This document shows positions 1 through 64,000 of a stretch of 64,000 nt of DNA, piece after piece (the first letter of the stretch is position 1; each line of letters opens with the position of its first letter). This stretch comes from Fidelibacterota bacterium. GTDB lineage: Bacteria; Fidelibacterota; Marinisomatia; Marinisomatales; SCKK01. Under the pieces are notes generated by a model, which made no database searches, was not told where the DNA came from, and saw nothing but the letters and a program-made list of their open reading frames with translations. The stretch covers positions 17,837-81,836 of the forward strand of contig SCKK01000009.1 in assembly GCA_004124475.1 (NCBI GenBank), written 5' to 3'. Both the position numbers and the translations under genes were made by a program.

Positions 1-1597
1 CTGTATTGAATCGTACTCCAGACAGGGACTGGATAGATTCCACCAAACGGGGGATAATGAGTGTATCTTCTTTCGACCATTCTGATGCAATCAACCCTTG
101 ATCAATCGTTTGAACTCTCCAGACGTACGTCCCGGGGGATATATCTTGAAAAACCTTAATAAGACTCTGTCCATTGTTACCGACCCCAAGGGGGACAACC
201 CCAGAGAGAATCTGGTTTTTATTTCCCTCCGTGCCCATTTGCAAGTTATAGATAAGAGCTGGGTTAGATGTCTCAATATCAGAACCCTCACTCCAGGTAA
301 GTATTACCTGATTCCCCACTGCAAAAGAGGATAACGAATTGGATGCCAATGGTGGATTATTACTTACAGTACCTGTATTCTTGAACACTTTTGTATACAC
401 CGAACCTAAATCCTGAGGATTGCTATTACTATACCCATTCAAAAATAGGTCGAGATCACCGTCACCATCATAATCGCTAAAAGATGCACTAATACCTCCA
501 GGGATAGTCTGTATCAAGTGAAATACACCTGAACCATTGTTACTAAAAATCTTTGCGTTGGATTCCAACAAAATTTCGGCATCTGCACTAACGAATTCGG
601 CGCCAGCTATAACCATATCCAAGTCACCGTCATTATCAAAATCTCCGAAATCGATTGAACCGTAACTGACTCCAAAAGAGATATGAGTTGTATCGGATAA
701 TGTGCCCACAGGTTCATTCTTGTAAATGATAGTTAAAGATATTCCAGTTGTATCCCCATTCCACCCGGTGGTAATCAGGTCTAGATCCCCATCGTTATCA
801 TAATCTTTCCAGGCAACACTAGCTGCCTTTAATCCTTCGAGTTGTTGGTTCGTATCTTCTATCAATCGACCGGTGGGCTCGTTCTTATATACCTTGGTTA
901 CGTGAGACTCTGTCTCCGCACTTTGTCCCGATACCACTAAGTCCAAATCACCATCATTGTCGTAATCACCCCAAGCTGCATCACCATTTGCAATGTTGGC
1001 AAGGATCTGGGTTTCATCAAAAGTCAGGGTACCCAGCGGATCGTTGATGTAGATGCGCGTAATCAATCGAAATTCAGGGACTTGCAGTCCCATCAGAAAG
1101 AGATCCAAATCGCCATCATTATCCAAATCCCCCCACGCGGCTTTGCTGTACAAGAGGGCAGGGAAAGTGTTCTCTGTGTCCATCTCAAATTCACTATCGG
1201 AATACTTGAAAATAACTGATATACCTCCACCCGTAACAAATATGTCTAAATCTCCATCATTATCATAGTCACCTAATGCAATCCCACCATAGGCACCATA
1301 TGGACCATATAGGAAACCACCGTCAAGTATTTGTACTTGATGCAGTTTGCCCTCTCCATCATTATCATAAATACTTATAAAATTACTTCCAATTGTAGGG
1401 GAGTATCCGCTGAGTACCAGATCTATATCCCCATCATCGTCGATATCACCCCATACACTCTCACCACCGGCAAATTGAATAAGACTTTCCGTTAATGTAC
1501 TGTCTTCGACAAAGATGTTGTCTTGAGAAAACCTAATCGGTAACGACCATACCAAACTACACAATACTCCTTGGAGCAGAATAATATACTTGATCAT
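1..1597 (-). CDS. FG-GAP/VCBS repeat secreted protein (C-terminus outside window)
   Basis: An open frame runs on the minus strand from ATG at 1597 past base 1, so about 532 residues are visible and the C-terminus is missing. A short hydrophobic N-terminus (IILLQGVLCSLVWS) looks like a signal peptide. Seven calcium-loop motifs of the type DYDNDGDLDL are spaced through residues 50-400, which is the FG-GAP/VCBS beta-propeller pattern. Around residues 410-500 there is an Ig/fibronectin-like stretch (VILTWSEGSDIETSNPALIY). Proteins of this design in FCB bacteria are exported and usually carry a C-terminal sorting domain, which cannot be checked here. Ligand and role are unknown. Confidence 0.85.
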   Translation of the reverse strand, partial: MIKYIILLQGVLCSLVWSLPIRFSQDNIFVEDSTLTESLIQFAGGESVWGDIDDDGDIDLVLSGYSPTIGSNFISIYDNDGEGKLHQVQILDGGFLYGPYGAYGGIALGDYDNDGDLDIFVTGGGISVIFKYSDSEFEMDTENTFPALLYSKAAWGDLDNDGDLDLFLMGLQVPEFRLITRIYINDPLGTLTFDETQILANIANGDAAWGDYDNDGDLDLVVSGQSAETESHVTKVYKNEPTGRLIEDTNQQLEGLKAASVAWKDYDNDGDLDLITTGWNGDTTGISLTIIYKNEPVGTLSDTTHISFGVSYGSIDFGDFDNDGDLDMVIAGAEFVSADAEILLESNAKIFSNNGSGVFHLIQTIPGGISASFSDYDGDGDLDLFLNGYSNSNPQDLGSVYTKVFKNTGTVSNNPPLASNSLSSFAVGNQVILTWSEGSDIETSNPALIYNLQMGTEGNKNQILSGVVPLGVGNNGQSLIKVFQDISPGTYVWRVQTIDQGLIASEWSKEDTLIIPRLVESIQSLSGVRFNT

Positions 1598-1770
1598 AAC
1601 TATGAGTGAAATGACTGAATATGGTGAAAATCTTGCCAAGGTTTTCCTATCGATCAAAAAAGGATAAATCTATTGAAAAACAACGATCACTTTACACTGA
1701 TATGCCCTGTTATCCATTGAACCAGGTAGCTTGTCTCCCGTAAATGTTTACGCTTCTGAGCCACAAACTT

Positions 1771-4542
1771 CTATTTTGAGGTGGCTGTGTACACACCATC
1801 CCAATCATCACCAGGAGGAGAGATTAAATACTTTTCACACCTATTCACAAATACACTTGAAGGTGTGGTCTTAACAAAAACGTGGTTGCCATAGGGTTCC
1901 AAAAGGATAGATTTTTTAAATAATTTGAGGGCTCGGTTCCAATTCCCTTTGAAATAAAAATCTTGAGCTTCGTTAAAAATATCCTGGAGTTGAATATATT
2001 TAGAGTCAAGTTCCCCTTCAAACCCCAGAAGCTCGTACATGTTTACAGGCTCCGTTTTCCCAACTACTCTGATACTATCGATAAGTCTTGTCTTAATTGT
2101 ATTATCCCCAATAAGCTCTAAAGTTTCCCCGCTGCAAACCGTAAAAACACCATATTGTTTAGCAATAGATTCCAACCTTGATGCCACATTCACCGCATCA
2201 CCCATCATGGTATAATTCATTCTCGTTGCAGATCCCATATTCCCCGTCACTATAGGACCGGAGTTGATTCCTATCCGCATGAGCATGTCCGTCACAATCA
2301 GGGGCCACTTCTCTCCCTCAGATTTCCATTTATTACGAAGTTCCACTAACTTTTTTTGCATAGCTAATCCTGTATGACAGGCCTGGTCTGCATGGTTTTC
2401 CTGAGGCATGGGGGCTCCGAAGAATGCGATAATAGCATCCCCCTCATATTTATCAAGAGTACCTCGATATTCAAGTAAAATGTCGGTCATAGCTGTCAAA
2501 TATTCATTCAACAATTCAACTAATTTTGAGGGGTTCCCAAGTTTTTCGGCAATTGTGGAAAAACCCTGAATATCTGTGAAAAACGCTGTACGAACTCCTT
2601 CCTCCCCTCCCAGTTGTGGGGTCTGTTTTTTCTCATACATTTCATCAATTAATTCCGGAGATAGATAAGTTTTAAAAGTTTCGTGGAGGAATTTCTTGTC
2701 TTTTTCTTGTGTGATATAATTATAGACGGTAATACTGATATACCCAATTAGGAAGATCAGTGAGGGCCCGATCATGTCTACCCACATCCCCATCCTCGTA
2801 AAGCTGAAAAAGTTTGCCACTCCATAAACGCCCCATAGTCCTAAACTCAGACCCGCCCCTAAAACTGGATGAAAGCGCGGAATAAGTAATCCCAAGACGA
2901 TTCCAAAGCCTAACATGATAATGATTTCGAAAACTTTTGGTATTCGCTTAATGTAAATCTGAGAGAGAATCGTATTCAAGACATTGGCGTGAAGACCTAA
3001 CATAGGGTAGCGTGGACTAAAAGGCATGGGATTCAGATCGTGGGTACCTGCCGCGGTCAGACCGTAGAAAAGCATCTTGTTACGGAACTCGAAAGGTACA
3101 ATGTCTCTCCCTTTAAGAGTGAACTCTGATTGAGATGGATAAAAGTAAAGGGGATGTTGGGTTTCTACGGTACCCTCAGTTTTCAAAAGATTTTTGATGA
3201 TGATAAAATTTCTCTTATGCTTTGGGCTGTCATTCAAGTCTAATTGGACATTCAGCATATCATAGCTAATCTCTGGGTGTTCCATTAGACCCCGTTCAAT
3301 GGCTACATTATCCCTAATTTCTAAGAAAAACTCAATCATCCCCGGTGGCACTTTTTCAAATGGGAGCCCTTGTGACTTGAAAAATGCTTCGGGTCCCTTT
3401 TGGAAATCTTGCATTACAAATGACTCAACCTGGTAAGCCAGTAGTACTTTGGAGAACGCGTCCTGAACAATTTCCACCGGCTCCAACCCGAGGGAAATGA
3501 CCTTGTGTTGAAAAGTACGAACATCCCCGATCAGGTCAGGTTCTTCGTGGAAGAGTGCCTTTATTTCGGATAGAATGTAATTCGGGTGTTCATTTTCATA
3601 GAATTCTTTTACTAAACTATAGGGGTAATGTTCGAAATTCTCTTCCCAATCGCCGGCCCAATTGACCATCATATAACCTTCCTTGGAGATAGGAATACGG
3701 ATGACTTGGTCGCGACTGGCTATGTCCGCTCCAAAAGGAATAATAACGTGCTCACCAGGGATAACCTTCACATTCTTAAAAGGAACACCAAAATAATCAC
3801 AAGCCATCAACAGCGCTATGGAAGGAAACAACCGCCCATCGTATACCGCTACAAGAGGATACCGACGGATTACCCCGTCACCATCCGCCACGGCCTGGGC
3901 ATAGGCAACCCCCCTGCTAGCGGTGATAAGATCCTTGATTGGTGGTTCAATATCGTAGAACAAATACAAGGAAGTGGAACGCAAGTCCGGGGCCTCCTGA
4001 TAGAATCGTTTAGAAAGTTTTAACGCCTCTTCTTGAAGTGGGGACCGTTTCTTCACTGCTGTTTCTGATTCGTCCATTGGCTTGAAGCTCTCAGCCAGAT
4101 AGACGTTCCCTGCTTCAACCATCGCCTCCCTCATGGTCCGATCGTAGTCCCGAATGAGAGCTTGAACGGATTCGCTATTGATATCCTGCTCAGGCAGAAA
4201 TTCCAAATCACTGACAAGAATGTGAGGAACACTTGGCTCTGGAAAGTAAATATCAAAGGCAAGCATTCTCACGCCATGCTCATGCCCAAATCTGATGATT
4301 CGCTCGTGCTTGTCCCGGGTCCAATCCTGGAATCGACCTTCCTCCTGTAGAGCTCGTACGTCAATATCAATGGTGCCAATATCAGCTCTGATGGGAATGG
4401 GGCCTCTGATCCTGAACCTCGCATCCAATAGTTTTAACTCAATATTCTTATAGAACGGGAAAAACGATAGGACAATAGTGATAATCGAAATACTAGTAGA
4501 AATCAACAAATAGAAGATGAAGTTTTGTCTGTTCTTAGCCAA
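1771..4542 (-). CDS. CHASE2-domain class III adenylate cyclase
   Basis: A 923-aa membrane protein that probably makes cAMP in response to an extracytoplasmic signal. A transmembrane helix at about residues 10-28 precedes a long periplasmic CHASE2-type sensor (about 35-520). Three closely spaced membrane helices follow (about 530-605), then a cytoplasmic cyclase domain (about 650-830). The cyclase motifs are visible: TAFFTDIQGFS and YEGDAIIAFFG hold the two metal-binding aspartates, and MMGDAVNVASRLE holds the transition-state Asn/Arg pair. The Lys of DKYEGD and the Asp of MMGDAVN fit adenylate rather than guanylate cyclases. The last 90 residues look like a helical, TPR-like tail. It stands alone beside the IS30 element; no cAMP receptor was seen nearby. 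Confidence 0.9.
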   Translation of the reverse strand: MAKNRQNFIFYLLISTSISIITIVLSFFPFYKNIELKLLDARFRIRGPIPIRADIGTIDIDVRALQEEGRFQDWTRDKHERIIRFGHEHGVRMLAFDIYFPEPSVPHILVSDLEFLPEQDINSESVQALIRDYDRTMREAMVEAGNVYLAESFKPMDESETAVKKRSPLQEEALKLSKRFYQEAPDLRSTSLYLFYDIEPPIKDLITASRGVAYAQAVADGDGVIRRYPLVAVYDGRLFPSIALLMACDYFGVPFKNVKVIPGEHVIIPFGADIASRDQVIRIPISKEGYMMVNWAGDWEENFEHYPYSLVKEFYENEHPNYILSEIKALFHEEPDLIGDVRTFQHKVISLGLEPVEIVQDAFSKVLLAYQVESFVMQDFQKGPEAFFKSQGLPFEKVPPGMIEFFLEIRDNVAIERGLMEHPEISYDMLNVQLDLNDSPKHKRNFIIIKNLLKTEGTVETQHPLYFYPSQSEFTLKGRDIVPFEFRNKMLFYGLTAAGTHDLNPMPFSPRYPMLGLHANVLNTILSQIYIKRIPKVFEIIIMLGFGIVLGLLIPRFHPVLGAGLSLGLWGVYGVANFFSFTRMGMWVDMIGPSLIFLIGYISITVYNYITQEKDKKFLHETFKTYLSPELIDEMYEKKQTPQLGGEEGVRTAFFTDIQGFSTIAEKLGNPSKLVELLNEYLTAMTDILLEYRGTLDKYEGDAIIAFFGAPMPQENHADQACHTGLAMQKKLVELRNKWKSEGEKWPLIVTDMLMRIGINSGPIVTGNMGSATRMNYTMMGDAVNVASRLESIAKQYGVFTVCSGETLELIGDNTIKTRLIDSIRVVGKTEPVNMYELLGFEGELDSKYIQLQDIFNEAQDFYFKGNWNRALKLFKKSILLEPYGNHVFVKTTPSSVFVNRCEKYLISPPGDDWDGVYTATSK

Positions 4543-4619
4543 CGTTATTTCATTAGATTATTTTGAGAATTAATATCTATATTAGTAATTGCTAATATTT
4601 CATTCTCAATATTATTTGC

Positions 4620-5694
4620 TGGATTCAAGTAGTAAGTGCAACAGTTAATTCTTCTTCAAAAAATACTTGGTTAAGTGTTTTGAATCCAAGTCTTTTTATA
4701 GGTCGGTTGTTAAGTCGTTTCATAGTACGGATTAATTCTTCAACGGATACTGTTCTAAAGTCTCTGCTTTTTGGAAAGTATTGGCGGATTAGGCCATTGG
4801 TATTTTCATTGGTTCTTCTTTCCCAAGCGGAATACGCGTGAGCAAAATAAAAGACACAATCCAATGCTTTTGAGATTGGCTCGTTATTTGCAAATTCTTT
4901 TCCATTATCAGACGTAATTGTATGTACTTTATCTTTGATGAGATACAGCAACTTTCGAATTGCCTTTTCTGTCTCATCTTTAGTTTTCCGCTCCAATTTA
5001 AAAAGAAGTGCAAATCCGGATTTTCTCTCTGTAAGAGACACAATAACCTGTTTATGCCATTTACCAATAATGGTATCCGCTTCCCGGTCTCCAATTCTAC
5101 TTCGCGTTTCTACTATGGAAGGACGTTCATCAATACTGACCCTATTCTTGATCTGTCCCCATCGGTCATTCGATCCATTCCGTTTCTTACGGTTCCGTTT
5201 ATAGCGTAAAGGAGTATAAAGGTCTCCACCTGTGTGTTTATCCTGAAGGATATAGTGGTAAATCCATTCATGGTTCACAGAAACACCCAGGTTCTCTTTC
5301 ATCCAACCATGTATCTGTTCGGGAGACCAGTCGTTCCAGATCGACGTCTCAATAAAAGCCCAGGTACTTCCATCTATAGGTGGTTTGATTTTGCCTTTTC
5401 TTCTATCCAAGGCTAATACATGTGCTTGCTTATATCGATAGCCACGTTTTCCATGGTTCCACCTCAATTCCCGGCCTATCGTCGATTTATGAACCCCAAT
5501 CGTTAAAGCAATTTCTGATTGATCATGACCGGTTTTAAGCAATGTATTTATTCCGTACCTTTGTTCCAGCGTGAGCTGGCTGTAGTTTCTCATTTGTGCT
5601 CCTCATTTTTGTATGAAAGAGAGGAAGAGATGCTACAACTGCTCCGCTTTCTCTACAAATAGTGTTTGAGTTGCAATTAAGAGTTGAATTCAAG
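4620..5694 (-). mobile_element. IS30-family insertion sequence, apparently complete
   Basis: An element of about 1.07 kb with one transposase gene and imperfect inverted ends. Read inward, the left end (from 4620) is GGATTCAAGTAGTAAGTGCAAC and the right end (from 5694) is TTGAATTCAACTCTTAATTGCAAC; they share ATTCAA and TGCAAC at equal spacing. The same outer sequence flanks the second IS30-type transposase at 63.7 kb. The exact tips and target duplication could not be fixed. Confidence 0.75.
4625..5593 (-). CDS. IS30-family transposase
   Basis: A 322-aa DDE transposase. The N-terminus (YSQLTLEQRYGINTLLK) is the IS30-type helix-turn-helix, with a second HTH around IGVHKSTIGRELRWN. The catalytic core shows DREADTIIGK (first Asp), TITSDNGKEF (second Asp) and WERRTNENTNGLIR (Glu), as in IS30. 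No frameshift is visible and the length is normal, so the copy may be active. It reads toward the left end of the element and stops about 5 bp from the inverted repeat. Confidence 0.95.
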   Translation of the reverse strand: MRNYSQLTLEQRYGINTLLKTGHDQSEIALTIGVHKSTIGRELRWNHGKRGYRYKQAHVLALDRRKGKIKPPIDGSTWAFIETSIWNDWSPEQIHGWMKENLGVSVNHEWIYHYILQDKHTGGDLYTPLRYKRNRKKRNGSNDRWGQIKNRVSIDERPSIVETRSRIGDREADTIIGKWHKQVIVSLTERKSGFALLFKLERKTKDETEKAIRKLLYLIKDKVHTITSDNGKEFANNEPISKALDCVFYFAHAYSAWERRTNENTNGLIRQYFPKSRDFRTVSVEELIRTMKRLNNRPIKRLGFKTLNQVFFEEELTVALTT

Positions 5695-5722
5695 GTATTG
5701 TTATTACAGAATTTTAACATAA

Positions 5723-5866
5723 TTAACAGGAAACTTTAAGGAAATACAAGACAATCTGCAACCTGAATTTGTTCCTGACTCAGACCTGAAACTCATGTAT
5801 CTGGTACGTCAAGTATTAAGGTATCATCATTACTCTTATCGCACCGAACAAGCCTACTGCATTTGA
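5723..5866 (+). pseudogene. N-terminal remnant of an integron-integrase-like tyrosine recombinase
   Basis: Just outside the right end of the IS30 element an open stretch of about 47 codons encodes LKLMYLVRQVLRYHHYS followed by YRTEQAYC, then stops at TGA 5864. The pattern (LDQLRxxIRxxHYSxRTEQAYVxW) is the SAM-like N-terminal core-binding segment of integron integrases and close tyrosine recombinases. No catalytic domain follows in any frame and the next bases are non-coding, so it is a decayed fragment. It matters because attC-like sites occur elsewhere in the window. The family call rests on about 30 residues. Confidence 0.6.
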
Positions 5867-6275
5867 CAGTAAGATTCATTAAGTACCTTACTTCTACCCT
5901 CCGATTATAGTAATATCTGAAAATTGAGGTCAGTTGTCATGTTGAGAACCTCACCCCTTTATTCTAAGTGAGCCTCTAATTCCGTAATTATACCCCCTAA
6001 TTGACACGTGGAGCCGTTTTCTTTCCTACATTGATTATGACACCCACTCGTATATTTAAAAAAGGGTGGCTTAATTAACACCTTTTTATTCCGTATCCGT
6101 CAAAAGCGTACCGTTGTACCGTATTAAAACGGTCAAATATGGTAATCTGATTGTTGTTAGTGAGGTAGGAAATCTCAAAACTCTATCTTCCTAGGGGGCC
6201 TGGAGCATCGATTTTTGGAGGTCTGTCAAGATGCTGATACTTTGAACGAATGGAATCCTGTGAAAAAAAGAATTC
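5867..6275. other. Intergenic region with no recognisable gene
   Basis: About 400 bp follow the recombinase remnant, with stops in all frames. No further part of the recombinase, no RNA gene and no strong hairpin was recognised. It is probably decayed DNA. Confidence 0.5.
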
Positions 6276-6488
6276 TCAGAAATGCTCTATCCTATATGGT
6301 AGCCATAAAGCAGATAGCGCCTGATACACTTGCTTAAACCCAATCTGTGTAATATCCTGCAGAGTCCCATCATGAAGCACACGACTGATATACCAGAGGA
6401 CAAAACTCTCATTCTCAAAATCTTCCTCCGTACAATTGTAGTCCCAGATCAGCCTTGGGTTGACATCTTTTAGTTTGAGCTTTACCAT
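6276..6488 (-). CDS. Small hypothetical protein, DUF6922-like pattern
   Basis: A 70-aa protein from an ATG. The layout PRLIWDYN...FVLWYISRVLHDGTLQDI resembles small proteins annotated as DUF6922 (LFWDxD...RFxIERVLxxGxxxD), common in Bacteroidota and their relatives, often near transferred DNA. No function is known. The match is by eye only and the ORF is short, so the call is tentative. Confidence 0.45.
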   Translation of the reverse strand: MVKLKLKDVNPRLIWDYNCTEEDFENESFVLWYISRVLHDGTLQDITQIGFKQVYQALSALWLPYRIEHF

Positions 6489-6668
6489 GATGACTGAAAT
6501 TTAGACTTTGACGCCTCGGCAGACGACAACAAATTGATTTTCAAGGCTAAGTCCCAAAGATTCGGGGCTCAATTTAGGTGGAAGTAAATAAGAGGGAGAA
6601 CAAAGATGAAAAGGCAGTCATAACCACGATTTTTAAAGCAAATAACCGTGTATCATAAATAGCGTAAG

Positions 6669-7553
6669 TTATAAATTCTCCGAAATCTCTATCGCAAGCA
6701 TTTCAGAATAAATTTTAAACATCTCTTTTGTCCAATAAACAAATTCCTCCAGGTCGAAGGTTCCAGGTTTTGCGGTAATTGATTCATAGGAAACCACGGC
6801 TTTATCAAGTAAGAAAGAACAATGACCTTTATATTTATAGAAATGTTCTTCATCATAAGACGTCATATATTTCTCACCCAAAATAGAAATTCTTGAATAG
6901 CCTATAAAAATATCTACTTTTGTTGAGGAGGAAATATCTTTTAGAGAAGGAACAATAACTACGCGTCCAGTTTCTCCTTTCCGAATATAATTAATAATAG
7001 TATGAACTTTCAGCGCTGCTGCTGCAGAAATATCTTCAAGAAGGGCGGGTTCTTGAAATCTCCTATCAAAACCATTATATAAAATGCTTTGTATTTCCTG
7101 TTCTGTTGGGGAAAAAATTCCTAATCCTGAGGTAGGGTATGTAATGGAAGCTGTTTTATCCTTACCCTTTCCAGCTACGTTTCTCTTAATTAAATTTTTC
7201 CTCAAGTCACTAAAAACACTACTTTTGATTACTTCGTTTTTGCCAATAACATTCCAATCTGTGCTGGTTCGTATAGAATTCACGAATATTTTATACAGTT
7301 CATCTGTCACTTTAATGTAAAGGGAATCTGGCATATTAACCAAATATTCTACGTTGAACTCAATTATAGCCACTTTTTTGAAATCATACGCATTGAGATT
7401 TTCAACTCCTTTTGACAAAATATATTTAGATGCTACTTTGCTGGGAACGGTCTCATAACTATTAATATTAAACGGTTTTGTCTTCCCGCCACATCCATGG
7501 AAGATAAGTAGTCCTAAATACAGGAAAAGCAGTAATAGATTAGAGCTCTTCAC
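6669..7553 (-). CDS. Hypothetical lipoprotein at the end of the pilus cluster
   Basis: About 294 aa. I chose the GTG at 7553 because AAAGGAG lies a few bases upstream; the frame stays open to 7586. The N-terminus is a signal with a lipobox-like LIFHGC, so the mature protein is probably a lipoprotein anchored at its Cys. The body has alternating beta/alpha stretches (KKVAIIEFNVEYL, KVHTIINYI, KVDIFIGYSRIS), loosely like CsgG/TolB-N style lipoproteins, but no family was recognised. It lies about 100 bp downstream of pilC on the same strand, so a role in pilus or secretion assembly is possible by context only. Confidence 0.7.
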   Translation of the reverse strand: MKSSNLLLLFLYLGLLIFHGCGGKTKPFNINSYETVPSKVASKYILSKGVENLNAYDFKKVAIIEFNVEYLVNMPDSLYIKVTDELYKIFVNSIRTSTDWNVIGKNEVIKSSVFSDLRKNLIKRNVAGKGKDKTASITYPTSGLGIFSPTEQEIQSILYNGFDRRFQEPALLEDISAAAALKVHTIINYIRKGETGRVVIVPSLKDISSSTKVDIFIGYSRISILGEKYMTSYDEEHFYKYKGHCSFLLDKAVVSYESITAKPGTFDLEEFVYWTKEMFKIYSEMLAIEISENL

Positions 7554-7688
7554 CCCTTTCTCCTTTTCTATCATATTTAAAAACACAGTCTTTAGAACTT
7601 CAACAATATTTGAAAAAACCTCTACCTTCTAATTACGTAACGAGAAATGAAAAGGTAGGACTGTTGGTCATTTCATTATACACTCTCC

Positions 7689-8897
7689 CTAAAAAACCTC
7701 ATACATTCTCCACATGGGTAGGAATATGCCCAATGCTATTAATAAGATAAATGCTCCCATAATTACCGTCATCATCGGTTCGATCATAGTGGAAAGTCTT
7801 TTTATGAGGTGGTCAACTTCAATATCATACTGCTTAGCGATATTACTCAACATTTCGTCCAAAGCACCTGATTGTTCACCCACGCTAATCATTTTTAGTG
7901 TCATTGGTGGAAAATGTTTACTGGTTCCCAACGCTTCTGCCAATGACATCCCTTCCGCGACTTTTTCTCGAGCTGCAGCAATTTCGTTTCCAATAACCTG
8001 ATTTCCAACCGTTTTTTCAACTGTCTCCAATGCAGAGATTATTTGAATACCCCCATGACTCAGAGTTTCAAGCATGTGAGCAAAGCGGGCAATAGTACTT
8101 TTCAACACTATTAATTTGAAAATTGGAAATTTCAATTTTATCACATCAGAAACGTATTTTCCTCTTGGCGTACGGAGAAACATTATTAAAGAAGTAACTA
8201 CAACAATAACGGCGACCAACGTGTAAGCCCAATATTGTGTAACAGCTGTATTTATTCCAATTAAAATTCTAGTGGGCATGGGTAATTCGATACCTTGTGA
8301 TTTAAACATGGTAGCAAACTTTGGTATGACAAAGAGAATGGCACCGGTAAAAGCAAGGATAAGTGCACAAAATATAATTATGGGATACCGCATAGCAGAT
8401 TTAACACTTGCTCTTACCTGGATATCATGACCGATGAATTGGGACAGCCGTTTTAAAATTACATCCATGACACCCGCCTTTTCACCCGCTTCTATCATAT
8501 TTGTATACATAAGGGTAAAGATCTGAGGATATTTTCTCATTGCTTGAGATAAGGACGAGCCACTATTCAAATGTTCAGCCAATGATTTAACTACATTCTT
8601 CATTTTTTCAGTCTCTGACTGTTCTGTTATTGCTTCAAGAGCTGAAAGGAGAGGTACTCCTGCATCTAACATAATTCCCAATTGTGTCGTGAAATGTTCG
8701 ATCTCTTGAGGTTTAACTTTTTGAAGGTTATCAAACCAGGCTTGAAAATCAAACCGTTCTTTATGTTCTTTAACAGATAGAATCAGCTCATTTCTCTGTT
8801 CCACCTGTTCATAGACTTCATATTTTGACGAGGCTTCTATAGTAGTCTCAAGAACATTCCCCTCTTCTGTAACTAATTTGCAAATAAATTCTGGCAT
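7689..8897 (-). CDS. pilC: Type IV pilus / type II secretion inner-membrane platform protein
   Basis: A 402-aa member of the GspF/PilC family, the inner-membrane platform on which the PilB ATPase acts. Two T2SSF repeats are visible: ...FTTQLGIMLDAGVPLLSALEAI in the first half and FAHMLETLSHGGIQIISALE in the second. Each is followed by a membrane helix (about residues 170-195, 220-240 and 375-398). Length is normal. It continues the minus-strand pilus cluster but is now separated from pilB and the NtrC-type gene by 2.6 kb of mobile and decayed DNA, so it may no longer be co-transcribed with them. Confidence 0.93.
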   Translation of the reverse strand: MPEFICKLVTEEGNVLETTIEASSKYEVYEQVEQRNELILSVKEHKERFDFQAWFDNLQKVKPQEIEHFTTQLGIMLDAGVPLLSALEAITEQSETEKMKNVVKSLAEHLNSGSSLSQAMRKYPQIFTLMYTNMIEAGEKAGVMDVILKRLSQFIGHDIQVRASVKSAMRYPIIIFCALILAFTGAILFVIPKFATMFKSQGIELPMPTRILIGINTAVTQYWAYTLVAVIVVVTSLIMFLRTPRGKYVSDVIKLKFPIFKLIVLKSTIARFAHMLETLSHGGIQIISALETVEKTVGNQVIGNEIAAAREKVAEGMSLAEALGTSKHFPPMTLKMISVGEQSGALDEMLSNIAKQYDIEVDHLIKRLSTMIEPMMTVIMGAFILLIALGIFLPMWRMYEVF

Positions 8898-9039
8898 TGC
8901 TTCACCTATTAGTAGCAGCCTGCCCCGTAGCGACGAAGGAGTGTATTGAGGTGGCAGTCACACTATCCATTATTCGAAATCGTCTCCATAACTATTTATT
9001 GTATCCGAAATTTTGTATGTTTTTGGAATGAAACATTCC

Positions 9040-9490
9040 AGGTGATCAGCCATACTTCCCAACATTCACCCAACTTCCTTGTATCTTTCCGAAAATGATT
9101 TATAATTATCCTCGTTAATATATCCACAATCTTTAGCGAAATCCAACCAAACTTGTGTTTCACTAGCCTCCCCATCAGCGTCAGTAATCTTGGAGGTAAA
9201 ATGCCTAGGTTATCTTCGTTTTCTATATGCCTCAGCCTCGACTTGTCGGGGAACACACGGATCTCGAGGAGTCCCTAATCTGACTGATCTGCTCTTTTAA
9301 ATAATAAACACACTCGCTAATATCTGCTATTCTATTTTTATCTTTACCATTTAACTCAAATAGCCATAATAGATTTTCAACTATTTAACAGGGTAAAAGT
9401 ATTTTCTTCTTGCAGAAAAGATTTAGAAAGGAGATAAATCTCCATAGTCAGTTTATATGCCATCCTGTAAACCTTTAAATCTTTTCCCGA
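9040..9490 (-). pseudogene. Decayed four-helix-bundle (23S IVP-type) protein gene
   Basis: Minus-strand fragments match the small four-helix-bundle family often found as 23S rRNA intervening-sequence proteins or accessory genes. At about 9385-9485 a frame reads KDLKVYRMAYKLTMEIYLLS. At about 9075-9245 another reads EAYRKRR, stop, HFTSKITDADGE, then SETQVWLDFAKDCGYI and YKEVG followed by TGA. Between them lies a foreign-looking stretch plus a CCCCGACAAGTCGAGG palindrome. Several stops make it non-functional. The longer ORF in another frame here (8996-9256) is not a gene. Confidence 0.7.
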
Positions 9491-9566
9491 AAGGATCCCT
9501 CTGGAAAAAGCTTACACTCATTCTGAAATCCTATTTTATGATGCTCCTGCTAATGCAACTGCTACT

Positions 9567-9733
9567 TAGTGTCTGAACGAAAAGTCCAGTTTGGGAAAAA
9601 GATGTCATCTTTCCTGCCTGTCGGCAGACAATTGTTCGACGAATATCTTATAAACTTTCAAACTATCCAAAGGATCCCTCGGAAAAGATGACATCTTTCT
9701 TCATTCGGTTTTTTGTTTTTCGGTCAAGCACTA
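9567..9733. mobile_element. MITE-like element, copy 1
   Basis: A non-coding element bounded by TAGTGTCTGAACG and the inverted CGGTCAAGCACTA. AAGATGTCATCTTT and AAAGATGACATCTTT form inner inverted arms. A second copy lies at 35365-35510. Copy 1 is longer by about 21 bp because a GGATCC-type palindrome is nested inside it. Possible 2-bp target duplication CT/CT. An IS1380 element begins 6 bp beyond its right end. Confidence 0.7.
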
Positions 9734-9738
9734 CTTAG

Positions 9739-11536
9739 CCTGATTAATTCACCAGCCCAACAATTTGATTCAAATTTACATTTTTTAGTCATATTGGCAG
9801 GAATAAATGACCTGTTACAGTTTGAGTTGTAGCGGTTGTAACAATTCAAGCCTCTATACAGGTATAAACAATATGATTTTGGTGTCTATTTCCATGAGGA
9901 ATGAGGCAAAATATTTGTTCTGAGCACACCTCTCTCCTTCAGTAGATAATCACCGTGTTGATTTTTCGAATAACCGGATTGTGGAAGAAATCCTGTCAGC
10001 ATAATAAAACAGGTGAAACAGGGTGGCTATTTGACTGATAGAGATATTTTAGTATATCCAGACACTTTTTCAGTAGACGCTTCAAGGGATAGGCAGTGGG
10101 TAAATGTATCTTTATTTTGGTCTTCATCTCCACAACCCTGGCACCAATCTTCAATAGTTTCAGACGAAGAGTATCCAAGGTAGCATTCGCAAGTTCCGTC
10201 CCTTTCAACAGTTGAGTCCTCAGAGCATGTAAAAGGACATACGCCGCAGAATGAAGAAATAGACGGAATTGATTGGCTTTGAAACTGTGACAGGATGTGC
10301 GATCACTTTTCGTGTAGGTTTTATGATCTTTGATACGCAGTTCCATACTTCCCCGTCCGCAATAAATCATCTCATACAGTGCCTTGGTTTTTGCATAGAC
10401 CATATCCGTACTGATAAACCGAACATTCAACCCATAGTCGCTCATCTCTACCTTTACCACAACCTTTCTGGCGTGAGACCAACTGCCAGCCTGATAGTAA
10501 AAAGAATGATACAGTTTCACTTTAGCTTGACGGTGATCATATAATTTTTTGGCGCTGTTAATGGTGGTCTGTGCTTGATTAAGCAGTTTTTTGTTGCTGG
10601 TGAGTCCAGCTATGGAATACATATTTTCCTGAGTCGCAATATAATCAAACACCTCCGGCGATGAAAAGTGACCATCTCCCCGAAATACAATGATGGTGTT
10701 TTCCCAGTGTGTACGGATTCGCTCCACGATAGACTTGAGATATCCCACTGTTTCTTTTCCACTGGAACGCTTCCCGGGACGTAATATGGCTGTAATGAAG
10801 TTTCCACTCATCCCCTCATAGACATGCAGAGGCATATAACAGGTCTCGTGATAATAACTGTTGAATAAAGCCATCTGCTGATGTCCGTGAACTACATGAT
10901 GCGTATCATCAAAATCGAGAACGATTACTTCAGGTTCCTCATCATATGAAGCAATAAAATGATCCATAAAGACATCCTTCATCTTTTCCAGTTCCGAATC
11001 AGTAATCCGGTTCTCCAAACGACTGATAGTCGGTTGTGATGCTAAATCATCCCCCTGAATGGGTAGATGCCCTACAGCCATCTTTATCGCAGGGTCTTTT
11101 CGTAAACTGTCACTGTCATTGGCATCCTCATATCCGCAGGAAATCTGATATACACGCTGTGCCAATATCTCCTCTGTGGAATGATCAATCGAATACGTTC
11201 GACGCGTATCATCAATACAGGATGAAAGAGACTTGATTATACCACAATTCCTTTCTATTTCACTTAATATAAGTACACCTGCATCACTGGTCATACTTCC
11301 GCCGTTAAAATCAAGGTCAACCTTTTTCCCACACACAGGAGATGTATTCATAGGCGTTGAGATAAGTTCTGAATTCGGTGAGGAAAATAGTTGGTGTTTG
11401 TCATTATGGCAGTCTAAATTTTGCTCGAATGTTTGCATGGGTTCTCCTGGCTATCTTGGGTTTTTAATTACCTTAATATAAGATAGTTACGGGGAACTCT
11501 GCGAACATTTATTGGGTTACTGATGAATTATTCAGG
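9739..11536 (-). mobile_element. IS1380-family insertion sequence with TTAG target duplication
   Basis: About 1.8 kb. The ends are inverted repeats: CCTGATTAATTCACCAG at the left, and the right end read inward is CCTGAATAATTCATCAG. Both sides are flanked directly by TTAG, which fits the 4-bp target duplication expected for this family. It lies between pilC and the NtrC-type regulator of the pilus cluster. Confidence 0.88.
9996..11438 (-). CDS. IS1380-family transposase
   Basis: A 480-aa DDE transposase. The DLDFNGGSMTSDAGVLIL start and the motifs VLDFDDTHH, IVFRGDGHFSSPE and GRGSMELRIKDHK are typical of IS1380. The first two carry the two catalytic aspartates and the last region carries the Glu. 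Length is normal and the frame is intact, so the element may still move. It is transcribed in the same direction as the pilus genes. Confidence 0.93.
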   Translation of the reverse strand: MQTFEQNLDCHNDKHQLFSSPNSELISTPMNTSPVCGKKVDLDFNGGSMTSDAGVLILSEIERNCGIIKSLSSCIDDTRRTYSIDHSTEEILAQRVYQISCGYEDANDSDSLRKDPAIKMAVGHLPIQGDDLASQPTISRLENRITDSELEKMKDVFMDHFIASYDEEPEVIVLDFDDTHHVVHGHQQMALFNSYYHETCYMPLHVYEGMSGNFITAILRPGKRSSGKETVGYLKSIVERIRTHWENTIIVFRGDGHFSSPEVFDYIATQENMYSIAGLTSNKKLLNQAQTTINSAKKLYDHRQAKVKLYHSFYYQAGSWSHARKVVVKVEMSDYGLNVRFISTDMVYAKTKALYEMIYCGRGSMELRIKDHKTYTKSDRTSCHSFKANQFRLFLHSAAYVLLHALRTQLLKGTELANATLDTLRLKLLKIGARVVEMKTKIKIHLPTAYPLKRLLKKCLDILKYLYQSNSHPVSPVLLC

Positions 11537-11548
11537 TTAGAAAGAGAA

Positions 11549-12973
11549 TCACGAATTTCTCTCATCATCCAATTCATACTTCTTAATTTTCCGGTACAAT
11601 GCTGTTCTCGATATTTCAAGGGAATTGGCTGCTTTACTGATATTGCCTTCAACTATTTTTAGAGCATCCTGTATAGCCATCTTTTCTGTATACCATAGAG
11701 GTGCTATACCATCTTCTTGCAAGGATCCTTCGTCAGAAGGACCCTGTGGGGAAAATCCAGACGATTCTTTTTTCTTAGGAATTACATCAGATGATTGTAT
11801 AACACCACGAAGCATTTTCTTATTTAGAACTGAAGCGTCTGAATTGAACAACATACGAGTTAATAAATTCTCCAATTCCCTGACATTTCCTGACAATTCA
11901 AGTTGCTTAAGTTCTTCGATCAAAGTCCAATCGATAAATCGAGATGACTTTCGATCCTTTCCTGTAAGTTTTCCGAGAACATGCAGAGTGAGAAGCAAAA
12001 TATCCTCACTTCTATTTCTTAATGGTGATAAATTAATAGGAATAACGTTAAGTCTATAAAGAAGATCAGATCTGAATTTTCTTTCGGAAATAAGCTCTTG
12101 GAGATTCTGATTCGTGGCTGAAATCAACCTAACGTCAATTTTCTTGTATGTGGTACTCCCCAAGCGTTCAATGATATGATCCTCTAATACACGTAACAAT
12201 TTTGCTTGAAGGCTAACCGGCATATCCCCGATTTCATCTAAGAACAGGTTTCCCTTGTCTGCCAGTTCAAATTTCCCTGGTTTGGGTTTATCCGCTCCTG
12301 TGAACGCCCCTTTTTCGAATCCGAATAACTCACTCTCCAACAAATTTTCGGGTATTGCTGCACAGTTCAGGGAAATAAACCGGTGATTTTTTCTGAAAGA
12401 AAGTTCGTGAATGGTTCTTGCGACCAATTCCTTCCCGCTACCACTCTCCCCAAAAATCAAAACCGTGAAATCCGTCTGAGCAACCTTAATGATTTGCTTA
12501 TATATTTCCAGCATGCCTATCGAATTCCCAATAAAAGGACCTAATCCATTTGGCCTTAAATGGTGTTTTGTTTTTTCAGGCATACTAGCCATAAGATCTT
12601 CAAAGAGTTTTAACTGTTTCAAAAGGTTTCCCACTTTCTTTGGAATCTCTTTATACCAAACAATCGAGAAAAGAAGCTGCATACTAATACTTATTTGACA
12701 GTCAATTTTAGAATCAGATGTAAATATGATCAAAGGAATCTGTTTTCTTAACTTGTATAATCTCCTGTGAAAATCGGAATAGTTTCTTTTAATTAAACTC
12801 CAATCCATCCAGATGGCAGAATAATTGTCTATGGCAACATAGCTTAATGTGGAGATCCAGTCATAAACTACTAAAATATCTTTTGACGTATCTTTAACAC
12901 CAGCTTGCAGCTCATTTAAAAGAAGCTTTTTGCCTTCTTTATTGGAAGAATCTACGCCTATTAAAAATTTCAT
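11549..12973 (-). CDS. Sigma-54-dependent NtrC/PilR-like transcription activator
   Basis: 474 aa. Residues about 1-125 are a degenerate receiver-like domain (LLNELQAG..., SAIWMDWSL). The AAA+ domain (about 150-380) has Walker A GESGSGKE, the sigma-54 contact loop GAFTGA, and Walker B GNLFLDEIGDMP. A Fis-type HTH closes the protein (NISKAANSLEISRTALYRKIKK). It is the likely activator of pilus genes from sigma-54 promoters; no partner histidine kinase is in the window. The linker at about residues 405-420 (SGFSPQGPSDEGSLQED) is encoded by a dispersed palindromic repeat that also sits inside aroK. It ends 12 bp before the IS1380 element. Confidence 0.9.
   Translation of the reverse strand: MKFLIGVDSSNKEGKKLLLNELQAGVKDTSKDILVVYDWISTLSYVAIDNYSAIWMDWSLIKRNYSDFHRRLYKLRKQIPLIIFTSDSKIDCQISISMQLLFSIVWYKEIPKKVGNLLKQLKLFEDLMASMPEKTKHHLRPNGLGPFIGNSIGMLEIYKQIIKVAQTDFTVLIFGESGSGKELVARTIHELSFRKNHRFISLNCAAIPENLLESELFGFEKGAFTGADKPKPGKFELADKGNLFLDEIGDMPVSLQAKLLRVLEDHIIERLGSTTYKKIDVRLISATNQNLQELISERKFRSDLLYRLNVIPINLSPLRNRSEDILLLTLHVLGKLTGKDRKSSRFIDWTLIEELKQLELSGNVRELENLLTRMLFNSDASVLNKKMLRGVIQSSDVIPKKKESSGFSPQGPSDEGSLQEDGIAPLWYTEKMAIQDALKIVEGNISKAANSLEISRTALYRKIKKYELDDERNS
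11719..11762. repeat. GGATCC-type palindromic repeat inside the activator gene
   Basis: GGATCCTTCGTCAGAAGGA followed by CCCTGTGGGGAAAATCCAGA. A nearly identical copy lies in aroK (57216-57264) and a weaker one at 27523-27551. Here it is read in frame and codes the linker between the AAA+ and HTH domains. Confidence 0.75.
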
Positions 12974-12980
12974 AAATTTT

Positions 12981-14642
12981 TCAATCTATCGTTATCCTGA
13001 CCATTTCATCTACAGATGTTCTACCGGAAACCACATAATCAAGTGCTGCTTCTTTCAAAGTAGTCATACCGTTTTTGACAGCAATTTCTTTTATATCATT
13101 GACGGTAGAGTGTTTGTTGACCAACTCAACAATATCATCATTAGGTAATAATAGCTCATAAACTCCAGCTCGTCCGAAATAACCGGAATTTTTACAATGA
13201 ATACATCCAACAGGAGAAAATAAAGTTCCGGAAAATTCTCCGTCGATTCTCAGTGAATTTAATACACTTTCATTCGGTTCTATTTCTACTTTACAGCGAG
13301 GACAAAGCAAACGAATTAAACGTTGAGCCAGGATTGCACGAACCGTAGAACTTACAAGGTAAGCATCTAATCCCATGTCAAGCATTCTGGTAAAACTTGA
13401 AGCGGCATCATTCGTATGGATAGTACTAAACACTAAGTGTCCCGTTAAGGCAGCTCGAATGGCAAGTTCTATGGTATCTACATCTCTCATCTCACCCACC
13501 ATTATAATGTCCGGGTCTTGGCGCATCATTGATCGTAAAGCCGTGGAAAACGAAAGACCTGCTTTTTCATTTACTTGTCCTTGAACAATATTACCCAACT
13601 TATACTCGATAGGATCCTCAATGGTCATAATATTGACTTCTACTGTATTGATAATATTCAATGTTGCGTACAAAGTTGTTGTTTTTCCGCTTCCGGTTGG
13701 ACCCGAAACAAGGACGATTCCATTGGGATAATGGATGACTTTTCGCCATATTTCCAATGTCTTTTCCGCAAATCCCAATTTATATAACTCTATCTTACTT
13801 TTTCTCTCGTCTAAAATACGTAAAACAGCTTTTTCACCATGGGATGCTGGAAAAGTTGAGGCACGCATATCTACTTTAACTTTCCCATTTTCATAACTGA
13901 ATCGTCCATCTTGTGGCCTTCGAGTTTCAGCAATATCCATATCGGCAAGAATTTTTACACGGGAAATCAGAGGTGCGGTAGATGATTTCGGTATTGTATA
14001 ATATTGTTGTAATACTCCATCCACTCGAAACCGTATTCGCAGATCATGTTCGCGAGGTTCTATGTGAATATCACTGGCACCAATCTTTATTGCCTCGTCA
14101 AAAAGCATATTAACTGCAGAAATTATTTCAGTATCTTCTGCTATTTCTTTGGATATCACCCGGGCTTCAGGTTTCCCCCCTTTATCTTTGATGGATTTTT
14201 CATATTTTGCTGCACCATAAAAGAGATCAATTGCTTGCTCGATGTCATACTCTGTTGCTAAAACCAGGTCGATATCTTTCCCAGTTTTCTGGTTTAAATT
14301 GTCGATTACTTCAACACTATATGGATCGGATATGGCAACGGTGAGTGAATTACCAATAATAAACAGCGGCATTATTTTCTTTTCTTTCGCAAATTTTTCG
14401 TCAACCAAACTGAGCGCTTCTTTTTGGACTTCATACCTCAGAAGACGTAAATATGGAATCTCCATTTGACCACTTAAGGACTCCATGAGTTCATCTTCCG
14501 TAAGAAGACCCATAGCCACAACCGCTCTACCCAAATAAGTATCGTGCATACGACCATATTGTAGAGCATCTTCTAACTGTTTCTGATCAATTTTCCCAGA
14601 ATCAATTAGAATTTCACCAAGTCTCTTTTTTTGAGTAGCCAC
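12981..14642 (-). CDS. pilB: Type IV pilus assembly ATPase
   Basis: A 553-aa GspE/PilB-type hexameric ATPase that powers pilus (or pseudopilus) assembly. It starts at GTG 14642 with AGAAGG upstream. The N-terminal MshEN-like domain (about 1-160) is followed by a core with Walker A GPTGSGKTTTL (about residue 317), the Asp box, Walker B DIIMVGEMRD and the His box HTNDAASSFTR. A CPRC...CIHC zinc motif near residue 460 is typical of PilB. Gene spacing is tight (12 bp to pilD, 8 bp to the activator), so they form one transcription unit. Confidence 0.95.
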   Translation of the reverse strand: MATQKKRLGEILIDSGKIDQKQLEDALQYGRMHDTYLGRAVVAMGLLTEDELMESLSGQMEIPYLRLLRYEVQKEALSLVDEKFAKEKKIMPLFIIGNSLTVAISDPYSVEVIDNLNQKTGKDIDLVLATEYDIEQAIDLFYGAAKYEKSIKDKGGKPEARVISKEIAEDTEIISAVNMLFDEAIKIGASDIHIEPREHDLRIRFRVDGVLQQYYTIPKSSTAPLISRVKILADMDIAETRRPQDGRFSYENGKVKVDMRASTFPASHGEKAVLRILDERKSKIELYKLGFAEKTLEIWRKVIHYPNGIVLVSGPTGSGKTTTLYATLNIINTVEVNIMTIEDPIEYKLGNIVQGQVNEKAGLSFSTALRSMMRQDPDIIMVGEMRDVDTIELAIRAALTGHLVFSTIHTNDAASSFTRMLDMGLDAYLVSSTVRAILAQRLIRLLCPRCKVEIEPNESVLNSLRIDGEFSGTLFSPVGCIHCKNSGYFGRAGVYELLLPNDDIVELVNKHSTVNDIKEIAVKNGMTTLKEAALDYVVSGRTSVDEMVRITID

Positions 14643-14654
14643 GTTTTTAACCTT

Positions 14655-15434
14655 CTAATTCAAAAACTTCGAATACCAATCAATGATATTTGACCCCCAT
14701 AAAATAGATACAAACACCCCTAGGCTCAAAAAAGGACCAAAAGGAATTCTCTGACCCATGGATACTTTACCCAAAAGTAAAAATAGAATTAATAAAATTG
14801 CCGCCGAAAAAAAAGCGATTGCAGATGCTACCAGTCCTTCCTGCCACCCGAGGATAAGTCCTATTAATGCCGCATATTTCACATCACCCATTCCCATACT
14901 TTCTTTTTTAAAAATAAATTCACCAAAAAGGCCGATAAATAGAAAACCTAAACCCAATCCTAAAGCGCCCCAAATGTGGCTCAATATTCCTGAAAAAATA
15001 CCAGGTCCCTTTAAACTATCCAATATCAGAATATAAGCTGTAGGAATCAGACAAACGAGGAGCAGTTTATTTGGGATTATCTGGTGATCTAAATCGATAA
15101 AAGTTATAATCACTATCAGAGATAATAAGAAAACTGAAACTACAAACTCCCCAGTCAATCCAAATCGGTCATACATGAGTATAAAGATCAGAGCTGTTAA
15201 AACTTCTACAATTATATACCGATAGGAGATTCTTGTATTACAGGAATTGCATCGACCTCCAAGAAGTATAAAACTTAACACGGGAATATTTTCCCATGCC
15301 TTGATTTGATGATTACATTTTGGACAATGAGAACGTGGAAAAACGATAGATTCTCCACGAGGTATCCGGTAAATACAGACATTAAGAAAACTACCTACCA
15401 TCAATCCAAAACCAATTATAAAGACGAGACCCAT
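14655..15434 (-). CDS. pilD: Prepilin peptidase / N-methyltransferase
   Basis: A 259-aa polytopic inner-membrane aspartic protease (GspO/PilD family) that cleaves and N-methylates type IV prepilins. The N-terminal methyltransferase loop has CPKCNHQIKAWENIP and CNSC (four zinc Cys). Catalytic Asp motifs are TFIDLDHQIIPN and GMGDVKYAALIG. About seven membrane helices. Its presence implies prepilins, but no prepilin gene was recognised in the window. Confidence 0.95.
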   Translation of the reverse strand: MGLVFIIGFGLMVGSFLNVCIYRIPRGESIVFPRSHCPKCNHQIKAWENIPVLSFILLGGRCNSCNTRISYRYIIVEVLTALIFILMYDRFGLTGEFVVSVFLLSLIVIITFIDLDHQIIPNKLLLVCLIPTAYILILDSLKGPGIFSGILSHIWGALGLGLGFLFIGLFGEFIFKKESMGMGDVKYAALIGLILGWQEGLVASAIAFFSAAILLILFLLLGKVSMGQRIPFGPFLSLGVFVSILWGSNIIDWYSKFLN

Positions 15435-15759
15435 TGATAGAGTCCTATAGCTCAGTTCTAAATACTGACTGATCCGTCAGTTGACGGATGATCATTATGA
15501 GGAGTTAAGACGTGAAACATAATGCGCCTGCCCTGTAGCGAAGCGTATCGGGGTGATCCGTAATTAGTGCCTGTCCCGCCAGTCTGCCCCACTCCGTGGG
15601 TGGCTGGCAGGCGGAGTGGGCAGGGCAGGCATTCTTCATTCTTAATTCTGCATTCTTCATTCTATTTCCCTTCGCCCTTACTCTGTGGAATTCCTAATCC
15701 CGAAACTTCGGGATATTCCACAGGGTAAACCTTAGCCTAAGTTATACAAATCCTCTATC
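15435..15759. other. Intergenic repeat-rich stretch between pilD and the receiver gene
   Basis: No gene. It holds several palindromes: TGATCCGTCAGTTGACGGAT, a GCCTGCC...GGCAGG inverted repeat at about 15570-15630, a simple ATTCTTCATTCTTAATTCTG run at 15631-15662, and CCCGAAACTTCGGG near 15700. The cluster was probably expanded here by dispersed repeats. Confidence 0.6.
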
Positions 15760-16128
15760 TTACGCCAATATAGCATTGATTTTTTCTACCAATGTCTTCG
15801 GATTTACCGGTTTGGTAATATACATATCAGAGCCACTAATTTTACCAAGTTCTTTATCTTTATCAGTATCTTTTGCAGATACAATAATTATGGGAATATG
15901 TTTGTATTTATCATCAAATTTCAGTAAACGACATACCTGAAACCCATTTAACTTGGGTAACATTAAATCAAGGATAATCAAATCTGGCATTTCTTTTCTG
16001 GCGGAAATTATACCACTAAATCCATCATTGGCTGTTATTGTTTCAAAATCATTCTTGTCCAGAAACCGTTTTATTGGTTCAATAAAAAATTCCTCATCAT
16101 CTACTATCAGTATTTTCTTTTTTGCCAT
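15760..16128 (-). CDS. Stand-alone response-regulator receiver (PilG/PilH-like)
   Basis: 122 aa from ATG 16128. The frame is open upstream to 16266, but that part runs through a GC hairpin repeat. It is a CheY-like domain with ILIVDDEEFF (acidic pocket), PDLIILDLMLPKLNG (phospho-acceptor Asp), IIVSAKD (switch Thr/Ser) and YITKPVNP (conserved Lys). There is no output domain, so it acts by protein contact. Its place between prepilin peptidase and a PilT-type gene suggests control of pilus motor activity, as with PilG/PilH; this is inference from context. Confidence 0.85.
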   Translation of the reverse strand: MAKKKILIVDDEEFFIEPIKRFLDKNDFETITANDGFSGIISARKEMPDLIILDLMLPKLNGFQVCRLLKFDDKYKHIPIIIVSAKDTDKDKELGKISGSDMYITKPVNPKTLVEKINAILA

Positions 16129-16144
16129 TCTTAATCCTTTTTCA

Positions 16145-16207
16145 AGTTTCTCCCGACCCCCCCGACCCCCCCGACAAGTCGGGGTCGGGGGGGTCGGGGG
16201 GACAAGT
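16145..16207. repeat. Very GC-rich hairpin inside the pilus operon
   Basis: Runs of CCCCCCCGAC on the left face GTCGGGG and GTCGGGGGGG on the right around a GACAAGTC centre, giving a stem of about 24 bp. CAAGTTTCT flanks it on both sides. It belongs to a CCGACTTGTCGG palindrome family also at 20937-20985, about 44012-44034 and 56781-56802. Confidence 0.8.
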
Positions 16208-16269
16208 TTCTTGCAGAGTCTCCAACGGAGTCGGTGACCTGTCCGTAGGACACTGTGTGCGGACAAGAT

Positions 16270-17373
16270 TTATTCTTCAAAGGACAATTCAATCTTTTGA
16301 GTAAAAATCTGTTCTTCTTTCGACCTGATTTCCAATTTTAAATCAGTCGGTCTGTCCGAACATCGTATCGCTGTCTCCTGATCAATTATTCCCTCTTTAA
16401 AAAGTTTATATAAAGACTGGTCAAATAACTGCATTCCCTCGACAGTTGAGGATTCAATAGTATGTCGTAACAGTTCGATTTCACCCTTATGTATCAAATC
16501 TCTTACTCGTGCGGAAGCGAGTAAAATTTCAAGAGCAGCGATTCTCTTTCCATCCATTGTAGGTACCAATCGTTGTGCGATTACTGCACGAAGATTTTGA
16601 CTTAATTGAAGTTTTATCATTTCATGCTGAGATGATTCATAAAAACTCATAATTCTTTCAATCGTCTGATAAGCATTATTGGCATGCAAGGTACTCAGGA
16701 CAAGATGCCCAGTTTCAGAAAAACCTAAGGCAGCACTCATGGTAATCTGATCTCTAATCTCCCCAATCAATAACATTGATGGCGCTTCTCGTAGTGCGCT
16801 CCTTAAAGCTGCATGGAAAGTCTTGGTATCCTCTCCAATTTCCCGTTGATTAACAATTCCCTTTTTATGGTTGTGTAAGAACTCAACAGGATCTTCCAAT
16901 GTTAAAATATGACCTGAAATAGATGAGTTACGATGATCCACCATTGCAGCCAAGGTGGTTGATTTACCTGATCCGGTGGCGCCAACAACCAATACCAATC
17001 CTATCTCATTTAACGCTAAATCCCCGAGTATCTGTGGCAGATTCAAATCTTCTAATGTTTGAATATTTGAAAGAATTCTCCGAATTACAAATGCATCGGA
17101 ATTTCTTTGCCTGAAAAAATTGACTCTAAAACGACCCACACCTGGGAGACTGTACGTAAAATCAAGTTCATATTCCTCCATGAAGATTTTTAATTGCTTT
17201 TTGGTCAACAAGTTCTCCTTTAAACCTTTGATAATTTCTGGTGTAATCTTTTCCTTTTCCAGGGGGAGTATGTTTCCAGAAATCTTTAACATGGGATATG
17301 TTCCAATACTTATGAACAAGTCAGAAGCATCAGCTTCTATCATAACGTTTAGTAGGTCTTTAATTGTATACAT
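16270..17373 (-). CDS. PilT/PilU-like pilus retraction ATPase
   Basis: 367 aa from ATG 17373 (MYTIKDLLNVMIEADASDLF matches the PilT N-terminus; the frame stays open upstream to 17418). Walker A VVGATGSGKSTTLAAM, Asp box TLEDPVEFLHNH, Walker B MLLIGEIRD and His-box region STLHANNAYQTIERI are present. It differs from the neighbouring canonical PilT in having a longer C-terminal tail, as PilU does, so it is probably the second, accessory retraction motor. Confidence 0.9.
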   Translation of the reverse strand: MYTIKDLLNVMIEADASDLFISIGTYPMLKISGNILPLEKEKITPEIIKGLKENLLTKKQLKIFMEEYELDFTYSLPGVGRFRVNFFRQRNSDAFVIRRILSNIQTLEDLNLPQILGDLALNEIGLVLVVGATGSGKSTTLAAMVDHRNSSISGHILTLEDPVEFLHNHKKGIVNQREIGEDTKTFHAALRSALREAPSMLLIGEIRDQITMSAALGFSETGHLVLSTLHANNAYQTIERIMSFYESSQHEMIKLQLSQNLRAVIAQRLVPTMDGKRIAALEILLASARVRDLIHKGEIELLRHTIESSTVEGMQLFDQSLYKLFKEGIIDQETAIRCSDRPTDLKLEIRSKEEQIFTQKIELSFEE

Positions 17374-17445
17374 TGTTAATCGTCTTGTAATTTCTTCACC
17401 GGAGTTCCTTGGGAACAATTTTTACCGACGGTATTCGTGATGCGT

Positions 17446-17532
17446 GATAATTGGTAACTGGTAACTGGTTATTGGTACTACCACTCCACCTCTCACTACT
17501 CTACCACTCACCAGTTACCACTCACTACTCAA
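17446..17532. repeat. Low-complexity word repeat
   Basis: Variations on TGGTAACTGGTAACTGGTTA, ACCACTCACC and ACTCACTACTC. Related words recur at 44466-44558 just before trpE. It is not a CRISPR: units are unequal and no spacers exist. Confidence 0.55.
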
Positions 17533-17631
17533 CATTTCCTCAGCCTTTACCTTAATCTCAGCCTTTTTCCGAGGATCCTTTGGATAATTAATTCGCTCCA
17601 AAAGAGACCCTCTAGGTTGTAGCTATGTTCT

Positions 17632-18687
17632 TTAATTGAATTTTTTCATGAATTCATCGGGATTTGGTACGGCAGACAAAGCCTCGTCTTTCTCTATTAA
17701 TCCTTGATCGTAGATTTTCATCAACGATTGTTCCATAGTGACCATTCCGATATTACTACTCGTTTGAAGAATAGAAGGCAATTGAAAAGTCTTATTCTCA
17801 CGAATAAGATTCGAAACAGCTGGGGTTCCGATCATAATTTCAAATACCGCTATTCTGCCTCCACCTTTTTTCTTTAAAAGGTTTTGAGAGACCACCCCTA
17901 TAATCGATTCACTTAGCATCACCCGGATTTGACTCTGCCTCTCTGCAGGAAATTGATCTATAATACGGTCTACTGTTTTTGTGGCATTTACGGTGTGTAA
18001 AGTGCCAAATACAAGATGTCCCGTCTCAGCTGCTGTGATTGCTAAAGCGGTTGTTTCCAAATCCCGCATCTCACCTACCACAATCACATCCGGGTCTTCC
18101 CTGAGTGCACTTCTCAATGCCCTGGCAAAAGAATGTGTATTGGTACCAACTTCTCGATGGTTAATCAAAGATTTTTTACTCATATGGATGAACTCAACCG
18201 GGTCTTCAATCGTGATAATATGTCTTCGCTGGTGGCTGTTGATATAGTCAATAATTGTGTTTAAGGTGGTGGATTTCCCACTTCCGGTTGGACCTGTAAC
18301 CAGAATCAATCCTTTTTCACGCATAGCGAGATCTTTTAAAACCTCAGGTAAACCCAATTCTTCAAAAGTAAAAGAACGTTCGGAAATGGCTCTCAATACT
18401 GCTGTATCCCCATGTAACCCTTTGAATACATTGACACGAAACCTACCAATTCCATGGAAATCACAGGAAAAATCAATCTCAAATTCCTCTTCGTATACCC
18501 GTCGCTGTTCATCATTCATGATATCATACACCATAATATGTACTTCTTCAGGTTGCAATGGATTGAGTTTTGCCCGGTGAATCTCACCATTTATACGCAC
18601 AATAGGTGGAGAATAAGGACTCAGATGAAGGTCTGAAGCATCTTCTCCACGCATAAAATTCAATAACTCATGTATTTCCACAATCAT
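17632..18687 (-). CDS. pilT: Type IV pilus retraction ATPase
   Basis: 351 aa, close to the usual PilT length. The N-terminal PAS-like domain (GEDASDLHLSPYSPPIVRI) is followed by Walker A VTGPTGSGKSTTLNTI, Asp box TIEDPVEFIH, Walker B VIVVGEMRDLET and His box GTLHTVNATKTVDRI. The AIRNLIRE-like motif appears as TPAVSNLIREN. It drives pilus retraction. Having this and the second PilT-type gene argues for true type IV pili rather than only a type II secretion system. Confidence 0.94.
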   Translation of the reverse strand: MIVEIHELLNFMRGEDASDLHLSPYSPPIVRINGEIHRAKLNPLQPEEVHIMVYDIMNDEQRRVYEEEFEIDFSCDFHGIGRFRVNVFKGLHGDTAVLRAISERSFTFEELGLPEVLKDLAMREKGLILVTGPTGSGKSTTLNTIIDYINSHQRRHIITIEDPVEFIHMSKKSLINHREVGTNTHSFARALRSALREDPDVIVVGEMRDLETTALAITAAETGHLVFGTLHTVNATKTVDRIIDQFPAERQSQIRVMLSESIIGVVSQNLLKKKGGGRIAVFEIMIGTPAVSNLIRENKTFQLPSILQTSSNIGMVTMEQSLMKIYDQGLIEKDEALSAVPNPDEFMKKFN

Positions 18688-18694
18688 ACTCAGT

Positions 18695-20434
18695 TTACAT
18701 CAATCTAACAATATTTGGAGTAATAAATATGAGTAATTCCCGCTGTTCAGACGTGGTAACTTTATGGGTAAATAATTTTTTAATTAATGGAATACTCCCC
18801 AAAATTGGTACTTTAGATATAGTCTCAAAATTTTGATCAAAAATCATCCCGCCAATAATAAGAGTTTCTCCATTTGCAACCATAACTTGTGTTTGTGTAA
18901 ACTGCTGTGAGACGATAGGTCTATCAGCCTGTGGCCCTGTAAATCCCACCAAAGACTGGACAATTGCCGTGACCGTCATTGAAATAAACCGATCTTCATT
19001 AATTCGAGGCAGAACATTCAAGGTAACGTTTATTTCTTGATCTTCGAATGTTAATGGTTGAGCGACCAACCCTCCTTCAGCTTGGGGTACAGCAACAGGG
19101 ATTGTTGTACCTACAGTAATAGTAGCAAGTGTATTATCAAATGTGGTAATCTGGGGCTCTTGTATTAGACGTGTATCAGTGTCTGTTGTAAGGATATTTA
19201 TTATTGTTGTAAATAGAGGTAAACTCAAAGTCGCTATTCGAAGACTATTCCATCTACCTAAACCAATCCCAATCAAAGTATCAATTGCAGTTTCAAATGT
19301 AGGCCCACTTAAATTAGCTCTTAAGTTCCAATCAATTCCCATCCTTTCATCAACACCAAGTTTTGTCTCTATAAATTTAACAGCAATATTAATCTGAGGA
19401 ATCCGTTTATCTAACTTAAAAATAACTTCTTCAATCCGGTCAAAATTATAGTGTATATCCGTCACTAAGAGATGGTCAATGGCCCCACCTGCGCCAACGC
19501 CACCAACTCCACCAACCCCACCTACACCTGCCGCTCCGCCGACAGCGCCCAATAGACCACCACCCGCGCCAGCGCCTCCAACCCGGGCACCACGTATTCC
19601 AACACCACCTACTCCGCCACCTATACCGCCAAGACCTCCTGTCTGTACCGGAGAAAAAACCTGAACTTTACCTTTATCAGTTAAAACGTTCGTCAATGCA
19701 ATGCTTAATGCAGTTGCATCTACATATTCCAATTTGTATACCCGCGTCTCCAATTCACCGGTCATCTCTTCTTCGGAAGGTTTTATCACAACAATGTTAT
19801 CTTGAATAAACCAATCAAAACCATTTACTTTTAATATGGCATCTAATGCAGTGCCCAGGTTTACATCATTTAAAGATACGGTAACTTTACCTTCGATATC
19901 CTGCCCCGTTATAATGTTTATATTATTCTGAATAGCTAAGAGTCGAAGCATATCAATTAATGGAGCATTTTTAAAATGTAAGGAAACAGTGGTCTGGAAC
20001 ATTGAAATACGCCTTGCTCTCTTTCTCTTTTCAATATCTTCAACACTGGGTCTCCATGAAATTCTAATAATATTACCCCCCTCTGTTTCAAAATGATATT
20101 GAGGTAACGTAGAAAAGTGCAAAATCACTTCAGTAAAATTCTTTTTCATCCTCTTTTCGAGCGCATCAATTCGATATAAAGGAGGTAAACTAATCTGTTT
20201 TGAGTACGTTTTTTGAAGAAACTTTGTCTTTGGAAATATTAATCTTACCATTGGGGGTGACTGAGTGACAACTTCTTCAAACTCAACCATCTCAGAGAGT
20301 ACGATGGAAACACCCATCTCATTTTCAGTCTCGAAAGTGGAAATTAATTTCACCTCCTGTCCGTTTATCCTGTGGCATCCTATGATAATTAGTACAAATA
20401 ATATGAATACTTTTAGCAAATGAACTTTATTCAT
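18695..20434 (-). CDS. pilQ: Secretin of the type IV pilus / T2SS, with glycine-rich insert
   Basis: A 579-aa outer-membrane secretin. It has a signal peptide (VFILFVLIIIGC), an AMIN-like segment (about 30-125), a secretin/TonB short N domain (MLRLLAIQNNINIITGQDIEG), an N1-type domain, and the secretin core with VPQAEGG and TLIIGGMIFDQ near the C-terminus. A stretch of about 55 residues at 255-310 is almost entirely Gly, Val and Ala (GGVGGVGIRGARVGGAGAG), lying between the N domains and the barrel. It overlaps pilP by 8 bp. Confidence 0.92.
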   Translation of the reverse strand: MNKVHLLKVFILFVLIIIGCHRINGQEVKLISTFETENEMGVSIVLSEMVEFEEVVTQSPPMVRLIFPKTKFLQKTYSKQISLPPLYRIDALEKRMKKNFTEVILHFSTLPQYHFETEGGNIIRISWRPSVEDIEKRKRARRISMFQTTVSLHFKNAPLIDMLRLLAIQNNINIITGQDIEGKVTVSLNDVNLGTALDAILKVNGFDWFIQDNIVVIKPSEEEMTGELETRVYKLEYVDATALSIALTNVLTDKGKVQVFSPVQTGGLGGIGGGVGGVGIRGARVGGAGAGGGLLGAVGGAAGVGGVGGVGGVGAGGAIDHLLVTDIHYNFDRIEEVIFKLDKRIPQINIAVKFIETKLGVDERMGIDWNLRANLSGPTFETAIDTLIGIGLGRWNSLRIATLSLPLFTTIINILTTDTDTRLIQEPQITTFDNTLATITVGTTIPVAVPQAEGGLVAQPLTFEDQEINVTLNVLPRINEDRFISMTVTAIVQSLVGFTGPQADRPIVSQQFTQTQVMVANGETLIIGGMIFDQNFETISKVPILGSIPLIKKLFTHKVTTSEQRELLIFITPNIVRLM

Positions 20435-20927
20435 TTATAGACAACCTTATTGCTTGCGCACCCTTTTTCAAGATTACATAATTGGATGCAATTTTATCTA
20501 CCTTAAAACCTCCAATAGCGTCACCCTCTTTTACGATGCTTTCATTAATTAAAGCATACCCGGCATTACCATGCCATGATATACCGGTTAGACTTAAACC
20601 TTTCGCTTTGCCACCTCCTGAACGACCGAATATTCCGTCGATTATTCCTTCTTTTGATGAGCCTTCAATGGTATCTACAGAGACATAGAAAAATGGATCA
20701 GAATTCCATGAACCGGACCAATTCAATTCAGGTATAGGATTCAAATATGCTAAAAAGACATCATCCTCAGTATCTGACAAGCTTAAAATTTCATCTTGAA
20801 TACCGGCTTTTATTCCCTTTGCTATTTCTTTTCCGGTTGTTAATAAACCTCTATCTATCACGGCGTAAATAATTAGAATACCAATTATTCCAATTAAGAT
20901 CTTTTGTCGCTTGTTTAATTTATTCAT
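20427..20927 (-). CDS. pilP: PilP/GspC-like periplasmic pilotin-link protein
   Basis: 166 aa: one N-terminal membrane helix (ILIGIIGILIIYAVI), a linker, then a small beta-rich HR/PDZ-less domain (LSLTGISWHGNAGYALINE...VKEGDAIGGFKVDKI) of the PilP/GspC kind, which links the inner-membrane PilN-PilO complex to the secretin. Identification comes from this domain and from its position between pilO and pilQ. Sequence divergence is high, so the symbol is by role. Confidence 0.8.
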   Translation of the reverse strand: MNKLNKRQKILIGIIGILIIYAVIDRGLLTTGKEIAKGIKAGIQDEILSLSDTEDDVFLAYLNPIPELNWSGSWNSDPFFYVSVDTIEGSSKEGIIDGIFGRSGGGKAKGLSLTGISWHGNAGYALINESIVKEGDAIGGFKVDKIASNYVILKKGAQAIRLSINE

Positions 20928-20936
20928 ATTTCAATT

Positions 20937-20985
20937 TTCCCCAACGACCCCGACTTGTCGGGGGGGGGGGTCGGGACTACGAGGC
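20937..20985. repeat. CCGACTTGTCGG palindrome with long G run
   Basis: CCCCGACTTGTCGGGG followed by a run of Gs and TCGGGACTACGAGGCAGG. The reverse complement begins CCTGCCTCGTAGTCCCGACC, the same order as the element between aroC and aroK at 56767-56805, so these are copies of one dispersed repeat. Confidence 0.7.
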
Positions 20986-21025
20986 AGGAAAGTTTCATCC
21001 CGAAACCTCGGGACAAGTATCAAGA

Positions 21026-21601
21026 TTATGTGCTCTCTTCATCGAAAAATATGTACGCATATAAAACTAATTCACAAGCTAATACACCTTCAGTGTCTAA
21101 TTCTGTACCGAGACTAATCCTACCAATATTCAGGATGGTAGGTAAAGATAGAATTTCTTCCAAAAAAATCCCTATCGTCAGGAATTCTCCTTGAATCTGA
21201 ATTTGAACAGGATACCTTTCAATATGCTTTTTCGTAAGTTTAAGTTTATGTTTAATACCCGGGTATGAATCTTCAAGATTAGGCGAAAGTGACTTTATTA
21301 TGATATTTTGTCTCTTTGCAATCCGCCTAATCTCTTCAAATACTTTCAAAAACGAATCTCTATTAGGAATCTCACTTTTTAAAGAATCTAATTTCGCTAA
21401 TTCATTATGATACCGTTCTAGTATCATTGGAAAGCTTTCATTTATCTCTAACATTTGATTATACTTTGTCTCTAGTTTCTTCAATTCCGATTTTTTTTCT
21501 CGAATCTTTCCCCCATTATTCCAAATACCTGTCCATAACCACCATCCGGTAGCTACCAATAAAATTGAAATAAGTGCAGAAAATATTAACTTATTTCTCA
21601 T
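21026..21601 (-). CDS. pilO: PilO-like inner-membrane alignment protein
   Basis: 191 aa: an N-terminal membrane helix (LIFSALISILLVATGWWLW), a coiled coil (about 30-80, REKKSELKKLETKYNQMLE), then a ferredoxin-like fold (YPVQIQIQGEFLTIGIFLEEIL) as in PilO. It sits 6 bp downstream of the PilM-PilN fusion, the standard order M-N-O-P-Q. Confidence 0.88.
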   Translation of the reverse strand: MRNKLIFSALISILLVATGWWLWTGIWNNGGKIREKKSELKKLETKYNQMLEINESFPMILERYHNELAKLDSLKSEIPNRDSFLKVFEEIRRIAKRQNIIIKSLSPNLEDSYPGIKHKLKLTKKHIERYPVQIQIQGEFLTIGIFLEEILSLPTILNIGRISLGTELDTEGVLACELVLYAYIFFDEEST

Positions 21602-21607
21602 TCTCTG

Positions 21608-23851
21608 TTAAAGCCTTAATGTAAGAGTAAAAAATAGTTTGCCTTCTTGGAGGTCACTATGTTCTTCAAGATTGTAGTCAACTTTTGTAAATACATTACT
21701 CTCTTGCAGTCGGATTAAAAAATTTGTGAAATGAATATCTGCTACAGAGGCGACAGCTTGAACAAACCCGTTTACCAATATTGCATCTTTTATTTCCTGA
21801 GGTCCATTTTCTGATTCTTCCTTTTTTATTTTAACAACCTCTTTCTTAAAAGTTATAGAAGTGAATTTAACGTCGGATGGTACAACTGAAGAAAATAGTT
21901 TAAGTATTTTAATTTGATTTTTTGAATGAATGCGATCATTTGATAAAAATTTTCGAAATCCAGAAACCATCTCTATTTCGTCTAAAATGATAAAATATTC
22001 CTGCGCCGTAGATGAAAGTTTTCCCCATTCATCTGTTTTAACCTTAATCTGCCCTCCCAATTCATCAACTTTTTGATTTGAAAAAAATGTGTTTATAACA
22101 AAAAACGGGATTAAAAAAATCCCCACTAATACAGCTATTTTAGTAAGTAATAAGTATTTATAGTTGGATCGAATCTTATTAGGAAGAATGTTGATTTTCC
22201 CAGCTTCATCATCAGCAAGTGCAAAATTTATTGTGTAATAGGGAAGCATTTTTTCCGGAAGAATCTTTCCATCTGAAAAACTGAAAGATCCATTTCGGAG
22301 TGGATTCAAGATACCTACTTTTAAATCTAAATTCTGTCCAATGGTTTTGAGAAGATTCGGAAAAGTGGCTCCAATTCCGTCAAATAAAAGCCACTTCCAT
22401 TCTAATTCAGGATTCTGTTTTTTAAAATAGCTGAGAGAACGGCTTAACTCACTTGTCAATCTTTCTAACACTGGACGAAGGAAAATAGAGATTTTGTATA
22501 AGCTGATCTTTATTCCTTGAATCACACCATTAGTTTCTTTTGGAAATCCGTAATCTCCCAATATCTGTCTTGCTTGCAAATGATCAATTTTAACCGTCTC
22601 ATTCCCTACAACAATACGTTGCATAATTGCAGTATAAAAATCTTCAGCACCCACAGATACTTCCCTGGAAAACAATAACTTATGCTCTTCCACAACTACA
22701 ATAGTAGTACTTGTTTCCCCAATATGTACCAATATATAACACCCTTCCTTCATGTCAGGATAATTTTTAATAAATAGCTTCCATAACAGTATAGGAAGCG
22801 TAGTAAATAATCTGAGTTTAAGGTTGTGGTTATTAAATTGAGTAATTATCTCCTCAATGGAGTTTCTTTCAACGATTCCGATTACAATATTCTGCTTGTT
22901 TGGATTTCCTACTGCATCCGTAGTTTCCCAGTTGGTTTCAGCATTTTCCGCATTAAAAGGTAAATTCTTTTTTGCATTCCACTGTATTAAATCGACCAAC
23001 TCCTTCTGTTTCAGTTTAGGTGTCTGGATAATATGCGTTTTTGTTAACAATTTGGAATCATAGTAACTCCCAAATGCAGTTTTTTTCTCTTTACTTTTTA
23101 ATTCATTTTCTAAAACAAAGGACAACAACTGATCCATATTTGAAATAGTTTGTCCATTTGTTTTATAGGGTAATGTGTAGGTCCCAAATTTTTCAATGGT
23201 TGTTCCTTTAATCCCTTTTACCACTTGAAGAAGTCTTAAAAAATTTTTCCCCCTATGGATACATACTTGTCTTTGAGACTCATTCAATCGATTTACAACT
23301 GCACCTATATAATTACTAATGTCAATTTTGTGGTTCTGCTCAATCATAGTTGATAAAAGAGTCGAATCAAATTCTTCCGGCTTAACAACGTTTTCCTTTT
23401 CTTCGGTTTTAGAAATATCTTTCTGAATCTGTTGCAGTATATCTGTTGTCGATCTTTCGTCAGGTTTCTTTTCATCTAAGATAGTCTCGATTCTATCATC
23501 AGGAACTTTAGATACAACAGCTTCTTCAACAACAGGAATTTCCTCCTTTACTTCATCATGAGATATGGTTTTTTTTAGACTCTCAAGAAGAGATTTTCCG
23601 GATTCTTTAGTCTTTTGCTCTATTTCAGAGTCAATTTCTTCTTCAGTCATTTCTTGTCCTAAGGATCCTACAGATGTTTCCGGCACGGGTTTTCCGGGAT
23701 CAGGCACCAATATAGAAGCTCCCTTTTCACTTATCTCCTTAACAGTTTCCGGTTTCTTTTCTACCGGTTCATCCTTTGCCTGTTGCGCACGTAAAAGATC
23801 TAAGAGCCGGTTTGTGGCTAAGTCTTGTCTTTCTTTACCTTCTTCAGACAT
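21608..23851 (-). CDS. PilM-PilN fusion protein
   Basis: 747 aa. Residues about 1-170 are charged and low in complexity (many Glu/Lys). About 175-560 resemble PilM, the cytoplasmic actin-like ATPase: YILVHIGETSTTIVVVEEHK is the phosphate-binding strand pair and LFDGIGATFPNLLKTIG fits the adenosine motif. A membrane helix at about 578-600 is followed by a PilN-type coiled coil and ferredoxin-like fold (VPSDVKFTSITFKK). PilM and PilN are usually separate genes whose products bind each other; here they are one chain with PilM cytoplasmic and PilN periplasmic. It overlaps exeA by 8 bp. Confidence 0.82.
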   Translation of the reverse strand: MSEEGKERQDLATNRLLDLLRAQQAKDEPVEKKPETVKEISEKGASILVPDPGKPVPETSVGSLGQEMTEEEIDSEIEQKTKESGKSLLESLKKTISHDEVKEEIPVVEEAVVSKVPDDRIETILDEKKPDERSTTDILQQIQKDISKTEEKENVVKPEEFDSTLLSTMIEQNHKIDISNYIGAVVNRLNESQRQVCIHRGKNFLRLLQVVKGIKGTTIEKFGTYTLPYKTNGQTISNMDQLLSFVLENELKSKEKKTAFGSYYDSKLLTKTHIIQTPKLKQKELVDLIQWNAKKNLPFNAENAETNWETTDAVGNPNKQNIVIGIVERNSIEEIITQFNNHNLKLRLFTTLPILLWKLFIKNYPDMKEGCYILVHIGETSTTIVVVEEHKLLFSREVSVGAEDFYTAIMQRIVVGNETVKIDHLQARQILGDYGFPKETNGVIQGIKISLYKISIFLRPVLERLTSELSRSLSYFKKQNPELEWKWLLFDGIGATFPNLLKTIGQNLDLKVGILNPLRNGSFSFSDGKILPEKMLPYYTINFALADDEAGKINILPNKIRSNYKYLLLTKIAVLVGIFLIPFFVINTFFSNQKVDELGGQIKVKTDEWGKLSSTAQEYFIILDEIEMVSGFRKFLSNDRIHSKNQIKILKLFSSVVPSDVKFTSITFKKEVVKIKKEESENGPQEIKDAILVNGFVQAVASVADIHFTNFLIRLQESNVFTKVDYNLEEHSDLQEGKLFFTLTLRL

Positions 23852-24671
23852 AAAATGGATCCGATTTTCTTAATCGAGTTAGCGCGATGTCGCTGTCTAT
23901 CTTCTTTTTATCAAATGTTAACATATCGATGATTAAATTATGACAAGTCACAACAACTTTCCTCGGGTATCCCTGGGTCATCTCATATACCAGTTCTTTC
24001 GCGTGAGAGGTAAAAATTGCCTCCCCATCTTGCATACCTGCAATCTTTAATCTGTGATCAATAAAACGTTTTGTATCATCAATATCCATGGGACTTAAAG
24101 AATATCCAAAGGAGATTCTATCTTTAAAATTTGGATGTTTGTCTAATAGCTCTTTAAACTCCGGTTGGGCAAATATAATTACCTGAATCAACTTTGTATC
24201 GTTTGTTTCAAAATTTAAAAGAGTTCTAATAATTTCTACCTGTTCAGAACCCATCTTCTGTCCTTCATCAATAATCAAAACAATTCTCTTTTTTAATTTT
24301 ATAGCAGTATCGATTAAATAATGTTCTATCTGATTCATCATGTCTATTAGCAAACTAACTTTGTCTGAAATTCCAAACATTCTTTTCAGGTAAATGAGAA
24401 ATTCAACATTATCTTTCCATGTGGGATCTAATATCAAATGAAAATTATAATCTCTGCCAAATTCAACAAAACGACCCAATAAAAGTCGTGACATAATTGT
24501 CTTCCCAGTTCCAATTCCCCCGATCACTACATTTAATCCTCGATTAAGGCGTAATGAAATTTCTAATCTATTAAGACATTCCCCATGACCCTTGGATTGA
24601 TAAAAAAATTCGGGATCAGGCGCCATTGAAAATGGTTCCTTGACAAGCCCTGCTAATTCAAAATATTCCAT
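23844..24671 (-). CDS. ExeA/GspA-type AAA+ ATPase
   Basis: 275 aa. The N-terminus LVKEPFSMAPDPEFFYQSKGH is the ExeA signature. Walker A is GGIGTGKT, Walker B is RIVLIIDEGQKM, and a sensor-like LIQVIIFAQPEFKELL follows. ExeA-type proteins help insert or place the secretin multimer at the peptidoglycan layer. This copy is short and lacks the C-terminal peptidoglycan-binding region of GspA/ExeA, so it is the ATPase part only. Confidence 0.88.
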   Translation of the reverse strand: MEYFELAGLVKEPFSMAPDPEFFYQSKGHGECLNRLEISLRLNRGLNVVIGGIGTGKTIMSRLLLGRFVEFGRDYNFHLILDPTWKDNVEFLIYLKRMFGISDKVSLLIDMMNQIEHYLIDTAIKLKKRIVLIIDEGQKMGSEQVEIIRTLLNFETNDTKLIQVIIFAQPEFKELLDKHPNFKDRISFGYSLSPMDIDDTKRFIDHRLKIAGMQDGEAIFTSHAKELVYEMTQGYPRKVVVTCHNLIIDMLTFDKKKIDSDIALTRLRKSDPFYV

Positions 24672-24845
24672 TTTTACATCTCAAATCATTGTTGCAAGGT
24701 AACTGTTCAACGTATTTTTGGAACAAGACTAAGTCCCGAAGTTTCGGAATAAGGATAAGATTCCGTTGCTATACCGGTATTCCTTTCCGTTAGTTAACGG
24801 ATAGCCCATCTCACTTTTCCTTCACCAGCACCTTTGCCTAAATAA

Positions 24846-25442
24846 TTACATCGCATTTTCAAAATATGGGTCACATTTCTCTTTAAGATCACTTTTATTC
24901 AGCGGTCTGAATAATACTCCATCAACACCAATTTCATTTAACTCCTCTAAAACACCATCTTCAAGATAATCTGAAATGACCAATACTTTCGTATATAATG
25001 TCTCTTTATGAGATCGAAGTACCTTTAAAAGTTCCAGCCCAGTCAATCTTGGCAATCTAAGGTCAAGGATCACTAATTTGGGTTTATGTTGACTAATCTT
25101 TAAATATCCTTCAAACCCGTCTGGAACCATCTCGATCCGGACATCCTTATAGAGATCATTGATCAAATAAGTCAATGTTTCTGCTTGATCCCGGTTATTT
25201 TCAATAATCAGAAAGTCGGTTAATTGATCATTTTCTCCAAAATAAGCAGGTTCATATGTAAATCCTTGTTTTTTAATAAAAGAAATGAAATCACTCCTTG
25301 CGACACGATAGTGACCGGATGGGGTCGTAAATGCTTGGATGTCGTTATTTCGTATCCAGCTTTTAACCGTATTGATATCAACTTCGCAATAACGAGCAAT
25401 GTCACCCGTGGTAAAAAACCTTTTCACTTTATTCCCAATCAT
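24846..25442 (-). CDS. HTH (excisionase/MerR-type) plus receiver fusion regulator
   Basis: 198 aa from ATG 25442 (an upstream TTG at 25463 is possible). Residues about 8-65 are a winged HTH of the MerR/excisionase type (FFTTGDIARYCEVDINTVKSW...GHYRVARSDF). Residues about 80-198 are a receiver domain with KLVILDLRLPRLTGLELL (phospho-acceptor Asp) and VLFRPLNKSDL (conserved Lys replaced by Arg). DNA-binding domain first, receiver second is the reverse of the common order. As the first gene of the minus-strand pilus cluster it may control it. About 175 bp with small palindromes separate it from exeA. Confidence 0.85.
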   Translation of the reverse strand: MIGNKVKRFFTTGDIARYCEVDINTVKSWIRNNDIQAFTTPSGHYRVARSDFISFIKKQGFTYEPAYFGENDQLTDFLIIENNRDQAETLTYLINDLYKDVRIEMVPDGFEGYLKISQHKPKLVILDLRLPRLTGLELLKVLRSHKETLYTKVLVISDYLEDGVLEELNEIGVDGVLFRPLNKSDLKEKCDPYFENAM

Positions 25443-25868
25443 TACACAGTTAGTAGAAATCAATGTAATTCACGATATTCATGATATTATTAGTCTCTAT
25501 AATAATAACAATTTTTATAAATAATGTCAATGATTATTTAGTATCACTTTGTAAGGTAAAAATATAATACACAAATAGGGTTACATGACCTTATAACTAC
25601 AGATGCTTTCTCAGAAATATTGTAACTCACTATTTATTGGCAGTTACGGAGATATTGACCTATCGACTTTATGCAACATCTTTAATAATTGAAAGTTATG
25701 TTTCGTTTTAAGACAAAATCTATGTAAACATTCAGTGAACCCGTTTCGGTAAGATTGAATATTGTGACTTGGAACAGATCTATTTGAATATAGCCTGATT
25801 AATTCATGAGTCCATGAATTATTCAGGTTAGAAATACGAAAGAAAAACTACTGTATAGAAATAAATTC
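25443..25868. other. Intergenic region with repeat-element ends
   Basis: About 425 bp without a gene, AT-rich, between the divergently spaced pilus regulator and htrA (both minus). It contains one end of the GTAAACATTCAGTGAACCC element at about 25723-25750 (other ends at 58551 and 58819) and the IS1380-end mini-element at 25794-25827. It must also hold the pilus-cluster promoter, which I could not place. Confidence 0.6.
25794..25827. mobile_element. 34-bp palindromic mini-element made of IS1380 ends
   Basis: CCTGATTAATTCATG, a 4-bp loop, then CATGAATTATTCAGG: 15-bp arms with one mismatch. The outer 13 bp match both ends of the IS1380 element at 9739-11536. It is flanked by ATAG on the left and TTAG on the right, close to the TTAG duplication of the full copy. 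It looks like the fully deleted non-autonomous form, though a role as an htrA terminator (the stop is 42 bp away) cannot be excluded. Confidence 0.7.
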
Positions 25869-27266
25869 TTAGCGATTCTCAATTGGAATAAAAAGGGATC
25901 CTCCACGACGTTTAATCAATAATAATACTGTATCATTTACAGATTCGTTATCTAATGCTATTCTAAACTCGTTTACCCCATCTATTTTTATGCTTCCGAT
26001 ACGTTTAATAATGTCCCCTGTCTGGATACCAGCTTTGGCTGCTTTGCTTTTGCGGTGAACTTCAACAACCACAACGCCCATCTCGTCTCTATCAATACCT
26101 AACCGCCTGGCAATTTTAGAATCTGTGGATTCTACTCGTAGTCCGAGTTTAGGTGTTGCCTTACGAGGAACGAAAGCGATTTTATCATCTTCCGGTAATT
26201 CGGACAGGTGAACTCTCAATGTCTTCTTCTTCTTACCGCGAACTACATCGACTGTTGTCCTGGTGCCGGGCCTCATGCTGGAAACCATATTCTTTAGATT
26301 TGCGGTATCCCTGACCTTTTTGTCATTAAACATTACAATAACGTCCTGTATTTTGATGCTGGCTTTATCAGCCGGACTTCCATCGACGACTTGTGTGACT
26401 ACCGCCCCTTCACGATCCTCAAGACCTAAAGATTTAGCAAGCAGATCATCCACATCCTGAATATATACACCCAGCCAGGCACGAATAACCCGCCCTTCGT
26501 TTATCAGGTCTTCCATGATTTGTTTTGCCAGATTGATGGGAATAGCAAATCCCACACCAACATTTCCGCGATTGAACCCTCCAGTCGCAATTGCTGTATT
26601 AATCCCCACCAATTTTCCATCAAGATTGATCAATGCACCGCCACTGTTCCCTGGATTTATGGCAGCATCGGTCTGGATAAAATCTTCGTACCCAATCCCA
26701 CCAATGATATGGCTGCGCCCTTTCGCACTGACAATTCCAGCAGTAACCGTGTGACTTAAATTTTTACGAAATGGACTTCCTATTGCCAGAACCCATTCTC
26801 CCACCTCTAATTCATCTGAATCCCCCAATTTTGCTGCTGTGAGGTCGTCCGCATCAATTTTTAAAACAGCCAAATCACTTTTGGCATCTCTCCCTACAAC
26901 CTCCGCTTTATATTCGCGCTTATCCATTAATAAAACAGTAATCTCGTCAGCATTTTCAACAACATGATTATTGGTGAGGATATATCCTTTCTCAGCATCT
27001 ATGATAACTCCCGAACCTAAAGCTGTACTTTTTAAATCCTGTTCCGGAAAATCAAAATACCGCCAGAAGAACTCATCTCCAAATGGATGTCTAAAAGGGG
27101 CATCTTCCATACTGATAAGCTTCTCACTGGTAATCGTTACAACTGAGGAGTTAACTATCTTGACAGCTTTGATAAATGTGTCGCTTAACTCTTTGGCTCC
27201 CGGCAATTTTGCTTGTACTATTACCGCAAACAGTGGAATTAAAACCATTAGAATATATTTTTTCAT
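25869..27266 (-). CDS. HtrA/DegP-family periplasmic serine protease
   Basis: 465 aa. Signal peptide at 1-19, then a trypsin-like domain with the triad in ILTNNHVVENA (His), KSDLAVLKID (Asp) and NPGNSGGALINLDG (Ser), and two PDZ domains (about 265-350 and 375-460; GAVVTQVVDGSPADKA, KAAKAGIQTGDIIKRIG). This is the periplasmic quality-control protease/chaperone (Do family). DegP and DegQ cannot be told apart from sequence alone. Confidence 0.95.
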   Translation of the reverse strand: MKKYILMVLIPLFAVIVQAKLPGAKELSDTFIKAVKIVNSSVVTITSEKLISMEDAPFRHPFGDEFFWRYFDFPEQDLKSTALGSGVIIDAEKGYILTNNHVVENADEITVLLMDKREYKAEVVGRDAKSDLAVLKIDADDLTAAKLGDSDELEVGEWVLAIGSPFRKNLSHTVTAGIVSAKGRSHIIGGIGYEDFIQTDAAINPGNSGGALINLDGKLVGINTAIATGGFNRGNVGVGFAIPINLAKQIMEDLINEGRVIRAWLGVYIQDVDDLLAKSLGLEDREGAVVTQVVDGSPADKASIKIQDVIVMFNDKKVRDTANLKNMVSSMRPGTRTTVDVVRGKKKKTLRVHLSELPEDDKIAFVPRKATPKLGLRVESTDSKIARRLGIDRDEMGVVVVEVHRKSKAAKAGIQTGDIIKRIGSIKIDGVNEFRIALDNESVNDTVLLLIKRRGGSLFIPIENR

Positions 27267-27317
27267 TTTTCCTCCATTTAAATCACATTCTTCTATGTCT
27301 TCAATCCTCTAAATGTT

Positions 27318-27560
27318 TCAAAATAAATTAGCCTTTTCCTGTGAATTAAAAATCACTTTAGATAAAGTAGTTTCCCTTTCCAAGTTTTTGACTAGACCCA
27401 GATCGTCATCACAATTCAAGTCAGCAAAAGCAGGTGCCATATTACTTCCAAGGAGTCCCGAAATTTCGGGACAATTGTTTAATCGTTGAAGGTTATCCTG
27501 GAATTTCGGAATTACCTTAAACACTCCGTCAGAAGTCCCTGCGGGAAAAGACAAAAACAT
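27318..27560 (-). pseudogene. Decayed FG-GAP/VCBS repeat fragment
   Basis: An 80-codon frame without a clear start. The stretch MAPAFADLNCDDDLGLV resembles the VCBS unit (APAFADLDGDGDLDLVVG) with the Asp/Gly ligands partly lost. The upstream half overlaps a palindromic repeat (27523-27551) of the type seen in aroK. It is probably a relic of a surface-protein gene like the one at the left edge of the window. Confidence 0.4.
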
Positions 27561-27599
27561 CTCACTACTCTTTGAATTCTCTCCACAGATAAGAGGACT

Positions 27600-30572
27600 T
27601 CATAGCCCCGTATCAAACCCGATCACAAATCTTGAAAAATCCAATCGAGACATACTTCCTGGGGTATAACTTAAATACCATGGAAAATCCAATCGAAGTT
27701 TTACATTCGCTCCAAATAATTTTTTCTGAAAACTGAGCCCAAAACCTAAGTCCATCAACCATTTTCCCTCCAGATCATCAGCCTCGCTCCAAATAAACCC
27801 TCCATCGATAAAAGTACGAAAGGCTACCCTGGCAAATTCAACGGGTAGCTTTTTCATTCCTTCAACGGTAGTAGTAAAAACACTTTCAGCTCCTTCAAGT
27901 CCATGGTTGTAATATCCACGCAGATTGGCGTCCCCATAAAGATGTATCTGGTTGCGGAAGTATTTATCTCCAACTTTCACATTATAAAAAGATGATTCAT
28001 GCCGCAAGTATGGCTTGGAAAAATAATCTCCGGCTCCTGCTGATTGGATCGTAAACTTTTCCTGAACAGGAACTCCTAAAATGTCACTCTCCATGTGTCC
28101 TCCGATTAACCGTAGAGCCATATCAATCCCTTTAAGCGGCATATTTAGTTTTACTTCTCCAATCAATCGAGTGAAACTCCAATCACTAAATCCACCAGGC
28201 GAAGTGGAAAGCTCAAGGTTAAGTCCACCACCTTTACCTTCCATGTTAGCGCTGACGCCATACTTCCCATAAAACACCACAACCTTCCCCGGTTCATATA
28301 GATCGGTATATCCTGAGCTATCAGCGTCTGTAACATAGAACCCTACATTTAAAGCTTGCGTTGGAGGAAAATTATAATAATTGTACCAACGATAATTAAG
28401 ATTGACCCCTGTTCCCTCTACCCCTTCAAGAGAGTAATACCAGGTTGATGTCTTTAATAATGGAGATAGAGATTGGAAAGTGGTGTTGTAATAAGCTTCC
28501 CCAAATACTTTTTCAGATACTGATCCCATCGTAACGGAGACACTAAGTTTACTCAGTGATCCATAGGTACGACTCAGAGAAATTCCAGGCTTGATTCCAT
28601 CTTTTACATGATACCAAAGGATTGGATTCCACTTTACCACATATGCACCTCTCGGCTGATAATTCATTCCAGGCAAGTTAAAAACAAATTTATGAGGGAA
28701 AATACCGGATGTATTATTTCGCAAGTCAACATCGTGAGTCCAATTGTCTGGATCAAGTACAATCTTTTTGGGTTCACTTGGAACGGTAAAAGTAAACTCG
28801 TCTTTCCATCGGTACAGATGATTTGTCCATCGAACCCTCGAAGTATCTCCATTAGTAAGATATACATCAATGTCCAACGGGGAAAAGATATTACTCTTAT
28901 TTACTATATTCAAGGTGACTTCAAAACCACCATCATCGTTACGCTTCTTTTCCCACCTCTTCAGAGCATAATCCACATAGGAGGAAGAATGTAACCATTG
29001 ATCAAAAAACCAGTCCAGCTCCTGACCACTTATCTCTTCTATTACCGAGCGAAAACGATCTTCATTAGGATGTTTCAGCATCCATCGTTGGTAATAGGTT
29101 TTCATCGCACGATCAAATACGTCATCTCCTAAAAGGTATCTCAATGAATAAAGCATGAGTGCAGGTTTACTGTAGGCATTCATGCGATAACTGCCATACC
29201 CACCAAATGATGATGAAGGCTTGGCTATGGGCTCATTGTATTTGCTGGTTATATATCGGTTGATCTGCCACTGCGTACTTTCAAACCTTGATGTAAACTT
29301 CCACCATTTTTTCTCAAAATCTCCGTAACGTGTTGAATTTTCGAAATCAATGCCAAAGGGAGGATACCGGGTATTCATGTACCATGCTGTCTGGAATGTA
29401 GTAAAACCTTCATCCAACCAAGCCTCGTCCACCTCGTTATTTCCAAGAATCCCGAAAAACCAGATATGCCCTATCTCATGAACGATGAGTCCCTCACTCT
29501 CTCTTGCGTTCATCACCAACATAGGATATTCCATCCCTCCTCCCAAAAGACCATGCGTGACTGTTACTTGAGGATATGGATAAGAACCGAATTGTGTACT
29601 TAGCCATTCTACCGCCCGTTCTGATCTTTCCCGCACAACCTTTGTCCATTTTTCGCCAACAGATTTGTTGTAGAGGACATGGACATCAATGCCATTCCAT
29701 GATCCATATTCATAAACAAATGTAGGGGATGTAATCCATGCAAAGTCGTGAACGTTCTCTGCGTGAAAAGACACAATCCGTCTGGCAGCAGAATCGACTA
29801 CGGTAGAATCTAATCCATCAACCCACTTAGAAAAATCCAAACTGGTGTCAACCGTCACTGCTTCCCAGCCAGGGTCTCCTTCAACCACCACACCGGTAGC
29901 TCCTACGATGAAATGCTCAGGGATATCAATAGTAACGTCAAAAGTACCGAACTCACCATAAAATTCTCCCATGGCATGAAAGGGTACATTATGCCATCCC
30001 TTTTCATCGTAAACTACCAGCTTTGGATACCACTGAGCAAAATCGTATTGATCACCCTTGTAACCTGCCCTGCCTTCATGTTCCCTAACCTTGTGTTCCC
30101 AATTCAGATGAAAAAACAGTGTATCCTCCGGTAGTAAAGGCGATAATAAATCCGCAGATAAGATGGTGTCATCCACCTTGAATTCCAGTGAATCTTTTAT
30201 ATCACTCTTGCCAACATAAAAATCCTTAACTTTTATATAACTTGGATTATCTTCAGATATCCCACCTGAATAATAAACCGTTTCATATTCTCTATGTTTC
30301 ACCGATCCCTCTTGGAACGCATTGGGATAAAGATGCATGTAAATTCGATCCAATGTATCTGGGGAGTTATTCACATAGGTTATAGATGTCTTGCCTGAAA
30401 GAAGATGTTCTTCTGGGTCTAGTGAAACGTTCATTTGATAGTGAACCCACTGCTGCCAGTAGTCATTGTCACCAGCAAAAAGGAAGAGTGAAGCTAAGAT
30501 AGTGGTTATAAATATGGATTTATAGGATAAATTGGATTTATTATACATAACTGTCATCACCCTCATAATCAT
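27600..30572 (-). CDS. M1-family zinc metallopeptidase with C-terminal barrel-like region
   Basis: 990 aa. Several in-frame Met lie near the start, so the true start could be up to 10 codons later. A signal sequence (ITTILASLFLFAG) leads into an M1-type N domain. The catalytic site is VHEIGHIWF...EAWLDEGFTTF (HExxH-18-E, near residue 365) with GGGMEYP as the exopeptidase GxMEN-like motif. After about residue 640 the sequence is rich in alternating Tyr/Ser/Leu strands (GVNLNYRWYNYYNFPPTQALN) and ends in Phe-x-Gly-Leu-like strands. This suggests an outer-membrane or surface-associated barrel domain. Aminopeptidase activity is the family expectation. Confidence 0.88.
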   Translation of the reverse strand: MIMRVMTVMYNKSNLSYKSIFITTILASLFLFAGDNDYWQQWVHYQMNVSLDPEEHLLSGKTSITYVNNSPDTLDRIYMHLYPNAFQEGSVKHREYETVYYSGGISEDNPSYIKVKDFYVGKSDIKDSLEFKVDDTILSADLLSPLLPEDTLFFHLNWEHKVREHEGRAGYKGDQYDFAQWYPKLVVYDEKGWHNVPFHAMGEFYGEFGTFDVTIDIPEHFIVGATGVVVEGDPGWEAVTVDTSLDFSKWVDGLDSTVVDSAARRIVSFHAENVHDFAWITSPTFVYEYGSWNGIDVHVLYNKSVGEKWTKVVRERSERAVEWLSTQFGSYPYPQVTVTHGLLGGGMEYPMLVMNARESEGLIVHEIGHIWFFGILGNNEVDEAWLDEGFTTFQTAWYMNTRYPPFGIDFENSTRYGDFEKKWWKFTSRFESTQWQINRYITSKYNEPIAKPSSSFGGYGSYRMNAYSKPALMLYSLRYLLGDDVFDRAMKTYYQRWMLKHPNEDRFRSVIEEISGQELDWFFDQWLHSSSYVDYALKRWEKKRNDDGGFEVTLNIVNKSNIFSPLDIDVYLTNGDTSRVRWTNHLYRWKDEFTFTVPSEPKKIVLDPDNWTHDVDLRNNTSGIFPHKFVFNLPGMNYQPRGAYVVKWNPILWYHVKDGIKPGISLSRTYGSLSKLSVSVTMGSVSEKVFGEAYYNTTFQSLSPLLKTSTWYYSLEGVEGTGVNLNYRWYNYYNFPPTQALNVGFYVTDADSSGYTDLYEPGKVVVFYGKYGVSANMEGKGGGLNLELSTSPGGFSDWSFTRLIGEVKLNMPLKGIDMALRLIGGHMESDILGVPVQEKFTIQSAGAGDYFSKPYLRHESSFYNVKVGDKYFRNQIHLYGDANLRGYYNHGLEGAESVFTTTVEGMKKLPVEFARVAFRTFIDGGFIWSEADDLEGKWLMDLGFGLSFQKKLFGANVKLRLDFPWYLSYTPGSMSRLDFSRFVIGFDTGL

Positions 30573-30643
30573 GTTCCCACAGATAATCCTGTTATATTAG
30601 CTAAGGAATTAGAGAGTACACATTCGCCTGGATGTGAAACCCG

Positions 30644-31180
30644 TTATATGAATTCTTCTATGTCTTTCTTAAACAATTCATCTGAACGGTACCCTATATA
30701 TTTCCTTTGAATAACCAAATTTCGATCAATCACAAATGTGGTTGGAATACCCTGGATTCCCCCATAATCCCGTATCACTTTCGAATCACCGTACAATATT
30801 GGATAGTTGATACCAAATCTCTCTATAAACGGAAGTACCACATTTTCTCCCCGTTGGTCAAGCGAAATACCAATAATGACGAGGTCATCTTTATATTTTT
30901 TTTGAAGTTTAACAAATCCCGGAATCTCCATTTTGCAGGGTCCGCACCAGGTTGCCCAGAAGTTGAGGATGATGACTTTCCCCTTAAAATCAGAAAGGTT
31001 TACCAACTCCTCTTCAGTATTCAACAGGGAAAAGTCAGGTGCCGTAGGCGCATTTTCTTCAGTAGTGGATGGATAATTTGATTTGGATTTGGTAGATGAA
31101 ACTACATTACTAAAAATAGTACCTGCGATAAGCAATATCACCACACCAAAAGCAATAAATAAGGTACGTTTTGTCAACAC
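30644..31180 (-). CDS. TlpA/ResA-like membrane-anchored thioredoxin
   Basis: 178 aa. An N-terminal anchor (LFIAFGVVILLIAGTIF) is followed by a thioredoxin fold with active site FWATWCGPCKME, cis-Pro GIPTTFVIDR and the TlpA insert QKKYKDDLVIIGISLDQ. It reduces periplasmic disulfides, for example on apocytochromes. It lies 15 bp downstream of the truncated thioredoxin-like ORF and dsbD, so it probably shares their transcript and may be fed electrons by DsbD. Confidence 0.93.
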   Translation of the reverse strand: MLTKRTLFIAFGVVILLIAGTIFSNVVSSTKSKSNYPSTTEENAPTAPDFSLLNTEEELVNLSDFKGKVIILNFWATWCGPCKMEIPGFVKLQKKYKDDLVIIGISLDQRGENVVLPFIERFGINYPILYGDSKVIRDYGGIQGIPTTFVIDRNLVIQRKYIGYRSDELFKKDIEEFI

Positions 31181-31195
31181 AATATTCTTTCCATA

Positions 31196-31471
31196 TTATT
31201 TATTCATTGAAAAACTTGGTAAGTCAGTCAAACCTCTGTCCAAAAATTTAGTAAATTTTTCTGTATTTCGACTCAGCCCAGGGAATCTGGCAATTTCCTG
31301 GTCAATCGGTGATAAAATGACATAAAAAGGTAATTCAGCCGTACTAAACCGGTCAATTTCCATCTGCTGATTTGCATCTTTATTTGGACCTCCATCCATA
31401 AACAATTCAATAAGGATATATTGATTCCGACGAGAAACTACTTCCGGAATAGGGAAAATATTGGCTTCCAT
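31196..31471 (-). CDS. Partial thioredoxin-like domain lacking CXXC
   Basis: 91 aa from ATG 31471, 7 bp after the dsbD stop. NIFPIPEVV, YILIELFMDGG, NQQMEIDRF and LPFYVILSP match the part of DsbD-type thioredoxin domains that follows the active site (CxNCRxMEExVFxDPEV). It begins just where the Cys pair should end, and the upstream frame gives no CXXC. It could be a gene remnant or a small redox-inactive partner of the adjacent DsbD and TlpA. Confidence 0.55.
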   Translation of the reverse strand: MEANIFPIPEVVSRRNQYILIELFMDGGPNKDANQQMEIDRFSTAELPFYVILSPIDQEIARFPGLSRNTEKFTKFLDRGLTDLPSFSMNK

Positions 31472-31478
31472 CTTCGGG

Positions 31479-33788
31479 TTAAAGAGATGATACTTCGATA
31501 AGAGGTTTCATCCGTTCCAGGAATTCCTCTGGCGGAAGATATCCCACCACCCGAGTCCCGAGTACTTCATTTCCGTCGGGTCCCAAAAAAACAATTGTGG
31601 GTACACCGGAAATGTTAAATTTTTTCCGAAGCTCTTCCACAGCGGGCGCATCATAGTGAGTGAGGTCCACCTTCAGTTTTACAAAATCTTCCGTCGCCTT
31701 AAGGACTTTGGAATCGGTAAAGGTTAGCCGGTCGAGCTCGAGACACGGTATACACCAATCTGCATAAAAGTCCATGATCAAAGGCTTACTTGCTATTCGC
31801 GCTTCCTCAAGTTTTTGGGGACTATATGGCTCCCAATCCATACCCTCTTTTTGAAGTCCACGGAGAGAAATGAGACCGAACACTAATGCAACAATTCCAA
31901 CGGTCCACTGGACTCTTCTAAATGTTCGTCTCTCTTTAGCAGATTGCTGTAAAATCCCAAGATAGATTCCACCCAAGATGAGGGTGATTGGCACAACGTA
32001 GGCGGTGAGTTTAGGGAAGAAAGCAAGTCCGACATAAAACAATGCCACCCCGATCAACACCACCCCGAAAACCTTTTTTACCCACACCATCCAAATGCCC
32101 GATTTCGGAACTTTTTTCAAAAGGCCTGCAAAAGTTCCTAAAATAAGGTAGGGTGAACCGAGACCCAAGGAAAGTATAAAAAAGGCCCAGAACCCAAAAA
32201 CCGGATCTCCTTTTGTTCCAACGTATGCAAGCAAGGCAATGATTGGGGGGCCTATACAAGGAGCAGCAAATACTCCCACAATTAAACCTGAAAGATAGAT
32301 CCCTATTATTCCCGTTGTATTTGTACCACCTATTTTACTCGTCAGCCAGTAAGGCATTCGCAATTCATAAAGACCAAACATACTGAGGGCAAGCCCAAAC
32401 AGGAGCAACCCAATTCCTGACAAAACCCACGGGCTTTGCATAATTCCTCCAAACAGCCCGCCGCCCAAGGCCGCGGCTACACCAAGAACACTGTACATGG
32501 ACGCAATGCCCAAGACGTAGATGACTGCTTTAAGGAACACTCGAAACGTGTTTGTGTCTGTTTGCCCACCAAACAACGAGACTGTTACTGAAAGCATGGG
32601 ATAAACACAAGGGGTCAGATTTAGCGCTAGTCCTATAAAGAAAATCCCAAGGAATGCAAGCAGTGCCCCTTCTCTCTCAAATACAGCCGCTATCTCATTA
32701 TCCTGCGTCAACTGGGTTGAGCTACCAGAAATACCGCCGGTTTGTCCACTTACACTTGAAAAGAGTTGAGTATTTATTGGAAAAACGGACTGGTTCAATC
32801 CAACAACTTCAAACGGAATCACAACATCGATGGTAGATGGGGCAAGACAAACTTGGTCGTCACATGCTTGAACACGTAGTTTCCCTTTAATCAGACCTTC
32901 ACCCATCGATATACCTTTTGTGATCTTCAAGACGATAAAGATGGGTGAATGCCCTTCATACACGTCTAAAGCATCTTCAGCAAAATCAAACTTCACCTTT
33001 TTCGATTCAGGGTAACGAATGTCAATAACCCGAACGCCTTTTGGTAAGATAAGATTCAACTCCGTTCCAATCAGGTAATCGAATGACGGAACATGTGCGT
33101 TGACGTGCCAGCGATCTCTGATATCAAGTACGACAGCAGACTGGAATTGGGTTCCCGGATGGACTTTATCCACAGAAAGTAAAGTGGAAATATTCACCTT
33201 GGATGCACTGGTGTTCGTTGAAGGGAACACATCACTAAACTGATTTTCAATCTCCTTTAGTTGAACTTGGCTCCCTTCCACAACAAAAGATAGGGGTAAT
33301 GTCACCGTTTTGGGTGGGTAACATATGGAGGGATCACATGCCTGGTACAACAAGCCGACTTGGATAGAGTAATTCCCAGGTTGAAGTGTCGAAGCGAGTT
33401 TTACCGGCGTTTCAAATGTGACCCTTCCCTCATGGAAATGAGTTTCGGTCTGAAATCCCTCATCAAACTTTGTGATGGGATTGGGCTCCCACGTTATACC
33501 GACGGACTCTATTACATCTCCCCCATCGATAATTACTTTTGAAGCAATGGGACCTTCACTTTTTTTATTAATAGCATATATGTGAAATTTAGGGGTAATA
33601 GAGGCGGTGGTTTTAACAGTGAGAACTTCACCAGCCCTCAATACCTTTGGTTCAACTTCAGCTGAAACGGTAACGACGGATTCGATCTGTCCGGAAGCAT
33701 TTACTGTGAATAGAAAAATTCCCAGAAGAACTTTTATCAACAGATGAATGTTATTTTTAATCAGTTTTATAGTGATTTCCATATCCAT
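31479..33788 (-). CDS. dsbD: Thiol:disulfide interchange protein DsbD
   Basis: 769 aa. Signal peptide (LLIKVLLGIFLFTVNASG), two beta-sandwich DsbD-alpha-like regions (about 35-170 with CDPSICYPPKTV, and 190-330 with ACDDQVCLAPS), eight membrane helices with Cys in LNLTPCVYPML and FAAPCIGPPI, then a C-terminal thioredoxin domain with DWCIPCLELDR. It carries reducing power from cytoplasmic thioredoxin to the periplasm. It overlaps the patatin gene by 22 bp. Confidence 0.95.
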   Translation of the reverse strand: MDMEITIKLIKNNIHLLIKVLLGIFLFTVNASGQIESVVTVSAEVEPKVLRAGEVLTVKTTASITPKFHIYAINKKSEGPIASKVIIDGGDVIESVGITWEPNPITKFDEGFQTETHFHEGRVTFETPVKLASTLQPGNYSIQVGLLYQACDPSICYPPKTVTLPLSFVVEGSQVQLKEIENQFSDVFPSTNTSASKVNISTLLSVDKVHPGTQFQSAVVLDIRDRWHVNAHVPSFDYLIGTELNLILPKGVRVIDIRYPESKKVKFDFAEDALDVYEGHSPIFIVLKITKGISMGEGLIKGKLRVQACDDQVCLAPSTIDVVIPFEVVGLNQSVFPINTQLFSSVSGQTGGISGSSTQLTQDNEIAAVFEREGALLAFLGIFFIGLALNLTPCVYPMLSVTVSLFGGQTDTNTFRVFLKAVIYVLGIASMYSVLGVAAALGGGLFGGIMQSPWVLSGIGLLLFGLALSMFGLYELRMPYWLTSKIGGTNTTGIIGIYLSGLIVGVFAAPCIGPPIIALLAYVGTKGDPVFGFWAFFILSLGLGSPYLILGTFAGLLKKVPKSGIWMVWVKKVFGVVLIGVALFYVGLAFFPKLTAYVVPITLILGGIYLGILQQSAKERRTFRRVQWTVGIVALVFGLISLRGLQKEGMDWEPYSPQKLEEARIASKPLIMDFYADWCIPCLELDRLTFTDSKVLKATEDFVKLKVDLTHYDAPAVEELRKKFNISGVPTIVFLGPDGNEVLGTRVVGYLPPEEFLERMKPLIEVSSL

Positions 33789-34687
33789 TGTTTCAAACGG
33801 TATCCTATTTTTTTACGATCGGATAATTCTTTCTTGATTTCTACGATATTATTTTCAGCTGCCTTTATTCCGTTTTCTAAAAATTCCTGAACTCGATTAA
33901 ATTCAGACCAGTGTGCACCTCCAACATCAGGAGAAATTACAAAATCTGCTTTTTTTGCCAGTTCATCCGTCAATTTGACAATTGTCAAATGTTCAGACCT
34001 TGTAAGAAGTTCCATAATATTATAGTCATCAAGAATCTCCATATCCCGTCTGGCAATGTCGACAGCTATTGTAAAATTAATCTCAGAATTTGACAAGCAA
34101 TTTATCGGAAGGGGTGAAGTTACCGACCCATCCACAACAATTTGTCCATTATTATCATAGGGTGCCACATATCCTGGAATTGAAGAACTTAGAGTAACTG
34201 CTTCCACAAGATCACCCGAATCATAACTCATTTCCTCGCCTGAATTCAAGTCCGACGCTATTACCTTTAGAGGAATTTTGAGCTCAGAAAAATCTCTCAC
34301 CGGAAGAAGGTATTTCACAGCTCGAATCAACTTTCCCCTATCAATTACACCCTTTCGACTTAATGCTATATTTATCACAATCCTGTCCTTGACCAATCGA
34401 CCGAGCTGACCTATGACTGAACTTGAGACCTGTTTTTCTCTATTGATATGCTTAACTCCAATCGCTCTGAAAAGATCACTTTTTAAAAAGTCAAAATACC
34501 GCTTTTCTATCCATTGAGGATCAAGTGTGGCAGCATACATAGCACCTATGATCGCACCTGCTGATGTCCCCGATATAACGTGGATGGGTATTTTTTCCCT
34601 ATGAAGCACCTGGAGCACACCAATATGCGCCGTTCCTCGCGCACCACCCCCTCCTAAGGCTAATCCTATTTTCAACTTTCCTTTCAT
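33767..34687 (-). CDS. Patatin-like phospholipase (RssA-like)
   Basis: 306 aa with all patatin landmarks: oxyanion hole LGGGGARGTAHIG, nucleophile elbow HVISGTSAGAIIG, and the catalytic Asp in IVVDGSVTSPLP. Bacterial members of this size hydrolyse acyl lipids and are intracellular. It overlaps dsbD by 22 bp and the cyclophilin stop by 1 bp, so the three form one unit. Confidence 0.92.
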   Translation of the reverse strand: MKGKLKIGLALGGGGARGTAHIGVLQVLHREKIPIHVISGTSAGAIIGAMYAATLDPQWIEKRYFDFLKSDLFRAIGVKHINREKQVSSSVIGQLGRLVKDRIVINIALSRKGVIDRGKLIRAVKYLLPVRDFSELKIPLKVIASDLNSGEEMSYDSGDLVEAVTLSSSIPGYVAPYDNNGQIVVDGSVTSPLPINCLSNSEINFTIAVDIARRDMEILDDYNIMELLTRSEHLTIVKLTDELAKKADFVISPDVGGAHWSEFNRVQEFLENGIKAAENNIVEIKKELSDRKKIGYRLKQWIWKSL

Positions 34688-35406
34688 TATTCAGGAAGTG
34701 TAATGTTTAATTCCTTTGCTGTGGTCAACCAGACTTTCATCTTTACCGGATTATTCGGATTGTCGGCGTCATTCCCCATATACTTTGGATTCAACTTTTT
34801 TGGTGTGTCAAGATTAACAATCTTATCGGCCACATCTAACCCTTCAACGACTTCACCAAAGATAGAATATTTTCTATCCAATCGAAAGGCGTTCTCAACA
34901 CAGATAAAAAACTGACTGCTGGCGCTGTTTGGATCTTGAGATCGTGCCATAGAGACAGCGCCTCGTTTATGAGTTAACTCGTTGAATTCAGCGGGCAATA
35001 ACCAGCTATCTGGGTTAGACTGTGCAGATTTCCACGTGTCGGTAACTTTCACATCCCAGACACCATAAAATTTGCCTGCTCGCCCTCCGTTCCCATCGTT
35101 AGACCGGTCATCATCCTTCGAATTGGGGTCGCCACCTTGAATCACAAAGCCAGGAACTACACGGTGAAAGGTAGTGCCATCAAAGTATCCATCCTTTGCA
35201 AGAATCTTAAAACTTTCTACATGCTTGGGGGCTTCTTCTGCAAAAAATCGAATTACAATTCTACCAAATTCAGTTTCAATCACTGCTAATTCTTCCGACT
35301 CCTGGCCACATCCAAAAAATAACGTCATGGTAATCGCAATAAATGGTATTATGTGTTTTCTAATTAGTGTCTGTACGAAAAGTCCAGTTTTGGAAAAAGA
35401 TGTCAT
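34687..35406 (-). CDS. Cyclophilin-type peptidyl-prolyl isomerase, lipoprotein, MITE-derived start
   Basis: 239 aa from ATG 35406 (a TTG at 35418 is also in frame). A signal with lipobox LFFGCG leads to a cyclophilin domain: DGTTFHRVVPGFVIQGGDP, GAVSMARSQDPNSASSQFF and YSIFGEVVEG carry the catalytic Arg, Phe and Gln positions. The first 14 or so codons (MTSFSKTGLFVQTL) lie inside the MITE at 35365-35510 and are an in-frame read of its end. The native start was therefore probably displaced. No Shine-Dalgarno motif is visible before the ATG. Confidence 0.9.
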   Translation of the reverse strand: MTSFSKTGLFVQTLIRKHIIPFIAITMTLFFGCGQESEELAVIETEFGRIVIRFFAEEAPKHVESFKILAKDGYFDGTTFHRVVPGFVIQGGDPNSKDDDRSNDGNGGRAGKFYGVWDVKVTDTWKSAQSNPDSWLLPAEFNELTHKRGAVSMARSQDPNSASSQFFICVENAFRLDRKYSIFGEVVEGLDVADKIVNLDTPKKLNPKYMGNDADNPNNPVKMKVWLTTAKELNITLPE

Positions 35407-35510
35407 CTTTATCGCCAATTTTCCAATTGTTCGACGAAGATCTTATGAACATTCAAACTAAAAGATGACATCTTTCTTCATCCGGTTTTTTGTTTTCCGG
35501 TCAAGCACTA
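35365..35510. mobile_element. MITE-like element, copy 2
   Basis: Same ends as copy 1 (TAGTGTCTGTACG ... CCGGTCAAGCACTA), same inner AAGATGTCATCTTT arms and same ATTGTTCGACGAA centre, without the nested palindrome. Flanked by AT on both sides. It overlaps the 5' end of the cyclophilin gene. It has no coding capacity. Confidence 0.72.
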
Positions 35511-35750
35511 ATTAACGTCTCGCCTGCCTGCCGTCAGGCAGGGAATTTCTACAATTCACCGACGTGAAAGGAATGATGGATGTTGCCTGTATGTCCATTC
35601 TTCGTAGTACTACGAAAGGTGAATCAGCAGACAGAGAATATTGCATATGCAATCGACCCACTGTTCCTCCGAAGGAGTGCCTCTGGCACAATAACCCAAA
35701 ACCCATTATTCCATTATTCCAAATACGTAGCGCAGCGGAGCTATGTTCTT

Positions 35751-36323
35751 TCATACCTTTCCTGTCCTCCCTCTCGACATTAACTTTTTCCCACTTTTAC
35801 ATAAGGGGCAATCCTCCGGATTCCATGAAACAGATGGTAATCTGGTAAGCGCTACCGTCTTTTCACCGAAATCGACTCCTGATTTACTTCTATCTACGAT
35901 GCAAACAACTCCAGCTGATTCAGCGCCTGCATTTTTCACAATTCCTAATAGCTCACTAACGGAACCACCCGTTGTGACAATATCTTCCACAACGACGACC
36001 CTCTCATGACTCTTTAATGAAAATCCCCGTCGAAGCTCCAATGTGCCGTCGACTCTTTCGGCAAAAATACCGGGAGTACCTAATACTTTTGCCGTTGCAG
36101 AACTCAATAATATACCGCCTATTGCTGCCCCAAGCACCACATTAACATTGGATTCCGCAAACGGTTCAGCCATTAACTCTCCCAACCTCGACAAAACTTC
36201 AGGGTCTTCCAGGAGCCGAAACTTTTCCACATAAACATCGCTATGAAGTCCGGAAGTCAACTGGAAATGTCCCTCAAGTACAGCGCCGGTCGAGGTTAAT
36301 AATTGTCGCACTTCATCCATCAA
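35751..36323 (-). CDS. pyrE: Orotate phosphoribosyltransferase
   Basis: 190 aa. The PRPP-binding signature VVVVEDIVTTGGS is complete and the flexible catalytic loop is around RRGFSLKSHERV. It makes OMP from orotate and PRPP in UMP synthesis. The tail has CPLCKSGKK, seen in the longer PyrE type of many non-proteobacterial lineages. It pairs with pyrF, 386 bp upstream on the same strand, but repeat-rich DNA lies between. Confidence 0.94.
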   Translation of the reverse strand: MMDEVRQLLTSTGAVLEGHFQLTSGLHSDVYVEKFRLLEDPEVLSRLGELMAEPFAESNVNVVLGAAIGGILLSSATAKVLGTPGIFAERVDGTLELRRGFSLKSHERVVVVEDIVTTGGSVSELLGIVKNAGAESAGVVCIVDRSKSGVDFGEKTVALTRLPSVSWNPEDCPLCKSGKKLMSRGRTGKV

Positions 36324-36708
36324 CAGTCATATCCATATTTTGCAATATACTTTTGATTTTATGTAATTATTCAGCCTATTGGGTAGAATAAGGCTAAGGC
36401 TCCCCCTCGATCGGAGACCCTTCGAGTCACAGGTCACGAAGGACTCCCACGGAGAGTCTCTTTGGGACAACGAATGAATAAGAGAATTTCCAAAGGATCC
36501 TGCGGACAGGACGTTGTGTGTGGATATATCTTCAATAAGATTTCTTCCAAATTCAACCAAAATATCTTTTGTTTTTTCGTACGTATTCCATTCAACCTTG
36601 AAAAGGTTGGCAACCTTTTCAAGAATTTTCAGTCTCGAAGTTTCAGGACCAATCTCAAGATCCTTTGGATAATTCGAAGGATTGTTGCCATACGGGCATT
36701 TCTGTCCG
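36324..36708. other. Repeat-rich gap between pyrF and pyrE
   Basis: About 385 bp with no convincing gene. It contains GAGACCCTTCGAGTC / GACTCCCACGGAGAGTCTC palindromes, AAAGGATCCTGCGGACAGG, and CCGTTAACTAACGGATAGCC at the pyrF end, all related to short repeats elsewhere in the window. The ORFs drawn through it read these palindromes. Confidence 0.55.
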
Positions 36709-37566
36709 TTAACTAACGGATAGCCCAACGCTCTTTTCCTTCGCCTTCGCCTGTGCCTTAGCCTGAATAGTAGCGATTTTATTTTGATAATCCCTTGCGG
36801 CGTCTCCAATTGATTTTTCTGTCTGATCCCCTGCATAGAGGACGCTTCTCGATACATTGATGAGGGCAATGCCTCCTTCATTTCCTTCACGAACGGATGA
36901 TTCCAGATCTCCTCCCTGAGCGCCTATACCCGGAATAAGTAATGGCATATCCCCAGCAGCCTGTCGGATATGAGATAGTTCAGTAGGCTGAGTCGCCCCC
37001 ACGACTAATCCACAATTGTCATATTCATTCAAATCTTTCACCATTTCTACAACTTTTTGGTACAATGGATGATCATTTACAGGTTGCAATTGTAAGTCTA
37101 ATGCGCTCTTATTGGATGTCAGACAGATGACAAAAACCCCTTTTTGAGGGTTGGACAGAAATGGGAGTATGGCATCCCTTCCCATGTAGGGATTGACCGT
37201 TACCGCATCGAACCCCATCCGGTCGAAGATAGACATGGCGTAATGTTTGGCGGAATTGGAGATGTCTCCCCGCTTGGCATCTGCAATGGTAAACCGCCTT
37301 TTATCAATATATTCCACTACTTCTTCGATCCACCGAAATCCTTCCCACCCGTAATGCTCAAAAAACGCAAAATTAAGTTTATAGGCAGCTACCGAATCCA
37401 TCGTGCAATCGATCACCATTCGAGTGAAATCTTTCAGTTGTTGAAAGGTTGGTGAAGAAGCTGTGGTCATTCTTGCAGCATCAATATCCAATCCGACACA
37501 AAGGAGGGAATTAGAAGAATTCACGTGGTTTAAAAGTATTTCTTTAAAGGAATTCAAGACCCGCAA
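36709..37566 (-). CDS. pyrF: Orotidine 5'-phosphate decarboxylase
   Basis: 285 aa, the long (type 2) PyrF. The catalytic segment FTIADAKRGDISNSAKHYA holds the Asp-Lys-Asp core, LLCVGLDID is strand 1 and LLIPGIGAQGGD the phosphate site. It decarboxylates OMP to UMP. The furthest upstream start is TTG 37566; a second TTG (giving NSFKEILL) is possible, with no clear RBS for either. The last residues (AKAQAKAKEKSVGLSVS) are encoded by a dispersed repeat. Its first 94 bp and the region upstream are duplicated at 39929-40061. Confidence 0.93.
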   Translation of the reverse strand: MRVLNSFKEILLNHVNSSNSLLCVGLDIDAARMTTASSPTFQQLKDFTRMVIDCTMDSVAAYKLNFAFFEHYGWEGFRWIEEVVEYIDKRRFTIADAKRGDISNSAKHYAMSIFDRMGFDAVTVNPYMGRDAILPFLSNPQKGVFVICLTSNKSALDLQLQPVNDHPLYQKVVEMVKDLNEYDNCGLVVGATQPTELSHIRQAAGDMPLLIPGIGAQGGDLESSVREGNEGGIALINVSRSVLYAGDQTEKSIGDAARDYQNKIATIQAKAQAKAKEKSVGLSVS

Positions 37567-37605
37567 AGTTACAGTGACTCATATGGAGAAACAACCAGAG
37601 AACCC
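37473..37605. repeat. Direct repeat copy 1 (pyrF 5' end and leader)
   Basis: 133 bp shared with 39929-40061, about six mismatches, same orientation. The repeat covers the first 31 codons of pyrF and about 39 bp upstream. The two copies bracket the BNR-repeat surface-protein gene. Confidence 0.88.
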
Positions 37606-37757
37606 TGACAATTTTAGTAAGAAATTGGTTTAGCTTCATCAAAAAGTATTGATTTTTAAATTTTAGTTACTTATTATTCATACATAAGCATGAAAAATTA
37701 AATATACTAATAAGAACGCAGAGTAGGGTAATCTTTAGTAGAGAAATATACGGAATA

Positions 37758-39908
37758 TTGAATAAGTCTGGTTTTATACTGTTAACCACGGTAAGCTTCA
37801 CTTTTTCAGCAGGAGCCCAGACTCAGTGGACCTTTATGGATGGACCCTATTTCGGGCGTGTTCGCGCGTTAACTATTGACTCTCAACATCCCGATACACT
37901 CTATGTAGGATTAGTAGATATGGGAGATGGTGGTCTGTTTAAAACGAATAACGGGGGTGAACAGTGGAACTATTTACCACCTTTTCAGAGTACCTATGCT
38001 ATTGTAATCGATCCCCAGAACTCAGATAGAGTTTATGCAGGAATGTGGAGAAGTACAGACAGTGGCGTTAGTTGGGTAAATATGGAAGGTATAGGATCTG
38101 GAATAGGAATTAGATCATTTGCCGTTGATCCGATCAATACTAATTTTATCTACGCAGGTGGATCGGCTCAGGGAATCTGGAAGAGTATTGATTATGGTGA
38201 AAATTGGGAAGCAATCAATAATGGTATCCCCATTGAATCGATTCACGGTACAATCACATCGATTGCAATTAATCCTCTCAATTCCTCTACATTAATTATC
38301 GGCACCTATCGTGATGGTATGTATAAAAGTTACAATGGGGGTGAGAATTGGGACTATATTGGGTTTACCCGTGTCAAGGATGTTGTGTTTGACGGGAACG
38401 ATACTACAATTGTTTATGCCGTAGAAGGAAGTTCGGGATCGATTTTAAAATCCATAGATAGTGGTGATAATTGGTTTTCTACAGGATTAAGTGGTATGGA
38501 AAAAATAAAAATTGATCCATCGAATTCCCAAATCCTTTATGCCGCAGGTTATGGTATTTACAAAAGCTCTAATGGTGGATCAAGTTGGTCAGATGTAGGA
38601 AATGGATTTTTCGGGTGGTCAAAATATATTTGGGCAATTGAAATAAATCCCAAAAATCCCAATGAGGTTTATATTGGCACAGAAGTAGGTGTTTATAAAA
38701 GTGAAGATGAAGCTAATCAATGGATACAAAGATTTAAAGGTTTGGGTAAAACCCTTAATTTTGATTTTAGCATATCCGGAGGAGAATTTTACACTGCAGC
38801 AGGTTTTGGCGTGTTTCAATATACCAATGAAGAATGGATACATCGGGGTCTTTATTACCCAATTGAAGTTGAATATTCAAATGGATCATCCAACGTTTTA
38901 TTTGCTACAACAGACACACAAATAATGCAAATTTTTTTTTATCGTAGTTTTAATAATGGATTAACGTGGGAAAACACAGGATTATTTGGTATTGGTAGTT
39001 TACCTATTACAGTTTCTCCAAGTGATCCTAACACTGTGTATGTTGCCGGCTGGAGAAGTACGAATCAGGGAGATACTTGGGAACAAATGTCTACCCAATT
39101 AGATTACGGTCCTATTGCAGTGCACCCGGAACAAAGTGAAACTTTATATATGGGAAGTTATAACGGAGTGTACAAAAGTACTGATAGTGGAACTACCTGG
39201 GACACGTTAGCTTTCCTGAATAGTTCCAATCATAAAACAGTGACTGTGGATCCCTTAAATGGAGAGGTAGTCTATGTTGGCATTTATGATGAAGGAATAT
39301 TCAAAAGCATAAATGGTGGCGTAGAATGGACACCTATTAATGCAGGCTTAACAAACTTCGAAATTACAGCTTTAGGTATTCATCCTGTAAATGCTCAACA
39401 TCTTTACGCAGGCACTTATGGAGGAGGTATTTTCCAAAGTAAAAACGGAGGGTTAGAATGGGCAGCGATTAATGAAGGACTTCCAAGCCTTCAGGTTACT
39501 GCATTAGCCGTAGACACGCATAAAGTTTACGTTGGCTTCAGTGAATGGGAAGGTATTTATCAGAGAGATTTTGTAATTTCTGTTCAATACCATCAAGAAA
39601 ACGATCAACCTAACGCATTCGTTCTATTCCCTAATTATCCAAATCCATTTAATGCTCAAACGACCCTTCAATTTCAAATCTCAAACCCAGGCCATATCAC
39701 ATTGAAAATCTATAACGTTTTAGGAGAAGAAATTATTACGATTGTGGATAAATATCTGAACGCCGGTTACTATACTGTCAATTGGGATGGGAAAGATAAT
39801 AATTACAGTGTTGCTTCATCAGGAATGTACATATATAGTTTTACAGTAATTTCTATGGAAAATGATATGAAGTTTCAGCAAACCAGGAAGATGGTATTTC
39901 TTCGCTAA
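37758..39908 (+). CDS. BNR/sortilin-type beta-propeller protein with C-terminal sorting domain
   Basis: 716 aa. Signal peptide (LLTTVSFTFSAGAQ). More than ten repeats of the kind VYAG...GIFKSxNGGxxW (YKSYNGGENWDY, YKSSNGGSSW, FQSKNGGLEW) form BNR/Asp-box propellers. The last 85 residues are a Por-secretion-type tail: FPNYPNPFNAQTTLQFQIS, ITLKIYNVLGEEI, NWDGKDNNYSVASSGMYIY. Such tails direct export and surface attachment in FCB bacteria. It is in plus orientation against a minus-strand background and is bracketed by the 133-bp pyrF repeat. Confidence 0.9.
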   Translation: MNKSGFILLTTVSFTFSAGAQTQWTFMDGPYFGRVRALTIDSQHPDTLYVGLVDMGDGGLFKTNNGGEQWNYLPPFQSTYAIVIDPQNSDRVYAGMWRSTDSGVSWVNMEGIGSGIGIRSFAVDPINTNFIYAGGSAQGIWKSIDYGENWEAINNGIPIESIHGTITSIAINPLNSSTLIIGTYRDGMYKSYNGGENWDYIGFTRVKDVVFDGNDTTIVYAVEGSSGSILKSIDSGDNWFSTGLSGMEKIKIDPSNSQILYAAGYGIYKSSNGGSSWSDVGNGFFGWSKYIWAIEINPKNPNEVYIGTEVGVYKSEDEANQWIQRFKGLGKTLNFDFSISGGEFYTAAGFGVFQYTNEEWIHRGLYYPIEVEYSNGSSNVLFATTDTQIMQIFFYRSFNNGLTWENTGLFGIGSLPITVSPSDPNTVYVAGWRSTNQGDTWEQMSTQLDYGPIAVHPEQSETLYMGSYNGVYKSTDSGTTWDTLAFLNSSNHKTVTVDPLNGEVVYVGIYDEGIFKSINGGVEWTPINAGLTNFEITALGIHPVNAQHLYAGTYGGGIFQSKNGGLEWAAINEGLPSLQVTALAVDTHKVYVGFSEWEGIYQRDFVISVQYHQENDQPNAFVLFPNYPNPFNAQTTLQFQISNPGHITLKIYNVLGEEIITIVDKYLNAGYYTVNWDGKDNNYSVASSGMYIYSFTVISMENDMKFQQTRKMVFLR

Positions 39909-39928
39909 AAGATAGTTATACCAACTAA

Positions 39929-40061
39929 TTGCAGCATCAATATCCAATCCGACGCAAAGGAGGGAATTAGATGAATTCACGTGGTTTAATAGTATTTCTT
40001 TAAAAGAATTCAAGACCCGCAAAGTTACAGTGACTCTTATGGAGAAACAACCGGAGAACCC
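39929..40061. repeat. Direct repeat copy 2 (orphan pyrF 5' end)
   Basis: Duplicate of 37473-37605. It keeps the pyrF frame for the first 31 codons (SFKEILLNHVNSSNSLLCVG) and then breaks. The longer minus ORF through it (39819-40127) is therefore not a gene. Confidence 0.88.
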
Positions 40062-40075
40062 CACTAAGGACGGTA

Positions 40076-40408
40076 TTATCCATACCAAACTGTATACCCT
40101 TTTTTTCTCAACTCTTTTGCCAACCATGCCTCAATTTCTTCAGCATCTTTGCGAGTTGGAATGGGATTATACTTATCATATAGTTCAGGCTTTAGTGCAA
40201 TTCCATATTCCTTGGCATACTTGTTACTTCTATACCCCTCCTTATGCTGCTCAAATCTAATCTCTGGTGGATAATAGCTTTGCCCAATATATACACATGG
40301 TTTATTGGACAGTCTTTGTGGATTAGCCTGACGAATCTTTCTAAACGATTTGACTTTTTTATCTAATTCAATTGCGTATACATAGTATTTCTTCTTCGCT
40401 CTGGCCAT
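40076..40408 (-). CDS. GIY-YIG domain nuclease-like protein
   Basis: 110 aa. YYVYAIEL and CVYIGQSYYPPEIRFEQH correspond to the GIY and YIG strands and the catalytic Arg helix; AEEIEAWLAKELR carries the metal-binding Glu. It is a stand-alone GIY-YIG domain of unknown target. It lies directly after a cassette-like boundary (ACCTAAC at 40467-40473, read GTTAGGT on the minus strand), so it is probably the first gene of another cassette-like module whose far end was replaced by the pyrF duplication. Confidence 0.75.
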   Translation of the reverse strand: MARAKKKYYVYAIELDKKVKSFRKIRQANPQRLSNKPCVYIGQSYYPPEIRFEQHKEGYRSNKYAKEYGIALKPELYDKYNPIPTRKDAEEIEAWLAKELRKKGYTVWYG

Positions 40409-40466
40409 TTGCTTCTATATAATGACTTTCCCCAAAAATCACCCAAATATCAAATCAGGGTCCGCA

Positions 40467-40663
40467 ACCTAACCCACTGCCAGTGTTTGTGTTATATGCT
40501 CAAGATTTGTTATAAAGAATATAAATCCACTATGTCAATATCTTTGTCGGGACATTACTTGTTCTTTTGCTTCACCCACCACCAATAGACTCCTTTTAAA
40601 AACCCGGAAGATTGGTTTATTTACGCTGCTAGCGTTTGGCGTCCATAGCAGCGAGTGTTAGGT
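40467..40663 (-). other. attC-like recombination site C
   Basis: On the minus strand the region begins ACCTAAC-ACTCGC-TGCTATGG just after the stop of the 325-aa gene and ends CACTGGCA-GTGG-GTTAGGT before the GIY-YIG gene. The outer 7-mers are perfectly complementary and the next boxes pair TGC(T)A with TGGCA. This is the R''-L''...L'-R' layout of integron attC sites. At 197 bp it is longer than usual. Confidence 0.5.
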
Positions 40664-40669
40664 AGATCA

Positions 40670-41647
40670 TTATTCAACCATGTAGTGCTTATCATAGAGT
40701 TGTGTTATTTCTTCTTTGCTTATATCCCGAATATCTGATTTCTTCACTTCAATGTTCATGGTAAATCCAAGTGTCCCTGTGGTATTTCGTAAATCAAATT
40801 CAAAATCCTCAAGATTTTCAGGCCATGCATATTGTGCTGTTTCGGGATCTTGATTATGATATAGCTTCAAGAAGGAAATTATGTTTGATAAACTTAAGCG
40901 TATTAAACCAATTTGATACCAAATATTCTTTGGAAGCCAATTAATAGTTTTTTCGTGAAGCCTAATATTATGATTACTGTTTGTAGGAAACTCTTCAAAG
41001 AAATAAGTAGCTCCATATTCACTGCCGCCTAGTGATTTCATATCATTGGGTGTAGCTGGCTTTCCATGTGTCTTTTCAAGTCCAAATGATATAAAAACAC
41101 CACCAGGTCTGGCTCGGTAACCATGCTTTATACTATTATAAATGTTTTCAAAATCCTTACTGCGATACTCACTAGATAATCGTTGCCAAAAATCTGCGAA
41201 ATGCCGTTTGATTTTATTGTTTTTTTCTTGATCCTCAAGCTCAAATTGGTGAATAGTGTTCGATAATGATTCCCAATCGACATAAGACAACCTGAGTTTA
41301 TTCCGGATTCTAGCACCTTTTGAGATATTGTCAATCAGAGAGTTAAGATCACTATTTCGATACTTAAATAACCACCCATAAATGCAATCTGGAGCTTGTA
41401 GGGTAGCTCCTAAAAGTGCAAAAAGACTCTCAGCAGCATGTGACAGGTATGAGCGCAATGCAAAGGAGATATATTGCTTTTGTTTCTTTGTTGTTTTTTC
41501 ATCTTCTAAGTGATGATGCAACATGCTTGCTATAGTGTCGAAGTATAATGGGTCATATTCTGAAATAAATTCTTCGTTCTTCTTCTTAATATTCCAATCC
41601 CAGAAGCAAAACGGTTTATTGTTGATCATAATAATAACGAATTGCAT
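40670..41647 (-). CDS. Hypothetical cassette protein (325 aa)
   Basis: I do not recognise the family. It has a mostly helical, charged sequence without signal or membrane segments. Notable stretches are YISFALRSYLSHAAESLFALLG and ENIYNSIKHGYRARPGG, the latter like the NxxKHGF pattern in some HEPN-like helical proteins, but that is weak. The C-terminus is acidic. It is bounded on both sides by attC-like sites (A upstream, C downstream on the minus strand), so it is best described as a gene cassette. Confidence 0.7.
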   Translation of the reverse strand: MQFVIIMINNKPFCFWDWNIKKKNEEFISEYDPLYFDTIASMLHHHLEDEKTTKKQKQYISFALRSYLSHAAESLFALLGATLQAPDCIYGWLFKYRNSDLNSLIDNISKGARIRNKLRLSYVDWESLSNTIHQFELEDQEKNNKIKRHFADFWQRLSSEYRSKDFENIYNSIKHGYRARPGGVFISFGLEKTHGKPATPNDMKSLGGSEYGATYFFEEFPTNSNHNIRLHEKTINWLPKNIWYQIGLIRLSLSNIISFLKLYHNQDPETAQYAWPENLEDFEFDLRNTTGTLGFTMNIEVKKSDIRDISKEEITQLYDKHYMVE

Positions 41648-41672
41648 TTTTTACTTATTTATTTTTAGGTCA

Positions 41673-41801
41673 ATCTAACGAAAATAACCTGCGTGAAACT
41701 TTCTACCACAGGACTTTCCCGATACAAATTTACGTTTGTTAAACCACAAAACCTGAAATTCACCGCAAAGCTTTTCACTTCAGGTTGATTTGGAGTTAGA
41801 T
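41673..41801 (-). other. attC-like recombination site A
   Basis: On the minus strand ATCTAAC-TCCAAATC-AACCTG opens the site, overlapping the last codons of the protease gene, and CAGGTT-ATTTTC-GTTAGAT closes it. Both box pairs are perfectly complementary (7/7 and 6/6). Length 129 bp. The interior is homologous to site B at 60400-60531 (shared GTGRAAAGCTTTGC, GTGAATTT and ACAAACGTAAATTTG). Confidence 0.65.
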
Positions 41802-42553
41802 ATAGTTTGATTATCAAATAGATTATAGTTCTTCTCAAACTCGTTAATCAAAAAACGAATATTTGTGCACTTTAGATAATTTGCATTATCCGATGCAGTT
41901 AGTATTGCAATTACCTTTGCATTTCCAGTATGCCATAATTTTTCTAATTCAAATCCGTGAACTTTAAAAATAAATGAGCCGCTTAGACCCCCAGATTCAG
42001 GAAGTTGACCAGAAGGATGAGTGGTTATTATTTCATTGATTTTTTTTGGATATGAGCAATAGAGGTATTTATCGTTACTTATTTTATCTTGATATAAAGT
42101 TGTTAGAATACTCAAAGGTTGTATTGTTCTTTTTTTAGGTTTTACTTCAACATACTCAGCTACTACACCGCATAAATAAAAATCTTCCTTTTCAAATGGA
42201 TAAATAGAAAAATCATTTATTACTTCAAAATCTTCGATAAGAAATGTGCTTTCACTGCAATATTGTGTTATTTCAATCAAAGCTAAATCAATTGCATTAT
42301 TGGAATTCCATACATATTTCAAATCATTCTTAAATAATTTTTCTTTATTTACTGTCACTAATACTGCCTCTTTTGAATCAAAGAATTTTTCGGCTACGTG
42401 TTTACAGGTAACTACATAGGACTTTCCATTTACATTAAGAAAGTTTCCCGTAGCCACAATTTCATTTCTCAAGGATTTATAAAAAAACGCACAAATATTT
42501 TTACTATATCTTTCTTTAAGAATATTCTGAACTATAGCTGATAATTCATTCAC
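41780..42553 (-). CDS. Trypsin-like serine protease, cassette gene
   Basis: 257 aa from GTG 42553. The chymotrypsin-fold triad is visible: SYVVTCKHVAEKF (His), NNAIDLALIEI (Asp) and ESGGLSGSFIFKV (Ser, GxSGS). There is no signal peptide, so it probably acts in the cytoplasm. Solitary intracellular proteases of this kind occur in defence and accessory loci, but no partner gene is present. The module starts with GTTAGGTGTAGTT and ends with the near-complement, as expected of a cassette; the stop codon lies inside attC-like site A. Confidence 0.78.
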   Translation of the reverse strand: MNELSAIVQNILKERYSKNICAFFYKSLRNEIVATGNFLNVNGKSYVVTCKHVAEKFFDSKEAVLVTVNKEKLFKNDLKYVWNSNNAIDLALIEITQYCSESTFLIEDFEVINDFSIYPFEKEDFYLCGVVAEYVEVKPKKRTIQPLSILTTLYQDKISNDKYLYCSYPKKINEIITTHPSGQLPESGGLSGSFIFKVHGFELEKLWHTGNAKVIAILTASDNANYLKCTNIRFLINEFEKNYNLFDNQTISNSKST

Positions 42554-42563
42554 TTTTAACTAC

Positions 42564-42570
42564 ACCTAAC
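42564..42570 (-). other. Cassette boundary (core site GTTAGGT)
   Basis: ACCTAAC on the plus strand, GTTAGGT on the minus, 11 bp upstream of the protease start. The 13 bp from here (GTTAGGTGTAGTT) match the inverse of the module's far end (GTTAGATATAGTT) at 11 positions. The matching hairpin of the preceding module is lost, apparently to the IS110 fragment. Confidence 0.5.
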
Positions 42571-42663
42571 GATATCTATGTTCCCCTTTGCTAGGAAGAG
42601 TAATTTATGATGAAAAACCTGATGGGGTATCAGGTTTAATCCTTTTACCAACAAAGAGTAACT

Positions 42664-42768
42664 ATGATGAATAAACATATACAATCATTAATTGAAAAGC
42701 GTCAATTTATACAGGGGAAAATAATCATAGGGATCGATCCTGCCAAGGATAAACACCAGGCAAGGTAA
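42664..42768 (+). pseudogene. IS110-family transposase N-terminal remnant
   Basis: 34 codons from ATG ATG: HIQSLIEKRQF then KIIIGIDPAKDKHQA, followed by a stop. IIGIDPAKDxH is the first DEDD-motif Asp region of IS110 transposases. Nothing further downstream matches. A small hairpin AACCTGATGGGGTATCAGGTT precedes it at about 42616-42637. Confidence 0.65.
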
Positions 42769-42874
42769 CCCCACTAATTTGTCTAACAAATTGGTTGCTT
42801 ATTAACCACCCCACGTCTTATTCTAAACAGACAGTTTTCAGCAATTTTTCATCATTAACACACTGAAAGATACA

Positions 42875-43525
42875 TTGAACAAGACTAATAAGTTTAGAAC
42901 CAAGCCGGAACAATTGACCTTAGAGATCGCTGAGACAACAAGGTCAAGAGTGATCGCATCCACAAATATGAACTTTTCTATTGAGTTGATTGAACGTGTA
43001 GGCGAAGAGGATATTTCCAAGCTTATTTTAATTTCCGAACACTTAGTTGAAGAATTCACGGAATTAGTCAGGCTCAATAAATCTTCCATCAGGAAATATT
43101 TTAACTATCCCCAAACCCTACCCTTTGTAGCCCGCCATCATGGTGAAATCATTGGGTATATCATTGGCGTCCCATTGGAGTATTTCTCCAACGATCCTTC
43201 TTTTCAATGTGATGAAAATATCGGAAAAAAGAACACCCTGTATACCTATGCCTTTGTTGTGATGAAAAAATATAAAGGGAATGGGTACGCCAAAACGTTA
43301 AAACGTGTTTTCTTGAGCTGGGCAAAGAAAAAGGGCTTTAATTATGTTACGGGTCATGTGAGAGAGGGTATTTCACAGAGGTTTTCCGGGGAAATAAGAA
43401 TATTGAAACGCTTTGAAAATTGGCACGGTACCACCAATACATTCGAATACTACCGCCGGATACTAAACCCTGATGAAAGCAGTCAATTTAGTCAAATCAA
43501 TCCTCCTTTTGTTGCAAAAGTGTAA
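42875..43525 (+). CDS. GNAT-family N-acetyltransferase
   Basis: Up to 216 aa from TTG 42875; an ATG at 42968 would drop 31 unconserved residues and may be the real start. The GNAT fold shows strand 4 LYTYAFVVMKKYKGNGYAK (motif A, acetyl-CoA pyrophosphate loop KGNGYA) and the preceding ARHHGEIIGYIIGVPL. Substrate unknown. It lies between the IS110 fragment and an inverted-repeat element and does not belong to the following operon. Confidence 0.82.
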   Translation: MNKTNKFRTKPEQLTLEIAETTRSRVIASTNMNFSIELIERVGEEDISKLILISEHLVEEFTELVRLNKSSIRKYFNYPQTLPFVARHHGEIIGYIIGVPLEYFSNDPSFQCDENIGKKNTLYTYAFVVMKKYKGNGYAKTLKRVFLSWAKKKGFNYVTGHVREGISQRFSGEIRILKRFENWHGTTNTFEYYRRILNPDESSQFSQINPPFVAKV

Positions 43526-43530
43526 AACTC

Positions 43531-43659
43531 AAATTGAGCGATTCTATCCATATAATCTATGATAACATGTTAACTCAACGGGTTATTATAAAAACTAAAG
43601 ATTATATGAAAAATGATGAGGACAAACTGGCAGTTTATCCTACAAGAATCGCTCAATTT
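43531..43659. repeat. 129-bp element with 15-bp perfect inverted ends
   Basis: AAATTGAGCGATTCT at 43531-43545 and AGAATCGCTCAATTT at 43645-43659 are exact inverted repeats. ATATAATCT / AGATTATAT form an inner pair. No coding capacity. It could be a MITE or a large hairpin closing the acetyltransferase transcript. Confidence 0.75.
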
Positions 43660-43679
43660 AGTTAAAAGTCTTTTTAGTT

Positions 43680-44006
43680 ATGGAAAACCGCTTAAAGAAA
43701 ATTCGACAAGAAATTGATAAAGTTGATGATGAATTAATAGCTCGTCTCACCCATCGTATGCAACTTGCCAGAAAATTAGGAAAATTAAAAGCAGAAAATC
43801 ACCTCCCAATTCATGATCCGGAAAGAGAAGAGTTTATTATAAACCGTCTCTCAAAAGCCGCTGGAGATTATCTGACAAAGGATCATTTAAGGAAAATCTA
43901 TAAAACAATTTTCACAATTGCCCAAGATATTGAATACCAAGAAAGTAATGCTTCAGTTATAGGTGTAGAAAATAGTTCAAAAGACCCAAGACCCAAGACC
44001 CAATAA
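43680..44006 (+). CDS. Chorismate mutase, AroQ class
   Basis: 108 aa. The three-helix AroQ fold is clear: RLKKIRQEIDKVDDELIARL, RMQLARKLGKLKAENHLPI and DPEREEFIINRLSKA...IYKTIFTIAQDIE. The active-site Arg, Lys and Glu are in place. It converts chorismate to prephenate for Phe and Tyr. The last residues (SSKDPRPKTQ) come from a short AGACCCAAG repeat and are probably not functional. It lies upstream of the attenuator, so its transcription may differ from that of trpE onward. Confidence 0.92.
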   Translation: MENRLKKIRQEIDKVDDELIARLTHRMQLARKLGKLKAENHLPIHDPEREEFIINRLSKAAGDYLTKDHLRKIYKTIFTIAQDIEYQESNASVIGVENSSKDPRPKTQ

Positions 44007-44263
44007 CCAATCCCGACCCCGACTCATCGGGGGGATGGTAATCAGTAAGTTCCCTGCTTGCCCGCCTGTACAACAAAGTCGGGCTGGCGTGACGCATTCA
44101 GGCAGGTGTTCTTTGGTTCTTGCTCCACAGGAGTCCCTTTGGGAGAGTTTGCCTGCCTGTCGGAAGACAGGGAACTTGGTTCTTCAAATATATCCCTGTC
44201 ACAAAGGGGTTACCCAAGAAAAATGGTTGCAATAGGACAAAAGGAGACCTAAATTAAAAAGAC

Positions 44264-44338
44264 ATGAGGAACGGTAACGAAAAATTCAACTGCTATTACT
44301 GGTGGTTTTTTTATGGAGGGTTGAGACGGCAACCATAA
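44264..44338 (+). CDS. Aromatic leader peptide YYWWFFY
   Basis: 24 codons from ATG to TAA. Codons 11-17 (44294-44314) read TAT TAC TGG TGG TTT TTT TAT, that is Tyr-Tyr-Trp-Trp-Phe-Phe-Tyr, directly before a pair of competing hairpins. Such a run is not expected by chance. AAGGAGA lies about 17 bp upstream, farther than usual; a stop at 44255 rules out a longer frame. It is the sensor of the attenuator that precedes trpE. Confidence 0.88.
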   Translation: MRNGNEKFNCYYWWFFYGGLRRQP

Positions 44339-44392
44339 GGTAAACCTATAATGTGAACGTCTCAAACCCCGCAAATTTATGTGGGGTTTTTT
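44315..44392 (+). promoter_or_regulatory. Transcription attenuator for Tyr, Trp and Phe
   Basis: Segment 2 (GGAGGGTTGAGACG, 44315-44328) can pair with segment 3 (CGTCTCAAACCCC, 44358-44370) to make an antiterminator. Segment 3's AAACCCCGC can instead pair with GTGGGGTTTTTT to make a terminator. A ribosome held on the aromatic codons just 5' of segment 2 would leave segment 2 free; one reaching the stop at 44336 would cover it. This is the classical Trp/His/Phe attenuation geometry. Confidence 0.85.
44364..44392 (+). terminator. Intrinsic terminator of the aromatic attenuator
   Basis: AAACCCCGC, loop AAATTTAT, GTGGGGTTT, then TTT: a nine-pair stem including one G-T, with a U run. It lies 26 bp after the leader stop codon and 167 bp before trpE. 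Confidence 0.9.
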
Positions 44393-44465
44393 GTATCCTG
44401 ATGTGATGAATAAGAAAACACAGCTGCGTCCCGATGCATTGGGAATTAAAAAGGCTGGGGCTAAG

Positions 44466-44558
44466 AGACTTGTGAGTGGTGACTGGTAACTGGTAGAATA
44501 GTGGAGTGCCTCGCCTGTTTACTACCCTGCCTCACGAATCACGTATCACGAATCACGC
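44466..44558. repeat. Word repeats immediately before trpE
   Basis: GTGAGTGGTGACTGGTAACT at the start and CACGAATCACGTATCACGAA near the end, abutting the trpE ATG at 44559. They occupy the place of a normal ribosome-binding site; none is visible. Related words occur at 17430-17532 in the pilus cluster. Confidence 0.6.
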
Positions 44559-46031
44559 ATGATGACCTTTGAAGAATTCAAATATTTAGCGAAATCGCAT
44601 AAAGTAGTGCCTGTCTACCAAAGAGTATTAGCTGACTTGCTGACTCCTGTTTCCGCTTTTATGCGCGTTGCTAAAGATACATCCTACAATTTCCTGATGG
44701 AATCGGTAGAAAAAGGGAATCGGTTCGGTCGGTATTCCTTCATCGGAATAAATCCTAAACTCATCCTCTCTCACTGCAATGGAAAAACGACCGTTTTAAA
44801 GGGTGATCCCAATACCTCTATTGATCAACCTTTTCCTGATATACTAAGAAATATATTAAACCAATACAAAGTCCCACATTTACCCGGTCTGCCTTCATTT
44901 TCAGGAGGTCTCGTCGGATATCTGAGCTACGAAACTGCAAGATGGACTGAAAACATTCCTATTCATTTTAATGGTGGTCTGGGAACCCCGGACGCCATTT
45001 TTATGCTCTACGATGAAGTCTTAGCTTTTGACCATTTTAAAAACCAGGTAATTGTATTCACCCATGTAGAAATCAAAAGAGACACAGATTTAAAAGAACT
45101 TTACCGTTTGGCGCAAATTCGAATAGACAAATTAGGGAAAGCGTTGCACACCGATATCGACTACCAATCCCCAAAAACAACCCATCGAAGTAAGCAAACG
45201 TGTGACATATCCCGGGAAGAATTCGAACAATCCGTTTTAAAAGCGAAAGAATATATTAAGTCAGGTGATATCTTCCAGGTGGTGCTGAGTCAAAGATTCC
45301 ATAGAAGTACCCAGGTTGATTCATTTACTATTTACCGTGCTTTACGTACCATCAACCCTTCCATGTATATGTTCTACCTGAAATTGAACGATTTTGACAT
45401 TATTGGTGCATCACCCGAACTCCTTGTAAAGGTTGAAAATGGTAATGTGGAAATACGACCCATCGCCGGGACACGTCCCAGAGGTAAAACAGAACTGGAA
45501 GACAATCAATTGGCAGAAGAGCTATTGTGCGACGAGAAAGAGAAGGCAGAACATCTCATGCTCCTTGACCTGGCGAGGAATGATGTGGGACGGGTCGTCG
45601 AAAAAGGATCTGTTCAGGTTAAAGATTATATGATCATCGAGAGGTATTCTCATGTCATGCACATTGTTTCTGATGTTCGAGGCAAGTTGGAGAAAAACAA
45701 AGACATTTTTGATGCACTGTTCAGCGGATTCCCGGCAGGAACCACCACCGGCGCTCCCAAAATCCGTGCCATGGAAATCATTCACGAACTTGAAACTCAC
45801 CGTCGAGATATCTATTCGGGGGCTGTCGGCTATATTGATTTAACAGGAAATTTGAATACTTGCATTGCCATTCGTGTTTTGGTGATGAAAGATGGCGAAG
45901 TATATTTTCAGTCAGGAGCAGGAATCGTTTATGATTCTCAACCTGACCGTGAATACCAGGAAACCATTAACAAAGCAAAAGCCATCATGCAAGCCATAGA
46001 TTTGGCGGAAGATGGTTTGGTCTCAACGTGA
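44559..46031 (+). CDS. trpE: Anthranilate synthase component I
   Basis: 490 aa. It makes anthranilate from chorismate with TrpG. The N-terminal tryptophan-binding LLES-type element is FLMESVEKGNRFGRYSF. The chorismate core has RPIAGTRPRG, RNDVGRVVEKGSVQV, SHVMHIVSDVRG and FPAGTTTGAPKIRAMEII. It is the first gene after the attenuator. Feedback inhibition by Trp is likely given the intact element. trpG follows 18 bp later. Confidence 0.96.
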   Translation: MMTFEEFKYLAKSHKVVPVYQRVLADLLTPVSAFMRVAKDTSYNFLMESVEKGNRFGRYSFIGINPKLILSHCNGKTTVLKGDPNTSIDQPFPDILRNILNQYKVPHLPGLPSFSGGLVGYLSYETARWTENIPIHFNGGLGTPDAIFMLYDEVLAFDHFKNQVIVFTHVEIKRDTDLKELYRLAQIRIDKLGKALHTDIDYQSPKTTHRSKQTCDISREEFEQSVLKAKEYIKSGDIFQVVLSQRFHRSTQVDSFTIYRALRTINPSMYMFYLKLNDFDIIGASPELLVKVENGNVEIRPIAGTRPRGKTELEDNQLAEELLCDEKEKAEHLMLLDLARNDVGRVVEKGSVQVKDYMIIERYSHVMHIVSDVRGKLEKNKDIFDALFSGFPAGTTTGAPKIRAMEIIHELETHRRDIYSGAVGYIDLTGNLNTCIAIRVLVMKDGEVYFQSGAGIVYDSQPDREYQETINKAKAIMQAIDLAEDGLVST

Positions 46032-46049
46032 TGTAGATTGGGTGAAAAC

Positions 46050-46643
46050 ATGGTAATTATCCTTGACAACTACGATTCATTTACCTACAATCTGGTACAA
46101 TATGTCGGTTCGTTAGGATTTGAGACTCTAACAATCCGGAATGATGTAGCTACTCCTCAGGAAATAATCAAAATGGAACCGGAGGCAATCATCATTTCTC
46201 CCGGACCGGGGATTCCTAAAGATGCTGGAATTTCTGTAAGTCTTATTCAAGCAGTTACAGGAAAAATCCCCATCTTAGGGGTTTGTCTCGGTCATCAGGC
46301 AATAGCCTATGCGTTTGGGGGTAAAATTACTCAAGCACAGGAAATAGTCCATGGGAAAACATCCCCTATCTATCACGACAACTCACAAATATACAAAGAA
46401 CTTCCCAACCCCTTTAATGCAACCCGATACCATTCACTTATCGTTGAAAAAGATACTTTTCCTTCCATACTTAAAATCACTGCCACGACGGATTCAGATT
46501 TAATTATGGGGATAAAGCACTTAGTACACCCAATATTTGGTGTTCAATTTCACCCGGAATCTTTTGCCACAGATAACGGAATTCAGATTATTAAGAATTT
46601 ATTAGAGATAATTTCAGCAAAAACAAAGGTGACTGAAAAATGA
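46050..46643 (+). CDS. trpG: Anthranilate synthase glutamine amidotransferase
   Basis: 197 aa from ATG 46050 (an in-frame TTG at 46038 is less likely). Class I amidotransferase triad: GVCLGHQAIAYAFGG (Cys), and FGVQFHPESFAT (His, Glu). NYDSFTYNLVQYV is the standard N-terminus. It supplies ammonia to TrpE. It could also serve aminodeoxychorismate synthase (PabA), as single TrpG/PabA proteins often do. Stop overlaps trpD by 4 bp. Confidence 0.95.
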   Translation: MVIILDNYDSFTYNLVQYVGSLGFETLTIRNDVATPQEIIKMEPEAIIISPGPGIPKDAGISVSLIQAVTGKIPILGVCLGHQAIAYAFGGKITQAQEIVHGKTSPIYHDNSQIYKELPNPFNATRYHSLIVEKDTFPSILKITATTDSDLIMGIKHLVHPIFGVQFHPESFATDNGIQIIKNLLEIISAKTKVTEK

Positions 46644-47638
46644 AACAGGTACTTGAAAAATTGTTGGATAAAGAAAGTCTGACCAGAGATGAATCCTACA
46701 ATGTTATGGGACAAATCATGTCCGGAGGATTTGACGATGTGCAGGTGGGAGCATTTCTTGTGGCTTTACGAGCAAAAGGTGAAACCGTAGATGAAGTTGT
46801 TGGATTTGCAGATGCCATGCGAAAAAAAATGACGCCCATTCAGATTGGAGACGGCGCCATTGATATGTGCGGAACCGGAGGTGATATGAAAATTACTTTC
46901 AATATTTCCACTGCTGCATCATTTCTGGTGGCTGGCGCTGGAGTAAAAGTAGCAAAACATGGGAATCGTGCTGCCTCATCCCGATCCGGATCCGCAGACG
47001 TATTAACAGCATTGGGGGTAGATATCTCCATGTCCCCAGAGAAAGTAGCCCTGTGTGTAGAAGAAATTGGAATTGGTTTCCTTTTCGCTCCTGCCCTCCA
47101 TCCTGCCATAAAGTACGCTGTTCCTGCAAGAAAATCGTTAGCCATCAGAACCGTTTTTAACATTTTAGGACCTCTTTGTAATCCCGCCAAAGTAAAACGA
47201 CAGGTGTTGGGGGTCTTTGCACCTGAACTAACCTCAAAAATGGCAAACATCTTAAAAGCTCTCGGCTCAGAAGAAGTGATGGTGATATACGGGAATGACG
47301 GTCTTGACGAACTGACAATCACCACTACCTCTTCAGTCAGCCACCTCACCAACGATGGGAATATTTCTGAAATGACAATAAATCCTCAAGATTATGGCTT
47401 TCCCCTTGGGTCCATTGAAGATCTTAGAGGAGGCTCTCCCGATGAAAATGCCCAAATTATCGAGAAAATCCTGAAAGGAGAAAAAGGTCCCCGACGAGAT
47501 GTGGTAGTACTTAATGCAGCTGCAGGAATTATGGTGGGAGGTAAATCAACCACAATGGAGGAAGGAATCCAATTAGCAAAAGAGGCTATAGATTCAGGAA
47601 AAGCACTTAATGTATTACAACAATTGGCAGCAGCGTGA
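46640..47638 (+). CDS. trpD: Anthranilate phosphoribosyltransferase
   Basis: 332 aa. PRPP-loop CGTGGDM, KHGNRAASSRSGSADVLTALG and the NPAKVKRQVLGVF region identify TrpD. It joins anthranilate to PRPP. Its TGA overlaps the GTG start of trpC (GTGA), implying translational coupling. Confidence 0.95.
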   Translation: MKQVLEKLLDKESLTRDESYNVMGQIMSGGFDDVQVGAFLVALRAKGETVDEVVGFADAMRKKMTPIQIGDGAIDMCGTGGDMKITFNISTAASFLVAGAGVKVAKHGNRAASSRSGSADVLTALGVDISMSPEKVALCVEEIGIGFLFAPALHPAIKYAVPARKSLAIRTVFNILGPLCNPAKVKRQVLGVFAPELTSKMANILKALGSEEVMVIYGNDGLDELTITTTSSVSHLTNDGNISEMTINPQDYGFPLGSIEDLRGGSPDENAQIIEKILKGEKGPRRDVVVLNAAAGIMVGGKSTTMEEGIQLAKEAIDSGKALNVLQQLAAA

Positions 47639-48420
47639 CGTCAATAATTTCACAAATTCTTCACAATAAAAGGCAGGAAGTTGCCAATTTAGAGAAAATA
47701 CTCCCTATGTCTGAGTTAATGGAAATGGAACGTGTAAACCCCTTAGTTTCCTTTCGTGAATTCCTGGCTCGTCCAGGTGTTCAAATCATCGCAGAAATAA
47801 AACCAAAATCTCCTTCCATGGGTGAGCTAAAAAAAGATTTCGATCTTATTGGGATCGTCGAGGCTTATGAAAAAAATGGAGCAGCAGCCATCTCAGTACT
47901 TACCGATGAAATGTATTTTGGGGGAAGTCTGGATATACTCAAACAAGTAAAGTCAACTACCCAATTACCTGTGCTCAGAAAAGACTTTATTATTACGGAA
48001 TACCAAGTATGGGAATCCTATATGGCAGGCGCTGATGCGATACTTCTTATTGCCAATGCTCTCCCTCTCGATCGCCTAATATCCCTACATGAGTTGGCAG
48101 AAGATTTAGGATTAGCAGTTCTGGTTGAGATTTATGAACAGAACCACGCCTATCTCTTTCAATCATTTAATCCGAACATTACCGGTGTAAATGCCAGAAA
48201 CCTTCAAACTCTAAAGACGGATTTGGAAAGATGTTTAACCATGGTTGACTTACTACCCAAAAAATCCGTAAAGGTCGCCGAAAGTGGGATTTCATCGAGA
48301 AAGGATATCATAAAAATTGCTCACACAGGTTTCGATGCAGCTTTGGTGGGTTCTTCACTCATGTCTGCTCCCGACCCGGGGAAAAAATTAGCAGAACTTA
48401 CATCGAGGGTAGAAGCATGA
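47635..48420 (+). CDS. trpC: Indole-3-glycerol-phosphate synthase
   Basis: 261 aa from GTG 47635. A TIM barrel with EIKPKSPSMGELK (catalytic Lys, Ser), VLTDEMYFGGSLD, PVLRKDFIITEYQVWES (catalytic Lys) and KVAESGISSRKDI (phosphate loop). ATGA overlap with trpF. Confidence 0.95.
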   Translation: MTSIISQILHNKRQEVANLEKILPMSELMEMERVNPLVSFREFLARPGVQIIAEIKPKSPSMGELKKDFDLIGIVEAYEKNGAAAISVLTDEMYFGGSLDILKQVKSTTQLPVLRKDFIITEYQVWESYMAGADAILLIANALPLDRLISLHELAEDLGLAVLVEIYEQNHAYLFQSFNPNITGVNARNLQTLKTDLERCLTMVDLLPKKSVKVAESGISSRKDIIKIAHTGFDAALVGSSLMSAPDPGKKLAELTSRVEA

Positions 48421-49070
48421 TTCCCGTCAAAATCTGCGGAATTACATCCCTAAAATCGGCTCAATTAGCCGTTCATGCTGGAGCTTCCGCTATTGGTTTT
48501 ATCTTTTTTCCACAGAGCCCCAGATATGTGATGCCCGATATAGCTGCCTCGATCAGCCGCCAAGTACCAAACCACATCGCCCGGGTAGGTATATTTGTCA
48601 ATGAAAAAACTGATACGATTCATTCGATGGTTAAAACGGTTGGATTAGATTTCCTTCAACTTTATCCCCATCAGGAAAAATTAGATGAGCTGTCCCGGAA
48701 ATATTCAGTAATCAGCGCTATTCAGGTGAAAAATGATGAGGTACCATCCCTACCTGATGGAAATATTTCCGCTTATCTCCTGGATACCTATCGTGATGGA
48801 AAGTTTGGTGGGACAGGAGAATCATTCGATTGGAAAGCAGTTCAAAACCTTGCAACTGAAGTCCCCATCATCCTTTCAGGTGGATTGAATCCAGACAATA
48901 TACTTAAAGCAATTCAGACAGTTAAACCTCAGGCAGTGGACGTAAATAGTGGTGTCGAAACATCACTTGGTGTTAAAGACCATCAAAAATTAATACACTT
49001 ATTTGAAATACTTCAAAGCACTGGAAACTATCCAAATCTGTTTGAAAGAAACATAACTGAATCGCATTAA
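48417..49070 (+). CDS. trpF: Phosphoribosylanthranilate isomerase
   Basis: 217 aa. [11 protein letters not shown] holds the catalytic Cys; [19 protein letters not shown] holds the catalytic Asp and the phosphate loop, with LSGGLNPDN and [16 protein letters not shown] closing the barrel. Here trpF and trpC are separate genes, unlike the enterobacterial fusion. Confidence 0.95.
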
Positions 49071-49071
49071 A

Positions 49072-50283
49072 ATGGAAAATCCAATCAAAACCTATACCTT
49101 ACCGGATGAAAAAGGACACTTTGAGATTTTTGGTGGTCAGTATGTCCCCGAAACTCTCATCCCAGCGCTATCTGAACTTAAAGAGTTATACAATACATTA
49201 AAACAGGATGGAGCATTTACAGAAGAATTATCACAAATATTAAAAAGCTATGCCGGCAGACCCACGCCACTCACTTACGCCAACCGTATTTCAGAAGAAT
49301 TGGGATTTCACGTCTATTTAAAAAGGGAGGATCTTGCTCATACAGGCGCCCATAAAATCAATAATGTCCTTGGGCAGATTTTATTGGCTAAGCGGATGGG
49401 GGAAAAAAGGATTATTGCAGAAACAGGCGCTGGACAACACGGGGTAGCCACAGCCACCGCAGCAGCAAAATTTGGTTTCCCATGCACAATTTATATGGGG
49501 ACAGAGGATATTGAACGGCAAAAATTAAACGTCTTCAGAATGGAACTCCTTGGAGCAGAGGTAATCCCTGTAAGCTCAGGCAGTTGCACATTAAAAGATG
49601 CCATCAACGAAGCTATTCGCGATTGGATTACCAACGTCGAAACGACATACTATCTCATTGGTTCGGTTGTTGGTCCCCACCCCTATCCCATGATTGTAAG
49701 GGATTTTCAATCTATTATCGGAAAAGAAACCAAAATACAATTCAAAGACATTACGAATGGAGATCAAGCACCCGATACTATCGTCGCTTGTGTGGGGGGT
49801 GGGAGTAATGCAATTGGGATATTTCATACATTTCTGTCAGATAACGTAAGGTTGGTAGGCGTAGAAGCAGCAGGAAAAGGATTGAAAACAGACAAACATG
49901 CAGCATCTATCACGAAAGGTTCTTTTGGCGTTCTTCACGGCTCTGCCAGCTTCATTCTCCAATCCGAGGATGGACAAATCACCCTTCCCCACTCCATTTC
50001 AGCCGGACTCGATTACCCGGGCGTGGGACCTGAGCACAGTTACTTAAAATCCATTGGTCGCGTTGAATATGCCTCAGCTACCGACGATGAATCCATCTCT
50101 GCGTACATTTGGTTATCTGAGAAAGAAGGTATTCTTCCGGCTCTGGAATCAGCTCATGCCCTCAGTTTCTTGCGATCCCCGGACAATGGAATACATTCTG
50201 GTGAAAACGTTGTCATCTGCTTGTCAGGACGGGGTGATAAAGACGTACAAACGGTTGCAGAATTTCTGGGACGAGACATATGA
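49072..50283 (+). CDS. trpB: Tryptophan synthase beta chain
   Basis: 403 aa, TrpB1 type. PLP lysine in [32 protein letters not shown], and the phosphate-binding [12 protein letters not shown]. It forms Trp from indole and serine in complex with TrpA. It starts 1 bp after the trpF stop; its TGA overlaps trpA. Confidence 0.96.
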
Positions 50284-51050
50284 ACCGGATTCAACAACTC
50301 TTTAAAAAACCTGGTGGAAAACTCATCCCCTATGTCACTGCGGGATATCCTTCACTCAATCTGACTACAAAACTTGTTTTGGCAATGGAAAAGGGCGGAG
50401 CAGATATGATTGAACTTGGCTTACCATTCTCTGACCCTCTTGCAGACGGTCCGGTAATTCAAGCCTCCAGTCAGGTAGCTCTTAAGAACGGTGTGAACAC
50501 CCAGTGGGTACTTGAGCAAGTTGAGATCATCAGAAAATCATCACAAATTCCCATTACTCTCATGGGTTATATAAATCCGATTCTGAAATATGGTTATAAT
50601 AAATTCTTTTTTGATTGCCAACAGGTTGGAGTAGATGGAATTATTGCTCCCGACCTACCGATTGAGGAGGCGAAGGACTTTGTGTTATTGAGTAAGTCAA
50701 ACAACATATCACCCATTTTGCTTGTCGCACCAAACACCCCTAATGATCGAATCCGCACAATTTCTCAAATGGCGGGTGACCTTGTCTATTGTGTCGCTAT
50801 CCTGGGCGTTACAGGAGAAAAACTTTCCAAGGAAGCAACTTTGGTGAAATACCTGTCTCGAGTCAGAGAGAATAGCAATACCCCATTCATTGTGGGCTTC
50901 GGGATAAAAACCCACCAAGATGTAGAAAGAATCAACAGATTGTCCGACGGCGCTGTGGTCGGAACGTCGTTTGTGGAAAAACTCCGAGATTCCAACCACC
51001 CTGAAAAAACTGTTTTGAAATATGTTAAAGAACTGAAAGGAGTGAAATGA
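50280..51050 (+). CDS. trpA: Tryptophan synthase alpha chain
   Basis: 256 aa. [19 protein letters not shown] holds the catalytic Glu and Asp, [12 protein letters not shown] the loop, and IVGFGIKT the phosphate site. It releases indole from indole-glycerol phosphate. Four-base overlaps on both sides show tight coupling, here with the Phe/Tyr branch gene downstream. Confidence 0.96.
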
Positions 51051-51628
51051 AAACAATAGGTATTCAAGGAGGAAACGGCAGCTTTTGCCACGAAGCTTCT
51101 GCTAACTTTAGTAAAAATCATGGCATTGAGAAATACAAAATTGAGTTTTTGATCACATCAGAAAAGGTTCTCAATGCGGTAGAAAACGGCAAAGTCGATT
51201 TCGGTATTTTCGCCATGGAAAATGCCCAGGGAGGCGTCGTGTTGGAAAGTATAGTGGCACTGGCTCATTACAAGTGTGAGATTGTGGAAATGTTTTATAT
51301 TCCAATCAGCCAAAATCTTCTCGCTCGGAGAGGGGTGTTTGTAGGTGATGTTACGGAAATACATTCTCATCAACAGGCATTGCGTCAATGCAGGGATTAT
51401 CTATCGGAACATTTCTGGACCCGACCACTCATTGAAGAAGACGATACAGCAGAGGCAGCACGTAGACTTAAAGAAGGTAAACTACCTAAAACCGCCGCCG
51501 TTATCGCTCCAAAATCATGTGCCGACCTTTATGGATTGGTCATTCTTCAAGAAGATATTCATGATTTAAAAAATAACCTTACTTTATTTATTGGAATAAA
51601 AAAACTTGAGGACAGCAATGATGAATAG
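51047..51628 (+). CDS. Prephenate dehydratase-like protein without ACT domain
   Basis: 193 aa. The two-lobed PDT domain is recognisable: IGIQGGNGSFCHEASANF, VDFGIFAMENAQGGVV, IHSHQQALRQCRDYL, EEDDTAEAARRL and AAVIAPKSCADLYGL. The usual C-terminal ACT domain that binds Phe is absent, and the TRF motif reads NNLTLFIGI, keeping Thr but not Arg. It probably makes phenylpyruvate (or acts on arogenate). Without ACT, control would fall to the attenuator. A divergent non-catalytic role is possible. Confidence 0.8.
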   Translation: MKTIGIQGGNGSFCHEASANFSKNHGIEKYKIEFLITSEKVLNAVENGKVDFGIFAMENAQGGVVLESIVALAHYKCEIVEMFYIPISQNLLARRGVFVGDVTEIHSHQQALRQCRDYLSEHFWTRPLIEEDDTAEAARRLKEGKLPKTAAVIAPKSCADLYGLVILQEDIHDLKNNLTLFIGIKKLEDSNDE

Positions 51629-52346
51629 TGTTGGAATTATCGGTTTCGGTCGGTTTGGAAGAGTTTTAGGACAGATTCTATCTGATGATTTCAAAGTAAA
51701 GGCATTTGACATTAAACAACAAGAACCTCAGTTTGGGGTGGAATTTGTAAATCTCGAAACAATACTCCAGGAAAAAATTATTTTCATATCCGTACCTATT
51801 CGAGACCTGAAAAATGTAATTATGGATATTGCTCCAAACCTTCAAAAGGGAACAACAGTATTGGATGTCTGTTCCGTAAAGGTCTATCCCGTCACGGTCA
51901 TGACGGAAGCATTGCCTTCTCATGTGGGCATCATCGCAACACATCCTCTTTTCGGACCTGACTCAATAACTATACCTAATGGTCATAAGATTATCATGCA
52001 CAGAACACGAGATGTATACAATCAATTCGATTTCTGGAAAGATTATTTCGCATCGAAAGCCTTTGAAGCGATTGAGATGTCACCGGAAGAACACGATAAA
52101 TTGGCAGCATACTCACAAGGCGTTACCCACTTCATTGGTAGAATTCTGAAAGAGACAGGGATTACATCAACAGAAATTGACACAGTAGGTTTCCGAACAC
52201 TTTTAGATGTGATAGACCAGACATGTAATGACAGTTGGCAGCTTTTCTGCGATCTTGAGAATTATAATCCTTACTCTCTGCGAATGATGGAAAATCTGGA
52301 AAACTCGATTGAAAAGGTTCGAGCTCAAATTCTAAGGAGAAATTAA
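51618..52346 (+). CDS. tyrA: Prephenate/arogenate dehydrogenase
   Basis: 242 aa from ATG 51618, with GAGGA 5 bp upstream; the frame is open from TTG 51606. Rossmann motif VGIIGFGRFGRVLG, then ATHPLFGPDSIT and QGVTHFIGRIL with the conserved His. It oxidises prephenate or arogenate on the Tyr branch. It is short, with no ACT domain, like the cyanobacterial/plant-type arogenate enzymes; substrate choice cannot be read from sequence. Confidence 0.9.
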   Translation: MMNSVGIIGFGRFGRVLGQILSDDFKVKAFDIKQQEPQFGVEFVNLETILQEKIIFISVPIRDLKNVIMDIAPNLQKGTTVLDVCSVKVYPVTVMTEALPSHVGIIATHPLFGPDSITIPNGHKIIMHRTRDVYNQFDFWKDYFASKAFEAIEMSPEEHDKLAAYSQGVTHFIGRILKETGITSTEIDTVGFRTLLDVIDQTCNDSWQLFCDLENYNPYSLRMMENLENSIEKVRAQILRRN

Positions 52347-52347
52347 T

Positions 52348-53367
52348 ATGCTGATTATTATGAACGCAACTGCCACGGACCCTCAAATTGTCAGGGTTAA
52401 GGAACGAATTGAAGAATTAGGTTTCACTGCCCACGACATCCCAGGCAGAACGAGGCTCGCAATTGGAGTTACCGGCAATAAGAATGCCGATGATCGTGTT
52501 TATCTTGAAGGATTGCCCGGCGTTTTACAAGTCATTCCCGTTACCAAACCTTACAAACTTGCCAGCCGAGATATGCACCCGGAAAATTCCGTTATTTCTG
52601 TTCAGAGCGTCAAATTTGGGGATGGGAATGTGGTCATGATTGCCGGACCTTGCGCTGTGGAAAGTAGAGATCAGACATTAAGAATTGCCGAACAGGTTGC
52701 TGAGAGAGGGGCACAGATGCTCCGGGGTGGAGCCTACAAACCGAGAACATCTCCGTATTCTTTCCAGGGATTAGGCGAGGAAGCCTTAAAAATTTTGGCT
52801 GAAGCAAGAGAAAAAACCGGACTACCTATCGTTACAGAAGTTGTGGATCCAAATACCGCTGCCTTAGTAGGAAATTATGTCGATATGCTCCAAATAGGCA
52901 CTCGTAATATGCAGAATTTTATACTGCTTAAGGAAGTGGGTCGGGTCGGAAAACCCGTTCTATTAAAACGAGGAATGAGCGCAACCTTAGATGAAACTCT
53001 CATGTCCGCTGAATACCTCATGGCTCATGGCTGCCATGATGTGGTCATTTGCGAACGAGGTGTCCGCACCTTCACAAGCCATGCGCGGAATACACTGGAC
53101 ATCAGCATAATTCCAGCGCTAAAGCGGGTCAGTCACCTTCCCATTATTATAGATCCAAGTCATTCGAGTGGACAGCGGTTCAGCGTTATCCCTCACGCTC
53201 TCGCTGGAATTGGCGCCGGAGCGGACGGACTGATTGTGGATGTCCACGACAAGCCGGAAGAAGCGCTCTGCGATGGACCTCAAGCGCTCCCACCTGTAGA
53301 GTTTTCTGAATTGATGAGGATCGCCAAGGGTGTTTGTAACGCAATGGGAAAGAGCATTGGACAATGA
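52348..53367 (+). CDS. aroF: 3-deoxy-7-phosphoheptulonate synthase, type I-beta
   Basis: 339 aa. An N-terminal ferredoxin-like regulatory domain (about 1-75) precedes the barrel, as in the Thermotoga enzyme. Barrel motifs: MIAGPCAVESRDQTL, MLRGGAYKPRTSPYSFQG, KPVLLKRGMSATLDE, VVICERGVRTF and IIDPSHSSGQR. It condenses PEP and erythrose 4-phosphate, the entry step. The N-domain would allow feedback by Tyr or Phe. A 104-bp gap before aroA may hold a secondary promoter, not located. Confidence 0.95.
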   Translation: MLIIMNATATDPQIVRVKERIEELGFTAHDIPGRTRLAIGVTGNKNADDRVYLEGLPGVLQVIPVTKPYKLASRDMHPENSVISVQSVKFGDGNVVMIAGPCAVESRDQTLRIAEQVAERGAQMLRGGAYKPRTSPYSFQGLGEEALKILAEAREKTGLPIVTEVVDPNTAALVGNYVDMLQIGTRNMQNFILLKEVGRVGKPVLLKRGMSATLDETLMSAEYLMAHGCHDVVICERGVRTFTSHARNTLDISIIPALKRVSHLPIIIDPSHSSGQRFSVIPHALAGIGAGADGLIVDVHDKPEEALCDGPQALPPVEFSELMRIAKGVCNAMGKSIGQ

Positions 53368-53471
53368 CCGGCATGAGTGGGCAGTAAGCAGTACACACTA
53401 TGCAACCGATTATCGACAACTGACAAAAACAGTAAGCTCATAACCAGCTACATACAAATGATTACAAAAAA

Positions 53472-54719
53472 ATGAGAATATCAGGTGATCTTACATTTCC
53501 CGGGGATAAATCGATTTCCCACCGGGCTCTCATGCTGGCAGCGCTCACCAATGGCGAATGCATCATTGATAATCTGTCAACAGGAGTGGACGTGGAATCG
53601 ACCCGACAGTGTTTAATGACGTGTGGTGTTCAATCCGAAAAGAACGGGAAACAGGTTGTCATCACGGGGAATACACTGAAAAATCCAGCAAGTGATCTCG
53701 ACTGTGGGAATTCCGGCACCACAGCCAGACTCCTCACAGGGCTTTTAGCTGGCCAAGGAATCACTACCACACTTACGGGGGACAAGTCCCTTAGTCAGCG
53801 GCCCATGGAAAGAATCATCCAACCTTTGGGATTGATGGGAGCTTCTTTCGAGAACGAGAATGGTTACCTTCCCCTGCGCCTGAATTCTGCACCGCTTACG
53901 GGTATCGAATACTCACCCCCAGTGGCAAGCGCACAGGTAAAGTCTGCAATTCTTTTTGCAGGATTGGGCGCAGAGGGAGAAACAACCGTCATTGAAAAAA
54001 CAAAAACGAGAGATCATACGGAACGGATGCTGCATGTACTTGGTGCCGATATTCGATTGGATGGGAATAGATCAACAATTAAAAAACTGGAAAATCCACT
54101 CAAACCCTTCGCAATGAAAGTCCCCAGTGACCCATCCACAGCGGCTTTCTTTGCAGCGGCGGCGGCTCTGGTCCCGGGCTCAAACTTGATCCTGAAAGGG
54201 ATTCTTTCCAACCCTACTCGGACCGGATTCTTTTCAGCTTTGGAGAAAATGGGTGCAGGGATGGAATGTCTGAATCAATGGAAGGAGAACGGTGAAGACG
54301 TGGGAGACCTTAGAATTTTTCATCAATCACTGAAGGGAATCAATATCTCGGGTAACCAGATTCCTGTTGTTATTGATGAACTCCCCATTCTTGCGATCCT
54401 CGCCACACAGGCGGAAGGAGTCACTATGGTACAAGATGCACGAGAGCTTCGTGTGAAAGAATCGGACAGGATTTCAGCAATTTGTGTCAACCTTCGGCGA
54501 ATGGGCGCAAACGTAGAGGAATTAGAAGATGGGTTTGTGATCACAGGACCCACACCTCTTCACTCCGCCCAGATCACTACCCACAATGATCACCGCATAG
54601 CTATGGCATTCACTATAGCTGGGCTTATTTCCGATGAACCAATTACGTTGGATAATTCGGACTGTATCGCTATTTCGTGTCCGGAATTTGATTATCTATT
54701 AAAGCAGGTGGTGCGATGA
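53472..54719 (+). CDS. aroA: EPSP synthase (3-phosphoshikimate 1-carboxyvinyltransferase)
   Basis: 415 aa. GDKSISHRALMLAAL, DCGNSGTTARLLTGLLAG, SAQVKSAILFAGL, RVKESDRISA and TTHNDHRIAMAF carry the substrate-binding Lys, Arg and Asp residues. The NSGTT-type motif with Gly before Thr is the class I form. Its last codons overlap aroE by 4 bp. Confidence 0.96.
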   Translation: MRISGDLTFPGDKSISHRALMLAALTNGECIIDNLSTGVDVESTRQCLMTCGVQSEKNGKQVVITGNTLKNPASDLDCGNSGTTARLLTGLLAGQGITTTLTGDKSLSQRPMERIIQPLGLMGASFENENGYLPLRLNSAPLTGIEYSPPVASAQVKSAILFAGLGAEGETTVIEKTKTRDHTERMLHVLGADIRLDGNRSTIKKLENPLKPFAMKVPSDPSTAAFFAAAAALVPGSNLILKGILSNPTRTGFFSALEKMGAGMECLNQWKENGEDVGDLRIFHQSLKGINISGNQIPVVIDELPILAILATQAEGVTMVQDARELRVKESDRISAICVNLRRMGANVEELEDGFVITGPTPLHSAQITTHNDHRIAMAFTIAGLISDEPITLDNSDCIAISCPEFDYLLKQVVR

Positions 54720-55579
54720 ATTTTGCCGTCATCGGGAATCCCGTTGCACACAGCTTGAGTCCAGATCTGCATAATTGGATTTTTAAACAGTTGGGAATTG
54801 ATGCACATTACAAAAAAATTGAAACTACAAGGGATGGTATTCCCGATATAATTTCCAGATTGAGGCGTGGCCAATTGAACGGCATCAATGTCACTCTACC
54901 TCATAAACAAGAAATTATACCCTATCTTGACTCGGTTAATCCGCGGGCACAACTCATTCATGTTGTGAACTGTGTTGCAATTCAAGATAAAAAACTCACC
55001 GGTTACAACACCGACTGGTTCGGCTTCATAACAGCATTAGAACAGAAAAAAATAGATGTTAAAGGGAAAATTTGTCTAATACTCGGCGCTGGAGGAGTGG
55101 CGAGAAGTGTCCTGTATTCACTAATACAGTATCGAGCCCAAAAAATAATTTTAGCAAGCCGGATTATCAAGAAAGGTAAAACATTAATTAAATCATTAAG
55201 CCCCTTTTTTAAGAAAACAGTTGTAATATCCATTTCATTCAACGAAATAGAACAATACATTTCTAAAGATTGTGTTATTATCAATTGTACTCCTGTAGGC
55301 ATGACACCCGATAGTAGTGTATCTCCCCTGGCAAAACAGCTTCTCCAAAAAGAACAAATTCTTATCGACACCATTTATAATCCAATCAATACGAAGTTCT
55401 TGATGGACGGTCAGGCATTAGGGGTAAAAACATTAGGTGGGTTGACAATGTTCATCTATCAAGGAATTGCGTCGTTGGAGCTATGGTTAAACAATGCAGT
55501 AAGAGAAAATGTTAATATAAATGAATTGAAAGAATATCTACAGAGCCAAATAGAATCCACGCAACTAATTGAGGCTTAA
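54716..55579 (+). CDS. aroE: Shikimate 5-dehydrogenase
   Basis: 287 aa. NPVAHSLSPDLHNW, GINVTLPHKQEIIPYLD (catalytic Lys), YNTDWFGFI (Asp) and the NADP loop LILGAGGVARSVLYSL. It reduces 3-dehydroshikimate. No dehydroquinate dehydratase is fused to it, so the step before it depends on another gene (see the aroQ remnant at 61299). Confidence 0.95.
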   Translation: MNFAVIGNPVAHSLSPDLHNWIFKQLGIDAHYKKIETTRDGIPDIISRLRRGQLNGINVTLPHKQEIIPYLDSVNPRAQLIHVVNCVAIQDKKLTGYNTDWFGFITALEQKKIDVKGKICLILGAGGVARSVLYSLIQYRAQKIILASRIIKKGKTLIKSLSPFFKKTVVISISFNEIEQYISKDCVIINCTPVGMTPDSSVSPLAKQLLQKEQILIDTIYNPINTKFLMDGQALGVKTLGGLTMFIYQGIASLELWLNNAVRENVNINELKEYLQSQIESTQLIEA

Positions 55580-55596
55580 GTAAGGGTGAAATCACT

Positions 55597-56757
55597 ATGA
55601 TGCAAAGACTAAAATTCCTAACCGCAGGTGAATCTCACGGGAAAGGTCTGCTGGGGATTATTGAAGGAATTCCGGCTGGGTTAGAGATCAGCGAGGATTA
55701 CATTGCTTATCACCTGACTCGCCGACAGATGGGGCACGGTCGTGGTAAACGGATGCAGATTGAAAAGGATCGAGCAGAAATCTACTGTGGAGTCCGTCAC
55801 GGCAAGACATTAGGTTCTCCTGTGGGTCTCATTCTGCCTAATAAAGATTGGGAGAATTGGAAAAAGAAAATGGCAATAGAACCCATAAATGAGGAAGTTA
55901 CGAAAGTCACTCTCCCCCGTCCCGGCCACGCTGATTTGGCAGGTGTGCAGAAATTTGATTTCGATGACATCCGAAATGTATTGGAACGATCTTCCGCTCG
56001 GGAGACAGCTATACGAGTTGCATTGGCATCTATCTGTCGAAAATTGCTAAAAGAAGTCCATATTGAAGTAGGCAGCAAAGTAATTCAGATCCATCAAATA
56101 AAAGATACTTCACCCCTAGCGCAGGATATGTCTCCTGAAGAATTAAATAGATTGGTTGACACCTCTCCGGTACGATGTTTAAACAAGGATGCTGAAAAAA
56201 AAATGGTAGAAGCTATCGACAAGGCTAAAAACTCAGGGGATTCAGTGGGAGGTATTTTTGAGGTTATAGCAACAGGACTTCCCTACGGATTAGGAAGTCA
56301 TACTCAGTGGGACCGGAAACTCCACGCAAGAATTGCTGAAGCCCTTTTATCAGTAAATGCATTTAAAGGGATTGAAATCGGTCTTGGATTCGCCCAAGCG
56401 GAAAAATACGGCAGTGAAGTTCACGATGAAATTGGGTGGGAAAATGGAAAATATATTCGGTATTCCAACAACGCAGGTGGAATCGAAGGTGGAATGAGCA
56501 ATAGTCAACCGATCTTCATCAGATGTGTAATGAAACCGATTCCAACCTTGATTAAACCGTTGCGTTCTGTGGATATCAAGTCTAAAGAGGCGAAGCTCGC
56601 TCACAAGGAACGAACGGATTCCTGTGCTGTACCGGCGGCATCAATCGTAGCAGAGAGTATGCTCTGTTTCGTTTTAGCTGATGCCCTACTGGAGAAGTTT
56701 GGGGGTGACACCGTTGAACAACTGAAAGCACACATGGAGGCAAGTGCGAGGTATTAA
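55597..56757 (+). CDS. aroC: Chorismate synthase
   Basis: 386 aa. All signatures are present: LTAGESHGKGLLGIIEGIP, GRGKRMQIEKDRAEI, VLERSSARETAIRVA and GGIEGGMSNSQPI. FMN-dependent, it forms chorismate from EPSP. A 123-bp gap with a CCGACTTGTCGG-type repeat separates it from aroK. Confidence 0.96.
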   Translation: MMQRLKFLTAGESHGKGLLGIIEGIPAGLEISEDYIAYHLTRRQMGHGRGKRMQIEKDRAEIYCGVRHGKTLGSPVGLILPNKDWENWKKKMAIEPINEEVTKVTLPRPGHADLAGVQKFDFDDIRNVLERSSARETAIRVALASICRKLLKEVHIEVGSKVIQIHQIKDTSPLAQDMSPEELNRLVDTSPVRCLNKDAEKKMVEAIDKAKNSGDSVGGIFEVIATGLPYGLGSHTQWDRKLHARIAEALLSVNAFKGIEIGLGFAQAEKYGSEVHDEIGWENGKYIRYSNNAGGIEGGMSNSQPIFIRCVMKPIPTLIKPLRSVDIKSKEAKLAHKERTDSCAVPAASIVAESMLCFVLADALLEKFGGDTVEQLKAHMEASARY

Positions 56758-56880
56758 GAATTTGTGGCATCCTGCCTCGTAGTCCCGACCCCGACTTGTC
56801 GGGGGGAGAGTGTATCGGGGTGCCAGTGGCAGTCAAAAAGATGATCCACTACTGCCACTTGTGAGATTAAGGTACGGATA
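56758..56880. repeat. Dispersed palindromic repeat between aroC and aroK
   Basis: CCTGCCTCGTAGTCCCGACC, CCGACTTGTCGGGGGGAGAG and TGTATCGGGGTGCCAGTGGC. Related copies lie at 20937-20985 (reverse), about 8918-8955 and 15530-15560. It sits inside the aromatic operon. Confidence 0.65.
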
Positions 56881-57423
56881 ATGAACATATTTATCATCGG
56901 CATGATGGGCAGTGGCAAAACGACAGTAGGCAAGCAACTGGCAAAAAAGCTCAACATGTCATTCGTCGATATAGACGAAACAGTAGAAATGGTTACTGGA
57001 ATGTCAATCTCTGAAATATTTGAAATATTTGGAGAAGAAAAATTCAGGGAAATGGAAAGTGCTTTTTTTATTGAAAAATCAAAGCAGGACCATCAGATAT
57101 TTTCCACCGGAGGTGGAATTGTACTCAGATCAGAAAACAGAAATATTCTGAAAACCAATGGAACAACCATATTACTCCGTAATAAACCTGAAACACTAAC
57201 TGTTAGGTTAAAATCCTCTCCAGAGGATCCTTCGTCCGAAGGACCCTGTGGGGAAAACTCCAGACCTCTTTTATACAACAGTTTTAATCTTAATGATAGA
57301 CTGACTAAAATTTGGAATGAACGGAAATCTTACTATGAATCTTCCGCAAAGTACATTATCGATACAGACGAATTGACGTACAATGAAGTAGTGAAAAAGA
57401 TTGCTCGATACCTTCAAAATTAA
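56881..57423 (+). CDS. aroK: Shikimate kinase with repeat-encoded insert
   Basis: 180 aa. Walker A IIGMMGSGKTTVGKQLA, the shikimate-binding DIDETVE and FREMES, GGGIVLR, and the LID region RPLLYN. Between LKSS and RPLL about 13 residues (PEDPSSEGPCGENS) are encoded by the GGATCC-type palindromic repeat also found in the NtrC-type gene. The insert lies in the mobile LID, where extra length may be tolerated. The frame stays open, so the gene is probably functional. Confidence 0.92.
   Translation: MNIFIIGMMGSGKTTVGKQLAKKLNMSFVDIDETVEMVTGMSISEIFEIFGEEKFREMESAFFIEKSKQDHQIFSTGGGIVLRSENRNILKTNGTTILLRNKPETLTVRLKSSPEDPSSEGPCGENSRPLLYNSFNLNDRLTKIWNERKSYYESSAKYIIDTDELTYNEVVKKIARYLQN
57216..57264. repeat. 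GGATCC-type palindromic repeat inside aroK
   Basis: GGATCCTTCGTCCGAAGGA then CCCTGTGGGGAAAACTCCAG. Only a few bases differ from the copy at 11719-11762. Translated in frame as part of the shikimate kinase LID. Confidence 0.8.
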
Positions 57424-57454
57424 AATAAAACACACATCCCAAAGCTATTTTCAG

Positions 57455-58543
57455 GTGAAGACAATTAAAGTAAATCTTGGCAAACGATCCTATCCCATTT
57501 GGATAGATCATGGTTTGCTCCGACGAGTTCCGGAATTGTTAGGTCCTCGAACCGGACACCAATGGGTCATCGTGACACAGGCTACAGTTCGCAATTTATA
57601 TGCCCATAAGCTTACAGAACTACTGAAATCGTCTGGAATAGATGTGAGCACAATCATTATACCGGAAGGCGAAGAGGCAAAATCGTTGTCCGAGGTAGAA
57701 TCCATTTACGAGCAACTGTTAGAACTAAATTGTGACCGCTCTACCCTGTTAGTAGCACTGGGTGGAGGCGTGGTTGGAGACGTGACCGGTTTCGTGGCTG
57801 CCACCTACCTCCGTGGTGTGGACTATCTTCAGGTTCCCACTACATTGCTTGCAATGGTGGACTCTGCCATTGGTGGGAAGACAGGCGTCAACCTTCCTCA
57901 AGGAAAAAACTTAGTGGGTGCCTTTTATCAGCCCATCGGTGTCGTTGTAGATCCCGAATTGCTCCAGTCACTTCCCCGTAGGGACGTAATCTCCGCTATG
58001 GGAGAAATCCTGAAATACGGCGCCATTCGGGATCGAGATTTCTTTGAGAAACTCCGGCAGAATATGGATTCACTTCTGTCTTTAGAGGATGAAGAAGTCC
58101 TTCTGAAAGCTATTGTTCGCTGTTGTGAAATCAAAGCGGATGTAGTTTCGCATGATGAACAAGAAAGTGATCTTCGACGGATTCTGAACTTTGGTCACAC
58201 TATAGGTCATGCACTAGAGACGGTTGCAGGCTACGGGATTTTACAACATGGTGAGGCGGTCGCGTACGGGATGATTGCCGCAGGACAGATTTCTCATGAA
58301 CTGGGATATTTGAACCAACAGGATCATGAACTCCTTGTATCGACCCTTAGGAAACTTCCACTCCCCAAGCTCCCCGATCTTAACCCGGAGGTAGTACTTG
58401 AAGCAATCGGACATGATAAGAAAGTAAAAGCCGGAAGGCTTCACTTTGTGGTGTTGGAGGGATTGGGAAATGCGATTGTTACAGACGAAGTTTCAGATGA
58501 GCGAATTATGAACGTGATTAAAGATGGTATATTTCAACATTAG
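57455..58543 (+). CDS. aroB: 3-dehydroquinate synthase
   Basis: 362 aa from GTG 57455 (the resulting start, VKTIKVNLGKRSYPIWID, fits the family; the frame is open from 57401 inside aroK). LGGGVVGDVTGFVAATYLRG is the NAD-binding region; PTTLLAMVDSAIGGKTGVN and LNFGHTIGHALE supply the zinc His and Glu residues. It is the last intact gene of the aromatic cluster. Confidence 0.95.
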   Translation: MKTIKVNLGKRSYPIWIDHGLLRRVPELLGPRTGHQWVIVTQATVRNLYAHKLTELLKSSGIDVSTIIIPEGEEAKSLSEVESIYEQLLELNCDRSTLLVALGGGVVGDVTGFVAATYLRGVDYLQVPTTLLAMVDSAIGGKTGVNLPQGKNLVGAFYQPIGVVVDPELLQSLPRRDVISAMGEILKYGAIRDRDFFEKLRQNMDSLLSLEDEEVLLKAIVRCCEIKADVVSHDEQESDLRRILNFGHTIGHALETVAGYGILQHGEAVAYGMIAAGQISHELGYLNQQDHELLVSTLRKLPLPKLPDLNPEVVLEAIGHDKKVKAGRLHFVVLEGLGNAIVTDEVSDERIMNVIKDGIFQH

Positions 58544-58550
58544 AATAAAG

Positions 58551-58819
58551 GTAAACATTCAGCGAACCCGTTTCTGCCAGTGTACGGATTGTGAGGTGAT
58601 GCACATTAATATGAATAGCCCCGTGCTTTAGCTCGGGGTAAGTTGGAAACCCCAACCGTCGGGGTTTTCCCGTAGGGATGCCTTTGGCATAACCCCACAA
58701 GGATTACCTGCCCGTCCAGCAGGCGGGAAGTCCGGTTTTCTTTCGGCAAATATTGTCCACGAGCTAAAGCACGTGGCAATTTAGGTAATAATAATAATGG
58801 GTCCACTGAACGTTTACGA
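58551..58819. mobile_element. Non-coding element with inverted ends
   Basis: GTAAACATTCAGCGAACCCG at the left and the inverse of GTAAACGTTCAGTGGACCC at the right. A single similar end (GTAAACATTCAGTGAACCC) lies at about 25723. Inside, CCGTGCTTTAGCTCGGGG and CCACGAGCTAAAGCACG form a second inverted pair around a hairpin. No ORF. It starts 8 bp after the aroB stop. Confidence 0.65.
58645..58670 (+). terminator. Hairpin after aroB, possible operon terminator
   Basis: GGAAACCCC, loop AACCGTC, GGGGTTTTCC. A strong GC stem followed by a short T run within it. It lies 100 bp after aroB but belongs to the inserted element, so it may end the aromatic transcript only by accident of insertion. Confidence 0.5.
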
Positions 58820-58965
58820 ATAAAGAATATCAAGTTATTGGAAATCAGAAATCGGTCCCAAAACTTCGGGATACGGAGGAGGAATAGCTAAAGCGGTTAG
58901 CTTAAAGAATAATTTCAGTTCTGACATCATTCAGAGGGACAGGCAGTCATTGGTATTTTCTGTTC

Positions 58966-59227
58966 TCAGAGGGTAATGTTTGGTAAAAATAAGATGCTTG
59001 AATTGGGTAAGTCCACCGGATCCTTCGGATAATTTGGATTTGCTCATTTTACGGTTTACATTTATATTAGTTACAAAATCGTGGTAATTCTTTTCTATCA
59101 ATGGTATTGGGTATTTACAATAAATATGGGTTTAACTTGAAAAAAATGATATTCCTGTATTTACCACAGACATGCACAGGAATGTCGTATTTATACGGAA
59201 ACGTGGCGGGTTAAAAACTGGTTAGGC
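58966..59227. repeat. 260-bp direct repeat, copy 1, ending in GTTAGGC
   Basis: Shared with 63055-63315 at high identity (for example GGTAAAAATAAGATGCTTGA and TTTACATTTATATTAGTTA). Both copies end with GTGGCGGGTTAAAAA, a short spacer and GTTAGGC, directly before a short module (PD40 protein here; DUF4160-DUF2442 at copy 2). The terminal GTTAGGC is the start of cassette-like module B. Confidence 0.8.
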
Positions 59228-59288
59228 GTAACCTTTAATCTCATTTTTATGAACAGATGTTTAGACTTAGATTGATGGTAGAAGAAAA

Positions 59289-60344
59289 ATGATAACTTTC
59301 AAGTGTCGTTCAAGCCTGTTGTTAATTTTTTTGGTTTCTGTGCTGGTTCATAACTCTTGCCAGAGTCCAACGGAATCAAATCAAGATAACAAACCCAAAA
59401 TTGTCTTTGTCTCAGCCAGGACTGGAATAAGCTTTGACGTTTTTGTAATGAATTATGATGGGAGTAGTCAAACAAGAATCACAAGAAACTCAAGGAACGA
59501 TTACTATCCGCAGTTCTCTTCAGATGGCTCCAAGATATTCTTTGTCTCTATGTCAATTGATGACCCTGTTGGACTTTATGTCATAGGTCTCGACGATGAT
59601 AATGAACACCATATAACACGCTTGGAAAGCGTGTCGAGTACAAGCTATGATCCTTTTTTCTCAACTTACGATACCATAATTGTTTTCAGTCATGACAGAG
59701 ACGGGGACTGGGAAATCTACCTGATCAACGAAGACCGAACTGGTTTGATTAATTTGACAAACAATTCGGTGCGTGATCGTTATCCTCAGTTCTCACATGA
59801 TGGTACGATGATCACATATGTTTCTTCTACAATATGCATAATGAATAGTGATGGCAGCAAAATATCCAATCTGCCGGATAGTTTAAGTTACTATATGCCC
59901 ATCCAGTTTTCACCAGATGATTCTAAGATTTTATTCGAAGCGAGATCAACAAGGGTAGACTCCGAGATTTATATTTCCAATCTTGATGCCTCTTATGTAC
60001 GGAATCTAACGAATAATGAAAACCATGACATTTCGCCAAGTTTCTCTCCCGACGGATCAAAAGTCGTTTTCATTAGACATGAAATAGGTGAGATTTTCAC
60101 TGGAGACCTATACATCATGAATTCCGATGGCAGTGAACAGACTCGCCTGACTAATGACGGTAAAACAAGAATCCGAGATGGCGTTCAAATTTCACCCGAT
60201 GGTTCCAAGATTCTTTTTACATCAGAGAGAGATAAAGACAATGTAGGTCAAGTATACATTATGGATATTGATGGGTCAAACCAGACTAGGCTTACTTTCT
60301 CAGTCGCTCAATCAATAAATCCAAGGTTTCAACCTATACTTTAG
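59289..60344 (+). CDS. TolB-like PD40 beta-propeller lipoprotein
   Basis: 351 aa. Lipobox VHNSC after a signal peptide. At least six PD40 repeats of the type PQFSSDGSKIFFVS, PSFSPDGSKVVFI, ISPDGSKILFTSERD form a beta-propeller, with IYIMNSDGSxQTRLT strands between. Likely outer-membrane or periplasmic. It lacks the TolB N-terminal domain and the tol operon context, so it is a TolB-like propeller of unknown role. The module is bounded by GTTAGGCGTAACC and its inverse (17 bp, one mismatch). Confidence 0.85.
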   Translation: MITFKCRSSLLLIFLVSVLVHNSCQSPTESNQDNKPKIVFVSARTGISFDVFVMNYDGSSQTRITRNSRNDYYPQFSSDGSKIFFVSMSIDDPVGLYVIGLDDDNEHHITRLESVSSTSYDPFFSTYDTIIVFSHDRDGDWEIYLINEDRTGLINLTNNSVRDRYPQFSHDGTMITYVSSTICIMNSDGSKISNLPDSLSYYMPIQFSPDDSKILFEARSTRVDSEIYISNLDASYVRNLTNNENHDISPSFSPDGSKVVFIRHEIGEIFTGDLYIMNSDGSEQTRLTNDGKTRIRDGVQISPDGSKILFTSERDKDNVGQVYIMDIDGSNQTRLTFSVAQSINPRFQPIL

Positions 60345-60399
60345 TTTTCAGATAATGATCATGATAAAGAAAATTCATCACGGAATTGTACAAGGTTAC

Positions 60400-60531
60400 G
60401 CCCAACCCACGTTACACAGGATGTGGAAAGCTTTGCTGTGAATTTTAAGTTTTAACGTTTTACAAACGTAAATTTGGGTAAGGGAAATTGGGTGGTAAAA
60501 TTTTTCACGCCCCTAACTTACCCCGTTAGAA
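60400..60531 (+). other. attC-like recombination site B
   Basis: It begins GCCCAAC 55 bp after the PD40 stop and ends GTTAGAA, the first bases of the hicAB module. 132 bp. The interior is homologous to site A (GTGGAAAGCTTTGC, ACAAACGTAAATTTG, TTTTTCACGC). The opening box matches the inverse of the module's own start (GTTAGGC) at 6 of 7 positions. Confidence 0.6.
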
Positions 60532-60595
60532 GGCGCTGTGATTTAGTATAAGTTTACTGTGAAAATAATGTATTTGCAGTACTCTCTTCGTAGCA

Positions 60596-60785
60596 ATGAA
60601 AGTCAGAAAAATTATCAAAATGCTGGAAAATGATGGCTGGTATCTTCATAGAACATTAAGGTAGCCATAGACAGTTTAAGCATCATAACAAAACAGGAAC
60701 AGTGACCGTCGCTGGAAAACTAAATTTGGATTTGCCTCCGGGAACTCTTAATAGTATATTGAAACAGTCAGGCTTAAAGAAATAA
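60596..60785 (+). pseudogene. hicA: hicA toxin with a +1 frameshift
   Basis: ATG 60596 opens MKVRKIIKMLENDGWYLHRT; then the frame shifts (one extra base around 60655-60658) and continues GSHRQFKHHNKTGTVTVAG to LPPGTLNSILKQSGLKK, stop 60783. The whole HicA fold, including the catalytic His of GSHRQ, is present but split. Without the shift it would be 62 aa. The toxin is probably inactive unless rescued by frameshifting. Confidence 0.85.
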
Positions 60786-60799
60786 ATTAGGAGAAATAA

Positions 60800-61006
60800 A
60801 TGCAATATGTAGTTATAATTGAAAAAACTGATAAAAATTATGGAGCTTATGTTCCAGACCTTCCTGGTTGTGTTGCCGTTGCAGAAACAAAATCGGAAGT
60901 AACAAAACTAATCCGGGAAGCAATTGATTTCCATTTGGAAGGTCTTCGTGAGGAAGGAAGTCCAATCCCAGAGCCAACATCCACAAGCGAATTAGTCGAA
61001 GTATAG
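60800..61006 (+). CDS. hicB: HicB antitoxin
   Basis: 68 aa, with TTAGGAGA as a good ribosome-binding site 7 bp upstream of the ATG. QYVVIIEKTDKNYGAYVPDLPG and CVAVAETKSEVTKLIREAIDF are the partially degraded RNase-H-like fold of HicB. There is no C-terminal DNA-binding domain, so it is the short form. It follows hicA by 14 bp. The pair fills one cassette-like module (GTTAGAAGGCGCT ... AGCGTCTTCTAAC). Confidence 0.92.
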   Translation: MQYVVIIEKTDKNYGAYVPDLPGCVAVAETKSEVTKLIREAIDFHLEGLREEGSPIPEPTSTSELVEV

Positions 61007-61013
61007 TAGCGTC

Positions 61014-61147
61014 TTCTAACCCTCGTTTAACCTATCACAAAATGGTGAGAGCGATATTTTAAGAATTTTACAGTTTTGAGTCATTATTATGTTCAGTTTT
61101 CAACAGAAATTAGTCCAAGATTGCGCAGGTTAACTTTTCCGTTATAT
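61014..61147 (+). other. attC-like recombination site F
   Basis: Opens TTCTAAC, the exact complement of the hicAB module start GTTAGAA, then GTTTAACC. It closes GGTTAAC and GTTATAT. The L boxes pair (GTTTAACC with GGTTAAC, one extra T, as in attC L''). The outer box at the right is imperfect. 134 bp. Confidence 0.5.
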
Positions 61148-61298
61148 CTGTCATCTGATGTTTACGCCATTGGCATTCCTGTGACCCAGAGGATCTCTCC
61201 ATAGGAGTCTGTGACCTTTGGAGGGAAACTTATAAATACTTATTACTTTTCCGCAGGATTCAGTGCACAGTCGGCTTGAAAATGAAAATTCCTAAACA

Positions 61299-61409
61299 AT
61301 GAACATCCTCGTAATTAACGGACCCAATCTCATTCTCCTCGGTATTCGTGAACCTGAAGTGTACGGGACGGAAACTCTTACGCCGAAAGAATGGGAAGAA
61401 AAGAATTAA
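61299..61409 (+). pseudogene. aroQ: Truncated 3-dehydroquinate dehydratase (type II)
   Basis: 36 codons then stop. [15 protein letters not shown] and [12 protein letters not shown] are the type II dehydroquinase N-terminus (NGPNLNLLGxREPxxYG), including the catalytic Tyr of VYG; one Asn is changed to Ile. No later part of the enzyme (the GELI or HLTN-like motifs) follows. It has the orientation of the aromatic operon, 2.8 kb after aroB, so it was probably its last gene. Confidence 0.8.
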
Positions 61410-61489
61410 TAGAAGACGAAATATCAAACAGAAACTGGAACGATAACCCGCGGACTGTACTGATAATTATGAAAACATTCTATACTGTA

Positions 61490-62794
61490 TTATTTCGAGT
61501 GTTTTACTACATCACCATTGACCATTACAAAAGAGACGTTTTGCATCGCCCTGATATTCTTGTCCGGTTTTCCTTTAACAGCAATAATATCTGCTAAATA
61601 TCCAGGCGCAATACGTCCCAGTTTATCCTCCATACGGATTAATTCCGCGCCTATCTCAGTGGCCGAATTCAAGGCTTCCACGGGGCTCATCCCATAGTTT
61701 ACCATTGTTTCCAGTTCTGTCCAGCCATCGCCATGGGGCATGGCGCCGATGTCCGTTCCGAAGGCAATTTTTACACCTTTTTTAAATGCTTTTTTAAAGG
61801 TTTCCCGGTGACGTTTTGCGATTTCTTCATGGAAAATTTTATCCTCAGAATTCATCCCTTCCTCAGGTAGATAAACTGTCATCGTAGGACACCAGAAAGT
61901 CCCTTTTCTTACCATTAAATTCAATGTTTTTTCATCTAGAAACATCCCGTGTTCGATACTGCGCACCCCACCGGCCACAGCATCATACGCTCCCTTACCC
62001 CCGTAGGCATGGGTAGCTACGTCCATACCCCATCTTGAAGCTTCTTTTACCATGTATTCGACCTCTTCCTGGTCATACTGGGGAAGAACCTCGTAATTAT
62101 CCCGATTAATATGGCGCAGGGTTCCGGTTGAATATATTTTAATGAAATCCACACCTGTCTTGTTTTGATTACGTATGGCCGCTATCATGGCATCTTTATT
62201 GTCGGCCATGATAGCATACTGTTGGACTTTTTTATCAATCACCGGGCGTAAACCTGTCAAATTCATATGACCGGATGTTATGCTGATTGCCCACCCGGAG
62301 ACAATGAGGCGGGGTCCCATAAACAGGCCTTCTTTAATGGCGTCGCGAACAGCTATATCAGCCATATCTGCCCCTTCATTGTCAATATCCCGTAATGTCG
62401 TAAAACCTGCCAAGAGTGCCTTCTGTGCTGCCGCTAAACCTTCCAGTGCTCTGTAAGAATTAGTTTTATAAAGAACGGGGGGCTTCACACCATAATCCGG
62501 AGTCAGGCAAATATGTGTATGAGAATCAATTAATCCCGGAAGGACCGTTTCCTTTTTTAAACTAATTATTCGTGCCGAACGATCGTGCTTTAAACCTTTC
62601 CCAATATTTATTATCGTATTCCCTTCTATCAAAATCTCTACATTCTCCAAGACTTTTCCGTCTCCAGGATTTAATAGTCTTCCCGCGTATATCAGGGTCT
62701 GTTGGCCTAGCAGACACGCAGTAAGGATTAAGAATAGAATAGAATATTGGGTAAATAATTTAATTCGCTGGGCATTCGCATATTTTTTGATCAT
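61490..62794 (-). CDS. Exported amidohydrolase-family protein (imidazolonepropionase-like)
   Basis: 434 aa. Signal peptide (YSILFLILTACLLGQ), small beta domain with GRLLNPGDGKVLENV, then the metal-dependent barrel: LIDSHTHICL (HxH), GVDFIKIYSTG (bridging Lys), VATHAYGGKG (His), VRSIEHGMFLD (His) and IAFGTDIGAMPHGDG (Asp). Related enzymes are Xaa-Pro dipeptidases or organophosphate/lactone hydrolases; substrate unknown. Minus strand, opposite to the cassette-like genes on both sides. Confidence 0.9.
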   Translation of the reverse strand: MIKKYANAQRIKLFTQYSILFLILTACLLGQQTLIYAGRLLNPGDGKVLENVEILIEGNTIINIGKGLKHDRSARIISLKKETVLPGLIDSHTHICLTPDYGVKPPVLYKTNSYRALEGLAAAQKALLAGFTTLRDIDNEGADMADIAVRDAIKEGLFMGPRLIVSGWAISITSGHMNLTGLRPVIDKKVQQYAIMADNKDAMIAAIRNQNKTGVDFIKIYSTGTLRHINRDNYEVLPQYDQEEVEYMVKEASRWGMDVATHAYGGKGAYDAVAGGVRSIEHGMFLDEKTLNLMVRKGTFWCPTMTVYLPEEGMNSEDKIFHEEIAKRHRETFKKAFKKGVKIAFGTDIGAMPHGDGWTELETMVNYGMSPVEALNSATEIGAELIRMEDKLGRIAPGYLADIIAVKGKPDKNIRAMQNVSFVMVNGDVVKHSK

Positions 62795-63370
62795 TTCGTC
62801 CTCATTCTTTCATGTAATATAAAAAAACACAATCATGAACCCCACTAATATTACGTCCATGTTTGATTTGAGGGTGGAAATATTAATTTGTATATTATAG
62901 GGAGGCATTCCTCGCCTGATAACCTGGCAGGGCAGGAGAAATTCTACTTCGTTATCGGTTGGGGAATCCTCAATACCCCAGCGTACACGAGTCCGGAAGT
63001 TTCAACACATTGCATTCGTGACAGGACATGCTTTCTTCAAAGAAAAGACTGCTATCAGAGAGTAATGTTTGGTAAAAATAAGATGCTTGAATTGGGTAAG
63101 TCCATCGGATTCTTCGGATAATTTGGATTTGCTCATATTACAGTTTACATTTATATTAGTTAACAAATCGTGGTAATTCTTCTCCATCGATAGTATTGGG
63201 GAATTACAAAGAAAATATAGCTAATTGAAAAAAATGATATTCCTGTATTTTCCACAGACATACAGAGACACCCCGTATTTATACGGAAATGTGGCGGGTT
63301 AAAAATAAGTTAGGCAGTCACGGATGGCCTGTAATTATTACTATTGTTTTCTTATCTTTCCTACCAAGTT
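62795..63370. other. Intergenic region, mostly repeat
   Basis: 63055-63315 is copy 2 of the 260-bp direct repeat. 62795-63054 holds no gene that I recognise. GTTAGGC at 63309-63315 marks a cassette-like start before the DUF4160 gene. Confidence 0.6.
63055..63315. repeat. 260-bp direct repeat, copy 2, ending in GTTAGGC
   Basis: See 58966-59227. The copies lie about 4.1 kb apart in the same orientation and bracket the PD40, hicAB, aroQ-remnant and amidohydrolase genes. Confidence 0.8.
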
Positions 63371-63604
63371 ATGCCAACTGTTTTACGACATAAAGGTTAC
63401 CGCTTTTTCTTTTTCAGTGGGGAGTCACAAGAACCACGACATACTCACGTGTAATATGCCGAAAAATATGCGAAATTTTGGCTTAATCCTTTATCTTTGG
63501 CACGTTCAAGAAATTTCCGGATGCACGAATTATCTGCTGTTCGAAAGATAATCGAAGAAAACAAATCATTATTAGAGGAGAAATGGGATGAATATTTTGG
63601 TTGA
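63371..63604 (+). pseudogene. DUF4160 protein with an in-frame nonsense codon
   Basis: MPTVLRHKGYRFFFFSGESQ, EPRHTHV, TAA at 63452, then in the same frame YAEKYAKFWLNPLSLARSRN to EEKWDEYFG. This is a full-length DUF4160 protein (77 codons) with one stop, probably from GAA. DUF4160 genes usually precede DUF2442, as here. Confidence 0.85.
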
Positions 63605-63713
63605 AAGATTTGAGCCGCTTGCTGTAGATGTCGTTTGCACAAAAGATTCTCTCCGTGTAGTTCTTGCGGATGGACGCGAAATCTCTGTTCCGTTGGTCTG
63701 GTTTCCAACTTGA
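63588..63713 (+). pseudogene. DUF2442 protein cut by an IS30-type element
   Basis: ATG 63588 overlaps the DUF4160 end. VVLADGREISVPLVWFP is the DUF2442 core, which normally continues into RLLxATPEQR. Here it runs into the inverted repeat of the IS30-type element and stops at TGA 63711 after 41 codons. The rest should lie beyond the element, outside the window. Confidence 0.85.
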
Positions 63714-64000
63714 ATTCAACTATTAAGTGCAACTCAAACACTGTTTGTAAAGAAAGCGGAGCTGCTGTAGGCTCTCCTCTTTTCTTTAAGACAAAAATGA
63801 GGAGCACAAATGAGACACTACAGCCAGGTCACGCTGGAACAAAGATACGGAATATATTCTTTGCTTAAAACAGGTCATAATCAATCAGAAATTGCTGAAG
63901 TGATTGGCGTCCATAAATCGACAATTAGCCGAGAAGTGAAGCGGAACCGTGGCCAACGCGGCTATCGACATAAACAGGCTCATGCCAAGGCGCTAGATCA
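63708..64000 (+). mobile_element. IS30-type element, left part, cut by window end
   Basis: It begins ACTTGAATTCAACTATTAAG, matching the right end of the element at 4620-5694 when inverted, with GTGCAACTCAAACACT shared. It is inserted in the DUF2442 gene. Confidence 0.8.
63810..64000 (+). CDS. IS30-family transposase (N-terminal part in window)
   Basis: ATG 63810: MRHYSQVTLEQRYGIYSLLK, IGVHKSTISREVKRN, GYRHKQAHAKALD. The visible 63 residues are about 70% identical by eye to the transposase at 4625-5593, so it is a related but distinct element. The catalytic part is outside the window. Confidence 0.9.
   Translation, partial: MRHYSQVTLEQRYGIYSLLKTGHNQSEIAEVIGVHKSTISREVKRNRGQRGYRHKQAHAKALD

Follow-up and report, generated by a model that had tools for sequence, protein, structure and literature searches.

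A leader peptide with Tyr, Trp and Phe codons as a putative gate of a combined aromatic amino acid operon in Fidelibacterota

A short open reading frame (ORF) in a Fidelibacterota bacterium (assembly GCA_004124475.1, contig SCKK01000009.1, positions 17,837 to 81,836; this whole stretch of 64,000 nucleotides is hereafter called the window) raises the question of whether one leader peptide can read Tyr, Trp and Phe together and gate a single operon for all three. Ribosome-mediated attenuation by leader peptides is textbook knowledge, and leaders that read several amino acids exist, such as ilvL of the Escherichia coli ilvGMEDA operon, which reads Ile, Val and Leu. The leader ORF of the window spans 44264-44338 on the forward strand (24 codons) and translates as MRNGNEKFNCYYWWFFYGGLRRQP followed by a stop codon, with Cys-Tyr-Tyr-Trp-Trp-Phe-Phe-Tyr at codons 10-17. 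The proposed control codons are Tyr-Tyr-Trp-Trp-Phe-Phe-Tyr (codons 11-17, 44294-44314, forward strand), a composition that tracks operon content in relatives. Downstream, ORFs and family scans gave the gene order trpEGDCFBA-pheA-tyrA-aroFAECKB, all on the forward strand from 44559 to 58543, which bears out the combined trp-phe-tyr-aro operon proposed in a sequence-only reading of the locus. The genes trpE, trpG, trpD, trpC, trpF, trpB and trpA lie at 44559-51050 (NCBIfam and ORFs), pheA (prephenate dehydratase), tyrA (prephenate dehydrogenase) and aroF (DAHP synthase) at 51047-53367 (Pfam PDT, PDH_N and DAHP_synth_1 above gathering scores; NCBIfam), and aroA, aroE, aroC, aroK and aroB at 53472-58543 (Pfam). 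An aroQ-type chorismate mutase gene (43680-44006, forward strand; Pfam CM_2, 72.8 bits) precedes the leader, as aroQ does in many relatives.

Two hairpins follow the control codons on the forward strand. The antiterminator pairs a 5′ strand, GGGTTGAGACG (44318-44328), within the 3′ end of the leader ORF, with a 3′ strand, CGTCTCAAACCC (44358-44369), and the intrinsic terminator consists of the stem-loop AAACCCCGCAAATTTATGTGGGGTTT (44364-44389) and a T-run to 44392. Because the antiterminator and the terminator 5′ arm both use 44364-44369, the two structures are mutually exclusive at the terminator base, as had been claimed from the sequence with coordinates that proved right within three bases. 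A ribosome stalled at a Tyr, Trp or Phe codon would allow the antiterminator to form in place of the terminator, so that the operon serving all three amino acids would be expressed. With each of the three charged tRNAs in ample supply, the ribosome would reach the stop codon at 44336 and cover GGGTTGAGACG, whereupon the terminator would stop transcription before trpE. On the sequence comparisons and folding models described below, it is very probable that the Tyr, Trp and Phe codons of the leader act in this way as an OR-gate, with a stall at any of them leading through the antiterminator to expression of the whole operon. That shortage of any one aromatic amino acid would switch on the whole cluster is a prediction, and a likely one.

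The window leader ORF is not a product of chance. When the 300 bases upstream of trpE were shuffled 5000 times with dinucleotides preserved, no shuffle gave a start-to-stop ORF with seven aromatic residues in eight, Trp included, which upholds the 24-codon ORF of the sequence-only reading. The 146-base leader region also folds better than its shuffles (z -2.58; 2/200 shuffles as good). A predicted promoter, TTGCAA (44227-44232) and TAAATT (44250-44255) with a 17-base spacer, ends 8 bases before the start codon on the forward strand, and -35/-10 pairs ending 5-10 bases before the leader start codon were found at 39/54 leaders of the phylum against 7.2 expected from base shuffles. Shine-Dalgarno-like motifs precede 1/54 leaders, and trpE in 7/54. 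Given the position of the promoter pair and the rarity of such motifs, the leader mRNA is predicted to be leaderless or nearly so, with transcription probably starting no more than a few bases from the leader start codon. Rfam gave no match at gathering score anywhere in the whole window, the T-box riboswitch included, and the T-box was also absent among the 13 Rfam matches up to E = 10 in 44200-44420. The covariance models of Trp_leader (RF00513), Leu_leader (RF00512) and Phe_leader (RF01859) scored 17.6, 17.6 and 15.9 bits on the window, below their gathering scores of 41, 50 and 55, respectively.

The switch was modelled in nascent RNA by placing the ribosomal A site at each codon, with a footprint reaching 12 bases further, and by reading the upstream pairing of the terminator 5′ arm in RNA that ended short of the terminator 3′ arm. 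This model was checked on trpL, pheL and ilvL of E. coli, where the curves were as expected from the known behaviour of these leaders. Across 54 loci and at the 12-base footprint, the mean antiterminator probability was 0.93 for Trp, 0.86 for Tyr and 0.87 for Phe codons compared with 0.21 at the stop codon, and in 43/54 the aromatic run ended no more than one codon away from the boundary at which the model switches. In the window, Y11, Y12, W13, W14 and F15 leave the antiterminator free at this footprint and the next codons do not. By the model, F16 works only at a 9-base footprint and Y17 hardly works, while at 15 bases F15 fails too, leaving no working Phe codon in the window (values at 9 and 15 bases were read by shifting one codon per three bases). 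A working codon for each of Trp, Tyr and Phe was present in 27/27 operons at footprints of 6 and 9 bases, 22/27 at 12 and 20/27 at 15.

The window curve resembles those of trpL and pheL, except that in the E. coli leaders the first codons block the antiterminator in the model; such an early block, the mark of an attenuator with a protecting 1:2 hairpin, was not seen in the window, where codon 2 scored 8/9 against 3/9 for codon 2 of trpL (12-base footprint). Since its early codons leave the antiterminator unblocked, an untranslated leader may read through. The ilvL leader is like the window in both respects, as its run ends at the modelled boundary and no early codons block. Equilibrium folding gave the window terminator a probability of 0.78-0.94 with the ribosome at aromatic codons and 0.94 at the stop codon, compared with 0.96-0.98 for trpL and 0.00-0.29 at five of the seven Phe codons of pheL. 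As a switch test it was dropped, because trpL also keeps its terminator and pheL does not, so that the calculation does not discriminate. As the terminator mostly wins at equilibrium, the order of synthesis must matter, and the antiterminator would have to form first. The window leader thus has clustered codons for the amino acids that its operon produces and an intrinsic terminator between ORF and first gene, the two directly visible marks of an attenuator; the third, an antiterminator that excludes the terminator and would be exposed by a ribosome on the control codons but hidden by one on the stop codon, is computed.

Antiterminator strands were better partners for each other than for strands from elsewhere. 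Over 52 distinct loci, cognate strands paired at a mean of -20.9 kcal/mol against -14.1 kcal/mol with strands of other families, and against shuffles they reached a mean z of -3.1, at or beyond the 5% mark in 44/52. At 9/52 loci, at least a fifth of the other-family strands paired as well as the cognate one; at the window locus, none did. Base pairs that had changed on both sides with pairing kept numbered 3/14 in family f20 and 7/15 in families f6/f8, with some cells broken in both, and RNAalifold gave covariation terms of +0.08 in f20, which is practically none, and of -0.36 in f6/f8, which is small.

To survey the phylum, TrpE was sought in 245 genomes and found in 62 at E ≤ 1e-90, in 63 places, of which 60 were fetched. 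An N-terminal trpE piece (L045) brought the set to 61 loci, and two without usable upstream sequence (L082, L120) left 59 assessable. By TrpE, the named relatives belong for the most part to Candidatus Neomarinimicrobiota. A counterpart of the window leader, in the form of a short ORF in which aromatic codons cluster, was present at 54/59 of these loci, with a terminator before trpE in 54/54, and was absent at five (L078, L079, L081, L118 and L119). The first three of these belong to one genus in family f16 and have neither leader nor terminator; the congeneric L075 has FWWY. Most leader ORFs came from a scan for at least four aromatic residues in nine, and those of L072, L084, L104 and the Trp-only L106, L107, L110, L112, L115 and L116 were recognised by eye in translated frames, a possible source of bias. 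Taken singly, the aromatic cluster alone beat shuffles at ≤2/300 in 33/54 loci; in the other 21/54 it was not so far beyond them or was missed by the shuffle scan. The distance from leader start codon to trpE was 123-175 bases in all but two loci, the window (295) and L089 (252). Dispersed repeats flank the attenuator of the window (43945-44214 and 44405-44560), with many partial copies in the genome and a congener, and may explain its long gap between terminator and trpE. The closest relative, G001 of the same genus, was left out, as its contig opens with the last 28 codons of trpE and nothing but dispersed repeats matched near the leader. Another genome (G124) has a second copy of the trp operon (L258).

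Leaders were also found where trp genes are missing. A pattern of antiterminator plus terminator matched 18/245 genomes, once each, with 0 matches for the reversed control; these were 14 known trpE loci and four genomes without a TrpE match. In three of these four the attenuator precedes pheA, once after a trpE/trpA deletion remnant, and the fourth match lies at a contig end. Furthermore, pheA was found in 111 genomes, 65 of them without a TrpE match, and pheA regions were taken from 34; three carry trp genes after all and two were too short, which left 29 trp-less loci. A leader was present at 28/29 of them, each with a terminator (28/28), and absent at one (L238).

This conservation bears on two further readings of the hairpins. 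According to one, the hairpin does no more than terminate transcription of aroQ, and the ORF arose by chance in T-rich DNA. Many genomes do have the end of aroQ ahead of the leader, and the terminator lies between two genes, but the shuffles of the window (0/5000), the conservation at trpE loci (54/59) and in trp-less operons (28/29), and the promoter-like pair aimed at the leader start codon (39/54 against 7.2) make this reading exceedingly improbable. According to the other, the leader acts via Rho, translational coupling, or a peptide or small RNA in trans, as reported for trpL of Sinorhizobium meliloti. There, the 5′ end of the leader transcript coincides with the ATG of the leader ORF (PMC7298713), as predicted for the window, so that the predicted leaderless small transcript resembles rnTrpL; rnTrpL differs in being a Trp leader, and the trans role reported for its RNA and peptide is not known for the window leader. 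Action of this kind is nevertheless very unlikely, given an intrinsic terminator in 54/54 and 28/28 leaders and an antiterminator that overlaps the terminator 5′ arm by 4-12 bases in 52/52. Attenuation by a stalled ribosome is the reading followed here.

If the codons are sensors, their kinds should be compared with the genes that follow. Runs of Trp, Tyr and Phe were defined by a loose rule (at most one other residue between neighbours) and a strict rule (none between). The 54 leaders comprised 27 with pheA after trp (25 of these with tyrA as well), eight trp-only, seven with trp and aro without pheA, and 12 that were unclassable owing to contig ends or a broken operon. A run of all three aromatics occurred in 26/27 leaders with pheA downstream by the loose rule and 24/27 by the strict rule, compared with 0/8 trp-only leaders by either; all three fell within a stretch of eight residues in 27/27 pheA-bearing and 2/8 trp-only leaders (L089, L097). 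Seven trp-only loci were so classed on the strength of 9 kb or more of sequence downstream, and the eighth (L116) because its pheA-aro operon is located elsewhere. By the strict rule six trp-only leaders carry WW or WWW, one FWW and one WFW; the six belong to two families, and the trp-only state needed three changes on the TrpE tree. In the seven loci with trp and aro without pheA, all three aromatics were present in 4/7 (loose) or 2/7 (strict), the core being YWWYY or YYWWYYY in the five loci of family f25 and WWYNY in L117, whose genome has no pheA match.

Residue order varies while composition is kept, as in YYWWFFY, YYSWYWFF, FYFYYWW, WKWYF and YYYFWF. Arrest peptides are known to hinge on the identity of particular residues. 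An arrest of the TnaC kind, in which the nascent peptide itself stalls the ribosome on a free metabolite, might be suggested by the bulky aromatic residues clustered towards the end of a short ORF ahead of an aromatic operon. However, no conserved order was found between families, and the leader residues differ with gene content, which renders such an arrest highly improbable beside a response to charged tRNA.

The trp-less operons extend the comparison. In their genomes trpD was found in 0/28, against 4/4 controls, and in 12/28 the only TrpB match was a weak one (E 1e-22 to 1e-34), which we read as a TrpB2-like paralogue. Phe and Tyr are both in the core of 28/28 trp-less leaders, and Trp is in the eight-residue core of 3/28 (anywhere in 5/28, the other two having it after the core) compared with 54/54 trp-bearing leaders (Fisher p = 4e-18, with kinship ignored). 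Family f15 supplies 11/28 of the trp-less leaders; with it removed, core Trp stands at 3/17 against 49/49. The three trp-less leaders with core Trp are FYSLYWFF, YYSGYWFF, where a trp remnant remains, and YYSWYWFF, where 35 trpE codons remain. On the PheA+TyrA tree the presence of trp changes 16 times, at least nine of them on well-supported branches. Sister pairs of trp-bearing and trp-less leaders are FYSWFWFY (L105) and YFSSYYFF (L233), FYSWFWFY (L102) and YFSGYYFF (L237), and FYFWFWY (L104) and FSYYFKYF (L231). In the three pattern-matched attenuators before pheA, the codons that encode Trp in relatives read TTG, CGG or GGG. Trp codons look as if they vanish after trp deletion through single-base changes from TGG.

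Two loci appear to be recent trp deletions: in L223 (G112) the beginning of trpE passes directly into the final part of trpA, and in L227 (G033) about 35 trpE codons remain before pheA. The Phe/Tyr leader of L225 and L226 (G045, G108) is preceded by a TrpG-like and a TrpE-like gene, which may be pabA and pabB and which in L225 stand between aroQ and the leader. Being upstream of the leader, these genes are beyond the reach of the attenuator.

A plain tryptophan attenuator, in which the Trp codons alone matter and Tyr and Phe are bystanders, could claim the two Trp codons in the middle of the run, the trp genes at the head of the operon and the AroR leader peptide of Corynebacterium glutamicum (the leader of aroF), whose Phe-Tyr-Phe responds to Phe and not to Tyr (PMC11802643). 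Such a device is unlikely, since leaders without trp genes keep Phe and Tyr (28/28) and the terminator (28/28) while most lose Trp, and since trp-only leaders in two families have runs of WW or WWW (6/6, strict rule). Comparison of the region upstream of trpE across relatives, put forward with the sequence-only reading as its check, came out in its favour: the short aromatic ORF, the competing hairpins and the terminator are kept, and the codon kinds follow the downstream genes.

Where the operon is split, the leader may be split as well. Each trp-bearing locus of family f15 has one leader, KTWKWYF, ahead of trpE and another, FNNYYFYF or FNYYYFYF, ahead of the next half (5/5, by eye). In L098, L099, L100, L101 and L103, the Phe/Tyr-only leader MKNFNNYYFYFRCRGTIGA and near copies of it lie between trpA and aroQ with a terminator of their own. 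In this family, trp comes and goes together with its own leader. The aroA locus L269, also of f15 and from a genome without a pheA match, has the Phe/Tyr leader FYNYYFYF and a terminator. It was one of ten aroA loci from genomes without a pheA match, which were examined separately and stand outside the counts. No leader was found at L261 (G041: aroQ-tyrA-DAHP synthase, no TrpE or pheA match), and no leader-terminator pair was seen within 400 bases upstream of the first matched gene in the other eight, several of which were cut by contig ends or had other genes upstream.

Among 30 further pheA genomes without a TrpE match (G001 completes the 65), 20 were examined (eight of family f23 and 12 of f30). 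All 12 f30 loci have a terminator and a leader with a YYFF-like run ahead of tyrA-pheA-aroF. A single Trp codon stands three residues before the run in 9/12 (L280-L288), and trpD was found in 3/12 genomes; the presence of trpD does not explain the lone Trp codon. No leader was found before the aroF-tyrA-pheA operon of f23, either in three loci of trp-only genomes or in the eight further loci, two of which (L277, L278) were too short upstream to tell. A DYWFW frame before aroF in L171 was rejected by eye for want of a start codon. In the trp-only f23 genomes, a small conserved gene, which we take to be of the YjbQ family, precedes the separate aro-tyr-phe operon upstream of aroQ (L166-L168).

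Among known systems, trpL and pheL of E. coli share the layout of the window leader, in which the control codons of a short ORF are closely followed by an antiterminator overlapping an intrinsic terminator, but read one amino acid each. They start from a Shine-Dalgarno site. The sequence-only reading had called the sensing of all three aromatics unusual, and this stands in part: no such case was found in the literature searched, but the reading of three amino acids at once is not new, as ilvL does so. As the three aromatics form one biosynthetic family, ilvL is the proper comparison, being one leader for three amino acids of one family, though a branched-chain one. The nearest aromatic case found in the literature is C. 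glutamicum aroR, where a leader ahead of a shikimate gene likewise contains both Phe and Tyr; the run as described has no Trp, and there is a separate trp leader (PMC11802643, PMC4046766). The searches found no experiment on the window leader and no literature combining ‘marinimicrobia’ and ‘leader peptide’. Among the matches listed, which were seen as titles and beginnings of abstracts and left subscription journals mostly outside, none described one leader reading Phe, Tyr and Trp. What looks new, on sequence comparison and modelling, is the putative three-aromatic OR-gate, its spread through a phylum and the bookkeeping of codons for genes.

The leader is probably best seen as an evolvable codon register, in which each aromatic amino acid has codons of its own and codons are lost or gained per amino acid along with the matching genes, and which splits with its gene block; it would operate on leaderless mRNA that has no Shine-Dalgarno motif. 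The many natural deletions, in which loss of a pathway is accompanied by loss of the matching codons, provide evidence from evolution that leader codons persist on account of the genes under their control. In a phylum seen chiefly through metagenomes, a classical regulator thus appears to sense three amino acids simultaneously on behalf of a single combined operon, and it would constitute a clean logic gate, an OR over three charged tRNAs. For uncultured bacteria, it would make amino acid auxotrophies readable from a 20-codon sequence.
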